This document shows positions 1-42,885 of a stretch of DNA of 42,885 bases, in pieces (within the stretch, counting starts at the first letter, position 1; the number at the start of each line of letters is the position of its first letter). Source of the DNA: Melioribacteraceae bacterium (GTDB lineage: Bacteria; Bacteroidota; Ignavibacteria; Ignavibacteriales; Melioribacteraceae); assembly GCA_021647785.1 (NCBI GenBank), contig JAKIUC010000037.1, positions 1 through 42,885 of the forward strand, in the 5' to 3' direction. Under the pieces are notes generated by a model, which worked only from the letters and a program-made list of their open reading frames with translations, searched no databases and was not told where the DNA came from. Position numbers and translations under genes: made by a program.

Positions 1-96
1 TCCTTGACTGTTAATGATGTTTTCTTAAAAATAATCATAAATTGACTAATTTCAATTTTGCAGCAAGGATATCTTTTTTACTTTTTAAACATACAA

Positions 97-185
97 TCTG
101 CGAGGAGCTTTTCCCCGAAGCAATCTTTAGAATTCAACTCAAAATCAACAGATTACTTCGGCAAAGTACGCCTCGTAATGACAGA
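97..185. repeat. Imperfect palindromic intergenic repeat
   Basis: A left arm around 99-127 (GCGAGGAG, then CGAAGCAATCT) is matched in inverted orientation by a right arm around 150-184 (AGATTACTTCGG, then CCTCGTAATGACA). The arms differ by a few substitutions and a one-base gap and enclose about 22 bases. The wording (CGAGG...AATGACA) is that of a palindromic intergenic repeat I recall from many environmental genomes. It lies 5' of the TonB receptor operon. A TTG-started reading frame at 58-351 runs through it and is probably not a gene. Confidence 0.6.
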
Positions 186-363
186 TATAAGCTTTTTTAA
201 GTTGACTCAAACATACAAAGAGCAGAGTGCACGTTATGAATATCTATATTCTGAAAGTGAATTAGCTTTGTTCAATAGAAAAATAAAAGAGATTTACGAC
301 ATAGTAAAAGATATTTGTATTTTAACCGAATTCACAAATTATTTAAAGTAATTTAAAATACTC

Positions 364-392
364 TTGACAAATTATGGGCATATTTATACTTT
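364..392 (+). promoter_or_regulatory. Sigma70-type promoter for the TonB receptor operon
   Basis: A perfect -35 box TTGACA (364-369) is followed by two possible -10 boxes: TATACT (385-390, 15-base spacer) or TACTTT (387-392, 17-base spacer). It ends about 25 bases before the ATG at 418. There is no Shine-Dalgarno sequence between promoter and start codon, which is common in Bacteroidota. It would drive the genes at 418, 3310 and probably 6596. Confidence 0.55.
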
Positions 393-417
393 TATGGTAA
401 GACAATAAAAATATAAT

Positions 418-3306
418 ATGACTATAGTGAAAAAAGTAATAATTATTCTATTTTTAACGGCAAATATTTCTATAATATTTGCTCAGATTCCAGGAAAAAT
501 TTCTGGAAAAATATTTGATACTCTAGGTGAACCCTTGCCTGGAGCTAACATAATGGTTGATGGAACATCCATTGGAGCCAGTTCGGATATTAAAGGTAAC
601 TATGTAATACTTAATATTAGTCCTGGAACTTACACATTAAGTATCTCTTTTATTGGTTTTCAGAAATATATTATTCATAATATAAGAGTCTCAGCTGGTT
701 TTACAACTAATATAGATTTTACTCTAACTGAAGCTTCAATGGAGTTATCCGAAACAGTTGTAGTTACGGCAAAAGAGAAGTTAATTCAAAAAGATGTTCT
801 CGGAAAAGTTGTGGTAATTACTCAAGAAGAATTGCAGACAATGCCTGTTGAGAATTTAAATCAAATCCTTGCTACTCAATCGAACGTATCGGTTTTATCC
901 AATACACCAACAGCAAAGGCTGGCTATAATATTCGCGGAATTGATGATATTAGAATGCGTGGTGGAAGAAACAATGAACTTGCATTAATGATTGATGGCG
1001 TGCGTGTTACCAACCCTGTATTTGGTGGCTTTGGAACAAACATTAGTACTGGTGCAATTAAACAGATTGAAATTGAAAGTGGTGGTTTTAGTGCTCGTTA
1101 TGGAAATGCTCTTTCTGGTGTTATTAATCTTACAACTCGTGGTGGAACCAGTAAAACAAAGGGGTATGCACAATATTATACATCTGATCCTTTTGGTGCC
1201 GAGTTTTTAACTAATGAAAAAGGAAGAACCCAAGCTAAGCAAAATCTACAGTTCAGCATTAGTGGAGGAGTTCCATTTATTAAAAAATTATCATATTTTG
1301 TTTCTACAGAAGTAAATAAGAGCGCTGGAACAACTCTACTTTTTGATGATATTCTTTGGGATGATTATCGTAATATAACCCTTTCAGATGGAAGTAATTT
1401 ACTACTTCCTACTTCTAATGAAATTGTTAGAGGCATTGAAGCTGGTCTTCCACTTGATTCTATTCAAACTGGACTTGCTAATAATTGGAAAAAAACTTTA
1501 GGACCTGATGGAAGAAGATTGAATCCGTTAGATAATATGAGTGGGTGGCAGTCTTTAGGTTGGAACAATTCATACAACTTTTTTCTAAAATTAAATTATA
1601 ATATTACTCCAACTTTTCAAATTCGGTTTTCAAGTTTAATAGATCAGAGATATACACAGTATAATGGTTTTAATGCTTATTACGATTATAATATGCAAGG
1701 GCAAAATATTCAAATTAGAAATAGTGATAAGCAAACTCTTACATTTAGTCATACACTTAATGCAAAATCGTTTTACAATTTAAGTTTCTCTCGATTTTTT
1801 GAAAGAAGAAATGTTAGAATTTTAAAAGACTACGATAATAAATATGCGAGCAATTGGAATATATTTTCACCTAATGAGAATAATTTGAAATTACCTGAAG
1901 AGTATATTCCGGCTAGTAGCTCAAATGCTATTCGAGATCCGTTTGAATCAGCATTTTATATGCTTGCAGATAACAGATGGTATTCAGGAAATATGAGTAC
2001 AAATTGGGAAGGACGTTTCGATTTTACATCTAATTATATTCCTTCACAAACACTTGAAACAGGGGTTCAATTTAATTACATCAATTTGGATTATCATTCA
2101 TATCAAAATATTTCTAGCATTGATCCGTTCCCAACAATTTATCAATACTTCCCAAAGGAAGGTGCAGTTTATTTGCAGAATAAATCGGAGTTTGATCAAA
2201 TAATTATTACTGCAGGTTTACGTTTGGACTATTTCAATACTGGTGGTGAGTTTTGGGAAGATCCATTTGATCCGCTTGCAGAACAAACAGGAAGTTCGGA
2301 TTCGTTGGAATACAATAAAATTAAAGATGTTGAACCAAAAATTACTTTAAGCCCTAGAATTGGAATTGCATATCCATTAACCGATAAATCAATTCTTTCA
2401 TTTAACTTTGGTCACTTTTATCAAAGAGCAAATTACAGAGATATGTATAGAGCATCTGGTGACACAAGAGAAGTTAGTCTGGTACAGGGTAATCTTATTG
2501 GGAATCCAAATTTAGAACCTGAGCAGGCAATTCAATACGAATTAAGTGTACAGCAACAAGTTGGTGATGATTTTGCGATTAAGTTAAACCTCTGGGCTAA
2601 AGAGACTATTAACCAAGTTGGCTCTGTTGTTGTTCCTGCTTATTCTGATCCGGGTCAAAATAATCCGTTCACATATTCAGTATTTATAAATAATAATCTC
2701 GGTTCGGCAAAAGGATTAGAGATAAATATAAAAAAACGTGTTACAAACAATTGGGGATTTACATTCGATTATTCCTACTCGCAAGCAAAAGTACTTCTTG
2801 CAACTTCGTGGGATGGATTCTGGAATGGCAGTACAAATGAAGGTCTTCCAAAGCGTGAAACTATTGCTCCTTGGGATCAAACACATGTAATAAGATTGAA
2901 TGCACAATACAATATCCCGAACAATGAAAGTTGGTTTCAAAATATGAATTTTAATGTAATTTATTATGGCGAAAGTGGAATTCCATATACACCAACAATG
3001 GCAAGCGGAGTTATTGTTGAACCATACTCTGCACGCTGGCAATTTGCACACAGAGTTGATTTGCGAATTGGAAAATTTTGGAGTTTTACAAAATGGTTAA
3101 GAATTAGAGCATTCTTAGAAGTGAAAAATCTATTTGATACTAAAACGGTTTTATCGGGATATACGAGAACGGGTTCACCAACAAACCCTGGTACCTCAAG
3201 TTATTACACGTTAAGCTCAACTTATTGGGATTCCAGAAATAATAATAATTTCGGATTAAGTCGCTCTATTTATCTTGGATTCCAATTTTACTTAGGTGGA
3301 GAATAA
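418..3306 (+). CDS. TonB-dependent outer-membrane receptor with carboxypeptidase-regulatory-like domain
   Basis: This 962-residue protein is an outer-membrane active-transport receptor. Residues 1-22 are a signal peptide ending at FAQ. Residues about 25-108 form a carboxypeptidase D regulatory-like beta-sandwich (SGKIFDTLGEPLPGANI, GTYTLSISFIGF), the usual N-terminal extension of Bacteroidota receptors. A TonB-box-like stretch ETVVVTA follows, then the plug domain (RGIDDIRMRGGR, MIDGV, IEIESGGFSARYGNALSGVIN) and a beta-barrel to the C-terminus. The substrate cannot be read from sequence. Only three bases separate it from the next gene, and a PorV-like gene follows, so the three are probably one operon. 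The ATG at 418 has no Shine-Dalgarno sequence; a GTG at 427 is an alternative that keeps the signal peptide. Confidence 0.9.
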   Translation: MTIVKKVIIILFLTANISIIFAQIPGKISGKIFDTLGEPLPGANIMVDGTSIGASSDIKGNYVILNISPGTYTLSISFIGFQKYIIHNIRVSAGFTTNIDFTLTEASMELSETVVVTAKEKLIQKDVLGKVVVITQEELQTMPVENLNQILATQSNVSVLSNTPTAKAGYNIRGIDDIRMRGGRNNELALMIDGVRVTNPVFGGFGTNISTGAIKQIEIESGGFSARYGNALSGVINLTTRGGTSKTKGYAQYYTSDPFGAEFLTNEKGRTQAKQNLQFSISGGVPFIKKLSYFVSTEVNKSAGTTLLFDDILWDDYRNITLSDGSNLLLPTSNEIVRGIEAGLPLDSIQTGLANNWKKTLGPDGRRLNPLDNMSGWQSLGWNNSYNFFLKLNYNITPTFQIRFSSLIDQRYTQYNGFNAYYDYNMQGQNIQIRNSDKQTLTFSHTLNAKSFYNLSFSRFFERRNVRILKDYDNKYASNWNIFSPNENNLKLPEEYIPASSSNAIRDPFESAFYMLADNRWYSGNMSTNWEGRFDFTSNYIPSQTLETGVQFNYINLDYHSYQNISSIDPFPTIYQYFPKEGAVYLQNKSEFDQIIITAGLRLDYFNTGGEFWEDPFDPLAEQTGSSDSLEYNKIKDVEPKITLSPRIGIAYPLTDKSILSFNFGHFYQRANYRDMYRASGDTREVSLVQGNLIGNPNLEPEQAIQYELSVQQQVGDDFAIKLNLWAKETINQVGSVVVPAYSDPGQNNPFTYSVFINNNLGSAKGLEINIKKRVTNNWGFTFDYSYSQAKVLLATSWDGFWNGSTNEGLPKRETIAPWDQTHVIRLNAQYNIPNNESWFQNMNFNVIYYGESGIPYTPTMASGVIVEPYSARWQFAHRVDLRIGKFWSFTKWLRIRAFLEVKNLFDTKTVLSGYTRTGSPTNPGTSSYYTLSSTYWDSRNNNNFGLSRSIYLGFQFYLGGE

Positions 3307-3309
3307 AGA

Positions 3310-6300
3310 ATGAAAATATTATATAAAATAGTTTTAATCATTATAATTATTGTTAATGTAAGTTTATCACAAACAAATAGAATTGAAGAACAGAACAATA
3401 ATAAAAAAGAAGGTCTATCAAAAACAAATTCAATTTTTGATAGAGCCGTTGGCTTTATGGATGCTGGAGCAATGAAGATAAATGGTGTGGAAAATTTTGG
3501 TTTGCTTAGTGGATGGGATCATCCAGGTTATCAGAATTGGTTTCCTGGAGCGTATCATGGTGATTGGGGCGAGGTACGTTGGATTGCACCGGTAATTACA
3601 ATGCCACCTGGACCTTGGGGTGCACAAAATACAAATGGTCCTCCACTTCCAGATGATAGAAGCAATCAGTATAATGCTATTGAATCATTTTCTGCAATTC
3701 ACGTAACGCAAGGTGATGGAGCAAACTTTACCGACTGGGAAGCAGTTGATGGGGCAAGTGAACATTATCATGGAAATTTTCTTCAAGATAATATGCAAAT
3801 GGTTGCAACAAGTACTTACCAAAAAAGTTGGCCAGAGGGTTACTTTGATGTAAATGGGGATTGGGTTTCTACGCCTGGTGAACATCATTGGCCTGGTAAT
3901 TGGGCTTTAGACCCAGACCCAAGTTCACCAACATATAAAGAACCAATGGTTGGAGAGTTTGTTTCTAATAAAGATATCTATTTTATGACTACCGATAAGT
4001 ATAACGGAGTTCGCTCAGCTGCAACTACTGCAAAGTATGGTTATCCGGTTGGAATTGATATGGAAGTTAATGGATATAGCTATTCCACAACACTTTATCA
4101 AAATGTAGTGTTTTTTAATATTAATTTTATTTACAGAACGAAGGAAGAAATCACAAATCCAGATAGCAGATTCTATGATCCAGCGAGACATTTTTATGAT
4201 GGTCAAATTGATTCTGTTTATTTTTCATTTTTTGTTGATCCAGATTTACCAGGACGGTACCTTGCCCCAAACTCGAACTTCAGGCAAGCCAATCCTTGGG
4301 CAGAAGATGATTATGGATTGATTTATGATTATGATGGTGATGGTTCAATAGATGTCTTTTTAGCATTTGATAAAAAAGATGAATTTACAGATGAAACTTA
4401 TCCACAAAATAGTGGACCAGTTTCAGCTTATGGAATTAACTTTTTCAAGACTCCAAAAGAAAATCCATCTGATCCGATGAGCAATGATATTGGTATTACT
4501 GGGTTTCATTGGTTTGATCAGGATGAAGCCATGCGTCCATCGTTAATAAATGAGCAATGGGAAAAAACTCTTTATGCAATATCTTCTGGTCAGCCAGAAC
4601 TAATTCCTGAAAGTGATAGAGATAAATGGTTCCACGGAAATAATCCTAAAATGGATGATATTGAAATGCTGAAAAAATATCAAGAGGATTTCCCAGTTGG
4701 AAGCCGACCAGATATTCAATTCTGGTTTAGCTCAGGACCTTTTTCAATTGCACCTGGGGATACAATTCCCATTCACATTGGTATTGTTGGCGGAAGACCA
4801 GAGCCTGGTCCTCTTGATGCTGATGGCTTTGCAACAAATTCACCAGATGTAAGATTTAAATCTGTATTCGATGCTCTAAGTCAAGCAGATACATTATACA
4901 AAAATAACTTTATTGGATTTCGTCCGCCAGCATCTCCAAAGCTTTCAGCCAGAGGAACATTGATAGAAGATAAGGATGGTATTCCTACAATTTATGGAGA
5001 AAGAGGGAAAGTTACTCTCTACTGGAATGATGAATCGGAAGAATCGTTTGAGATTGTAACAAAAGAGAAAGACTTTCAGGGATATAGAATTTATAGAACA
5101 GTAGCAGCTGTTAACGGACAAGGTGAGACGGAATGGGGAACTCCAATTACCAATTATGATGGTAAGGAGATAATGGGATATATACCTTTAGCACAATACG
5201 ATTTGGTTGATGAGTGGGAGGGACAAGATCCGTTAAATCCTTTCTTCAACTTAGGTGATAATTCTGGACTGAAATATACTTTTGTTGATAACAATGTTAC
5301 TGATGGTGTGAGATATCGCTATACAATTACAGCTTACGATCATCCAGTAATGGATGCTAACCAATCAGCACTTGAGTCTAGTAGAGGTAATGATCCAAGG
5401 TTGGTTCAAACAGTAGATGTAATCCCCGGCTTGCAGCCGCAAGGGTTTGTAGGTGGGGAGTCAGATTCTGTTGCAAATCATGTTGCTGGAGTTGCTACTG
5501 GTTTAATTGATATACAAATAATAAATGATATAGATATTACTGGGCATACATATGAACTAAATTTTAAAGATAGTAGTGATGCATTAACTCTTGATATTTT
5601 AGATGTTGATTTGAATGAATATGTGGTTCAAGATTTTAAAAATTTCTGGAATATAGAATCTGGCGATGCAATTGCTCCGCGTCCAATATTTGACGGAATT
5701 GGATTACTTATTAATAACCATACTACGCTTGAGCAAAACACTAAAGGTTGGAACTCAGTTGTAAGTGATACTTCGAATTACGAATTTTCAAAATTAACTT
5801 TTGCAACTGATACTTCAGGAGTTCCTTTTGATTATATGATTGTATTTGGAGATTCTTCTTATAAATACTCTGGTGTTTTAACATCTGTAAAAATACCATT
5901 CCAGGTATTTAATATTAGTATTGATCCACAGATGGAAACACCCATTGAGCTTTTTGTTAAAAACCCATCACTTCCTTGGGTAAGTGGTGAGTTTGTTTAT
6001 TTACTTGAACCAGATATACAAAACAGAACTTGGCAATTTACTATAAACTGGGATAGCACTTCAACCCCACCAAATAGTGGTGATCAATACCTTTATACAA
6101 CTAAGAAGCCGTTTAAGTATAATGATTTGTATGAAATTACAACTCAGTCTCTTTTTGTAAAAACAAATACAAATGACTTATCAAAAATCAAAGTTGTTCC
6201 AAATCCATATTTGGTTTATAATCTTGCTGAACAATCTCTGGCAAGAATAGGTCAGTATTCGCACGAAATACGTTTTACTCATTTGCCCGAAGAATGTACA

Positions 6301-6486
6301 ATAAAAATATATACTTTACGTGGAGATTTAGTTCGTACTCTTTATCATCAAAGCTCCACAATTGGTGAAGAACGGTGGGATTTACTTACTGAAGAGAATA
6401 TGGAAGTATCGTATGGTGTTTATATTTATACGGTAGAAACTCCGGATGGTAAACATCACGTTGGTAAATTGGCAATTATTTGGTAA
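3310..6486 (+). CDS. Large secreted protein with C-terminal sorting-like domain, partner of the TonB receptor
   Basis: A 1058-residue secreted protein with a signal peptide over residues 1-20 (ending SLS-QTN). The first half is rich in Trp, Gly, Pro and Asp with acidic loops (DYDGDGSIDVF is calcium-loop-like). The middle, about 550-700, looks like a fibronectin type III module (GYRIYRTVAAV, RYRYTITAYDHP). The last ~80 residues (KVVPNPYLVYN, IKIYTLRGDLVRTLYH, GVYIYTVETPDGKHHVGKLAI) have the beta-sandwich pattern of type IX secretion C-terminal domains, without the usual NPFNPST motif. No enzymatic motif is visible. Its place three bases after the receptor and before a PorV-type gene suggests a surface protein working with that receptor; the ligand is unknown. 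Confidence 0.7.
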   Translation: MKILYKIVLIIIIIVNVSLSQTNRIEEQNNNKKEGLSKTNSIFDRAVGFMDAGAMKINGVENFGLLSGWDHPGYQNWFPGAYHGDWGEVRWIAPVITMPPGPWGAQNTNGPPLPDDRSNQYNAIESFSAIHVTQGDGANFTDWEAVDGASEHYHGNFLQDNMQMVATSTYQKSWPEGYFDVNGDWVSTPGEHHWPGNWALDPDPSSPTYKEPMVGEFVSNKDIYFMTTDKYNGVRSAATTAKYGYPVGIDMEVNGYSYSTTLYQNVVFFNINFIYRTKEEITNPDSRFYDPARHFYDGQIDSVYFSFFVDPDLPGRYLAPNSNFRQANPWAEDDYGLIYDYDGDGSIDVFLAFDKKDEFTDETYPQNSGPVSAYGINFFKTPKENPSDPMSNDIGITGFHWFDQDEAMRPSLINEQWEKTLYAISSGQPELIPESDRDKWFHGNNPKMDDIEMLKKYQEDFPVGSRPDIQFWFSSGPFSIAPGDTIPIHIGIVGGRPEPGPLDADGFATNSPDVRFKSVFDALSQADTLYKNNFIGFRPPASPKLSARGTLIEDKDGIPTIYGERGKVTLYWNDESEESFEIVTKEKDFQGYRIYRTVAAVNGQGETEWGTPITNYDGKEIMGYIPLAQYDLVDEWEGQDPLNPFFNLGDNSGLKYTFVDNNVTDGVRYRYTITAYDHPVMDANQSALESSRGNDPRLVQTVDVIPGLQPQGFVGGESDSVANHVAGVATGLIDIQIINDIDITGHTYELNFKDSSDALTLDILDVDLNEYVVQDFKNFWNIESGDAIAPRPIFDGIGLLINNHTTLEQNTKGWNSVVSDTSNYEFSKLTFATDTSGVPFDYMIVFGDSSYKYSGVLTSVKIPFQVFNISIDPQMETPIELFVKNPSLPWVSGEFVYLLEPDIQNRTWQFTINWDSTSTPPNSGDQYLYTTKKPFKYNDLYEITTQSLFVKTNTNDLSKIKVVPNPYLVYNLAEQSLARIGQYSHEIRFTHLPEECTIKIYTLRGDLVRTLYHQSSTIGEERWDLLTEENMEVSYGVYIYTVETPDGKHHVGKLAIIW

Positions 6487-6595
6487 AGATAATTAGGAAT
6501 ATTAATAGATGAACCGAGCATGTAAAAACAATTACACACATGAGCATGACAATATATGCGAGCACCATGTGACCGAAATAAACAATTATAGACAC

Positions 6596-7642
6596 ATGAA
6601 AATATTTATAAATATTGAAATAAGAATAACACTTTTGTTCTCAATGCTGATTTCCATTTGTCTGTTTGCTCAATCGGATCACACAAAGGTTGGAACAACT
6701 TCTGCAAACTTTTTGCAAATGGAAATTGGTGCTAGAGCCATTGGACTTGGTGGAGCCTATGTTGCTTTAGCAGATGATGCAACTTCATTATTCTGGAATT
6801 CAGCTGGAATTGGATTAGTTGAAAATGGGAATGCAGTTTATCAATTTGGTAGCCGATATGCTGACATTGCTCACCATTATGCTGGATTTGTTTATGGACT
6901 TGGTAATGATGATAAAATTGGAATAATGATTGACTATGTAGATGTTGGTGAGATGGAAATAACTACATTAAATGAACCTGATGGAACAGGGCAAAACTTT
7001 TCTGCTTCAAATGTTGCAATTGGTCTTTCATACGCACGCCAACTTACGGATAGAGTTTATGTTGGAGTTCTTGCAAAATATATTCAAGAAAATATTTGGA
7101 TGGAGAGTGCTACAGGATTTGCTGTGGATATTGGTGCACTCTATATTATTGAAGAGAATGGAATTAGAATTGGTATGAACCTTGCAAACCTTGGACCAGA
7201 TATGAAAATTAATGATGGTGCAAATATAGATTTTTATAAAGAAAAGGTTGATGGATATCCAGGAAGTCCAACACCAAAATCAACATTGGCAACAAAAACA
7301 TTTCCACTACCAATGGTCTTTAGTATGGGTTTTGCAATTGATTTAGTCGGAAGAAATTCCATTGTTATGCCTAATGTAGCTCATAAATTTCTTTTAGCAT
7401 TATCTGCAAACGATAGCTTTGATGCACCTTTCAGAGGCAATTTTGGAATTGAATATACTTGGCAAGATATTTTTTCATTACGTAGTGGATACCACATTGG
7501 ATATGACACTAAGGACTTATCGTTAGGTGTTGGTCTTAACTTAAAACAATTTACTTCGCTCGATGTTGTGCTTGATTACGTTTGGAATAATTATGGTGAC
7601 CTTGGTGCAATAAATGTTTTTACACTTGGAATTAATTTTTAA
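6596..7642 (+). CDS. PorV/PorQ-family outer-membrane barrel protein
   Basis: A 348-residue outer-membrane protein of the PorV/PorQ (UPF0164) family, the group that includes the type IX shuttle PorV. A signal peptide ends at LFAQ; the diagnostic N-terminus follows (TTSANFLQMEIGARAIGLGG, then ALADDATSLFWNSAGI), then beta-barrel strands ending ...FTLGINF. An upstream ATG in frame at 6509 would add 29 hydrophilic residues before the signal peptide, so 6596 is preferred. The 5' leader holds a possible hairpin: CACATG at 6537 pairs with CATGTG at 6566, and GCAT at 6544 with ATGC at 6556. In known systems such proteins escort cargo after outer-membrane passage. Here it may serve the 1058-residue protein just upstream; that role is inferred. 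Confidence 0.8.
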   Translation: MKIFINIEIRITLLFSMLISICLFAQSDHTKVGTTSANFLQMEIGARAIGLGGAYVALADDATSLFWNSAGIGLVENGNAVYQFGSRYADIAHHYAGFVYGLGNDDKIGIMIDYVDVGEMEITTLNEPDGTGQNFSASNVAIGLSYARQLTDRVYVGVLAKYIQENIWMESATGFAVDIGALYIIEENGIRIGMNLANLGPDMKINDGANIDFYKEKVDGYPGSPTPKSTLATKTFPLPMVFSMGFAIDLVGRNSIVMPNVAHKFLLALSANDSFDAPFRGNFGIEYTWQDIFSLRSGYHIGYDTKDLSLGVGLNLKQFTSLDVVLDYVWNNYGDLGAINVFTLGINF

Positions 7643-7726
7643 AAATAATAATAATTCAAATTCCTAAAGTATATCAAGTTCTTTTCACTTAAGTCACTTG
7701 TAACTTTAGGTACTTATAATAAAAAT

Positions 7727-9463
7727 ATGATAAGTAAAAATAACACTACATATCCTGAATCTTCACCACTGGCAATAGCGATAGGAGTATTTATTGGTGT
7801 TTTAATGACAGCAAGTTTTTCCTATGCAGCGTTAGTGCTTGGCTTCTCAACAAATGGTTCTCCTGTAGCAGCAGTACTTGGATGGGGAATTATGCGTGCA
7901 ATATTTAAGCGAGGTACTATAGTTGAAAATAATATTATTCAAACTGTTGCGTCTGGAATAAATACTTCTACGGCTGGTGTAATATTTACAGTTCCAGTAT
8001 TACTTATCCGTGGAGTTGAATTTGACTTTTGGTGGATTGCTGCTGCTGCAATTTCTGGTGCAATACTTGGTGTTGGATTTATAATACCGTTAAGAAAACA
8101 AATGATTGATGTTGACCGTTTACGTTTCCCATCCGGAACTGCTATTGCAAGTGTATTACGTTCACCTGCCGAAGGAATGAAAAAATCGAAACTACTTCTT
8201 TATGGTGCTTTGTTATCGGCAACGGTTTATGTAATTGTGCAATTCCCAAAATTAGGATTACCGAAAATAATTCCTGCATCAATTGATTTTACACAGATAT
8301 TAGGTTTGCCAACATATATATCCAACGAATGGGCTATATCATTCTTAAGTCTCGGAATAGGCTTCATTGCTGGGCGAAATGGATTATTTGTTCTTGCTGG
8401 TGGTATCCTTTCATACTGGATAATTGTTCCAATAGTTATTTCGTTAGGTTGGATTCCTCCTGAAATAACAATTGAAAATAGTGCTTCATTTATCCACTCG
8501 GTAATGACAAGACCACTTGGAATTGGGATGTTAATTGGTGGCTCGCTTATGAGTATAGTATTAATACTTCCGGCAATTAAGGCAACAATAAAAAGTTTTA
8601 ATGTTAAATCAATGAAAGATAGTGGTTCTGATGAACTTCCAATAAAAGTTCTTTATATAGTTATTGCTATTGGGTTTACCCTCTTTTTTTCTGCCGCTTA
8701 TTCTACATCAAGTGTTGGATTATTTACTGCACTATTGATTTCAATTGTAAGCATTGTATGGCTTCTCTTTGCTGGTATTATTGTGTCGCAAGCAACTGGT
8801 ATGACTGATTGGACTCCGATAAGCGGAATGTCCTTAATAGCTGTGGCACTTTTGATGATGTTCCTTTCTTCCGATGAGATTGTAACCGCTGTACTAATTG
8901 GTGCTGCAATATCTGTTGCAATTGCAGAGTGTGCAGATATGATGCAAGATCTTAAAACTGGCTACCTTGTTGGAAGTCGCCCGGTTAAGCAGCAGACTGT
9001 ACAAATATTTGTTGCCGGAATTGGACCAATTGTTTCACTTGCCGTAATGTTACTAATTTGGAACTCTGGGGCTATTGATCCTACTACCGGTGTTAAACTT
9101 CCTGGGTTTGGACCAGGTACTGATATTGAAGCGCCGCAAGCAGTTGCCCTCGGTGCAACTATCGATTCTGTTATTGATGGAAATGTTCCAACATCAAAGT
9201 TTCTTGCTGGTGGCATTATTGGAGCATTGCTTTCATTTACTGCACTTCCAGGGCTTGGTGTAATTATAGGAATCTCGATGTACCTTTCTATAAAATATAT
9301 TTTGCCTTATGGGTTAGGTAGTTTACTGAGTATTATTATTGCAAGGCGAAAGGGAAAGGAGTGGACAGAGAAATGGGGTGTCCCATTTTCTGCGGGATTA
9401 ATTGTTGGTGAGGCACTTTTGATTATTATTTTTGCAATGCTAACAGTATTGGGAGTTCTATAA
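7727..9463 (+). CDS. OPT-family oligopeptide transporter
   Basis: This 578-residue polytopic membrane protein belongs to the oligopeptide transporter (OPT) family, proton-coupled importers of small peptides or metal chelates. About 14-16 hydrophobic segments span the protein. Family-like signatures include NNIIQTVASGINTSTAGVIF (residues about 68-87), the RFPSGTAIASVLRS loop, and IAECADMMQDLKTGYLVGS in the second half. A TATAAT box at 7715-7720 lies so close to the ATG that a transcript from it would have almost no leader. Its stop codon shares bases with the next start (TAATG at 9461-9465). It opens a run of six overlapping genes that also carries an M20 peptidase and a secreted C10 protease, which supports peptide uptake as its job. 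Confidence 0.9.
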   Translation: MISKNNTTYPESSPLAIAIGVFIGVLMTASFSYAALVLGFSTNGSPVAAVLGWGIMRAIFKRGTIVENNIIQTVASGINTSTAGVIFTVPVLLIRGVEFDFWWIAAAAISGAILGVGFIIPLRKQMIDVDRLRFPSGTAIASVLRSPAEGMKKSKLLLYGALLSATVYVIVQFPKLGLPKIIPASIDFTQILGLPTYISNEWAISFLSLGIGFIAGRNGLFVLAGGILSYWIIVPIVISLGWIPPEITIENSASFIHSVMTRPLGIGMLIGGSLMSIVLILPAIKATIKSFNVKSMKDSGSDELPIKVLYIVIAIGFTLFFSAAYSTSSVGLFTALLISIVSIVWLLFAGIIVSQATGMTDWTPISGMSLIAVALLMMFLSSDEIVTAVLIGAAISVAIAECADMMQDLKTGYLVGSRPVKQQTVQIFVAGIGPIVSLAVMLLIWNSGAIDPTTGVKLPGFGPGTDIEAPQAVALGATIDSVIDGNVPTSKFLAGGIIGALLSFTALPGLGVIIGISMYLSIKYILPYGLGSLLSIIIARRKGKEWTEKWGVPFSAGLIVGEALLIIIFAMLTVLGVL

Positions 9464-10002
9464 TGAAAATAAATAAAAACAGAATTCTAATTATAAGTAT
9501 TGCAATAATGGTTGTTGTTGCAACTCTTGCAGCTTCACATACACCAATTAATTGGAATTATTTTATTCTTTCAGTTGTGATTCTAACAATCGTAATTTGG
9601 TTACAAAAGCGTGACTTAAAGAAAATACTTACTGAGAGTGAGAATAATGGATTACCATTAAATAAGTTTGAAGAATTATTAAATACTATTTTATTAAAGT
9701 TAGATGAAGTATCTAAAAATGAGATAGATGAAAAGTATTCAAATAAATTATTTTCTATTATGGATGAAACAATGCCAGATATTGATGAATACAGAATAGC
9801 TATGATTAATCAATATGGCATTACCAATTATACCCAAATAAGTATCCCATTTGCAAAAGCTGAAAGGCTTATTAATAGAGGGGTTTCTACTGCTATTGAC
9901 GGGTATTATGAAGAATCTCAAAAAAATATTTCAAACTCTCTTGAATTTCTTGAACTCTCTATTAAAGAAATAGAAAAAATAAAGGTTGGAAACAATGGCT
10001 AA
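9463..10002 (+). CDS. Small two-helix membrane protein of unknown function
   Basis: A 179-residue protein I do not recognise. Two hydrophobic segments (about residues 8-24 and 32-48) form an N-terminal hairpin, followed by about 125 residues of charged, mostly helical sequence. The start ATG overlaps the OPT stop codon, and its own end overlaps the XRE regulator start by eight bases, so translation is probably coupled on both sides. The layout (membrane anchor plus soluble helical region, next to a transporter and a DNA-binding protein) would suit a transporter accessory subunit or a signalling partner. That is inference from position only. Confidence 0.65.
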   Translation: MKINKNRILIISIAIMVVVATLAASHTPINWNYFILSVVILTIVIWLQKRDLKKILTESENNGLPLNKFEELLNTILLKLDEVSKNEIDEKYSNKLFSIMDETMPDIDEYRIAMINQYGITNYTQISIPFAKAERLINRGVSTAIDGYYEESQKNISNSLEFLELSIKEIEKIKVGNNG

Positions 10003-10828
10003 TAATGGAAATGACAAGGCTATTAGACTTGGTAAAAAAATACGACACGTAATGAACTCGTTTGGATTTACTGTTAAACAATTATCTATAAAAACTGATA
10101 TTGAATTGCAAACATTGTATTCAATACTTAATGGACATCACTTGCCAAGTATTGATAAATTAGAAGGAATTTCAAAAGTACTTCATTTAAGTATTGATGC
10201 TTTATTGGATATTGAAGTAAACACTTTTCCAATTTTTTCAACTCCACATCAAGCTGGAATGTCCTATGCAGAATTTGAAGATATTTGGTTTGGTGAGCAC
10301 GGTGGTGAACGAATTTCAGTTTCAAGAAACTTTAGTATAATGAACCAATCGGTTGAATTACGAAAAGATATTTTGAAAAATATTTACATGTTCAATAATA
10401 AACAAATTGATAAATCGATTGAAGCATTTGAACATCGAAAAGGGATTATAGCTGCTAAAGAGAAGCAAAGATTAGAGATTGTTGTAAACACAGAAGTTGA
10501 AGACTTTATAAGGCGAAGAGAAAGTTTTAATCTTATTTCAAAAAATCTTATTGGCGATATGATTGAAGGAATTGTTGATAAACTGAAAGAACATCCAATG
10601 GATTTTGAAGTGGTTATAATTGATAGGCACAATTTTTTAGTGAATTACGAAATGATTAACCGCGAAGTTATTTTATTTGACTTAGGAAGTGTTTTCTTTC
10701 GTCAAACACATCCAAAAATAATAGAACATTTTATGAAGGAAGTTGAAACACTTAAATTCAAGAATGCAAAGATTAATCAAAGAGAAAAAGTTATTAAATA
10801 TTTAATGGGTTTGCTAAATGAAATATAA
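9995..10828 (+). CDS. XRE-family transcriptional regulator with C-terminal helical domain
   Basis: A 277-residue protein with a Cro/C1-type helix-turn-helix at residues about 8-65 (IRLGKKIRHVMNSFGFTVKQ, LQTLYSILNGHHLPSIDKLE), followed by ~200 residues I cannot assign. The C-terminal part is amphipathic and charged, with a mixed alpha/beta stretch (FEVVIIDRHNFLVNYEMIN). ATG at 9995 is preferred over an in-frame TTG at 9986. The gene overlaps both neighbours, being embedded between the membrane protein and the M20 peptidase, so it is co-transcribed with the genes it may control. A likely role is an operon-specific regulator sensing peptide supply, by itself or through the upstream membrane protein; the ligand and operator are unknown. 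Confidence 0.75.
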   Translation: MANNGNDKAIRLGKKIRHVMNSFGFTVKQLSIKTDIELQTLYSILNGHHLPSIDKLEGISKVLHLSIDALLDIEVNTFPIFSTPHQAGMSYAEFEDIWFGEHGGERISVSRNFSIMNQSVELRKDILKNIYMFNNKQIDKSIEAFEHRKGIIAAKEKQRLEIVVNTEVEDFIRRRESFNLISKNLIGDMIEGIVDKLKEHPMDFEVVIIDRHNFLVNYEMINREVILFDLGSVFFRQTHPKIIEHFMKEVETLKFKNAKINQREKVIKYLMGLLNEI

Positions 10829-11972
10829 TGGTAATAATGTACTAAGCGAAATAGTTGAAATTGTTGAACAATTGGTTTCATTCAAAACTACTCCTTCTAA
10901 TTATTCTGAGTTTGAAGGAGCTATTAGTTACATCGAAAATTATTTTGCTGATACTGTAATAAAAATTGATAAACATTATTTCAATAAGTTCCCTGCACTA
11001 TTCATATCAACAACTGGATTGAAACATGCTTCAGTACTGCTGCAGGGGCACGTTGATGTTGTGGATGGAAATGAATCGCAATTTACTCCTATAGTTAAAA
11101 ATGGCAAGTTGTATGGGCGTGGAGCAGCAGATATGAAAGGCTTTGTTGCAATAGCCATGAAATTGTTACTCGATTTTGAAAAACATTCGAGTGAATGTAA
11201 TGTTGCGTTAGTGCTAACATTCGACGAAGAGATAGGGAGTGAGAATGGTGCAAAAAAAATGGCTGAACTTGGATACACTGGTGATCTAATAATTAATGGT
11301 GATGCTGGGTATAATCATTCAGTTATACATGGTGAAAAAGGAATTCTGAAAATTAAACTTAAAGTTGAAGCAACACCAGGAAGGCATCCATATACCTGGC
11401 AAGGTAAAAATGCTTTTGAATTACTAAATGAAGATTATAATTCCATTATTTCTTTGTTTACAAATAAAGAGATTGCAACAGAAGAGGATAACTGGTACAC
11501 CACGTATTCAATTTATGATATCAAATGTGAAAACAGGGAGCAATACCCTCCACATTACACCGAAGCAAAAATGAATTTCTATTTTACTGAAGATTTAACT
11601 GTTGCAGATATTCTTAATCTAATTAAATCGAAAGTTAAACATTGCGAAGTTGAACAATTTATTGGAAGTGAAAGAGTGTTTTTAGACCCAAAGAGTAAAT
11701 ACATTCAGCAGCTTCATAAAATTATGTCAGCACATTTTGATAGAGATATATCCATTAGAACTGAGAATGGTTCTTCTGATGCAAGGTTTTATACAAACAA
11801 AAATATACCAATTGTAATATTAAAGCCAGTTGGTGAAGATCACCACGGTGATAATGAGTATTTAGATGTGGACTCGTTACTACCATTATATAATACGTTA
11901 AAAGAATTTATATTAGAGTACAATGAAAACAAACTCGAAGTATCTATTAGTGAGGGAGTGAATGCAAAATAA
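10818..11972 (+). CDS. M20-family metallopeptidase (ArgE/DapE-like deacylase or dipeptidase)
   Basis: This 384-residue enzyme is a zinc-dependent M20 amidohydrolase, cytoplasmic because no signal peptide is present. The metal and catalytic residues are visible in family order: H78 and D80 in GHVDVVDG, bridging D105 in GRGAADMKG, catalytic E137 and ligand E138 in TFDEEIGSENGA, D162 in NGDAG, and a terminal His in DHHGDNEY (342-343). Relatives remove acyl groups from amino acids or cleave dipeptides; the exact substrate is not readable here. The ATG at 10818 overlaps the regulator's end by 11 bases. With the OPT importer in the same run of genes, hydrolysis of imported peptides is the simplest reading. 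Confidence 0.88.
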   Translation: MKYNGNNVLSEIVEIVEQLVSFKTTPSNYSEFEGAISYIENYFADTVIKIDKHYFNKFPALFISTTGLKHASVLLQGHVDVVDGNESQFTPIVKNGKLYGRGAADMKGFVAIAMKLLLDFEKHSSECNVALVLTFDEEIGSENGAKKMAELGYTGDLIINGDAGYNHSVIHGEKGILKIKLKVEATPGRHPYTWQGKNAFELLNEDYNSIISLFTNKEIATEEDNWYTTYSIYDIKCENREQYPPHYTEAKMNFYFTEDLTVADILNLIKSKVKHCEVEQFIGSERVFLDPKSKYIQQLHKIMSAHFDRDISIRTENGSSDARFYTNKNIPIVILKPVGEDHHGDNEYLDVDSLLPLYNTLKEFILEYNENKLEVSISEGVNAK

Positions 11973-13926
11973 ATTATTATCACTTTTTGTTATTACAATA
12001 TTTTTTATTAGTTGTACTGATGAATACAACTTTGAAGGTAAATTGGTTTATCCTCCCGTTGCTACAATGCAATTGGGACCCTCAATATTCCTCTCAGAAG
12101 CAGATTTCCAAAAATTGAATATTGAAGAGGGGACACCTGTTAATGTGGAAATTAATAACAAATCGATTGACCTTAGAGTGTACAATAGTTTTGATAAAAA
12201 GACCACAATTGGATTACATAAAAAATATTTATCATTATTTGGAATAAAGTATAATGATAACATACAACTTAAGATTACTAAAATAAGTTTAAATAATATG
12301 GAGCTAATACCGAAACCGATTGAGTTTTCTGTTGAGAGTTATCCAGGTAACTTGGATGAATGGAAGGGGTATGCTTTTGGTGCTCCACATGGCGATTGTG
12401 ATAATGAAACTGGTACAGTTGTAAGAATACTTTCTGAACAATATGGAATTCCTTCCACAGCAGCTTATGGTTGCAGACTTTCCTACAGAGGTATCTGGTA
12501 CGATTGCAATCGTCCACTAATGAAAGAGCCAAAGGAGAGCGGACTTGGTGTAATTCCTGAAAGAAAATGGAATAAGAAAGCAGAAGAAAAATATCAAACA
12601 TTCCAAGATAGCATTTGGTCTAACAGCGAGCTAAAGTATGGAGAGAGATTCAAACTTTTTACTAGTTTTCACGGACATGATTTAACCGTAAAACTACCTA
12701 ATGGCAAGAAGATACAAAGACCAGTTATTGAAGGAGTTGGAGTTGGATTTTCAAAGGATGAATTAAGGAGAATTAAAAAATTCTATTACAACAATAGAAG
12801 CAAATATTATGAGAATGCACCCGACCTATATTTTGGAAATTTACCAGAAGATTTAGTCTATGAATATGAAGGGATAAAATTAAATTTCTTCTATTCGGGT
12901 TTAGGTACACGAACATACGGCACAATGCGGAATGATATTACAGAGTATGCACTCCATCTTGAAACCCCAAATTCTATGCGTGTTAATCCAGAAGTTCAGC
13001 CTAAAACGGCACAGTTATTAAGTGATATCTATTTGTTTGTTCGTGATTCAATATTTGCACAAAAATATAAAAGCAATTTAGTTGTTAACAATTATAAAGT
13101 ACCTACTAACATTGGAGAAAAAACAAACCTTAAAGGTGGTGAGTTTTTATTTGGAGCACCTACTGGTTTCGGATGGGGTTCAGAAGGTCCTCAACACAAA
13201 GTGATTTTATCACCATTTGCAATTGATATTTATGAAGTTACAAATGAACAATATTGCAATTTTCTTAATGCTGCATTGGAGGAAAATATAATTAATATAA
13301 TTGATGGGGAAGTAGTGCTAAAAGAGGATAATAACAAACTCCTTTTTAAAACTACTAAAGCTGTTCCATTCAGTGAAATTGAATTTGCAAATAATCAATT
13401 TAAAGTTGTTGATGGACGTGAGTATTTCCCTGTTGTTTTTGTTACCTATACTGGTGCAAATAAATATGCACTTAGCAGAGGAGAACGATTACCCACAGAA
13501 GCAGAGTGGGAATATTCGGCTTCATGGAACGGGAAGAAAAAATATCTTTACGGAAATTATAGTAATAAATTTGATGAATCTGAAGCTAACTATGAAGATA
13601 GTAACGACCCTTTTGAAATGGTTACTTTTATAAAAACAACACCAGTAGGTTATTACAAGGCTCAATCTCCAAATGGATGCAAAGATATGAGTGGTAATGT
13701 GTGGGAGTGGACTTCTGATTATTATCTATCCAATATTCATTCAAATTTAAAGGGAGAAGTTGTAAAAAATCCTATTGGTGCAGAAACTGGTACAATGAAA
13801 GTAATTAAAGGTGGTGCGTGGAACACTGAAGGAATAGTAACCTCAACTACAAAACGTCTTGGTATTAACCCCAATACTGCATTGATAAACCTTGGTTTTA
13901 GATGTGTGAAAGTAAATAAACAATGA
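11962..13926 (+). CDS. Lipoprotein fusing an N-formylglutamate-amidohydrolase-like region to a formylglycine-generating-enzyme-type domain
   Basis: A 654-residue lipoprotein: a signal peptide with lipobox FFISC puts the lipidated Cys at position 18. Residues about 125-370 carry GAPHGDCDNETG, YDCNRP, FHGHD and HLETPNSMRVNP, resembling the metal-binding pattern of N-formylglutamate amidohydrolases; this match is tentative. Residues about 385-652 are a clear SUMF1/FGE-sulfatase fold domain: GGEFLFGAP, IDIYEVTNEQYCNFLN, RLPTEAEWEYSA, GNVWEWTSDYY, VIKGGAWN and the terminal GFRCV. Most bacterial FGE-type domains act in binding or other chemistry and not in sulfatase activation. The start has a strong Shine-Dalgarno sequence (GAGGGAG, 11952-11958) and overlaps the M20 gene by 11 bases. 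It ends in an ATGA overlap with the C10 protease gene. Confidence 0.75.
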   Translation: MQNKLLSLFVITIFFISCTDEYNFEGKLVYPPVATMQLGPSIFLSEADFQKLNIEEGTPVNVEINNKSIDLRVYNSFDKKTTIGLHKKYLSLFGIKYNDNIQLKITKISLNNMELIPKPIEFSVESYPGNLDEWKGYAFGAPHGDCDNETGTVVRILSEQYGIPSTAAYGCRLSYRGIWYDCNRPLMKEPKESGLGVIPERKWNKKAEEKYQTFQDSIWSNSELKYGERFKLFTSFHGHDLTVKLPNGKKIQRPVIEGVGVGFSKDELRRIKKFYYNNRSKYYENAPDLYFGNLPEDLVYEYEGIKLNFFYSGLGTRTYGTMRNDITEYALHLETPNSMRVNPEVQPKTAQLLSDIYLFVRDSIFAQKYKSNLVVNNYKVPTNIGEKTNLKGGEFLFGAPTGFGWGSEGPQHKVILSPFAIDIYEVTNEQYCNFLNAALEENIINIIDGEVVLKEDNNKLLFKTTKAVPFSEIEFANNQFKVVDGREYFPVVFVTYTGANKYALSRGERLPTEAEWEYSASWNGKKKYLYGNYSNKFDESEANYEDSNDPFEMVTFIKTTPVGYYKAQSPNGCKDMSGNVWEWTSDYYLSNIHSNLKGEVVKNPIGAETGTMKVIKGGAWNTEGIVTSTTKRLGINPNTALINLGFRCVKVNKQ

Positions 13927-16031
13927 GAAATAAAAGCATATACATATTGCCGCAAGTTAGTAGTGAAACATTAAAAGAGAAATGGGAAAAGAAAAAAAGT
14001 ATATCGCATTTTTATGGATTTCATTTTGTAATAATTTGGCTTTCTTTATTCCTTTCCATCAATATTAATGGAAGGGAAATGGATAGAAAAGAAGTAGTTA
14101 AATTTGCTCAAAATTGGTTGTTAGAAAATGAATATGTTTTTCATTATGGAGAGTATAAAAATAGTTCGGTTAAATTTGAACTTAAATCTGTAAAGTCCAT
14201 AATGCTCAATGATGATAGGGCTGTGCTGTTTGTTGCAGAGTTAAACCCAGTTGGGTTTATTCTAATTGCTAATGATAATAGACTTAAACCAATTATTGGA
14301 TATTCTGCAGAAAAGGATTTCAATTACAAAAATGCTCAAAAAGATCTATTCCTTAATGCTATTATTTCAGATTTGGATGAAAATCTTGAAAGGATGGAAA
14401 AGGAGAACCGTAGTTTTCCTTCTAAAGATTGGGTTGAATACTCTACACAAAAAAAGAGCTTAAATAAAACTAAAGAAGTAGATGAAATTATTGGACCTTT
14501 TCTTGAATCTGATTGGGGACAGGGATATGTTAGGTTAAATGGTAATTATAAACCAGTTTATAATTTTTATACACCCGATAGATGGCCAGCTGGTTGTGTC
14601 TCTACATCTGTAGTGCAGATACTGAATTATTATAAATGGCCAATTAGAGGTGAAGGGAAACATGGGTACTATGATAATGGTCAGTATCTATCAGCAGATT
14701 ATGGAAATACCATATATGATTGGGATAACACTTTAGACAAATATGAGGATGTTAATTTTTCCATAGATAATCAGAAAGCAGCAGGACTCATTACTTATCA
14801 TGCAGGGGTTGCTCTCGAAATGGATTACGAATATAACGGTTCAACCTCGGAAACAGCCGATGTACCAGGTATTCTACAAGATTATTTTAGAGCAAGCGGA
14901 CACTATAAAAGTGTAACTGCTTCCGGATTTTGGGATGAAATTAAAAATAATATTTTGGATAAACGTCCTGCAATACTTTCTATTAAATCAACACAACATT
15001 CAGTTGGTCATACTGCGGTTGTAGATGGGTACTTTGAAACAAATAATTATTATCATTTAAATCCCGGTTGGTACGGAGATTATAATGGCTGGTACAATAT
15101 TTCTGGTGATTGGCAAATGGAGTCTTATAATATTGTTGTTGGTGTAGCAAAAGGTATAGTCCCATCGCCAATGATAAATGAAATTGAGCTAAATTCATCT
15201 AATAGTTATTTACTATCGTGGAGTACTAGCAGATATCAAAATGCTGATTATTACGAATTGCAGCAATCAAATTCCTTAAATGGTAATTGGGTTACTTTAT
15301 CTAATTCTATTTCAGATACATCATATCAAATTAATGATGTAGGTCTAACATCTTTTTATTATAGAGTCCGTGCAAATAGGGATAATATTTGGTGGGATTT
15401 TTCGGAAATAAAAGAAGTTAAGTTAGGTACTGAAAGAAGTGTTACGTTCCAGGTGGATATGACATATTACCCAATGGAGGAGGGTGATTCGCTTGTTATT
15501 CGTGGAAATACTCTTCCACTTGCAGGGAATATTAATAGTTCCTCTATGATTAAAACTGACTCGACAAATATTTATAGGTTAACTCTTAATTTTGACTACG
15601 ATTATGTTGGGAAAGAAATTATCTATAGATACTTTATTCAGTCTCAGAACAATTTAATCCCAGAAAGTAAAAATAGAAAACACCTTATAACTACTGAGCA
15701 AACACAAATAATTGCACCAACTTATTTTGATGATATAGTTAGTGTGGATGAAGATAGCAAGGCTCCAAGTAGTTTTAAGTTAGAACAGAATTATCCAAAC
15801 CCTTTTAACCCAAGTACTACTATACAATACACAATAAAAGAAAGAGGATATGTAACATTAAAGGTTTATAATATTTTAGGACAAAACGTAGAAACCCTTG
15901 TTAATAGGGAACAATCTGCTGGTAGTTACAATGTTCTCTTTAATGCTAACCATTTACCTAATGGTTTATATTTTTATCAAATTAAAACTAATGTATTTAC
16001 AGAAACTAGAAAGATGTCTTTAATTAAATAA
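13923..16031 (+). CDS. Secreted C10-family (streptopain-like) cysteine peptidase with type IX sorting domain
   Basis: A 702-residue exported protease. After a signal segment (residues about 31-50) comes a propeptide-like region (52-190) of the Spi type. The C10 peptidase domain runs about 191-410, with catalytic Cys225 in RWPAGCVSTSVVQILNYY and His363 in VGHTAVVDGY, then HLNPGWYGDYNGWY. A fibronectin-like module (about 415-500) follows, then a second beta domain, and a type IX C-terminal sorting domain from about 618 (LEQNYPNPFNPSTTIQYTI ... KMSLIK). It is predicted to degrade protein at the cell surface or outside. The ATG shares an ATGA overlap with the preceding stop. The signal sequence is preceded by an unusual ~29-residue charged extension. 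Confidence 0.88.
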   Translation: MRNKSIYILPQVSSETLKEKWEKKKSISHFYGFHFVIIWLSLFLSININGREMDRKEVVKFAQNWLLENEYVFHYGEYKNSSVKFELKSVKSIMLNDDRAVLFVAELNPVGFILIANDNRLKPIIGYSAEKDFNYKNAQKDLFLNAIISDLDENLERMEKENRSFPSKDWVEYSTQKKSLNKTKEVDEIIGPFLESDWGQGYVRLNGNYKPVYNFYTPDRWPAGCVSTSVVQILNYYKWPIRGEGKHGYYDNGQYLSADYGNTIYDWDNTLDKYEDVNFSIDNQKAAGLITYHAGVALEMDYEYNGSTSETADVPGILQDYFRASGHYKSVTASGFWDEIKNNILDKRPAILSIKSTQHSVGHTAVVDGYFETNNYYHLNPGWYGDYNGWYNISGDWQMESYNIVVGVAKGIVPSPMINEIELNSSNSYLLSWSTSRYQNADYYELQQSNSLNGNWVTLSNSISDTSYQINDVGLTSFYYRVRANRDNIWWDFSEIKEVKLGTERSVTFQVDMTYYPMEEGDSLVIRGNTLPLAGNINSSSMIKTDSTNIYRLTLNFDYDYVGKEIIYRYFIQSQNNLIPESKNRKHLITTEQTQIIAPTYFDDIVSVDEDSKAPSSFKLEQNYPNPFNPSTTIQYTIKERGYVTLKVYNILGQNVETLVNREQSAGSYNVLFNANHLPNGLYFYQIKTNVFTETRKMSLIK

Positions 16032-16054
16032 TATTCATTTGCTTTGGAGGTATT

Positions 16055-18355
16055 ATGAAGAAAACAAAACTTACTATTCTTTTATTTTTAATGAGCATTT
16101 CGTTATTTGCTCAACCAAGCAATTCTGTTGTTACAGAAATTGATTACTTCAATGCTCTACGCTATACTGGTGCAAGAAATATTGCTAGAACTCCGGAAGG
16201 CTATGTTGTAGTTGCTTATGAACCTAGTTTTAGCGGATATACTAGTGGTCAAATATGGTATGCATATTTTAATGCAAGTTTTGGCACATGGGATATCTCA
16301 GAACTAAGTAGTACTTCTACAAACCAAACAGGTGTGCCTGCATTGGTTGCTGATGATGCTGGATTTATTCACGCATCGTGGAAAGAGAGAATTACATTGG
16401 ATTCTGGAGAGAGACAACTGATGTATTCCAAACTTACTTTTAATGATGAGTTTACTTACACTTGGTCAACTCCAGAACGAGCTGATACTTTTACATTTAA
16501 CAATCCGGGAGTTAATACTATTTCTTTAGATGACTCAGATAACCCGTTTATGCTATACTCTATTTGGGATGATGGCTCAGTTTATGATGCTAATGTTTAT
16601 TCTACAAATAGAAAAAATGATGGGACTTGGGAAACAAATAATTTAACTGTTGAATTCCCTACACCTAATGAACTTCCTTTTACATATATGGATGTAAACC
16701 TTGCTACAGGTAGTGATGGAGAGATGTTTGCAGCATGGGAAGATAAACCAACTGAAATTGTTAATCAATATGAAATTCTTTTCTCTCACTATACTACAAG
16801 TGCTGGTTGGTCAACACCAGAAATAGTATCGCCAATATTTGATGGGGTTGGTATTGATAAATATGTTGATGGTTATACTCCTGTAGATGGTGCGGTGGCT
16901 ATCTATAACATGGGACCAGCGGATTATCAATTAGCTGGAAATACTACTGTGATTTACAATGAAACATCAACTTCAAAATCGATTGTATCTTCATTTAATC
17001 CATACCATGCTTTCCCAGAAGCAAATCAACAACAATACCTTACTGATGTAATTGCTTTCTTTGGTGTAACAAATGCTGATTCAATTCTTCTTGTTGATGA
17101 CGATAACAGATACAATAACGAAGGTATTATTAAAACTGCTATTGAAACTCTTGGCATTCCATACAGAACATTTGATTGTGGTGATAACGGCGGTATGGCA
17201 ACAAATATTCCTACCTATGCAGATGATTTATCAGGGAAAAAATTAGTTATTTGGTTTACTGGTGATGAATATAAAGAGCTCGCATTCTGGAATATTTCTG
17301 ATTCTGATAATGAAGAGTTAAAAACTTATTTAAATGATTCTGGTTCACAACTATTTGTTGTTGGTAAAAGTTGGATGTACGATAGATATGGTAATGCTCC
17401 TGATACTCTAAATGCTGGTGACTTTGCTTATGATTATCTTGGTATTAGCATGTACAATGTTCAATCTTGGACTGATGATGGCAATACTGGTGTTCCTCAA
17501 TTAGATAAGGTGGATAACGCACTTGGTGTTTCAACTCTTGAAACAATTGGATGGAAAAATAGTGGTACAAGACAAGGTGTTCCTTCAATTGCAACAGACC
17601 CATCATACAAACTACACATGGTGTTTAAGGATGATGTAGATGGAACTATAAAATACCAAGCATATAATGAAGGAACTTGGAGTGATGCAATTAGAATAGA
17701 TGCTTCTGCCGATACTGCTTATGTTGATCGTCCTAATATTGCGGTAGATCCTAATTATGGAGTTTATGTTATTTGGAGAGAAGAAACTGCAATAGTAGAT
17801 GGCAGAACTTTGTATAATGTCTTTTATAGAACATCCCCAGATGGTGGTGATACATGGAACGAGCCAGTTCAGTTAAGTGCTGCGGATTATATTGATGGTT
17901 CTGGATACTCGACATACAGAGCTACATTAGGTATAAAAGTAAGACCAGAAATTGCTGGTAAATTTATTGGTGGTGCCGATGTAGTTTGGGTTGAAGCAAG
18001 TGAAGCATCTTCAATGGGATATTACATTATGTATGGAAATATTCCTTACGTTGGAACACTTACTGATATTACAGATAAAGGTGGAATCCCAAATAAATTT
18101 GAGCTTGGTCAGAACTTTCCAAATCCTTTTAACCCAAGTACCACCTTCTCATTCTCAATTCCTAATAGAGAATTTGTAACTCTTTCAATCTATAATGCAC
18201 TTGGTGAAAAAGTTGCTGATGTTGTAAGTAAAGATATGCAGGCTGGTAACTATGAATTTAATTGGAATGCAGAACACTTAACCTCAGGAGTATATTTTGC
18301 TCGCTTAACTGCTGGTGAAAAAATGCAAGTTAGAAAAGTAATGATGCTTAAGTAG
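16055..18355 (+). CDS. Secreted type IX cargo protein with beta-propeller-like repeats
   Basis: A 766-residue secreted protein with a signal peptide ending at LFAQ. Residues about 25-290 and 500-660 contain repeated blocks typical of BNR/sialidase-like propellers (VPALVADDAGFIHASWKE, VNLATGSDGEMFAAWEDK, RPNIAVDPNYGVYVIWREE, SPDGGDTWNEPVQLS). In between, about 345-480, sits an alpha/beta module (ILLVDDDNRYNNEGIIKTAI, KKLVIWFTGDEYKE) of a kind often seen in secreted peptidase-associated proteins. The end is a type IX sorting domain (GQNFPNPFNPSTTFSFSI ... VRKVMMLK). No catalytic residues are evident. A strong Shine-Dalgarno sequence (GGAGGT, 16047-16052) precedes the ATG, 23 bases after the C10 gene, so it may be the last gene of that transcript. 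Confidence 0.75.
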   Translation: MKKTKLTILLFLMSISLFAQPSNSVVTEIDYFNALRYTGARNIARTPEGYVVVAYEPSFSGYTSGQIWYAYFNASFGTWDISELSSTSTNQTGVPALVADDAGFIHASWKERITLDSGERQLMYSKLTFNDEFTYTWSTPERADTFTFNNPGVNTISLDDSDNPFMLYSIWDDGSVYDANVYSTNRKNDGTWETNNLTVEFPTPNELPFTYMDVNLATGSDGEMFAAWEDKPTEIVNQYEILFSHYTTSAGWSTPEIVSPIFDGVGIDKYVDGYTPVDGAVAIYNMGPADYQLAGNTTVIYNETSTSKSIVSSFNPYHAFPEANQQQYLTDVIAFFGVTNADSILLVDDDNRYNNEGIIKTAIETLGIPYRTFDCGDNGGMATNIPTYADDLSGKKLVIWFTGDEYKELAFWNISDSDNEELKTYLNDSGSQLFVVGKSWMYDRYGNAPDTLNAGDFAYDYLGISMYNVQSWTDDGNTGVPQLDKVDNALGVSTLETIGWKNSGTRQGVPSIATDPSYKLHMVFKDDVDGTIKYQAYNEGTWSDAIRIDASADTAYVDRPNIAVDPNYGVYVIWREETAIVDGRTLYNVFYRTSPDGGDTWNEPVQLSAADYIDGSGYSTYRATLGIKVRPEIAGKFIGGADVVWVEASEASSMGYYIMYGNIPYVGTLTDITDKGGIPNKFELGQNFPNPFNPSTTFSFSIPNREFVTLSIYNALGEKVADVVSKDMQAGNYEFNWNAEHLTSGVYFARLTAGEKMQVRKVMMLK

Positions 18356-18368
18356 TAGTCTTTCATAT

Positions 18369-18392
18369 AGGGATGGTGAAATATCCATCTCT
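18369..18392. terminator. Hairpin between convergent genes
   Basis: AGGGATGG (18369-18376) pairs with CCATCTCT (18385-18392), including one G-U wobble, around an eight-base loop, and is followed by ATTTTAT on the plus strand. It lies just after the plus-strand gene ending at 18355 and overlaps the stop codon of the minus-strand VOC gene, so it could end transcription from both sides. Confidence 0.5.
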
Positions 18393-18777
18393 ATTTTATC
18401 TTTTCAGCAAATGCTAAAATATGTCCATCATGATTAAGGCTATATGCTACTTTATCTCCCCAATCCATTTCTGCAAATTCTCTTATTTCTGTTGCCCCCA
18501 ATTGCACAGCTCGTTTGTGAAATTCTGATGCGTTCTCCATAAGGAAATATAGCTCTACATTTGGGAGAGCTTTACGGTACTTTTGTTCAACAAATTTATC
18601 CCCAAATAGTTTAGCAAGACTTGAACTTGGCATTATACCAAGTGTAGTACCATCTGGTAACTCATACTCACACATGCCAGGTTCATCAACTACTGGTTTA
18701 ATGTTGAAAAGTAATTCGTAAAACATTTTGGTTTTATCAAAGTCATCAACGTAAAATATAAAATAAGTTTTATTCAT
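18391..18777 (-). CDS. VOC-family (glyoxalase/bleomycin-resistance-like) protein
   Basis: A 128-residue soluble protein with the paired beta-alpha-beta-beta-beta modules of the vicinal-oxygen-chelate superfamily: TYFIFYVDDFDKTKMFYELL at the N-terminus and a second half with VELYFLMENASEFHKRAVQL followed by DWGDKVAYSLNHDGHILAFAEK. Members include glyoxalases, dioxygenases and antibiotic-binding proteins; the substrate is not predictable here. It is a single-copy monomer-length protein of the kind that usually dimerises. Its 5' side carries an array of a six-base repeat (18821-18871), which sits between it and the upstream PAP2 gene on the same strand. Confidence 0.8.
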   Translation of the reverse strand: MNKTYFIFYVDDFDKTKMFYELLFNIKPVVDEPGMCEYELPDGTTLGIMPSSSLAKLFGDKFVEQKYRKALPNVELYFLMENASEFHKRAVQLGATEIREFAEMDWGDKVAYSLNHDGHILAFAEKIK

Positions 18778-18820
18778 ATTTTCACTATTTGTTTGCTGCT
18801 AAATTTCAGTATCATATTTT

Positions 18821-18871
18821 TAATCTTAATCTTAATCTTAATCTTAATCTTAATCTTAATCTTAATCTTAA
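18821..18871. repeat. Tandem hexamer array (TAATCT)n
   Basis: About 8.5 uninterrupted copies of TAATCT (AGATTA on the minus strand), ending in a copy with one inserted T. The array lies 44 bases upstream of the start of the minus-strand VOC gene and just after the PAP2 stop. Arrays like this vary in copy number by replication slippage. Confidence 0.95.
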
Positions 18872-18882
18872 TTCTTACTCCA

Positions 18883-19656
18883 TTAAAACGCTAATGAAAG
18901 TGAAACCAATGGAGTACTATTTAAAAATGGAGTTACTTCATTTTGTTTATGCAAATCTGTTACAAACTTTCCTGTAAAATACCCAATCATTGCACCGAGA
19001 AAAACATCTGATGTCCAATGGTGATTCTGGTAAACACGAGATGCTGCTGTTAATAGTGCTGGAATAAATGCTGCTACTTTTAGAGCATCATTATTAGTAT
19101 TTGCTGCTAACACAGTTGATAGCGAAAAAGCTATGGTTGTATGCCCCGAAGGATGCGACCAATTTGAATCACTAAATGAGAAAGGAGAATAGGAAGTTGA
19201 AGGCAAACCAGTATTAGGTCGTGAACGTCCAAAAATAATTTTCAATCCACCAGTAATAGTAGCTGAGTAGAAGAACGATTGTCCAATTTCAAATCCAAGT
19301 TTTTTAGTTTTGGTATCATTCGATGTATAGCCGTGGATTAGCAGAAGTCCGCTTAAAGCAATAGATGGAATTGGTTCACCCCAATATCGCCCAGCTTCCA
19401 TAAGCCAATTCTTCTGGTTTGAATTAATATTTGCAACCTCATCTTTTATAGAATCATCAAATTGCATTATGCCAAAAGTAGTAACGGCAATTAAACCAAA
19501 TGTGATAAAATCATTTTTATCCCAACTAGCAGGAGCAGAATAGTAATCCCCAGTTTCAGACCAGAATTGTTTCCAATCATAATTATTTTGTGAATGGACT
19601 AATATTGGAAATAATAACATCACAATAAATAATCTGTATATATATAATTTTCTCAT
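18883..19656 (-). CDS. PAP2-family phosphatase
   Basis: A 257-residue membrane-associated acid phosphatase of the PAP2 superfamily, with an N-terminal signal or membrane segment (MLLFPILVHSQ). All three active-site motifs are intact: K139-X6-R146-P147 (KIIFGRSRP), P169-S170-G171-H172 (HPSGHT) and S206-R207-X5-H213-X3-D217 (SRVYQNHHWTSD). Likely substrates are undecaprenyl pyrophosphate or phosphatidate/lipid A phosphates on the periplasmic side. The reading frame could start further upstream at 19902, but the added 82 residues translate a dispersed repeat, so the ATG at 19656 is chosen. It is preceded by AGGTAAACAT, which itself belongs to the repeat. Confidence 0.85.
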   Translation of the reverse strand: MRKLYIYRLFIVMLLFPILVHSQNNYDWKQFWSETGDYYSAPASWDKNDFITFGLIAVTTFGIMQFDDSIKDEVANINSNQKNWLMEAGRYWGEPIPSIALSGLLLIHGYTSNDTKTKKLGFEIGQSFFYSATITGGLKIIFGRSRPNTGLPSTSYSPFSFSDSNWSHPSGHTTIAFSLSTVLAANTNNDALKVAAFIPALLTAASRVYQNHHWTSDVFLGAMIGYFTGKFVTDLHKQNEVTPFLNSTPLVSLSLAF

Positions 19657-19738
19657 ATGTTTACCTGTTCCGTCCTGCCCCGTCCTGTTCCGCTCTTTTT
19701 GCGGAATCTTTTTGCGGGGTCTTTTGCGGAATAATTTG
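19653..19738 (-). repeat. Dispersed 86-bp repeat, copy 1
   Basis: Read on the minus strand, this segment matches 28933-29018 (plus strand) at 84 of 86 positions. The left part has three blocks of the form YYCCGC followed by AAAAGA or AAAAAGA; the right part has GGAA, GGGG and GGAA blocks separated by CAGGAC or AGGAC. The two halves pair block by block (TTCC/GGAA, CCCC/GGGG, TTCCGC/GCGGAA) with purine-rich internal loops. Its last bases, AGGTAAACATATGA, include the start codon of the PAP2 gene. The adjoining 19739-19861 continues with other repeat remnants, including a 21-base motif at 19810-19830 that recurs at 28818-28838. Confidence 0.9.
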
Positions 19739-19861
19739 CATGTCATTGCGAATTCCGCTTTTTGGGATGAAGCTCTGTAAGAATCCTCACAGGACAATCT
19801 GTAAAAATCCTCCGTGGGAGTCTCACAGACAATGGCATCCTTAAAGGAGAACTCGTCCAGA

Positions 19862-20209
19862 TTATTTTGAAGATGTATAATGAATAATTTCAGCTTTCTC
19901 AATTGTGATTAAACCACCATTGTTTGCTCTCTCAAAAATATCTTTAATTGATGGAATAAAATCATCAATTTTTTTTTCATCATCAACAATTTCAATAACA
20001 AGAGGCATATCATCCGAGAGTGCAAATATTTTTGAAGTATGAATAACACTATTTTTCCCAAAACCCATTATTCCCTTGTAAACAGTGGCTCCTGCAAGAT
20101 TAGCTTTGCGTGCAGTTGTAACAATTTTTTCATAAACATTTACACTTCCTATTTTATCAGACTCGCCGATAAAAATTCTAAGTAGTTTTGCATTTCTAAA
20201 ATTTTCCAT
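19862..20209 (-). CDS. DUF190-family protein
   Basis: A 115-residue cytoplasmic protein of the DUF190 family, which has a PII-like ferredoxin fold: LLRIFIGESDKIGSVNVYEK, the central AGATVYKGIMGFGKNSVIHT, and SDDMPLVIEIVDDEKKIDDF. Family members are commonly encoded beside CrcB fluoride channels, as here, but their biochemical role is not settled. The ATG at 20209 is preferred over an in-frame TTG at 20215 because a GGAG Shine-Dalgarno sequence lies six bases before it. It follows the crcB stop by 19 bases, so the two genes are probably one minus-strand operon. Confidence 0.85.
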   Translation of the reverse strand: MENFRNAKLLRIFIGESDKIGSVNVYEKIVTTARKANLAGATVYKGIMGFGKNSVIHTSKIFALSDDMPLVIEIVDDEKKIDDFIPSIKDIFERANNGGLITIEKAEIIHYTSSK

Positions 20210-20228
20210 TTGCAACTCCGTAATTAAA

Positions 20229-20594
20229 TTACTTAGTAATTAAGTAGCCTATATATATGCCTACTATGGTTAATATAACATTCGCAAATATATTTAGACC
20301 AGCTAATAAAAATTCTGTATTTTTAAAAAGATTAAATGTTTCCAAAGAGAAAGTTGAAAATGTAGTTAATCCACCACAAAAACCTACACCAATAAAGAGC
20401 TTAATAGAGATACTCAGATTTCCTCTTTCATCAAATCCAAAAATTAAAACACCAAGTATTATACTTCCAATAATGTTTACAGCCAATGTTCCGTAGGGGA
20501 AAAATATTGGAAGAACTTTTGCAATATAGTTTGATAGCCAATAACGTAGCCCTCCACCTAAGCCAGCACCTACTGCAACAATTAAAAAATTCAT
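20229..20594 (-). CDS. crcB: CrcB/Fluc fluoride ion channel
   Basis: A 121-residue four-helix membrane protein of the CrcB/Fluc family, which forms a dual-topology dimeric fluoride exporter. Signature stretches are GAGLGGGLRYWLS near the N-terminus, YGTLAVNIIGSIILGVL (the Asn lines the pore in characterised homologues), and GFCGGLTTFSTFSLET with the conserved Phe/Ser/Thr track. It is first in a two-gene minus-strand unit with the DUF190 gene. The ATG at 20594 has GCGGG upstream; a TTG at 20606 is possible. I looked for a fluoride riboswitch in its 5' region and did not see one. Confidence 0.9.
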   Translation of the reverse strand: MNFLIVAVGAGLGGGLRYWLSNYIAKVLPIFFPYGTLAVNIIGSIILGVLIFGFDERGNLSISIKLFIGVGFCGGLTTFSTFSLETFNLFKNTEFLLAGLNIFANVILTIVGIYIGYLITK

Positions 20595-20713
20595 CAAAAC
20601 CCGCAATTGATTAATTAAAAATCCAATTTACTAAATTCGATTGAATAATGGATAACTCATTATTTTAGAAAATACTAATGTTGTGTCAAGTATATAATGA
20701 TGTATAAAAATCC

Positions 20714-20805
20714 CTCACCCCAACCCTCTCCCAAAGGGAGAGGGAGTAAAAGCCCCTCTCTTTTTAAGAGAGGGGTTGTCCGTAAGACTCCTTTGGAGGG
20801 GTGAG
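20714..20805. repeat. Nested palindromic repeat forming a three-way junction
   Basis: An outer stem pairs CTCACCCC (20714-20721) with GGGGTGAG (20798-20805). Inside it are two perfect hairpins: CCCTCTCCC/GGGAGAGGG (20724-20732 with 20736-20744, three-base loop) and CCCCTCTCTT/AAGAGAGGGG (20753-20762 with 20766-20775, three-base loop). The segment 20778-20798 belongs to the same motif family as 19810-19830 and 28818-28838. It fills most of the 340-base gap between crcB and the divergent DUF4097 gene. The rest of that gap shows no gene. Confidence 0.85.
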
Positions 20806-20934
20806 TTCAAAAGATATACGACACTACAAACTTGACACGACACTAGTATAAAAATACTATTACGAAAATACTTGTAACTAATTTAATTTTAATTAGTCTA
20901 AAACAGGGTGCAATAATTATAAATGGAGTAAACT

Positions 20935-21852
20935 ATGAAAGCTTTACAAGAAACTACAAAATTCTTTTTAATCTCAATTTTTACAATTGCAGGATTACTA
21001 TTAAATTCGATTGATGTAATTGCGGGCGGGAATGTTTTATACGAAAGGAACTATTCCGTAAAATTAAATGAGGCACTATCGGTAAAAGTTAGTGCTGCTG
21101 ATGTTGAAATAGTTGGGTGGGATAAAAATGAAGTACTTATTATTGTTGAAGGGAAAGAGTCTATAAAAGAAAAATATGATTTTAGTTTTTCATATAAAGG
21201 GGGCTTTGTTGAAATAATTGCAGAGAGAAAATCGAGTTGGAGTCTTTGGAGTAGTTCAAACGGTTTTCGCGTTAAAGTTAAGGTGCCTACTGAGTTTAAT
21301 CCGGAGGTGAAAACATCTGGTGGTGATATAGAAATAAAAGATATTATTGGAAAAATAGCACTTAAAACTTCGGGAGGAGATATTGAAATAGAAAATTCAA
21401 AAGGTAATTTAGTTGCTAAAACTTCTGGGGGTGATATAGAACTAAATGAGTTTGTAGGAAGTTCTACATTAAAAACATCCGGCGGAGATATTGATGTGAA
21501 ACAAGCTGAGGGTAGTGTTGAAGCAAAAACTTCCGGAGGTGATGTTGATTTGATTGTTAATAGCGGCAAGGTTAATGCTGGAACAAGTGGTGGCGATATT
21601 TCTCTAAAATATAATGGCATAAACGAAGGTGTTGAGTTAAAGACTTCAGGTGGTAGTATTTCGGTTCTGTTACCGAGTGATTTTTCAGCCGATGTTTACT
21701 TGAAAACTTCTGGCGGCAGTATTAAAAATAATTTCTCCTCAAAAAAAATAAGAGAGGCTAGTAAATCAAAATTTGAAGGGAAGTACAATAATGGCGGGGT
21801 TCTATTTAGTGCGAAAACATCTGGTGGTTCAATTTATATAAATGAGAAATAA
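20935..21852 (+). CDS. DUF4097-family beta-strand repeat protein
   Basis: A 305-residue exported protein: residues 1-30 are a signal peptide, and the rest is a DUF4097-type stack of short beta-strand repeats. From about residue 120, nine or ten units of 17-22 residues repeat the core TSGGDI or TSGGSI (for example ALKTSGGDIEIENSKGN), so the chain should form a right-handed beta-solenoid or bactofilin-like stack. The repeats are degenerate at the DNA level, so this is not a recent tandem expansion. Relatives are often called putative adhesins, with little direct evidence. A GGAG Shine-Dalgarno sequence (20925-20928) supports the ATG. The gene stands alone, flanked by repeat-rich spacers. Confidence 0.85.
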   Translation: MKALQETTKFFLISIFTIAGLLLNSIDVIAGGNVLYERNYSVKLNEALSVKVSAADVEIVGWDKNEVLIIVEGKESIKEKYDFSFSYKGGFVEIIAERKSSWSLWSSSNGFRVKVKVPTEFNPEVKTSGGDIEIKDIIGKIALKTSGGDIEIENSKGNLVAKTSGGDIELNEFVGSSTLKTSGGDIDVKQAEGSVEAKTSGGDVDLIVNSGKVNAGTSGGDISLKYNGINEGVELKTSGGSISVLLPSDFSADVYLKTSGGSIKNNFSSKKIREASKSKFEGKYNNGGVLFSAKTSGGSIYINEK

Positions 21853-21939
21853 GTTTGGTTAAAAAGTGGAAGTCGAAAGTCGTGAATCGAAAGTTTTGAA
21901 TTGTAAATGTGAAGAACCATTTTGATATATTTTTTTTTG

Positions 21940-22036
21940 ATGCGGGTTTCAGAGTTACGAGTTGCATGTTGCGGGGTATTAAAAATATTATTTTGGTGTA
22001 TATACAAACAACTCGAAACCCGTAACCCGCACCCAT
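21940..22036. repeat. Imperfect inverted repeat
   Basis: The left arm at about 21942-21963 (GCGGGTTTCAGAGTTACGAG, then TTG) is matched by the inverted right arm at 22009-22030 (CAACTCGAAACCCGTAACCC, then GC), with shuffled but related words. It lies in the 290-base spacer between the DUF4097 gene and the 79-residue gene. The remainder of that spacer shows no gene. Confidence 0.6.
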
Positions 22037-22142
22037 CAAATAAAAATGGAATGCTTATTAAAACATTCCCAATTTTTCTCTAATCATTTCGTTGTATAAA
22101 TCTATTCTTATCGGTAATTTTAAAAATCTATTTGGAGCAAAT

Positions 22143-22382
22143 ATGAAAATTGATTGGGAAGAGTTTATGGATCGCCAGTTAAATGTAACAATGAATGAAA
22201 ATTATGGCGTTGTTTATGGGACTAAAAAAGAGGATGAACCAGCATTTTTTGAAATTGTATTTAAAACTGGAAAACTAATTAAAGTTTTTGAAGAAGGGCT
22301 TTTGCTTGAAGCTGTGCGGGAAGGGCAACTCTATAAAACATTTATTCCACACGCATCAATTAAATCGGTTGATATATTTTAA
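22143..22382 (+). CDS. Small conserved-looking hypothetical protein
   Basis: A 79-residue acidic cytoplasmic protein with no signal peptide or membrane segment, beginning MKIDWEEFMDRQLNVTMNEN. It looks like a small beta-rich fold (YGVVYGTKKEDEPAFFEIVF, then LYKTFIPHASIKSVDIF). I do not recognise a family. The ATG at 22143 has GGAG six bases upstream (22134-22137), so the longer frame from 22092 is not used. It ends four bases before the type IX plug gene and is likely translated with it. Confidence 0.6.
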   Translation: MKIDWEEFMDRQLNVTMNENYGVVYGTKKEDEPAFFEIVFKTGKLIKVFEEGLLLEAVREGQLYKTFIPHASIKSVDIF

Positions 22383-22386
22383 AAAT

Positions 22387-23601
22387 ATGAAAACAATAAT
22401 TTTATTAATTTTAATCTCCTTTGTTACAATTATTGCAGAGGATGATTACGAGATAAAGTCGCTTCGAGTTTATCAAGCAGAGGATGAAACATCATTTCCA
22501 ATATCCACTTTTGGTTCAAAAATATCAATTTCGTTTGATATAAAATCTGACGATACTCCCACGTGGGAAATCCTTTTTCGATTATGTGATAAAAATTGGG
22601 AACCATACGAGAATAACATACTTATTGATGAAATGTATAATACCGAAAGAAATCTTTGGTTTGATGTACTCCCATTTAGAGGTGATAGAGCCAGATATCA
22701 TTATAAAGGTTCATTCCCAAATGATAATGTGAAATTCCCATTCTCCGGTAAGTGGAGGTTCTTTATTCAAGATGCATTTGATTCTGATATTATTTATGGT
22801 GAGGGAAAATTTTATGTTGTAAATGAAGTGGCAATTAATCTAAAAATACGTTTAACAAAAGAGAGGCTTGAAGGAACTAACTCTGACCCCGCTGTTTTTG
22901 GTGAAGTATTTAATATAAAAGTATCGGCAGATTTGACTGATACTCTCTTTGCTGATAGAATTCAGGAAGTTGAAATTATTGAAAATAAAAAAATAGAGTT
23001 TCCAATTACAATAGATAAAAGTTATGATAATGAATATAGATATTACGAAATTGATGATGTTAATTCTTATTCATTTTTTGTAAAAGATATTCAACCAGGC
23101 GGAGCTTATCGTCAAGTAAATTTAATGAGTAGAACAAAGCACTCGCCCCCTAAAACTCAAGCTCACTTTGATGGTATTGAAACTTCAAATAAATTTAAGC
23201 CAAGTGGAAGAGATTTTTTTGGCGGGTCGAAGTTAAAGGATTACAAAGATGAATATTCTGAATATATGGATGTTGAGTTTTTCTTACGCCCGCCGCAAGG
23301 ATATTATCAAAACATATTTATAGTTGGGGCATTTACCGATTGGGATTTTTATCCGGAATTTATGATGCAAGAAAAGGACGGAATATTTTCAGCAACAGTT
23401 GAGCTTAAACGAGGTATTTATGATTATCAATATGTGGTTGTTGATGTAATAAATAATTATATCGAAAATATTAATTGGCTTGAATTGGAAGGTAATAGTT
23501 GGTACACAAAGAGAGAATATTATATTTTTTTATTTTATGAAGATGATGAAATTGGCGGTTATGATAAAATAATTGCTTATAAAAAAATACGGAGTAATTA
23601 G
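22387..23601 (+). CDS. Type IX secretion system plug protein (DUF5103 family)
   Basis: A 404-residue exported protein with a short signal peptide (MKTIILLILISFVTIIAEDD). It has the family features of DUF5103, now named type IX secretion system plug protein: YEIKSLRVYQAEDETSFPIS at the mature N-terminus, WEILFRLCDKNWEPYENNIL, an immunoglobulin-like middle and a C-terminal half with FLRPPQGYYQNIFIVGAFTDW. In characterised systems the plug closes the periplasmic side of the SprA translocon. The ATG at 22387 gives a proper signal peptide; the longer frame from 22288 overlaps the previous gene and is rejected. It fits the type IX cargo proteins elsewhere in the window. The oxidoreductase gene follows after two bases. 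Confidence 0.8.
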   Translation: MKTIILLILISFVTIIAEDDYEIKSLRVYQAEDETSFPISTFGSKISISFDIKSDDTPTWEILFRLCDKNWEPYENNILIDEMYNTERNLWFDVLPFRGDRARYHYKGSFPNDNVKFPFSGKWRFFIQDAFDSDIIYGEGKFYVVNEVAINLKIRLTKERLEGTNSDPAVFGEVFNIKVSADLTDTLFADRIQEVEIIENKKIEFPITIDKSYDNEYRYYEIDDVNSYSFFVKDIQPGGAYRQVNLMSRTKHSPPKTQAHFDGIETSNKFKPSGRDFFGGSKLKDYKDEYSEYMDVEFFLRPPQGYYQNIFIVGAFTDWDFYPEFMMQEKDGIFSATVELKRGIYDYQYVVVDVINNYIENINWLELEGNSWYTKREYYIFLFYEDDEIGGYDKIIAYKKIRSN

Positions 23602-23603
23602 GA

Positions 23604-24593
23604 ATGGCGGAAGTAAAGATTGGCGTTGTGGGAACCGGATATTTGGGAAAATTGCACACAAAATTAATTAGAGGTGTTGAAGGTGCAAATTTAATAGGCA
23701 TTTACGATAAGAATTTAGCCACAGCAGAACTAACCGCTGCAGAATTTAAAACTAATGCTTTTACTGAATTGGATGAACTGCTTAACTTAATTGATGCTGT
23801 TATTATTGTTGCTTCAACTAAGGCACATTACGAACTTGTAAAAATTGCTTTAGAAAAAAATGTTAATGTATTTGTCGAGAAGCCAATAACATCCGAAATT
23901 TGGGAAGCTGAAGAGATTGTAAAACTTGCAGACGAGAAAAATCTTAAACTGCAAGTTGGGCATATTGAACGTTTTAATAGTGCTTTGGTTTCGCTGGAAA
24001 AATATAATATGGACCCAATGTTTATTCAAACGGATAGACTTGCACAATTTAATCCGCGTGGTACTGATGTTGCAGTTGTGCTCGATTTAATGATTCATGA
24101 TATAGATATAATTTTAAGCCTTGTAAAAAGTGAAGTAAAACATATTAGTGCAAGTGGCGTAAACGTGGTATCCGATAGTTTGGATATTGCAAATGCTCGT
24201 ATCGAATTTGAAAATGGTGCAGTTGCAAATGTTACTGCAAGCAGAATATCGCAGAAGAAAATGAGAAAAATGAGAATATTCCAGCGTGATGCTTATATTG
24301 CAATAGATTTTAATTCGGGAGTTTCTGAAATATTCCGACTTGTTGCACCGGATGATAAAAGTCTTGAACATTTTATCTCTTTCGGCGAGATGGGAGTCGG
24401 TGAAAATAAGAAAGCAGTTATTTACGAGCAGCCCGAGCAGAAAGAAATTAATGCTCTCAAATATGAACAAGAGCTATTTATAGATGCAATTTTGAAAGAT
24501 GAAACTCCAGTAGTCTCTGGGAAAGATGGATTACGTGCACTTAAAGTTGCTGAAATGATAATCCAAAAAATTGAAAAATCGAAAATGTTATGA
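23604..24593 (+). CDS. Gfo/Idh/MocA-family NAD(P)-dependent oxidoreductase
   Basis: A 329-residue cytoplasmic oxidoreductase. The Rossmann nucleotide-binding loop G10-X-G12-X-X-G15 (GVVGTGYLG) follows the first strand, and E92-K93-P94 (FVEKPI) provides the conserved catalytic-site lysine of the family. The C-terminal domain carries GHIERFN (119-125) and the catalytic-type IHDIDI. Family members oxidise or reduce sugars, inositols or nucleotide sugars; this small version resembles those encoded near lipopolysaccharide genes, and lptD lies 0.9 kb downstream. The substrate is not readable. It starts two bases after the plug gene stop, so it is probably in that operon. Confidence 0.85.
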   Translation: MAEVKIGVVGTGYLGKLHTKLIRGVEGANLIGIYDKNLATAELTAAEFKTNAFTELDELLNLIDAVIIVASTKAHYELVKIALEKNVNVFVEKPITSEIWEAEEIVKLADEKNLKLQVGHIERFNSALVSLEKYNMDPMFIQTDRLAQFNPRGTDVAVVLDLMIHDIDIILSLVKSEVKHISASGVNVVSDSLDIANARIEFENGAVANVTASRISQKKMRKMRIFQRDAYIAIDFNSGVSEIFRLVAPDDKSLEHFISFGEMGVGENKKAVIYEQPEQKEINALKYEQELFIDAILKDETPVVSGKDGLRALKVAEMIIQKIEKSKML

Positions 24594-24611
24594 AACAAAT
24601 AAAAAAGATTA

Positions 24612-24728
24612 GCCACAAAGACACAAAGGCACGAAGAGAATTGAAGAACAAATAAAAGATTAGCTGCAAGGCACAAAGAGGATATAAAAATAAATGAAAA
24701 ATTCTTCGTGTCTTCGTCTCTTTGTGGC
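24612..24728. repeat. Imperfect inverted repeat, GCCACAAAGACACAAAGGCAC type
   Basis: The left arm (24612-24641, GCCACAAAGACACAAAGGCA onward) pairs with the right arm (24700-24728, ending CTTTGTGGC), about 25 of 29 positions. A further partial copy (GGCACAAAGAGG) lies in the loop. The element ends about 20 bases before the lipoprotein gene and creates an artificial in-frame extension upstream of it. Confidence 0.75.
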
Positions 24729-24747
24729 AGGGAAAGAATATAAACAA

Positions 24748-25344
24748 ATGAAAACAATTCTATTTATTACAATTACTACACTTCTAATTAGCTGTGCGGC
24801 ACAAAGATCAATTGAATATTTAGCAAAGATGAAGTATAAAATTCACTCGGTTACTGATTTTGAGGTGGAGGGAGTTAGCATTGACGGCAAAAGTCAATTA
24901 GGTGATTTTTCCCCAAGTGATTTACTACGGCTTGTTCCAGCTTTTAGCAGAGGGGAGTTGAATGCTTCATTTACATTAAATCTATTAGTGCAGAACCCAA
25001 ACCCAGCAAATGATGCAAATGAAATTTTAGATATAGAAATAACAGCACTACCTTGGGAATTATTTGTTAATGATAATAAAATACTAACTGGAAATATTTC
25101 TGAACCAATCCATTTAAAAGGGAATATCTCTGAAGAAAAAATACCTATCAAAATACATTTCAATGTTTCAGAAATACTTAACAAAGGTAGTGTTAATGAT
25201 TTATTAAAAACTGTGTTAAAATTTGGGGGCAAAAATTCATCCACTTCAAATATAACTCTTTTTGCTCAACCAGAAATAGGGACAATAATTGGTAATATCA
25301 GTACACCCAATCCAATAAAAATTGTTGATTACGAGTTCAGGTGA
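24748..25344 (+). CDS. LEA type 2 (WHy-domain-like) lipoprotein
   Basis: A 198-residue lipoprotein: signal peptide with LLISC, lipidated Cys16. The mature region has the layout of a LEA14/WHy beta-sandwich: DFEVEGVSIDGKSQLGDFSP, then LNASFTLNLLVQNPNPANDA (the 'N-P-N' turn typical of this fold), LDIEITALPWELFVNDNKIL and GNISEEKIPIKIHFNVSEIL. Bacterial members sit in the envelope and are associated with stress or lipid transport, without a firm function. The ATG at 24748 is chosen because the earlier in-frame start at 24694 encodes repeat sequence. It lies between the oxidoreductase and lptD. Confidence 0.75.
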   Translation: MKTILFITITTLLISCAAQRSIEYLAKMKYKIHSVTDFEVEGVSIDGKSQLGDFSPSDLLRLVPAFSRGELNASFTLNLLVQNPNPANDANEILDIEITALPWELFVNDNKILTGNISEPIHLKGNISEEKIPIKIHFNVSEILNKGSVNDLLKTVLKFGGKNSSTSNITLFAQPEIGTIIGNISTPNPIKIVDYEFR

Positions 25345-25521
25345 ATAGGATTTGTTGATTTAGCGATTGAATGATTTAATGATTTTACAAAACAACAAAC
25401 TAATAGCACTTAAATCACCACATCTCCACATCATAAAATCTCCAAATATAAAATCATACAACATCCAATAAAACATTGTAGTATATTTGCCATTACTCTT
25501 TTTAAGACCAAAACAGCATTA

Positions 25522-28179
25522 ATGAATAGATTATTTTTTGCAATATTATTCTTAACATCTCAGATACTTGTGCTGAACCCTGTTGAAGTATTTGCACAGA
25601 ATATCGATTCACTTAATACAAGTTTCCCCCCAGATTCATTATTCACCTCAATTAAGGATTCACTTACTTTTTCTGATTCCATAGATATTCCTGATTCACT
25701 TAATATTCCAGATTCGTTAAGTAAAAAAGCTAGTACTGATATTGATGCAGTTGTTTTTGCAAATGCAAAAGACTCTTTAATATTTAATGTAAAATCTAAA
25801 GAGATGTACTTGTATGGGCAAGGCGACATTAAATACAAAGAGACAGAACTACAAAGTGGAAATATTAAAGTAAATTTTGAAACAAGCGATCTCGAAGCTA
25901 TTGGAAGAGAGGATAAAGCAGATACTGCAAATGTAAAAATTATTGAAACTCCAGTTCTGAAAGAGGGGAGCGATACTTACGAAGGAACAAGTATTAAGTA
26001 TAATTTCAAAACTCAAAAAGGATTTATTTCTCTTGCAAAAAATAGTGCCGAGAACAAAACCTATACTGGGCAAAGGGTTAAGAAGGTTGATAAGAGAACA
26101 TTCTTTGTTGATGAAGGGCAGTTAACCACTTGCGATGCTGATACTCCTCACTACTATTTTGGTGCTGATAAAATGAAAATAATTCAAGGTGATAAAATAA
26201 TTGCCAAATGGATTTTTATGTACATAGGTGGTGTACCTATTCCAATACCTTTGCCTTGGGGGGTTTTCCCAAATAAAACCGGGAGAGCCTCTGGGATTAT
26301 AGCACCAACTTATGGAAATGATGGAACACTTGGCTGGTACTTAAGAAACATGGGTTATTTTTATGTAATAAATGATTATGCTGATATTACTCTGAATGGT
26401 GATTACTATTTTAAGGGTGGGTATGGAGTACGTAGTAGAATAAGATACAATAAAAGATATTCCTTTAACGGAAATATAAATGGCGGATTCTCGAATAGGA
26501 TTTCTAATGAGCGAGGTGACCCAGATTATACCGAAAGATTTGAATGGAATATGAATGTAAATCATCATCAAAAATTTACCCCAACAATGCAGCTTGATGC
26601 TCGTCTTCAATTTATGTCTAGTGATTATCTGCAATACAATAGCCCAAATATTTCCGATAGAGTGCAGCAGGATATTCTATCGAATGCAACATTATCAAAG
26701 CGATGGGATGGAAGTGGTACAAATCTTACAATTAACTATAGCAGAAATCAGAATTTAGAAACTGGTGATATAACTGAGGATTTACCAAGTGTATCATTTT
26801 CAAAGACTCGTACTTATCCGTTCCGTGGTAATAGCAGCAGTAAAAAAAATATGGGCTGGTACGAGTATATTGGCTACGATTATTCAGGTAAGTTTAGAAA
26901 CAATAGAAAAAAGAAAACAATCGATTCAACAACTACCGAACATACTATTCACGGTGGTTTTGACCATTCTGTCGGAATATCTGCCTCACCAAAATTAGGA
27001 CATTTTAGTTTCTCTCCAAGTTTAAATTTAAGTTCCAAATGGTACAACAAAAGGCAAATATTAGAGGTCAATTCGTACGCCGATACTTCTGGAACTGATA
27101 TTGAATATATTGACCAATATGATGTTAACCAAATAAATACAGTTAATACATTTAATTTTAATCTTTCGGCTTCAACAAAGCTTTATGGAATGGCACAGCC
27201 GCAAATGCTTGGTGTTGCTGCATTTCGTCATACATTTGAGCCTCGGATAACATACTCCTACAGACCAGATTTTTCGGATGAGAAGTGGGGCTATTACGAT
27301 ACTTATGTTGATACCGCCGGTAATATTATTGAATATGATAAATTTGGGAATCAAATTTTCGGCGGTGCTACTCGGGGGGAATCACAAAGACTCTCTATCT
27401 CTTTGGGGAATATTTTTGAAATTAAAACAATTAAAGACCCTACTGATACTACTTCAGAATCGTACAAAATAAAACTTATGGATGTGGGGATATCTACCGG
27501 ATATAATTTTGCAGCGGATTCATTACAGTATGATGATATTAGTATAAACTTCAGAACACAAATTGGAAGAGTACTTACTTTTAATGGAAGCACAACTTTA
27601 TCTCCATATATCTATTCCAACGGTAGTCAGATAAATAAACTTCTTATAGGTAATTCTGGTTTTCTTCATTTAACTAATGTTAATTTGAACCTATCTTCCT
27701 CCCTCTCGCAAGAATTATTTGCATCCGAAGAAGATAAAAAAAAGAATGAAGAAGATGATGACCAGTTAGTGAACAACGAAGAAGAAGGGGATTACATAGA
27801 ATTGTATAAGGATGAAGAACCCGATTTTGCAATTCCTTGGAACCTGAATATGACTTACAATTATAACTTTACAGATAGAGGAACAAATTTAAAAACGGGT
27901 ACATCATTAGTTACTAAACGCTCAAATTTTGGATTTGATTTAAGTTTTAATTTAACGCAAAAATGGAAAATCACTTTTCGCGGAAGCTACGATATAACTA
28001 ACGATAAAATGAATGCACCGCAAGTTACAATTTATCGCGACTTACACGCATGGGAAGCAAACATGGTCTGGAACCCTGTTGGAACATACAGAGGATTCAA
28101 GTTTGAAATTAGACTTAAAGCCCCAGAATTTAGAGATTTGAAATTATCTAAAACAAAAGATATTTATTCGGGATATTAA
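25522..28179 (+). CDS. lptD: LPS-assembly outer-membrane protein LptD
   Basis: An 885-residue outer-membrane protein that inserts lipopolysaccharide into the outer leaflet. A signal peptide (ending VFAQ) is followed by a serine/aspartate-rich linker (residues about 27-75). An OstA/LptA-like beta-jellyroll comes next at about 78-205 (LIFNVKSKEMYLYGQGDIKY, GSDTYEGTSIKYNFKTQKGF, then CDADTPHYYFGADKMKI), and then a large beta-barrel with GVPIPIPLPWGVFPN and ASGIIAPTYG, both typical of the Bacteroidota LptD form. The family is shorter than 885 residues in enterobacteria; this length is usual for this phylum. Its stop shares bases with the next start (TAATG at 28177-28181). Confidence 0.9.
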   Translation: MNRLFFAILFLTSQILVLNPVEVFAQNIDSLNTSFPPDSLFTSIKDSLTFSDSIDIPDSLNIPDSLSKKASTDIDAVVFANAKDSLIFNVKSKEMYLYGQGDIKYKETELQSGNIKVNFETSDLEAIGREDKADTANVKIIETPVLKEGSDTYEGTSIKYNFKTQKGFISLAKNSAENKTYTGQRVKKVDKRTFFVDEGQLTTCDADTPHYYFGADKMKIIQGDKIIAKWIFMYIGGVPIPIPLPWGVFPNKTGRASGIIAPTYGNDGTLGWYLRNMGYFYVINDYADITLNGDYYFKGGYGVRSRIRYNKRYSFNGNINGGFSNRISNERGDPDYTERFEWNMNVNHHQKFTPTMQLDARLQFMSSDYLQYNSPNISDRVQQDILSNATLSKRWDGSGTNLTINYSRNQNLETGDITEDLPSVSFSKTRTYPFRGNSSSKKNMGWYEYIGYDYSGKFRNNRKKKTIDSTTTEHTIHGGFDHSVGISASPKLGHFSFSPSLNLSSKWYNKRQILEVNSYADTSGTDIEYIDQYDVNQINTVNTFNFNLSASTKLYGMAQPQMLGVAAFRHTFEPRITYSYRPDFSDEKWGYYDTYVDTAGNIIEYDKFGNQIFGGATRGESQRLSISLGNIFEIKTIKDPTDTTSESYKIKLMDVGISTGYNFAADSLQYDDISINFRTQIGRVLTFNGSTTLSPYIYSNGSQINKLLIGNSGFLHLTNVNLNLSSSLSQELFASEEDKKKNEEDDDQLVNNEEEGDYIELYKDEEPDFAIPWNLNMTYNYNFTDRGTNLKTGTSLVTKRSNFGFDLSFNLTQKWKITFRGSYDITNDKMNAPQVTIYRDLHAWEANMVWNPVGTYRGFKFEIRLKAPEFRDLKLSKTKDIYSGY

Positions 28180-28634
28180 TGCAGCGAAAATATATTATAG
28201 ATGGAAATAATTTAATAGGCAAAATTCCCAAACTCTGGAAGATGCAGCAGAAGGAGAAGCAATCCTCACGAGAGGGATTAGTCTATCAGTTGGAACGATA
28301 TTTCTATTACAAAAAAATTAAAGTATCGCTCCATTTTGATGGGTATAAGAACGCCAACATTAGAGGAAAGGGAATTAAAATAATCTATTCTGAAAATACA
28401 AATGCTGATAATAAAATTAAGGATGAAATTTCGTTATCAAATAATCCAAAATTAATTACTGTAATATCATCCGATTTTAATGTGCTGGATTTCGCAAAAG
28501 TAAATAGCTGCTCAATTATGAAATCGGAAATATTTGCGAAAGAGATGAATAAAAAAGATGACATCGAAGATGAAGAGAGACTAATAAAAAGTATTGATAA
28601 CAACGAGATGAAACGACTTTTTGGAATTGAGTAA
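28179..28634 (+). CDS. NYN-domain (YacP-like) putative nuclease
   Basis: A 151-residue cytoplasmic protein of the NYN/PIN-like nuclease superfamily. It opens with the metal-binding signature IIDGNNLI (Asp8, Asn10, Asn11), then a basic helix, KVSLHFDGYKNAN with a second acidic position, GIKIIYSENTNADNKIKDEI with further acidic residues, and ITVISSDFNVLDFAKVNSC. This is the pattern of YacP/Rae1-type RNA endonucleases. The ATG overlaps the lptD stop, so it is translationally coupled to an envelope gene. A role in RNA turnover is a family inference. Confidence 0.8.
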   Translation: MQRKYIIDGNNLIGKIPKLWKMQQKEKQSSREGLVYQLERYFYYKKIKVSLHFDGYKNANIRGKGIKIIYSENTNADNKIKDEISLSNNPKLITVISSDFNVLDFAKVNSCSIMKSEIFAKEMNKKDDIEDEERLIKSIDNNEMKRLFGIE

Positions 28635-28639
28635 GTAAA

Positions 28640-28932
28640 ATTTTACGATTCCTAATATGAGATTAAGAAAAAAAACGTAGAGACATTCCGAGGAATATCC
28701 GCTTTTAATATGCAAGGTTTCAACATCGAAGGTTTGATTAAAAAAATATAAATAGATGAAACCGTCATTATGGATTTTTTAATACACTTCCGTAGGAATG
28801 CCTTTGGTAAAGGCGATGTCTGTGAGACTCCTACGGAGATTATAAAAAACAATTGTAGAACGAAAGTCCTTCCTGTCCCTTGTGGATTTCGTTTCTATCT
28901 AATAGCAAGAGCGAATCAGGAGATTCGCTCTA
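28640..28932. repeat. Cluster of palindromic elements upstream of pgi
   Basis: This spacer holds several hairpin-forming repeats and no gene. CCGTAGGA (28790-28797) pairs with TCCTACGG (28829-28836), enclosing a smaller hairpin GCCTTT/AAAGGC (28800-28814). AGAGCGAATC (28908-28917) pairs perfectly with GATTCGCTCT (28922-28931) around AGGA. AGAACGAAA near 28857 pairs with TTTCGTTTCT near 28887. An ATTCCGAGGAAT hairpin lies near 28685. The 21-base motif at 28818-28838 recurs near 19.8 and 20.8 kb. Confidence 0.8.
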
Positions 28933-29018
28933 CAAATTATTCCGCAAAAGACCCCGCAAAAAGATTCCGCAAAAAGAGCGGAACAGGACGGGGCAGGATG
29001 GAACAGGTAAACAGATGA
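28933..29018 (+). repeat. Dispersed 86-bp repeat, copy 2
   Basis: Matches the minus-strand copy at 19653-19738 at 84 of 86 positions; the two differences are T for C within GGATGG and G for T within ACAGATGA. It ends 27 bases before the pgi start and places an AGGT and an ATG (29015) upstream of that gene. That ATG opens an eight-codon frame ending at TAA 29039-29041. Confidence 0.9.
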
Positions 29019-29044
29019 AAAATAATAACAGAGAGAAGTAAAAA

Positions 29045-30733
29045 ATGAACAACGTAAAATTAAAACTCGAAAAGTATGAAAAAGAATTTTCCAATAAAAT
29101 GGATGAACTTAAAAACCAAAATATCATCTCACGAATTTGGGAAAAAGATTACACAGTATGGCGTAACGACCCAACAGAAATAAGCAACAGACTTGGATGG
29201 CTTGACTGCTCGGATGTGGCGAAAACTAAATTTGATGAAATAGCTGAGTTTGTTGATGAAATAAAATCAGAAGGCTTTACACACGCTCTACTACTGGGGA
29301 TGGGAGGTTCATCACTTGCACCGGAAGTATTTAGAAAAATATTTGGTGTAGAGAGTGGATATTTGGATTTATCCATTTTGGATAGCACTCATCCAGACCA
29401 AGTACAAAGTATGATTGATAAATGTAATTCCCATAAAACTCTATTTATTGTTTCCACAAAATCTGGCGGTACTGTCGAGACAATTTCATTTATGAAACGT
29501 TTTTATAATACTACAATTGCTTCTGTTGGCAAAGATAATGTTGGCAATCACTTTGTTGCAATTACTGACCCTGGTAGTGGATTAGAAGAAATGGCAAAGA
29601 ATTTAAATTTTAGAAAGACGTTTATCAATGACCCCAATATTGGCGGGAGGTATTCGGCACTCTCTCTCTTTGGTCTTGTACCAGCAGCATTAATTGGAGT
29701 TGACTTAAATAGATTTATCGGGTTAGTCGATATTGCAATTACAGAATCTAAGAATGAAGTAAATACAACTGCAAAAATTGGTGTAGCACTTGGCGTGCTT
29801 GCTGAAAGCGGAGTTGACAAGGTTACATATATTCTCTCTAATGAATTAAAGCCTTTCGGAGCTTGGGTTGAGCAGTTGATTGCAGAAAGTACAGGTAAAG
29901 ATGGCAAAGGAATTCTACCAATTGAAGGAGAGGAACTGCTTACTCCATCTGAATATAGTAATGACCGTCTATTTGTTCATATCCATTTAAAGGATGATAG
30001 CTCTAACCAAAACAAAGTTAGAGAACTGGAAAAATCTGGATTCCCTGTAATTGAAATTGAATTTGAATCTCTTTATCAATTAGGTGCACAATTCTTTATT
30101 TGGGAAATGGCTACGGTTATTGCAAGTTGGGTAACAGAGATTCAGCCATACGACCAGCCAAATGTTGAAGAAGCAAAAATTATTGGCAGAAGAATGATGA
30201 AGCAATATTTAGAAGAAGGGAAACTAACAAAACTCACTCCAACACTGGATGAGAATGGAATAAAAGTTTTTGCTGATAGTACAGTTGCTAAATTATCAGA
30301 AGTAATTCCGCAATTTATGAAAAATATAAATGTTGGAGAGAACGAAATACTTGGCAGAAGCTACGTTGCAATTCAGGCATACGTAAATATGGATGAAGAG
30401 GCAGAAGCTGCACTTCAAAAATTAAGGACTAAGATTCAGAAGGAATACAAAGTAGCTACTACTATTGGCTTTGGTCCTCGTTTCTTACACTCTACAGGTC
30501 AGTTGCACAAAGGAGATGCTGGCAACGGTTTGTTTATCCAAATTGTTTCGCAAAATAAAACTGATGTTGAAATACCGAATGAAGCTGGTAAAGATAAATC
30601 TGATATGACTTTTAACGTGTTGCTAAATGCACAAGCACTTGGTGATAGAGCTGCATTGCTCGATAATAAACGGAGTGTAATCCGATTTGATATTTCTGAA
30701 AATATAGCTGAGGATATTGGGAAAATATTTTGA
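29045..30733 (+). CDS. pgi: Glucose-6-phosphate isomerase (Tal-Pgi type)
   Basis: A 562-residue cytoplasmic isomerase interconverting glucose 6-phosphate and fructose 6-phosphate. Sugar-phosphate (SIS) binding motifs are visible: LLGMGGSSLAPEVFR, STKSGGTVETISF (the SxxSGxTxET loop), and GGRYSALSLFGLVPAALIG, the PGI signature region. Near the C-terminus GPRFLHSTGQLHKGDAGNGL carries the conserved His and Lys. The sequence resembles, from memory, the PGI half of transaldolase-PGI fusion proteins more than the classical enterobacterial enzyme; no transaldolase half is present here. A Shine-Dalgarno-like GAGAGAAG lies just before the ATG. The upstream spacer is a stack of palindromic repeats. Confidence 0.88.
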   Translation: MNNVKLKLEKYEKEFSNKMDELKNQNIISRIWEKDYTVWRNDPTEISNRLGWLDCSDVAKTKFDEIAEFVDEIKSEGFTHALLLGMGGSSLAPEVFRKIFGVESGYLDLSILDSTHPDQVQSMIDKCNSHKTLFIVSTKSGGTVETISFMKRFYNTTIASVGKDNVGNHFVAITDPGSGLEEMAKNLNFRKTFINDPNIGGRYSALSLFGLVPAALIGVDLNRFIGLVDIAITESKNEVNTTAKIGVALGVLAESGVDKVTYILSNELKPFGAWVEQLIAESTGKDGKGILPIEGEELLTPSEYSNDRLFVHIHLKDDSSNQNKVRELEKSGFPVIEIEFESLYQLGAQFFIWEMATVIASWVTEIQPYDQPNVEEAKIIGRRMMKQYLEEGKLTKLTPTLDENGIKVFADSTVAKLSEVIPQFMKNINVGENEILGRSYVAIQAYVNMDEEAEAALQKLRTKIQKEYKVATTIGFGPRFLHSTGQLHKGDAGNGLFIQIVSQNKTDVEIPNEAGKDKSDMTFNVLLNAQALGDRAALLDNKRSVIRFDISENIAEDIGKIF

Positions 30734-30823
30734 GGTAAAGAAATAGAAAGACACGAATTTCACGAATTCACACAAAATATATTTTAATAATTGCACCTCA
30801 GTTTATAGGAATAGAGTAATTTT

Positions 30824-31495
30824 ATGCTAGATAATCCAAATATAACTTTAGAAAAAATGATTGAGGTAATGGCTTTTGGAAAAGATATTATTGTGATTCT
30901 ATTTGTGATTGTTATAGCAGTACTTCTCTATATTTATCGTTATGAAATAAGTCTATTCATTAAGTATGGTTTTTCAGATTCGAAAGATACTGGTGGAATT
31001 ACTGGCTTAATACAATTTATGAGAGGTGGGGCAAGTAGAAGGGTTTCTGAATTAGAAGGGAGAGATATAAGCGATAAAGTTGATAATCTGCTTAATAATT
31101 TTAAAAATCCAGTAGTAGATGATGAAGAAAGTAACCTTTTGAAAAGTGTTGATAACCTTATCCTCTCGAAAAGTAGTAAGCATATCCCTCCAATATTTCG
31201 TTCCTTAAAAACAATAAAAACTTCAAATGAAATTATATATCACTTTCAAAATGATGGTGGCAGAATGCATAGTTTCAAAATAAATTCTATTGATGAAATT
31301 AATATCTCTAGTGAACCAAAAAATAACTTAGAGCTGAATGAGAGTGGATATTTTAAGTTTGAATTTGAAAATATTAATGTTGGAAATGAAGTGAATTTTA
31401 ATTTGCTATATTATGATGAAGCAAATAAATTTCACGAAGAAAAGTATAAGTACTCTCTTCTTAAAAATAAATTATCAATTGTTGAAATGGAATAG
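30824..31495 (+). CDS. Membrane-anchored hypothetical protein
   Basis: A 223-residue protein I do not recognise. One strong membrane helix (residues about 21-43, IIVILFVIVIAVLLYIYRY) anchors it with a short N-terminal tail. The remaining 180 residues are charged and end in a beta-rich domain (NEIIYHFQNDGGRMHSFKIN, then GYFKFEFENINVGNEVNFNL). It ends nine bases before the hydrate-epimerase remnant, so the two were probably co-transcribed. Confidence 0.6.
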   Translation: MLDNPNITLEKMIEVMAFGKDIIVILFVIVIAVLLYIYRYEISLFIKYGFSDSKDTGGITGLIQFMRGGASRRVSELEGRDISDKVDNLLNNFKNPVVDDEESNLLKSVDNLILSKSSKHIPPIFRSLKTIKTSNEIIYHFQNDGGRMHSFKINSIDEINISSEPKNNLELNESGYFKFEFENINVGNEVNFNLLYYDEANKFHEEKYKYSLLKNKLSIVEME

Positions 31496-31504
31496 GATTT
31501 TATT

Positions 31505-31799
31505 ATGAATAAATATTTTACTTCTGAGAACGAAATTGAAATTCCAGCAATTACAACTGAGCAAATGATTGAAATTGATAGAATTGCAATTGAAGAGACT
31601 GGACCTAACCTTTACCAAATGATGGAAAACGCTGGAAGAAATTTAGCTCTTACAATTATTGATTTGATTGAAGAAAAATCTCATCCATCAATTGTAATCC
31701 TTACTGGCTGATATTGGGATATCAAAAAATGTTTATGAAAAAATGGAATTAAAATATAAATCGCCATTTAATAGGGAATATATTATTCCAATTTATTAA
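31505..31799 (+). pseudogene. nnrE: NAD(P)H-hydrate epimerase with an internal deletion
   Basis: The first 68 codons (31505-31711) encode the conserved start of the YjeF N-terminal domain: AITTEQMIEIDRIAIEETGP, LYQMMENAGRNLA, and IVILTG just where the nucleotide-binding GGGNNGGD loop should begin. A TGA interrupts there. In another frame, continuing from 31704 to the stop at 31797-31799, the sequence reads ADIGISKNVYEKMELKYKSP, then FNREYIIPIY. This matches the usual C-terminal end of the same domain (ADI, VYEKLGL, YIIPI). About 120-140 residues between them are missing, and the junction lies at GGCT. The enzyme normally repairs damaged NAD(P)H hydrate; this copy cannot work. Deletion in the cell or an assembly error are both possible. 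Confidence 0.75.
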
Positions 31800-31820
31800 T
31801 AAAATATGAGGCAACTTAAA

Positions 31821-33080
31821 ATGAAAAATTTACTTACTACTGTTCTAATTTTATTTGGTCTGTTTGTAAATATAGTAGGGCAAACAGAGGATATCAAAAA
31901 AGAAGCAAAAGAATTATTTAAAAATAGCGATTACAAAAGGGCAATTGAAATATTAAAACAAACAGAAGCAAAGGGAACAGACGACCCGGAAATTTATTAT
32001 TTACTCGGATATTATTCGCACTACTTAGCCTACGATTCAAGACCTCTTCTTGGACATGGTTTAGACTATTCAAATAAAGTTTTAGAGTATTTAGAAAAAG
32101 CTATTGAGTTAAGTCCTAATTATTATGGAGATGTATATTCACTTCTTGGTGCTGAATATGGGGCACGAGCGTCAAATTCATTACGCAAAGGAGATGCTGA
32201 AGAATATATTAATATTTATAAAGAAGCATATGAAAAAGGTTTGTATCCACTATGGCTTATTGAAAGGGGAAGGAACATGCTGAAATCTTGTGATAAGAAT
32301 GCAATTCTAATTACAGGAGGTGATTCAGAAAGTAACCCTATTAGGTATTTACAATTAATAGAAAATTATAGAACTGATATTACTGTTATTTCATACGGGT
32401 TTCTAAATAGACCATGGTATATAGAAAAATTAAAAAATGGGTTTCATGGGATTTATGATAACGTACCTATTGGTTTATCGGATGAACAGATTTTAGACAT
32501 GCACCCATATAAATGGGATACTCTAACAATTAAAATTCCCATTAGCGAAAAATTAAAAACAGAATATGAACTATCGGCAGATGAGATGTTTGAATGGGAA
32601 ATGGTACCAAATCTACTTGGGGAAAGGAAAAACTATCTGAGTGCAGATAAAGCAGTTTTAGCAAGTATTATTGAGACTAATAAATGGGAAAGACCAATCT
32701 ATTTTTCAATTGGTTGCCATCCGACATTTGTTTCAGGTTTAACTGATAATTTTCAATTAAGTGGATTAATTAATAAGTTGCTGCCGATGGAGACAAAAGG
32801 GACAAAATTTTCTACTAATTCTCAAAAAATTGAAGATGTTTTATTAAATAAAAATAATATCCGATATTTCAAAGATGTAGAAAAGCATAATATACCACGA
32901 AATTCAGGTGGCTTATCAAATTATTATTTTGTGCTTTACAGACTCGCTATTTATTACAAAGAGCAAAATAAAGTAGAAAAAATTAGCGAAATAGCAGATT
33001 TTATTGAGAATAATTTATTAACTGATATTTTTCCACATGGGGTGGAAGTAGTTGATAGGATTAGAAAATTGGAGAAGTAA
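31821..33080 (+). CDS. Exported TPR protein with a DUF2723-like C-terminal region
   Basis: A 419-residue exported protein with a signal peptide (MKNLLTTVLILFGLFVNIVGQ). Residues about 22-150 contain tetratricopeptide repeats (AKELFKNSDYKRAIEILKQT, IYYLLGYYSHYL, YLEKAIELSPNYYGDVYSLL). The region from about 155 carries NAILITGGDSESNPIRYLQL, YRTDITVISYGFLNRPWYIE and WERPIYFSIGCHPTF, which I know as the periplasmic tail of DUF2723 membrane glycosyltransferase-like proteins, here without their membrane domain. The ATG at 31821 has GAGG (31808-31811) nine bases upstream and gives a clean signal peptide; the ATG at 31806 has no such site. Function unknown. Confidence 0.65.
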   Translation: MKNLLTTVLILFGLFVNIVGQTEDIKKEAKELFKNSDYKRAIEILKQTEAKGTDDPEIYYLLGYYSHYLAYDSRPLLGHGLDYSNKVLEYLEKAIELSPNYYGDVYSLLGAEYGARASNSLRKGDAEEYINIYKEAYEKGLYPLWLIERGRNMLKSCDKNAILITGGDSESNPIRYLQLIENYRTDITVISYGFLNRPWYIEKLKNGFHGIYDNVPIGLSDEQILDMHPYKWDTLTIKIPISEKLKTEYELSADEMFEWEMVPNLLGERKNYLSADKAVLASIIETNKWERPIYFSIGCHPTFVSGLTDNFQLSGLINKLLPMETKGTKFSTNSQKIEDVLLNKNNIRYFKDVEKHNIPRNSGGLSNYYFVLYRLAIYYKEQNKVEKISEIADFIENNLLTDIFPHGVEVVDRIRKLEK

Positions 33081-34079
33081 TTGCAAATAGGTGTATCATA
33101 TTTCGGGAACAGAATTCTAAAGCATATTAAATCTGATATGAAAGATTTGAAGCAGAAGGGTTTTACTTTTGTGCTTCATACTTATTCAGAATTTGATTTA
33201 ATGTTTCGGAAAGGAACAATGAATGATATTATAAAAGCGACACAAGATATTGGCTTAAAGGTTGAGTGTAATCCTTGGGGAGTGGGAAATGTTTTTGGAG
33301 GCGAGCCATTTTCACAATTTGTGAATCTGAATTATTCCGATTCTTGCCAAGTTTTAGATGATGGTAATATAGTTCCAATAGCTTGTCCCAATTCTCCAAA
33401 GTTTAATGATTTTATGAATCGGTGGGTCGATTCTGTTTTGGAATCTGGAGCAGATAGAATATTTTGGGATGAACCGCACTTTCATGAGCAGGGATTTTTG
33501 GCAAGTGTTCCCAACAGATGGGGATGCAGATGCAAATATTGTAAATCCAAATTTGAAGAAGAATTTAATAAACCAATGCCATTGGATGAAACAGATGATG
33601 TGAAATTATTCAAGAAAAACAGCATGATACATTTTCTTGAGAAATTATCCAATAGAGTGGTGGGAGGGGATGTAAGAGTTACGCTATACTTAAACCCAAA
33701 TTTACCGGCAGAAAAAATCAGCAGAGAGTGGAATAAGTATTGTGAAATAGAATCTGTAGATACAATTGCAACTGGTCCCTATTGGCAATGGGAAAAGAAA
33801 TCTGTTGAATCTGTAGCAGACTATTCAAAAGCACTATTTGAATTAGCATTAAAACATAAAAAGAAATCTCAAATTTGGATTCAAGGATTCAAAATTACTG
33901 ATGGAAAAGAGGGTGAAATTACAGAGGCAATTAATTATGCTATAAATGTTGGGATAGAAAATATTGCAGTGTGGGGTTACGAGGGAGCTGCTCAAGAGAG
34001 TTGGGTGGCTTGTGATAATCCTAAACTTGCTTGGGAAGTAATTGTTAAATCAATTTGCAACTCACATCCCCGCAACTAA
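33081..34079 (+). CDS. Putative TIM-barrel glycoside-hydrolase-like protein
   Basis: A 332-residue soluble protein. The pattern of short hydrophobic strands ending in acidic or aromatic residues suggests a (beta/alpha)8 barrel: FTFVLHTYSEFD, GLKVECNPWGVGN, GADRIFWDEPHFHE (Asp/Glu at the strand end), VRVTLYLNPNLP, SQIWIQGFKI, NIAVWGYEG. A cysteine group CRCKYC (around residues 149-154) may bind metal. No named family comes to mind, so the substrate is open. The start is TTG at 33081: GGAG at 33071-33074 sits six bases before it, there is no nearby ATG, and it follows the TPR gene's stop directly. The two are therefore co-translated. Confidence 0.55.
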   Translation: MQIGVSYFGNRILKHIKSDMKDLKQKGFTFVLHTYSEFDLMFRKGTMNDIIKATQDIGLKVECNPWGVGNVFGGEPFSQFVNLNYSDSCQVLDDGNIVPIACPNSPKFNDFMNRWVDSVLESGADRIFWDEPHFHEQGFLASVPNRWGCRCKYCKSKFEEEFNKPMPLDETDDVKLFKKNSMIHFLEKLSNRVVGGDVRVTLYLNPNLPAEKISREWNKYCEIESVDTIATGPYWQWEKKSVESVADYSKALFELALKHKKKSQIWIQGFKITDGKEGEITEAINYAINVGIENIAVWGYEGAAQESWVACDNPKLAWEVIVKSICNSHPRN

Positions 34080-34116
34080 AAATAGAATTTAGGGTTAATA
34101 TCTCACATATAATAAC

Positions 34117-34143
34117 CTAACTTATTGTAAAATAGTAAGTTAG
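34117..34143. promoter_or_regulatory. Perfect inverted repeat, candidate operator
   Basis: CTAACTTA (34117-34124) and TAAGTTAG (34136-34143) are separated by 11 bases. It lies 38 bases after the barrel-protein stop and 114 bases before the ROK regulator start. It could be an operator for that regulator or part of a terminator; no T-run follows directly, which favours the former weakly. Confidence 0.35.
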
Positions 34144-34257
34144 ATGTTGTAAAATATAAAAACATTGATAGTTATTATAAAAATAATCTTGTTTTTTACA
34201 CTCTTTTTTCAAATCTTACTATGTTAAATAAATATTTATTCATAAAACTGTAAAAAC

Positions 34258-35421
34258 ATGTTCACAAGTGGCTCATCAAAATTAGTAAAAGGATTAAACC
34301 GACAACACATTATCAATCTTGTACGAATGAATTCCTCAATATCTGCAAGAGAAATAAGCAACATTACAGGATTACAAATTTCTACTGTACTTTACACCCT
34401 CAAAAAATTTGAAGAGAAAGGTTTTATCAGACGCATTGGAATGGGCAGCACAACACTGCAGGGTGGTAAACCTCCAGTATTGTGGGATATTGCATCGGAC
34501 TATGGTTTTACTTTTGGTGTTGAATTATTATCAAAAGAGATAAGCCTTGTGTTGTTAGATTTTAAAAGTGAAATTATTTTTAAAAGAACTTATGAAATTG
34601 AATATACAAACGACCCAGAGAAAATAGCCGACCAAATTAAAACTATTGTTGATAGCGTAATTAAGGAGTTCAAGGTCCCGAAGAAGAAAATTCTTGGATT
34701 AGGTTTAGCAATGCCTGGGATAGTTGATTGTGTTAAGGGACGAATTCTATACTCTATGGGGTTCGATTTACACTCGGTAAATTTTAAAGAAATTCTTGAA
34801 ACTCGATTTGACTTTGATATAGAAATTGAAAACGATGCCAATGCTGGTGCTTTGGGTGCAAAATGGCTTTCTAAGAGTGAGAATATGGTAAGGGATTTAT
34901 TATATCTTGTGATACATCAAGATTTTACCGGAATGGGTGCAGGGTTTATTATTAACCACGAGCTTCATAGAGGTGCAAATAGTGCTGCTGGTGAGGTTAG
35001 AACTTTTCTTCCTGATGGATTTCTTAAAGAGAGTTTGAAGAAGGCTCTATCAATTTATAAAAATGAATGTCGTATTTGTGATAAACTTAAAAGTGGAGAG
35101 CATATTACTGTTTCTGATATTATTCAATCTGCAAAAGGTGGAGATTCTGGAGCTATATATGTTCTTAAAGAACTTGCAAAAGAGTTTGGACAAAAAATTG
35201 TTCAGCTTGTTGATTTATTAAATCCGGAATTAATAATTATTGGTGGTGATATTTGTGAAGCAGAAGAGTTTATAGAACCTGCTATCAGAAAAGCTATTCT
35301 TAATGATGTTATATCAGAATTCTCCCAAAACACACGACTTAAATTCTCACAATTTAAATCGTTCAGTGGTGCAATTGGTGGTGCTTCACTAATTTTTCAA
35401 AAGTTTTTCATAAGTTATTAG
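34258..35421 (+). CDS. ROK-family transcriptional regulator
   Basis: A 387-residue protein with an N-terminal winged helix-turn-helix (residues about 15-62: HIINLVRMNSSISAREISNI, STVLYTLKKFEEKGFIRRIG) joined to a ROK domain. ROK features kept are LGLGLAMPGIVD, IENDANAGALGAKW, the GMGAGFII loop, GANSAAGEV and LLNPELIIIGGDI. Two kinase features are missing: the phosphate-binding DxGGT loop near residue 80 reads VELLSKEISLV, and the zinc-binding CxCGxxGCxE cluster after GEV is absent, with only a displaced CRIC. It is therefore likely a sugar-responsive repressor without kinase activity. A palindrome at 34117-34143 may be its operator. The STAS gene begins nine bases later. Confidence 0.85.
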   Translation: MFTSGSSKLVKGLNRQHIINLVRMNSSISAREISNITGLQISTVLYTLKKFEEKGFIRRIGMGSTTLQGGKPPVLWDIASDYGFTFGVELLSKEISLVLLDFKSEIIFKRTYEIEYTNDPEKIADQIKTIVDSVIKEFKVPKKKILGLGLAMPGIVDCVKGRILYSMGFDLHSVNFKEILETRFDFDIEIENDANAGALGAKWLSKSENMVRDLLYLVIHQDFTGMGAGFIINHELHRGANSAAGEVRTFLPDGFLKESLKKALSIYKNECRICDKLKSGEHITVSDIIQSAKGGDSGAIYVLKELAKEFGQKIVQLVDLLNPELIIIGGDICEAEEFIEPAIRKAILNDVISEFSQNTRLKFSQFKSFSGAIGGASLIFQKFFISY

Positions 35422-35429
35422 GTGGTAAA

Positions 35430-35765
35430 ATGGGAATTGAATCTTCAATAATTGATAATGTATTAATCTTAAAAATCAATTCAGAGTTACTTAGTGAAAC
35501 TGATAATAATCAGTTCGATAATTTTTTAAATGATAATCTCGATAAAGGAATATCAAAAATTGTTATTGATATAACAGGTGTCAGTTATTTTAATAGTTCA
35601 CATATTGGTCTTATTGTAAGGCTCTATTCAACTGCAAAAAATAAAAATGCTACTTTAACTATTGGCGGTTCAGGCAAGAGGATTTCTGATTTGTTAGAAG
35701 GTGTAAAACTGAGTTCAATCATTACAGTTTTCCCATCTGTTGCTGAAGCAATTGATAGTTTCTGA
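35430..35765 (+). CDS. STAS-domain protein (anti-sigma factor antagonist type)
   Basis: A 111-residue cytoplasmic STAS protein of SpoIIAA/RsbV size: NVLILKINSELLSETDNNQF, then the core KIVIDITGVSYFNSSHIGLI. The phospho-acceptor position of RsbV-like proteins (DSSG motif) reads NSSH, so Ser56 or Ser57 is available but the motif is relaxed. Such proteins bind an anti-sigma kinase and switch partners on phosphorylation; no kinase or sigma factor gene is in the window. An AGGTGG Shine-Dalgarno sequence (35420-35425) supports the ATG. It starts nine bases after the ROK gene and stops six bases before the MscS gene, so the three are probably one transcript. Confidence 0.85.
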   Translation: MGIESSIIDNVLILKINSELLSETDNNQFDNFLNDNLDKGISKIVIDITGVSYFNSSHIGLIVRLYSTAKNKNATLTIGGSGKRISDLLEGVKLSSIITVFPSVAEAIDSF

Positions 35766-35770
35766 TAATT

Positions 35771-36694
35771 ATGGAAACCCTAATTACAAATATTCATGAA
35801 ATAGTAGCAAGTTTTGTTGGAATTTCAGAAAAAGTACAACTTCAGATTTTTAACTCGCTTCTGGTATTCCTTTTTATTTGGATTTTTAGAAAAATAGTTA
35901 ACAAATTAATAATTGATAAATTAGAGGATTATAAAGAACGCTACTTTTGGGGCAAAACCTTAAAAACTGTTACTATGGTTTTAACTATTCTAATTCTTTC
36001 CAGAATTTGGTTTGGAATATTTGAATCTATTGGCACTTTTATTGGGCTTCTTTCTGCTGGTCTTGCAATTGCTTTCAAAGATCTATTGGTGAATATTGGT
36101 GGGTGGCTCTTTATTACAATCAGAAAGCCCTTTAAGATAGGTGATAGGGTTCAGATTGGTGAAGTGACTGGAGATGTAATTGATATCCGATTGTTTCAAT
36201 CATCTGTTATTGAAGTAGGGAATTGGGTTGATGCAGACCAGAGTACCGGACGCATTATTCATATTCCAAATGGATTGGTATTTACACAATGGCAAGCAAA
36301 CTACACCGAGGGGTTTGAGTATATCTGGGATGAAATACCTGTGTTATTAACTTTTGAAAGTGATTGGAAAAAAGCAAAAGAGATTTTAATTAAAATTATA
36401 AATGATAAAACATTATCACTTTCTACAGAAGCAGAGCAGCAAATTAAGGATGCCTCCAAAAAGTTTATGATATTTTACAAAACTCTTACCCCCATTGTTT
36501 ATACAACCGTTAAAGATAGTGGAGTTTTACTAACTATGCGATACATCTGTGGTGTAAAGAAACGACGAGGAACTGAGGAAGCAATTTGGGAAGCTATATT
36601 GGAGGAATTTGCAAATCATAAAAATATCGATTTTGCCTACCCAACAACTCGGTTTTACAATAATAAGACTGAGGGAAAAGAAGCATCCGAATAA
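35771..36694 (+). CDS. MscS-family small-conductance mechanosensitive channel
   Basis: A 307-residue inner-membrane channel that releases solutes under osmotic down-shock. Three hydrophobic segments lie at about residues 24-42, 60-80 and 83-105. The pore helix and following beta domain are readable: GLLSAGLAIAFKDLLVNIGG, IRKPFKIGDRVQIGEVTGDV and GRIIHIPNGLVFTQWQANYT. The alpha/beta vestibule domain follows to about 290. Length and order match standard MscS proteins. It is the last gene of the ROK-STAS-MscS unit and is followed by a 328-base spacer of repeats. Confidence 0.88.
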   Translation: METLITNIHEIVASFVGISEKVQLQIFNSLLVFLFIWIFRKIVNKLIIDKLEDYKERYFWGKTLKTVTMVLTILILSRIWFGIFESIGTFIGLLSAGLAIAFKDLLVNIGGWLFITIRKPFKIGDRVQIGEVTGDVIDIRLFQSSVIEVGNWVDADQSTGRIIHIPNGLVFTQWQANYTEGFEYIWDEIPVLLTFESDWKKAKEILIKIINDKTLSLSTEAEQQIKDASKKFMIFYKTLTPIVYTTVKDSGVLLTMRYICGVKKRRGTEEAIWEAILEEFANHKNIDFAYPTTRFYNNKTEGKEASE

Positions 36695-36743
36695 TCTGTT
36701 ATTAAATTTTTTTTCTAATTCTTAAAGCTATTATTTGGGGCTT

Positions 36744-36812
36744 CGGGCGGGCTATCCACTACATTAACCACAAAAAACAAAAGCGTGGTTAATCCCGTTT
36801 CTATCCCTAAGC
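36744..36812 (-). other. Structured intergenic element, possible small RNA or repeat
   Basis: A perfect nine-base-pair stem (ATTAACCAC 36763-36771 with GTGGTTAAT 36785-36793) is flanked by asymmetric conserved-looking segments. On the minus strand these read GGGATAGAAACGGG before the stem and GTAGTGGATAGCCCG after it. GGG and CCC can close the element, leaving an internal loop with GATAG on both sides. I recall similar GGGATAGAAGC...GGATAGCCCG sequences downstream of genes in Bacteroidota genomes; whether this equals a catalogued RNA such as Flavo-1 was not checked. It lies between the ends of two convergent genes. The minus strand is a guess. Confidence 0.45.
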
Positions 36813-36857
36813 CTTTGTCTCCAAAGTTTATTGTATCTATTGTCAAATTCGTTTTTT

Positions 36858-37012
36858 CTCCGATAAATTGCATCGGAGTAGGTCTGTTAAGAAATTTCAA
36901 ATGATAAAAAGCAAATAACAAATAAACGATAAAAATCAAATTTCAAAATTTAATTTCTTGGTTCTCAATTTGTTATTTATAATTTGATTTTTGTCGTTTG
37001 CGGCTTTGCCGC
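36858..37012. repeat. Series of inverted repeats in a convergent intergenic region
   Basis: CTCCGAT/ATCGGAG (36858-36864 with 36872-36878) is a perfect hairpin. It is followed by a long AT-rich imperfect inverted repeat (about 36912-36943 with 36968-37000, sharing AAACGATAAAAATCAAATTT) and a GCGGC/GCCGC hairpin (37000-37012). A 74-codon minus-strand frame (36715-36939) crosses these and is not considered a gene. Confidence 0.65.
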
Positions 37013-37022
37013 CATATGTATC

Positions 37023-37616
37023 TCATTTTATCCTCAACAATTTTTCAACCCAAATAAGTTCGCACGCACCTCCGCCAGTATCATTACGGCTTAAGGAGCT
37101 CTTCCAGCTCCAGCCATCTTTTGGGGCAATTACAGAGACTAAATATCCTTTTAGATAAATAATTTCACCAACTAATAAATCATCAAGTTCATCCATAATT
37201 TCTTCGGTAGCTGGTATTAAGTGCATATTTGCTGATGATATTTCAATCTCTTTTTGGGGAATTGGAAATGAATCTACTTTCCAGAAATACCAGCGTGTCC
37301 GTTGAGTAATATCAATTTTATCAACAATTGCTTGGTCGGACATCCGTCCCCAGCCCAATGCTAAATCGTAAGGTGCAATGTCAGAGCCTCTATCAAATCT
37401 GTAACGTTCTTTGCCAAGTACTTTTGCTTTTAATTCGAACTGTGCAATTGCTGTAATGAAATAATCATCTCGTTCCCATACTTGTGCTTCTGTAACTGAA
37501 GATTGCTTAGGCGGCTCTTTTACTAAAACTCCAGGGGGATGTTTTATCTCGGAACACGAAAGGAGTAGTAAAAATATTATTGTCCGTAGGACCATTTTGG
37601 GAAAGATTTTTTTCAT
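37023..37616 (-). CDS. Hypothetical lipoprotein
   Basis: A 197-residue lipoprotein: MKKIFPKMVLRTIIFLLLLS followed by Cys21. The mature part has a distinctive conserved look: FELKAKVLGKERYRFDRGSD, LALGWGRMSDQAIVDKIDIT, RWYFWKVDSFPI, ISSANMHLIPATEEI, GEIIYLKGYLVSVIAPKDGW and a C-terminal WSWKSSLSRNDTGGGACELI. I recall uncharacterised proteobacterial proteins with the same GWGRMSD, SANMHLIP and SSLSRxDTGxGACE motifs; their function is unknown. ATG at 37616 is preferred over the frame start at 37670 because it gives a proper lipoprotein signal. It is alone on the minus strand, next to the cassette region. Confidence 0.6.
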   Translation of the reverse strand: MKKIFPKMVLRTIIFLLLLSCSEIKHPPGVLVKEPPKQSSVTEAQVWERDDYFITAIAQFELKAKVLGKERYRFDRGSDIAPYDLALGWGRMSDQAIVDKIDITQRTRWYFWKVDSFPIPQKEIEISSANMHLIPATEEIMDELDDLLVGEIIYLKGYLVSVIAPKDGWSWKSSLSRNDTGGGACELIWVEKLLRIK

Positions 37617-38091
37617 TCTGTAATATACAAAGATAAAGTAAAAATGGCTTAGTTCTAATGAATAGAGCATGCAATATTATTGTAGGGAAAGACGCAGATT
37701 GACCGTCCCGATTAGTCGGGATAAAATATGCTGTGTTAATTATACCACTTTCGTGGGGAATTTTGAACTTGATAATAATGCAACTATTTTGTCATTTATA
37801 GTCATTTATAGTCATTTATAGTCATTTGTTGTACAAAAAATAACAGCGTAGCAAATGGTTTTAATGAATAGAGAGGATTAAAATATATACACAACACAAA
37901 CAATTTGTTGGTAAAAGTTTGCGTCTAAGTGCTTATTGGAGAATTGATATTTCTATGTTTCTAAAATAAATTATGTAATTTAACAATACCGATTATTGAC
38001 GAAAGTATGAGATATTAATTAGAATATTAGTAGTAAAATATTTTAAGATAACATTACAGTGAAGTTCTGAGTATTGCGGGTTAAAAGATAG
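37617..38091. other. Intergenic region preceding the cassette array
   Basis: About 475 bases without a credible gene. It holds a perfect hairpin TCCCGA-TTAG-TCGGGA (37706-37721) and a tandem array of the ten-base unit GTCATTTATA (37791-37830; three exact copies and one diverged). The rest is AT-rich spacer. It ends at GTTATACC (38091-38098), the point proposed as the left boundary of the first cassette. No convincing attC or attI fold was found upstream of that point, and no integrase gene is present. Confidence 0.6.
37791..37830. repeat. Tandem 10-bp repeat (GTCATTTATA)
   Basis: Three exact copies of GTCATTTATA (37791-37820) and a fourth ending GTT (37821-37830). It lies in the spacer between the hypothetical lipoprotein gene and the first proposed cassette. 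Confidence 0.9.
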
Positions 38092-39357
38092 TTATACCAA
38101 ACAAAATGGAAGGTAAAATGAGAAAAATTAGAACTAGATTTTTATACTCAATTATTTTAGTAGTGCTTACTATTTTGGGATGTACAGAAAATCCTATTGT
38201 AGAAACAGAGAGTTACTCAGTCCAAGGGATTGTCTTTTCTAATGGAATTCCAGTTGAAGGTGCAATTGTTAAAATTGAAGGAATAAATAATCTCAAAACA
38301 CAAACAGATAGTGAAGGGAACTTCAAATTATTGAATGTTCCAAAAGGGAATCATGACTTAACAGTTACGAAAAGTAAAGAAAATGGTAGTTTTTCAGAGA
38401 GGACCAACACAATAACTGTTGAAAGCGACATGACAATAGATAATTTAATACTTCCAAAAGGTGTTCACTTATCTGTGCTACAAAATATTACTGATAAGTC
38501 AGCAAAGCTATTGTGGTCAACGGTTGATGAAACAGATTTTAGAGAATACAAAATTTATCAGCATTCCACTTCAGGCTTAGATGAATCAACTGGAACACTA
38601 ATTCATATTGCAACAAATAGTAATGATACTACGTTTACAGCTGATAATTTAAATCCGCTTACACAATATTTCTTCAGAGTTTATGTGATGAATGATTATG
38701 GAAGATTAGGGGGGAGTAATATCGTTTCTAGCACAACCATGAATTATCAAATTATTAAAAATGGAAATTTCGAAATATTAAAACATACTGGCTACCCGGA
38801 AAACTGGAACTCTGATAATTTTGGTACACTTTGGTTAGTAGATAGTGCAGTAGTTCAGGATGGGACATATTCTCTTTCAGTGCATGGTCAAGCTGGTCTT
38901 ATAATGCCATGGCAATCGATCAATCCGAGTGAATTAGTAGCAGGATCAAGATATAGAATGAACTATTGGGTTAAATATGAGGCCCTTCAATCGGGAAATG
39001 AGTTTGCTATTTATATGGATAACGCAGAATTTACATGGTCAATCCAGATAAATCCAGTTTCAGGTGCACAACCCGAATCAGATTGGAAAGAATACTCGTA
39101 TGAATTTACAATGCCATCTGTAAGTGCATCGAATTTTAATATTCGACTATACTCACTACTTTCACCAGAAAAATATGCTTGGATAGATAATCTTAGATTA
39201 GAAAAAGTTCAATGACATAAATAATGATATTGGTATAACGAATAACTCAAGTCTGACTGCCTTTACGCTTAGCTTTTTTAAGGTTTTCACCAATTTAGGG
39301 TTGTTAGTTGTATTAAATATATTGTTAAATTACGGCAGCAACTTAGTTGTAACGCCG
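38092..39357 (+). mobile_element. Proposed integron gene cassette 1
   Basis: The segment from TTATACC (38092) to the G of the R' box at 39357 behaves as a 1266-base cassette: one ORF starting 20 bases after the left boundary and an attC-like site just after its stop. The left boundary sequence GTTATACC is the exact reverse complement of GGTATAAC, the R'' box of its own attC (39232-39239). That match is expected when the excised circle is closed. Confidence 0.5.
38118..39215 (+). CDS. Modular lipoprotein: carboxypeptidase-regulatory-like, fibronectin III and carbohydrate-binding-like domains
   Basis: A 365-residue lipoprotein with signal peptide and Cys22 (LTILGC). Three beta domains follow. 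First is a carboxypeptidase regulatory-like module at about 32-112 (SVQGIVFSNGIPVEGAIVKI, GNFKLLNVPKGNHDLTV). Second is a fibronectin type III module at about 116-208 (AKLLWSTVDETDFREYKIYQ, LNPLTQYFFRVYVMND). Third is a galactose-binding jellyroll of the CBM4/9 type at about 212-364 (NGNFEILKHTGYPENWNSDN, DGTYSLSVHGQAG, AWIDNLRLE). It is probably a surface protein binding glycans. AGGT (38111-38114) sits just before the ATG at 38118, which is preferred over an ATG at 38106. It is the ORF of proposed cassette 1. Confidence 0.75.
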   Translation: MRKIRTRFLYSIILVVLTILGCTENPIVETESYSVQGIVFSNGIPVEGAIVKIEGINNLKTQTDSEGNFKLLNVPKGNHDLTVTKSKENGSFSERTNTITVESDMTIDNLILPKGVHLSVLQNITDKSAKLLWSTVDETDFREYKIYQHSTSGLDESTGTLIHIATNSNDTTFTADNLNPLTQYFFRVYVMNDYGRLGGSNIVSSTTMNYQIIKNGNFEILKHTGYPENWNSDNFGTLWLVDSAVVQDGTYSLSVHGQAGLIMPWQSINPSELVAGSRYRMNYWVKYEALQSGNEFAIYMDNAEFTWSIQINPVSGAQPESDWKEYSYEFTMPSVSASNFNIRLYSLLSPEKYAWIDNLRLEKVQ

Positions 39358-39363
39358 TTAGGG
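39232..39363. other. attC-like recombination site A
   Basis: A 132-base imperfect palindrome with attC organisation. R'' is GGTATAAC (39232-39239) and R' is GTTAGGG (39357-39363). The arms TAACG...ACTCAAG...CTGCC (39236-39261) and, inverted, TAACG...ACTAAG...CTGCC (39334-39360) pair in the R boxes, are unpaired in the spacer, and pair again in the L boxes with one extra base (C) on one side only. Such an extrahelical base is typical of attC. The central ~70 bases form the variable loop. Confidence 0.6.
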
Positions 39364-39480
39364 CTTTTGCTAAAATAGCAGAAAATGATTACCTTAACAC
39401 GAGTAATTAGTACCATTATGGTAAACAAAATTCTAATAAAATTGTGTAAATTAATTAGTAATTATTTGTGAGTACATTTA

Positions 39481-40509
39481 ATGTTAAATTCTATAAAAGT
39501 TAAGAATTTCAAATCTATAAATAATATCTCGATAGACAATTGCAGTCGAATAAATTTGTTGATTGGCAGACCTAATGTTGGGAAATCCAACTTATTAGAG
39601 GCTTTGAGCCTTTTTAGTATTCCATATTTTAAAAACAATTCAAATAAAAAAATATCAAATTTTCTTAGACTGGAAAATGAAGCAGAGTTATTCTTTGATG
39701 GTAATATTGAGAAGCCGATCCGAGTTGAAACAAATATTGCAAGTTGTCAAATAAATTATTCGAAATCACTTGGTCTAGATATAACGGAACATAACATTGG
39801 ATGGGCAAATCAAAAAAAACTACTAATTAGTATTAAATATAAAGAGCTATATCAAGAACAAAAGTTTACGATTGATGAAAAGTTAAACATTAAGTCTCTA
39901 TCAAAATTTGATGATATTATATTTCCTATTAAAAAATATTTATTCGTTCCAAATATTAAAAACAAGAACTTAAATATTCCTTTTTTACTTCCACCATTTG
40001 GGAGTAATTTGTTAAATATTATAGAATTAAACAAAGGTCTAAAAAATGATTTAATAGAAATTTTTTCAAAATATGGTCTAAAACTTGTTTTTGATAAAGC
40101 TAGTCAATCTCTAAAAATTTTAAAAAGCAGTAAAGAAAATGATTTATTTTTAATTCCTTATAATTCCATCGCTGATACCCTTCAACGTATTATTTTTTTC
40201 AAAACTGCAATTGCTTCAAATGAAAATTCAATCTTACTATTTGAAGAGCCTGAAACACATTCATTTCCACCATACATAATTCATATTACTCAAGAAATAA
40301 TTCATTCAACTAGCAATCAGTTTTTTATATCAACTCATAGCCCTTATATCGTCAATGATTTTCTTGAGAATAGTAGAGAAGATCTTTCAATCTTTTCTAC
40401 AGATTTTAAAAACGGAGAAACAGTTATCCGTAAATTGACTAATGATGAGATATATGAAATATATCAATACGGTGTGGATTTATTTACAAACAATGAAAGT
40501 TATTTATAA
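39481..40509 (+). CDS. AAA-family (RecF/OLD-like) ATPase
   Basis: A 342-residue ABC-like AAA ATPase of the AAA_15/AAA_21 group. MLNSIKVKNFKSINNISIDN is the typical N-terminal strand pair. Walker A spans G29-R-P-N-V-G-K-S36. Walker B is ILLFEEPETH (251-260) with catalytic Glu256, and the switch histidine is in STHSP (284-288). The signature and D-loop regions are less clear. The coiled-coil seen in true SMC proteins is missing; a ~190-residue insert lies between Walker A and B. Such ATPases pair with nuclease effectors in phage-defence systems (OLD, Gabija, PARIS, Septu). The next gene encodes a TOPRIM-like protein starting one base after this stop. It sits alone with that gene inside a proposed integron cassette. 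Confidence 0.8.
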   Translation: MLNSIKVKNFKSINNISIDNCSRINLLIGRPNVGKSNLLEALSLFSIPYFKNNSNKKISNFLRLENEAELFFDGNIEKPIRVETNIASCQINYSKSLGLDITEHNIGWANQKKLLISIKYKELYQEQKFTIDEKLNIKSLSKFDDIIFPIKKYLFVPNIKNKNLNIPFLLPPFGSNLLNIIELNKGLKNDLIEIFSKYGLKLVFDKASQSLKILKSSKENDLFLIPYNSIADTLQRIIFFKTAIASNENSILLFEEPETHSFPPYIIHITQEIIHSTSNQFFISTHSPYIVNDFLENSREDLSIFSTDFKNGETVIRKLTNDEIYEIYQYGVDLFTNNESYL

Positions 40510-40510
40510 T

Positions 40511-41047
40511 ATGGTGGATTTATCTATAATAACAGAGTGCTATATTGATACTAATCTTATTGAAACAATAGTTCCACCAACAACAAAAGGATATAACCAC
40601 CAAAAGGGAGCTGGAACAGTTACCAAACTTATGCAAGGAAGACTAACTAATAAATTTGCTGTTGGAATTGTAGATAAAGATAAAAAACAATTGAAATATG
40701 CAGAGGAATTTAATCTTAAAATAGATATTGGAGATTTGCTTTTATTTCAACACAAAACTAAACATCACTATTTAATTTTCATTAATCCAGCAATAGAAAA
40801 ATGGATAATAAATAATGCAAAAATGGTTGGAATTTCATTATCTGATTACGGACTCCCTACTGACCTGAAAGAACTTACAAAAGTGACAAAAAAAATAACA
40901 AGTAAAAACAATTCAGATTTTAAAAAATTATTTCAAGAATTGAAAAAACGTAGTGCTCAAAATATTATCATATTATCAAAGTGGTTAGACTATTTGAAAA
41001 GTAACCCTTATAATAGAGATTTGACAGAAATAAAAAAAATAGCATAA
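40511..41047 (+). CDS. TOPRIM-like putative nuclease, partner of the ATPase
   Basis: A 178-residue protein I cannot assign to a named family. Its layout fits a small TOPRIM domain: a first strand LSIITECYID with Glu9, and later FAVGIVDKDKK with Asp55 and Asp57 as the DxD pair, followed by a strand (DIGDLLLFQHKTKHHYLIFI) and helices with PAIEKWI. Residues PTTKGYNHQKGAGTVTKLM between them look conserved. TOPRIM domains fused to or encoded beside OLD-like ATPases act as DNA or tRNA nucleases in defence. ATG 40511 is chosen because it begins one base after the ATPase stop; a start at 40493 is possible. The nuclease assignment rests on three acidic residues only. Confidence 0.55.
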   Translation: MVDLSIITECYIDTNLIETIVPPTTKGYNHQKGAGTVTKLMQGRLTNKFAVGIVDKDKKQLKYAEEFNLKIDIGDLLLFQHKTKHHYLIFINPAIEKWIINNAKMVGISLSDYGLPTDLKELTKVTKKITSKNNSDFKKLFQELKKRSAQNIIILSKWLDYLKSNPYNRDLTEIKKIA

Positions 41048-41053
41048 ATCGTA

Positions 41054-41309
41054 GCTAACGAATAGGTTAGATTGTGAGAGCGTTTCCCAGCGAACCACAA
41101 TACCTCGACAAGCTCGGCAACCATCTGAACCCGTTGCTCTACACCGACTGCCTTTATTCTGCGGTGGTTTTGTTTTTAATGTGTGTTTGAAGTTGTAAGT
41201 TTATAAAAAATGAGAATCGAATTAATAAATTACCTTTAACAAAAGACGTTGAGGTTTCGTTTGTAAAATCGTTTCAATGGTGGACAAGTAAGCAACCTTG
41301 CCGTTATAA
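41054..41309. other. attC-like region B, long or disrupted
   Basis: The right end is clear: CAACCTTGCC followed by GTTATAAC (41303-41310). Two left partners are possible: GCTAACGAATAGGTT at 41054 (256-base site, arms TAACG and AGGTT pairing) or CTTTAACAAAAGACGTTG at 41234 (76-base site, normal attC size). The first begins TAACGAATA, exactly like site A, and the region shares GACTGCCTTTA with site A (41146-41156 and 39255-39265). Between them lies a TCGACAAGCTCGG-type sequence that may be an inserted repeat. A shorter inverted repeat within 41049-41146 is a third reading. Confidence 0.4.
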
Positions 41310-41331
41310 CACAAAATAGTTGGGAAGTAGT

Positions 41332-42885
41332 ATGAAAGTATATTTGAGGGTTTTTGTAGTTGCATTATTTCTAAGTTCATTTGTATTATCACAAAATACT
41401 AAAATAACACACTATGATCTAAATTTTGAACTTTTACCAAATCAACATAAATTAATTGCAGAATCTATTGTTACAGTAAAATCACTTGACTCCAATTTGG
41501 TTAATGAAATTACATTTGAACTCACATATGACAAAATAGAGTCAATTACAGATTCGCTGAATAACAAAATTGAATTTAATAAATCTGGTAGAAAACTTCA
41601 TCTGAAGTTTAATGAACCATTAAAAACAAATGAGTTTCTAAAAATTAAATTCAATTATTCCGGTAAATTTCTTGGGAGAGTCTCAAACAGAATTGACGAG
41701 AAAAATTCATGGCTTTTAATGGAGTCTAATTATTATCCAAGAGTTGGAGAAATGGATCTTAGCAATACTGCAACCTTTAATGCAAAAATAACAGTCCCTG
41801 ATACTATTACTGTAGTTGCTGTTGGTGATTTAGTATCGGTCGAGTCTTTAAACTCAAAAAAGACTTACCATTACAGCTCAACTATTCCAATAAACAATTT
41901 TAGTATTTGTGCTGCAAATTATGTAATTCAAGAGGAAACAAAGTACAACATAAAAATTAAAACCTTTTTGTTTCCAGAACATAAAACAAGAAATGATACT
42001 CTTGTTAAACTATTTGGAGAGGTGTTAAATTATTATCAAAATAATTTTGGTAAATATCCTTTTTCGGAATTCAGGATAGTTGAAACTAATAGAAGAGGAG
42101 GATATGCTCCGGAAAAACAGATGTTACTAAACACAAACATAGTTAGCAAAACTGATGATATGAGTCATTTTACAATTGCACATGAGGTAGCACATCAATG
42201 GTTTCCACACAAAATCCAATTTTTCCCAGAGTATTATCTCAACGAATCTTTTGCACAATATGCAGCTATTTCATATATGGAATCAAAGGGGATAATGAAG
42301 AAAAGTTATGACAAACTAAAAAAGAAGTTTTTCTTTACAACACTTAAATTTGATGGAAATAACTATGAGTTATTCAGAGTTGAAAACCATTATGTTTATG
42401 AAGAAAAACCTCTTTCAGAACTATCGTTTTATGATGGAAGGCTTTACAAATGGGGAGCATATTACAAAGGTTATTTTCTATTAGGAAGTCTTGTTTCAAC
42501 CATAGGAGTTGACACTTTTAATTCATCAGTTAAATTGCTATTAAATCAAGAAAACCTACAAACAATTACACTTGATGGTTTTGTTCAACATCTTGAAGAA
42601 ACCTCCCATAAGGAATTAAAACCTTTCATTAAAAAGTGGACTTCCACAAATAAAATTCTTGATTACGGAATTTCAGACATAACAAACACAAAACTCTCCT
42701 CTGGTAAATACAACTCTAAAATAGAAGTAAGCAATGTTGGTAAAATAACAGTTCCTTTTGAAATATCAGCAACAACAAAAAACGGAAAAGTACTTACATG
42801 CAAAGTTGATAGTTTTAAAAACAATAAAGCAACATATACAATACCAACAAATAGTGAAATTATAAACGCAGAAATCGATTCAAAA
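41332..42885 (+). CDS. M1-family-like metallopeptidase (partial, runs off the window)
   Basis: The frame is open from ATG 41332 to the end of the window (518 codons). A signal peptide (ending VLSQ) is followed by the beta-saddle N-terminal domain of M1 aminopeptidases (ITHYDLNFELLPNQHKLIAE). The zinc site is HEVAH (284-288) with the third ligand Glu305 in LNESFAQY. The spacing HEXXH to Glu is 16 residues, against 18 in standard M1 enzymes, and the GxMEN exopeptidase motif is replaced by GGYAPEKQM (256-264). Tyr378 in YYKGYFLL fits the transition-state tyrosine. It is an exported peptidase-like protein, function uncertain. It starts 20 bases after the R' box at 41303, as the first ORF of proposed cassette 3. 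Confidence 0.8.
   Translation, partial: MKVYLRVFVVALFLSSFVLSQNTKITHYDLNFELLPNQHKLIAESIVTVKSLDSNLVNEITFELTYDKIESITDSLNNKIEFNKSGRKLHLKFNEPLKTNEFLKIKFNYSGKFLGRVSNRIDEKNSWLLMESNYYPRVGEMDLSNTATFNAKITVPDTITVVAVGDLVSVESLNSKKTYHYSSTIPINNFSICAANYVIQEETKYNIKIKTFLFPEHKTRNDTLVKLFGEVLNYYQNNFGKYPFSEFRIVETNRRGGYAPEKQMLLNTNIVSKTDDMSHFTIAHEVAHQWFPHKIQFFPEYYLNESFAQYAAISYMESKGIMKKSYDKLKKKFFFTTLKFDGNNYELFRVENHYVYEEKPLSELSFYDGRLYKWGAYYKGYFLLGSLVSTIGVDTFNSSVKLLLNQENLQTITLDGFVQHLEETSHKELKPFIKKWTSTNKILDYGISDITNTKLSSGKYNSKIEVSNVGKITVPFEISATTKNGKVLTCKVDSFKNNKATYTIPTNSEIINAEIDSK

Follow-up and report, generated by a model that had tools for sequence, protein, structure and literature searches.

The 86-bp repeat that occurs twice in the window (the whole 42,885-nucleotide stretch analysed here, contig C86 of the 4.25-Mb genome G000) is three copies of a small mobile hairpin, U, one inside another, in the tail of a second element, X. 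We think it probable that the stack formed by insertion of 23-bp non-autonomous hairpins into each other's loops, within the 3′ end of a non-autonomous X that inserts at NTGA, most durably at start codons. Each U would have inserted into the loop of the preceding U inside the X 3′ end, and X itself would insert at NTGA sites, between N and TGA. Such insertions would be most durable at start codons because the last base of X is A, so that the gene is displaced downstream behind a rebuilt ATGA with its coding sequence intact.

The two copies of the repeat in the window

The copies, at 28933-29018 on the plus strand and 19653-19738 on the minus strand, differ at 2 of 86 bases (T versus C at 28999, and G versus T in the base before ATG), which recovers the 84 of 86 agreeing bases of an earlier note on this DNA; a repeat search of the window scored the pair as 90 nt with 97% complementarity. 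Both end in AGGTAAACA-N-ATGA, as had been described. The earlier note had also taken the minus-copy ATG for the start of a PAP2 phosphatase and the plus-copy ATG for the opening of an eight-codon leader before pgi; we find a 257-codon PAP2 gene (Pfam PF01569, 4.7e-23) opening at 19656 and an 8-codon open reading frame (ORF) at the plus copy. The features of the window are as follows.

28756-29014, plus strand: composite X upstream of pgi, enlarged by inserted hairpins; its ends (left ATGAAAC..., right ...TAAACAG) resemble the X consensus, and it is flush with the ATG at 29015
28855-28933, plus strand: hairpin pair inside X with GTAG at its left and CTAC at its right end, a REPIN-like layout
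28940-29007, plus strand: outer unit U1, arms 28940-28951 and 28998-29007
28952-28997, plus strand: middle unit U2, of CC/GG type, arms 28952-28964 and 28988-28997
28965-28987, plus strand: inner unit U3, TTCCGCAAAAAGAGCGGAACAGG, 23 bp
29005-29007, plus strand: AGG within the CAGG tail of U1, located −10 to −8 relative to the ATG, the Shine-Dalgarno position
29015-29017, plus strand: ATG abutting X, opening only 8 codons; pgi starts at 29045
19664-19731, minus strand: second three-unit stack (U2 19674-19719, U3 19684-19706)
18883-19656, minus strand: PAP2 phosphatase gene, whose ATG (19656-19654) abuts the element
6509-6595, plus strand: intact X free of units (70.5 bits), one of the 16 seeds of the X model

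The minus-strand stack looks to sit in the tail of a decayed composite. The intact X at 6509-6595 is flush with the ATG at 6596 of a 348-codon ORF, which is in frame with a longer ORF starting inside X. Elsewhere in the window, the ORF 20935-21852 contains, at 21309-21845, five direct repeats of 33 nt, of which four are spaced 54 nt.

Element X is dispersed and patchily distributed

The X consensus is about 86 bp, TGAAMCGAG...AATTATAAACANA, with the layout ATGAAACGAGCATGTAAAA...TTTACACACAAG.GGATGATTATAA.TGCGAGTTCCATCTGACAAAAA...AATTATAAACAN (78-88 bp in the plain form); U sits in its 3′ end, and U-free copies exist that also stand at start codons. Its motif TAAACANATGA occurs 30 times in our sample, 12 times opening an ORF of at least 100 codons, compared with 3-11 matches and 0-2 such ORFs for six permuted versions.

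A sequence-only model of X was built from 16 seed copies found by patterns that included AT or ATGA after the end; the seeds exclude the 20 copies of G037 and the 3 of G019. Searched against 39 genomes, it placed X at 12, 13, 13, 15 and 7 positions in the five genomes of the genus (7-15 each), with 4 matches in G019 and 37 in G037, a member of another family; of the remaining 32 genomes, 27 had no match and five one weak match each (E 0.003-0.0095). The search gave 106 matches; 80 were found in 85 sources, and removal of 6 duplicate places and 5 partial copies left the 69 copies tabulated. The exact 3′-end pattern of X was present in 9 of 164 genomes of the order, belonging to 2 of 68 genera, with 25 copies in G059 alone, and in two viral contigs, in one of which it abuts an ORF with a phage tail-chaperone domain. 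From the sequences compared, this patchy distribution fits a horizontally moving element.

Some insertions are lineage-specific. At fliJ, the one gene for which an intact X could be set against empty sites (by eye), X lies exactly before the ATG in G003 and none was seen in G001, G002 or G004; G000 carries a hairpin-loaded X derivative there. The PAP2 gene of G000 abuts a composite, and its orthologues in G002 and G004 are without the insert of about 200 bp; likewise a glycosyltransferase gene of G000 abuts a composite that its orthologues in G001 and G004 do not have. At one locus (L214) two X copies stand in tandem, which is possible because X itself begins with NTGA.

In G037 (L305, L306, L307, L309, L313, L316) and G062 (L339) there is a short X subtype whose middle is replaced by a CCCGATTNATCGGG-like hairpin, and in L339 this hairpin itself holds a further nested hairpin. 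Two neighbouring ABC permease genes each begin precisely at an X copy in both G001 (L171) and G004 (L251), which may reflect an ancient double insertion or hint that X behaves like a cassette.

X often stands flush with start codons

Taking gene starts from ORFs and not from annotation, X is flush with an ATG in 51 of the 69 copies, and in another 3 the ATG lies between −1 and +7. Of the flush copies, 39 open an ORF of 100 codons or more (42 when the near ones are counted), leaving 27 of the 69 that open none. Since the model was seeded through patterns ending in AT or ATGA, the 20 G037 copies, which did not enter it, are a fairer test of this position: 14 of them are flush, and 8 open 100 or more codons, compared with 328 of 2079 random ATGA sites (p 0.009). 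In a set defined by an end motif that does not contain ATG, 61 of 66 copies are followed by ATG and 38 open 100 or more codons (p 4e-14 against the same 328/2079 background). The ORFs that begin at X include hisA (L324, where the domain starts at residue 2), a racemase, an integrase, a kinase, a sigma factor and HycI. Not all X insertions are at start codons: near pgi, the ATGA that X abuts precedes the real start by 30 bp.

Two readings of this position in terms of translated sequence were set aside. A conserved leader peptide was rejected because indels of 1-2 bases put the copies in different reading frames; of the 38 ORF copies of the motif-defined set, 22 have a stop within X in the left frame, and in 9 the left frame is that of the gene. 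Translational coupling through ATGA was also dropped, a stop lying in the overlapping TGA in only 4 of 38 copies and 7 nt before it in 3.

A fixed position flush with start codons could also be expected of a conserved 5′ leader, that is, of a cis-regulatory RNA of a regulon in whose tolerant spacer DNA hairpins have gathered, and some X sites (those at the two ABC permease genes and at one HlyD-like gene) are common to G001 and G004. We regard this as unlikely. The genes behind X are functionally unrelated: 17 of 20 abutting ORFs have Pfam matches, and the functions differ except for two ABC permeases and two histidine kinases. A leader also accords poorly with occurrence in only 2 of 68 genera, with the differences at fliJ among congeners, with the X-X tandem and with copies that open no ORF. 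Nor is there a consensus structure: RNAalifold found no conserved RNA structure for X, and the RNA-structure reading was dropped on that account. Single-strand DNA folding of X gave no strong fold (z −1.45, −1.57 and 0.18). Searches with Rfam gave no gathering matches in the whole window and, in six X-bearing loci, four sub-threshold matches, none of them at X.

The joint of X suggests insertion within NTGA

On its left X follows a variable base, N, and on its right it precedes TGA. The base before TGAA at the left end was A in 57, G in 5, T in 3 and C in 2 of 67 model-based copies (two of the 69, with the left part missing, were left out). This first base is thus other than A in 10 of 67 copies, compared with 3 changes among 268 cells at the next four positions (p 1e-5). 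The corresponding count in the motif-defined set, 11/66 versus 2/264, is biased because the left-end motif fixes positions 2-10, and the model-based count is the better one. The rebuilt start has A as its fourth base in 37 of 38 (motif set) or 37 of 39 (model set) ORF copies; among ATG-initiated ORFs of G000 the fourth base is A in 268 of 420 (p 3e-6, with the X copies drawn from several genomes). On these sequences, the simplest reading would be that X inserts between N and TGA of NTGA and that its final A restores ATGA; duplication of a TGA target would give the same picture.

At the left base, G is found mostly before long ORFs (4 of 5 copies, two of which look orthologous), C in 0 of 2 and T in 1 of 3, this last copy (L269) being compatible with a TTG start. 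In the motif-defined set C or T occurs in 7 of 28 non-ORF and 0 of 38 ORF copies (p 0.0015), and in the model-based set in 4 of 26 and 1 of 41 (p 0.07), so the link between the left base and the presence of an ORF is uncertain. Tentatively, and with some reservation, we put forward the idea that X targets the start codon as such, joining between the first base and TGA of NTGA and carrying the A with it, and so would turn GTG or TTG into ATG. Such an insertion would be neutral for the protein while the whole initiation region is replaced, and nested hairpins would then tune that region by adding a Shine-Dalgarno sequence.

U hairpins are nested in one another

The U unit is a 23-bp hairpin (range 22-24 bp), YYCCGC-AAAAAGA-xCGGRR-CAGG, made up of a YYCCGC arm, an A-rich loop, an xCGGRR arm and a CAGG tail. 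By comparison with other genomic copies, the stack parses as TTCCGCAAAAGA[CCCCGCAAAAAGA[TTCCGCAAAAAGAGCGGAACAGG]ACGGGGCAGG]AYGGAACAGG. The facing, pairing blocks that the earlier note had seen inside the repeat are therefore real, as the left and right arms of three mutually nested hairpins; likewise its mobile palindrome survives as the 23-bp unit, three of which are nested in the 86-bp repeat, and not as one element of 86 bp. A single host site, CTACAAATTA|TAAACA, is seen with every depth of nesting.

No unit (4 copies): L104, L107, L122, L124
One unit (4 copies): L108, L109, L116, L117
Two units (4 copies): L102, L103, L111, L113
Three units (1 copy): the plus copy of the window

Two more triple stacks, with other sequence upstream, are the minus copy of the window and one in L122 that is without some bases of the outer right arm. 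Inner and outer units are of different stem type (CC/GG inside TT/AA), which indicates that a whole unit was inserted and not that arms were duplicated. The insertion site within the loop is not fixed, since two outer hairpins of L126 received their insert elsewhere in it (CCGCAA|). AGA is followed by G in each of the four depth-1 copies and by A in most of the nested outer units, which leaves the exact joint ambiguous by one base.

In a 796-kb sample of G000, chosen to be unit-rich, 65 unit candidates were found, of which 7 were dropped for low similarity and 58 innermost units kept, at least one of these (L106:2555) looking like chance. The innermost copies lie inside other repeats in 45 of 58 cases: T-REP, another hairpin family, has 13 in its loops and U or U-like hairpins have 12, two sites of X account for 12 and 3, and a fifth recurrent site for 5. 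The other 13 lie elsewhere. On whether genomic copies cluster before start codons, which the earlier note had proposed to check, most units are elsewhere, only the 12 lying directly in the X-tail site, and it is X that has the flush position.

T-REP itself is mostly GTRCC...GGYAC, often followed by GAAATTATGGTAA. On contig C103 of G004 (L355, L186, L187) and in L116, L121, L125 and L127 of G000 it takes the form of 5-bp hypervariable hairpins with a constant TTATGGTAA tail; the stems include GTACC/GGTAC, GCTCC/GGAGC, ACTCC/GGAGT and GTCCC/GGGAC, the stem sequence being free and the tail fixed, and the hairpins form an array around a pair of RAYT-like genes. By eye, the orthologous pgi intergenic region of G001 and G004 (L155 and L156) shows nesting among palindromes of other kinds, CGTC-type GTCATTCC...GGAATGAC hairpins lying within a longer inverted repeat.

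Statistical support for the U hairpin

Allowing up to two mismatches, the unit pattern has 41 matches genome-wide in G000 and a reversed control pattern none. That the paired blocks covary is borne out: among 25 unique exact-core units, 21 have complementary bases at both outer pairs, compared with a mean of 8.8 when the 3′ dinucleotides are permuted, and none of 10,000 shuffles reaches 21. In an alignment of 23 rows (two of the 25 sequences, 19 nt with a different loop, were left out), 92.0% of cells are paired versus 86.6% after shuffling, and the covariation score is 0.229 versus 0.122, neither value being equalled in 500 shuffles. Two of the five alignment measures do not favour the hairpin (246 of 500 shuffles score as high for two-sided-change pairs and 500 of 500 for pair types); three of the six stem pairs are invariant, and the loop-proximal pair is disrupted in 8 of the 23 rows. 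Sliding the partners by −1 gave a covariation score of 0.232, but just 51% of cells were then paired. Palindromes are prone to templated correction, which by itself would give covariation, and the covariation of U thus shows upkeep of the hairpin and not RNA function.

The same process, acting as quasipalindrome or slippage copying, might have let the nested stack grow in place without units arriving from elsewhere. It would produce the covariation observed, and loop lengths do vary. We nevertheless judge growth in place to be decidedly unlikely, since the inner CC/GG units found within TT/AA units also exist as dispersed single copies, U occurs in at least four unrelated host contexts, and the outer hairpins of L126 were entered at another loop position.

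Among tetranucleotides directly after 6-bp hairpins in the G000 sample, CAGG ranks first (27/2478, or 109 per 10,000, against a median of 14), but it is not over-represented in 156 kb of G004 (1/602) or 148 kb of G001 (1/301). CTAC, the complement of the REP tag GTAG, ranks second in G004, first in G001 and second in G000. With up to two mismatches, the U pattern has no match in the four congeners of G000 and one each in 3 of 53 other relatives; the latter is the level of the reversed control, which has one match in each of two genomes. The view that U is absent from the congeners was ruled out by the 8-kb contig C103 of G004, which has four U-like units of a slightly longer variant missed by the pattern, all in hairpin loops, compared with none in 156 kb of other G004 sequence. 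A wider collection of genome contigs gave seven matches, of which two (L067, L069) look like real units; the other five (three Lachnospiraceae, one Oscillospiraceae and one Clostridiales MAG) were rejected on unpaired outer bases, as was one sequence found three times in viral contigs.

U probably adds a Shine-Dalgarno sequence to X

Shine-Dalgarno sequences are in use in G000: 180 of 420 ORFs of 200 or more codons have Shine-Dalgarno-like 4-mers at −17 to −4, compared with 37 and 42 in two upstream control windows, and the ORF starts show a G peak at −9. Such a 4-mer is found at the X end in 1 of 38 ORF copies; upstream of the X left end a native Shine-Dalgarno sequence is not significantly enriched (12/38 versus 7/38, p 0.29). 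A U that enters X at AATTA|TAAACA leaves AGG at −10 to −8 of the ATG, where that G peak falls, and so, to judge from this geometry, probably restores the ribosome-binding site that the X end is without. The earlier note's proposal that the repeat supplies a translation start thus stands for the link to the ribosome-binding site and start codon, for which the unit gives the AGG, while the ATG goes with the host element X. Eight X tails that bear units open ORFs of at least 100 codons, including those of PAP2, a FliJ protein, a laccase-family protein and two glycosyltransferases, and in G037, of a different family, an X copy has, at the corresponding position, another hairpin with this same tail, TTCCGCCTGAGGCGGACAGG. 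Against an adaptive reading of the AGG, several copies of the same geometry have an ATG that opens only 8-9 codons.

For the RNA control function that the earlier note had considered, we found no direct evidence: the RNA fold of the stack is only modestly better than shuffles on the plus strand (z −1.75 and −2.50) and much better on the minus strand (z −4.82). It is highly improbable that the 86-bp repeat serves as an RNA control element, such as a translation switch, and has spread along with its function: a hairpin stack does lie directly upstream of AGG and ATG, and unit-bearing X tails do open long ORFs, but most units are elsewhere (T-REP loops alone hold 13 of the 58), the sense-strand fold is modest and stack depth varies freely from 0 to 3.

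Candidate mobilisers

Y1 genes are present in all five examined genomes of the genus. The four U-like units on C103 of G004 surround two RAYT-like (Y1 transposase) genes, which on this arrangement may be the best lead to a U mobiliser. The Y1 loci of G000 (six matches in five places) have no U in the surrounding 1.5 kb or so, and none of 21 Y1 locus records from the genus contains paired X ends. We infer that transposition is direct, and that U is moved by a single-strand mobiliser of HUH/Y1-like type. At L064, on contig C40 of G000, repeated palindromes bearing AAAAGCCCAACTTTT arms lie on both sides of a Y1 gene (by eye).

Relation to known elements

U resembles REP elements and X resembles a MITE. 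Like REP/REPIN (RAYT/TnpA_REP, Y1 HUH), U is a short palindrome with a tetranucleotide at one foot, covarying stems and many dispersed copies (58 innermost units in the 796-kb sample), and it shares with them the presence of Y1 genes in its genus and, on C103, of U-like units around RAYT-like genes. Unlike REP, it nests in its own loop, is not found near the Y1 loci of G000 and is tagged CCTG/CAGG. Nor was it seen as two inverted copies in the manner of a REPIN, being single or nested by eye; the separate GTAG/CTAC pair in X does have the REPIN layout. In the portions of PMC3733652 that define REP, the tag is GTAG or CGTC; we therefore call U a REP-like element and do not file it as REP. The same portions describe GTAG-23 of T. 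roseum and GTAG-15 of A. variabilis as REPs inserted in palindromes, which like U lie inside another palindrome; self-nesting, a depth series or a link to start codons is not described there.

U also shares small size and mobility with hairpins of organelle DNA, which have other sequences and loops. The GC clusters of yeast mtDNA nest, and Elhai reportedly described in 2008 cyanobacterial SDRs that are very small repeats inserted at precise sites. By the excerpted accounts, yeast GC clusters are small mobile hairpins (PMC4478555), palindromes of Volvox carteri organelles are inserted in one another (PMC2670323), and SDR5 is precisely inserted in HIP1 (PMC4390886), the likeness of U to SDRs lying in very small repeats at precise sites.

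X is non-autonomous and dispersed and has lineage-specific insertions; as terminal inverted repeats it shows only the imperfect arms TGAAACGAG and CGAGTTCCA. Its nearest analogue in the material consulted, Correia elements, which are bacterial MITEs, are given in the main text of PMC10969869 as short, non-autonomous and often immediately upstream of genes; X differs from what is said of them there in abutting the start codon itself and seemingly rebuilding it, and the term "start codon" does not occur in that main text. The literature searched, a limited collection mostly at the level of titles, held no description of a mobile element flush with start codons or of CAGG-tagged hairpins. X is apparently a small mobile element without earlier description, and its placement at start codons is the novel part.

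At a single site, the series of none, one, two and three units records successive insertions of a 23-bp element in their order, and opens the movement of such tiny hairpins to direct test. If our reading of X is correct, a selfish element targeting start codons and then restoring them could live harmlessly in gene-dense bacterial DNA, and would rewrite the translation initiation of many genes.
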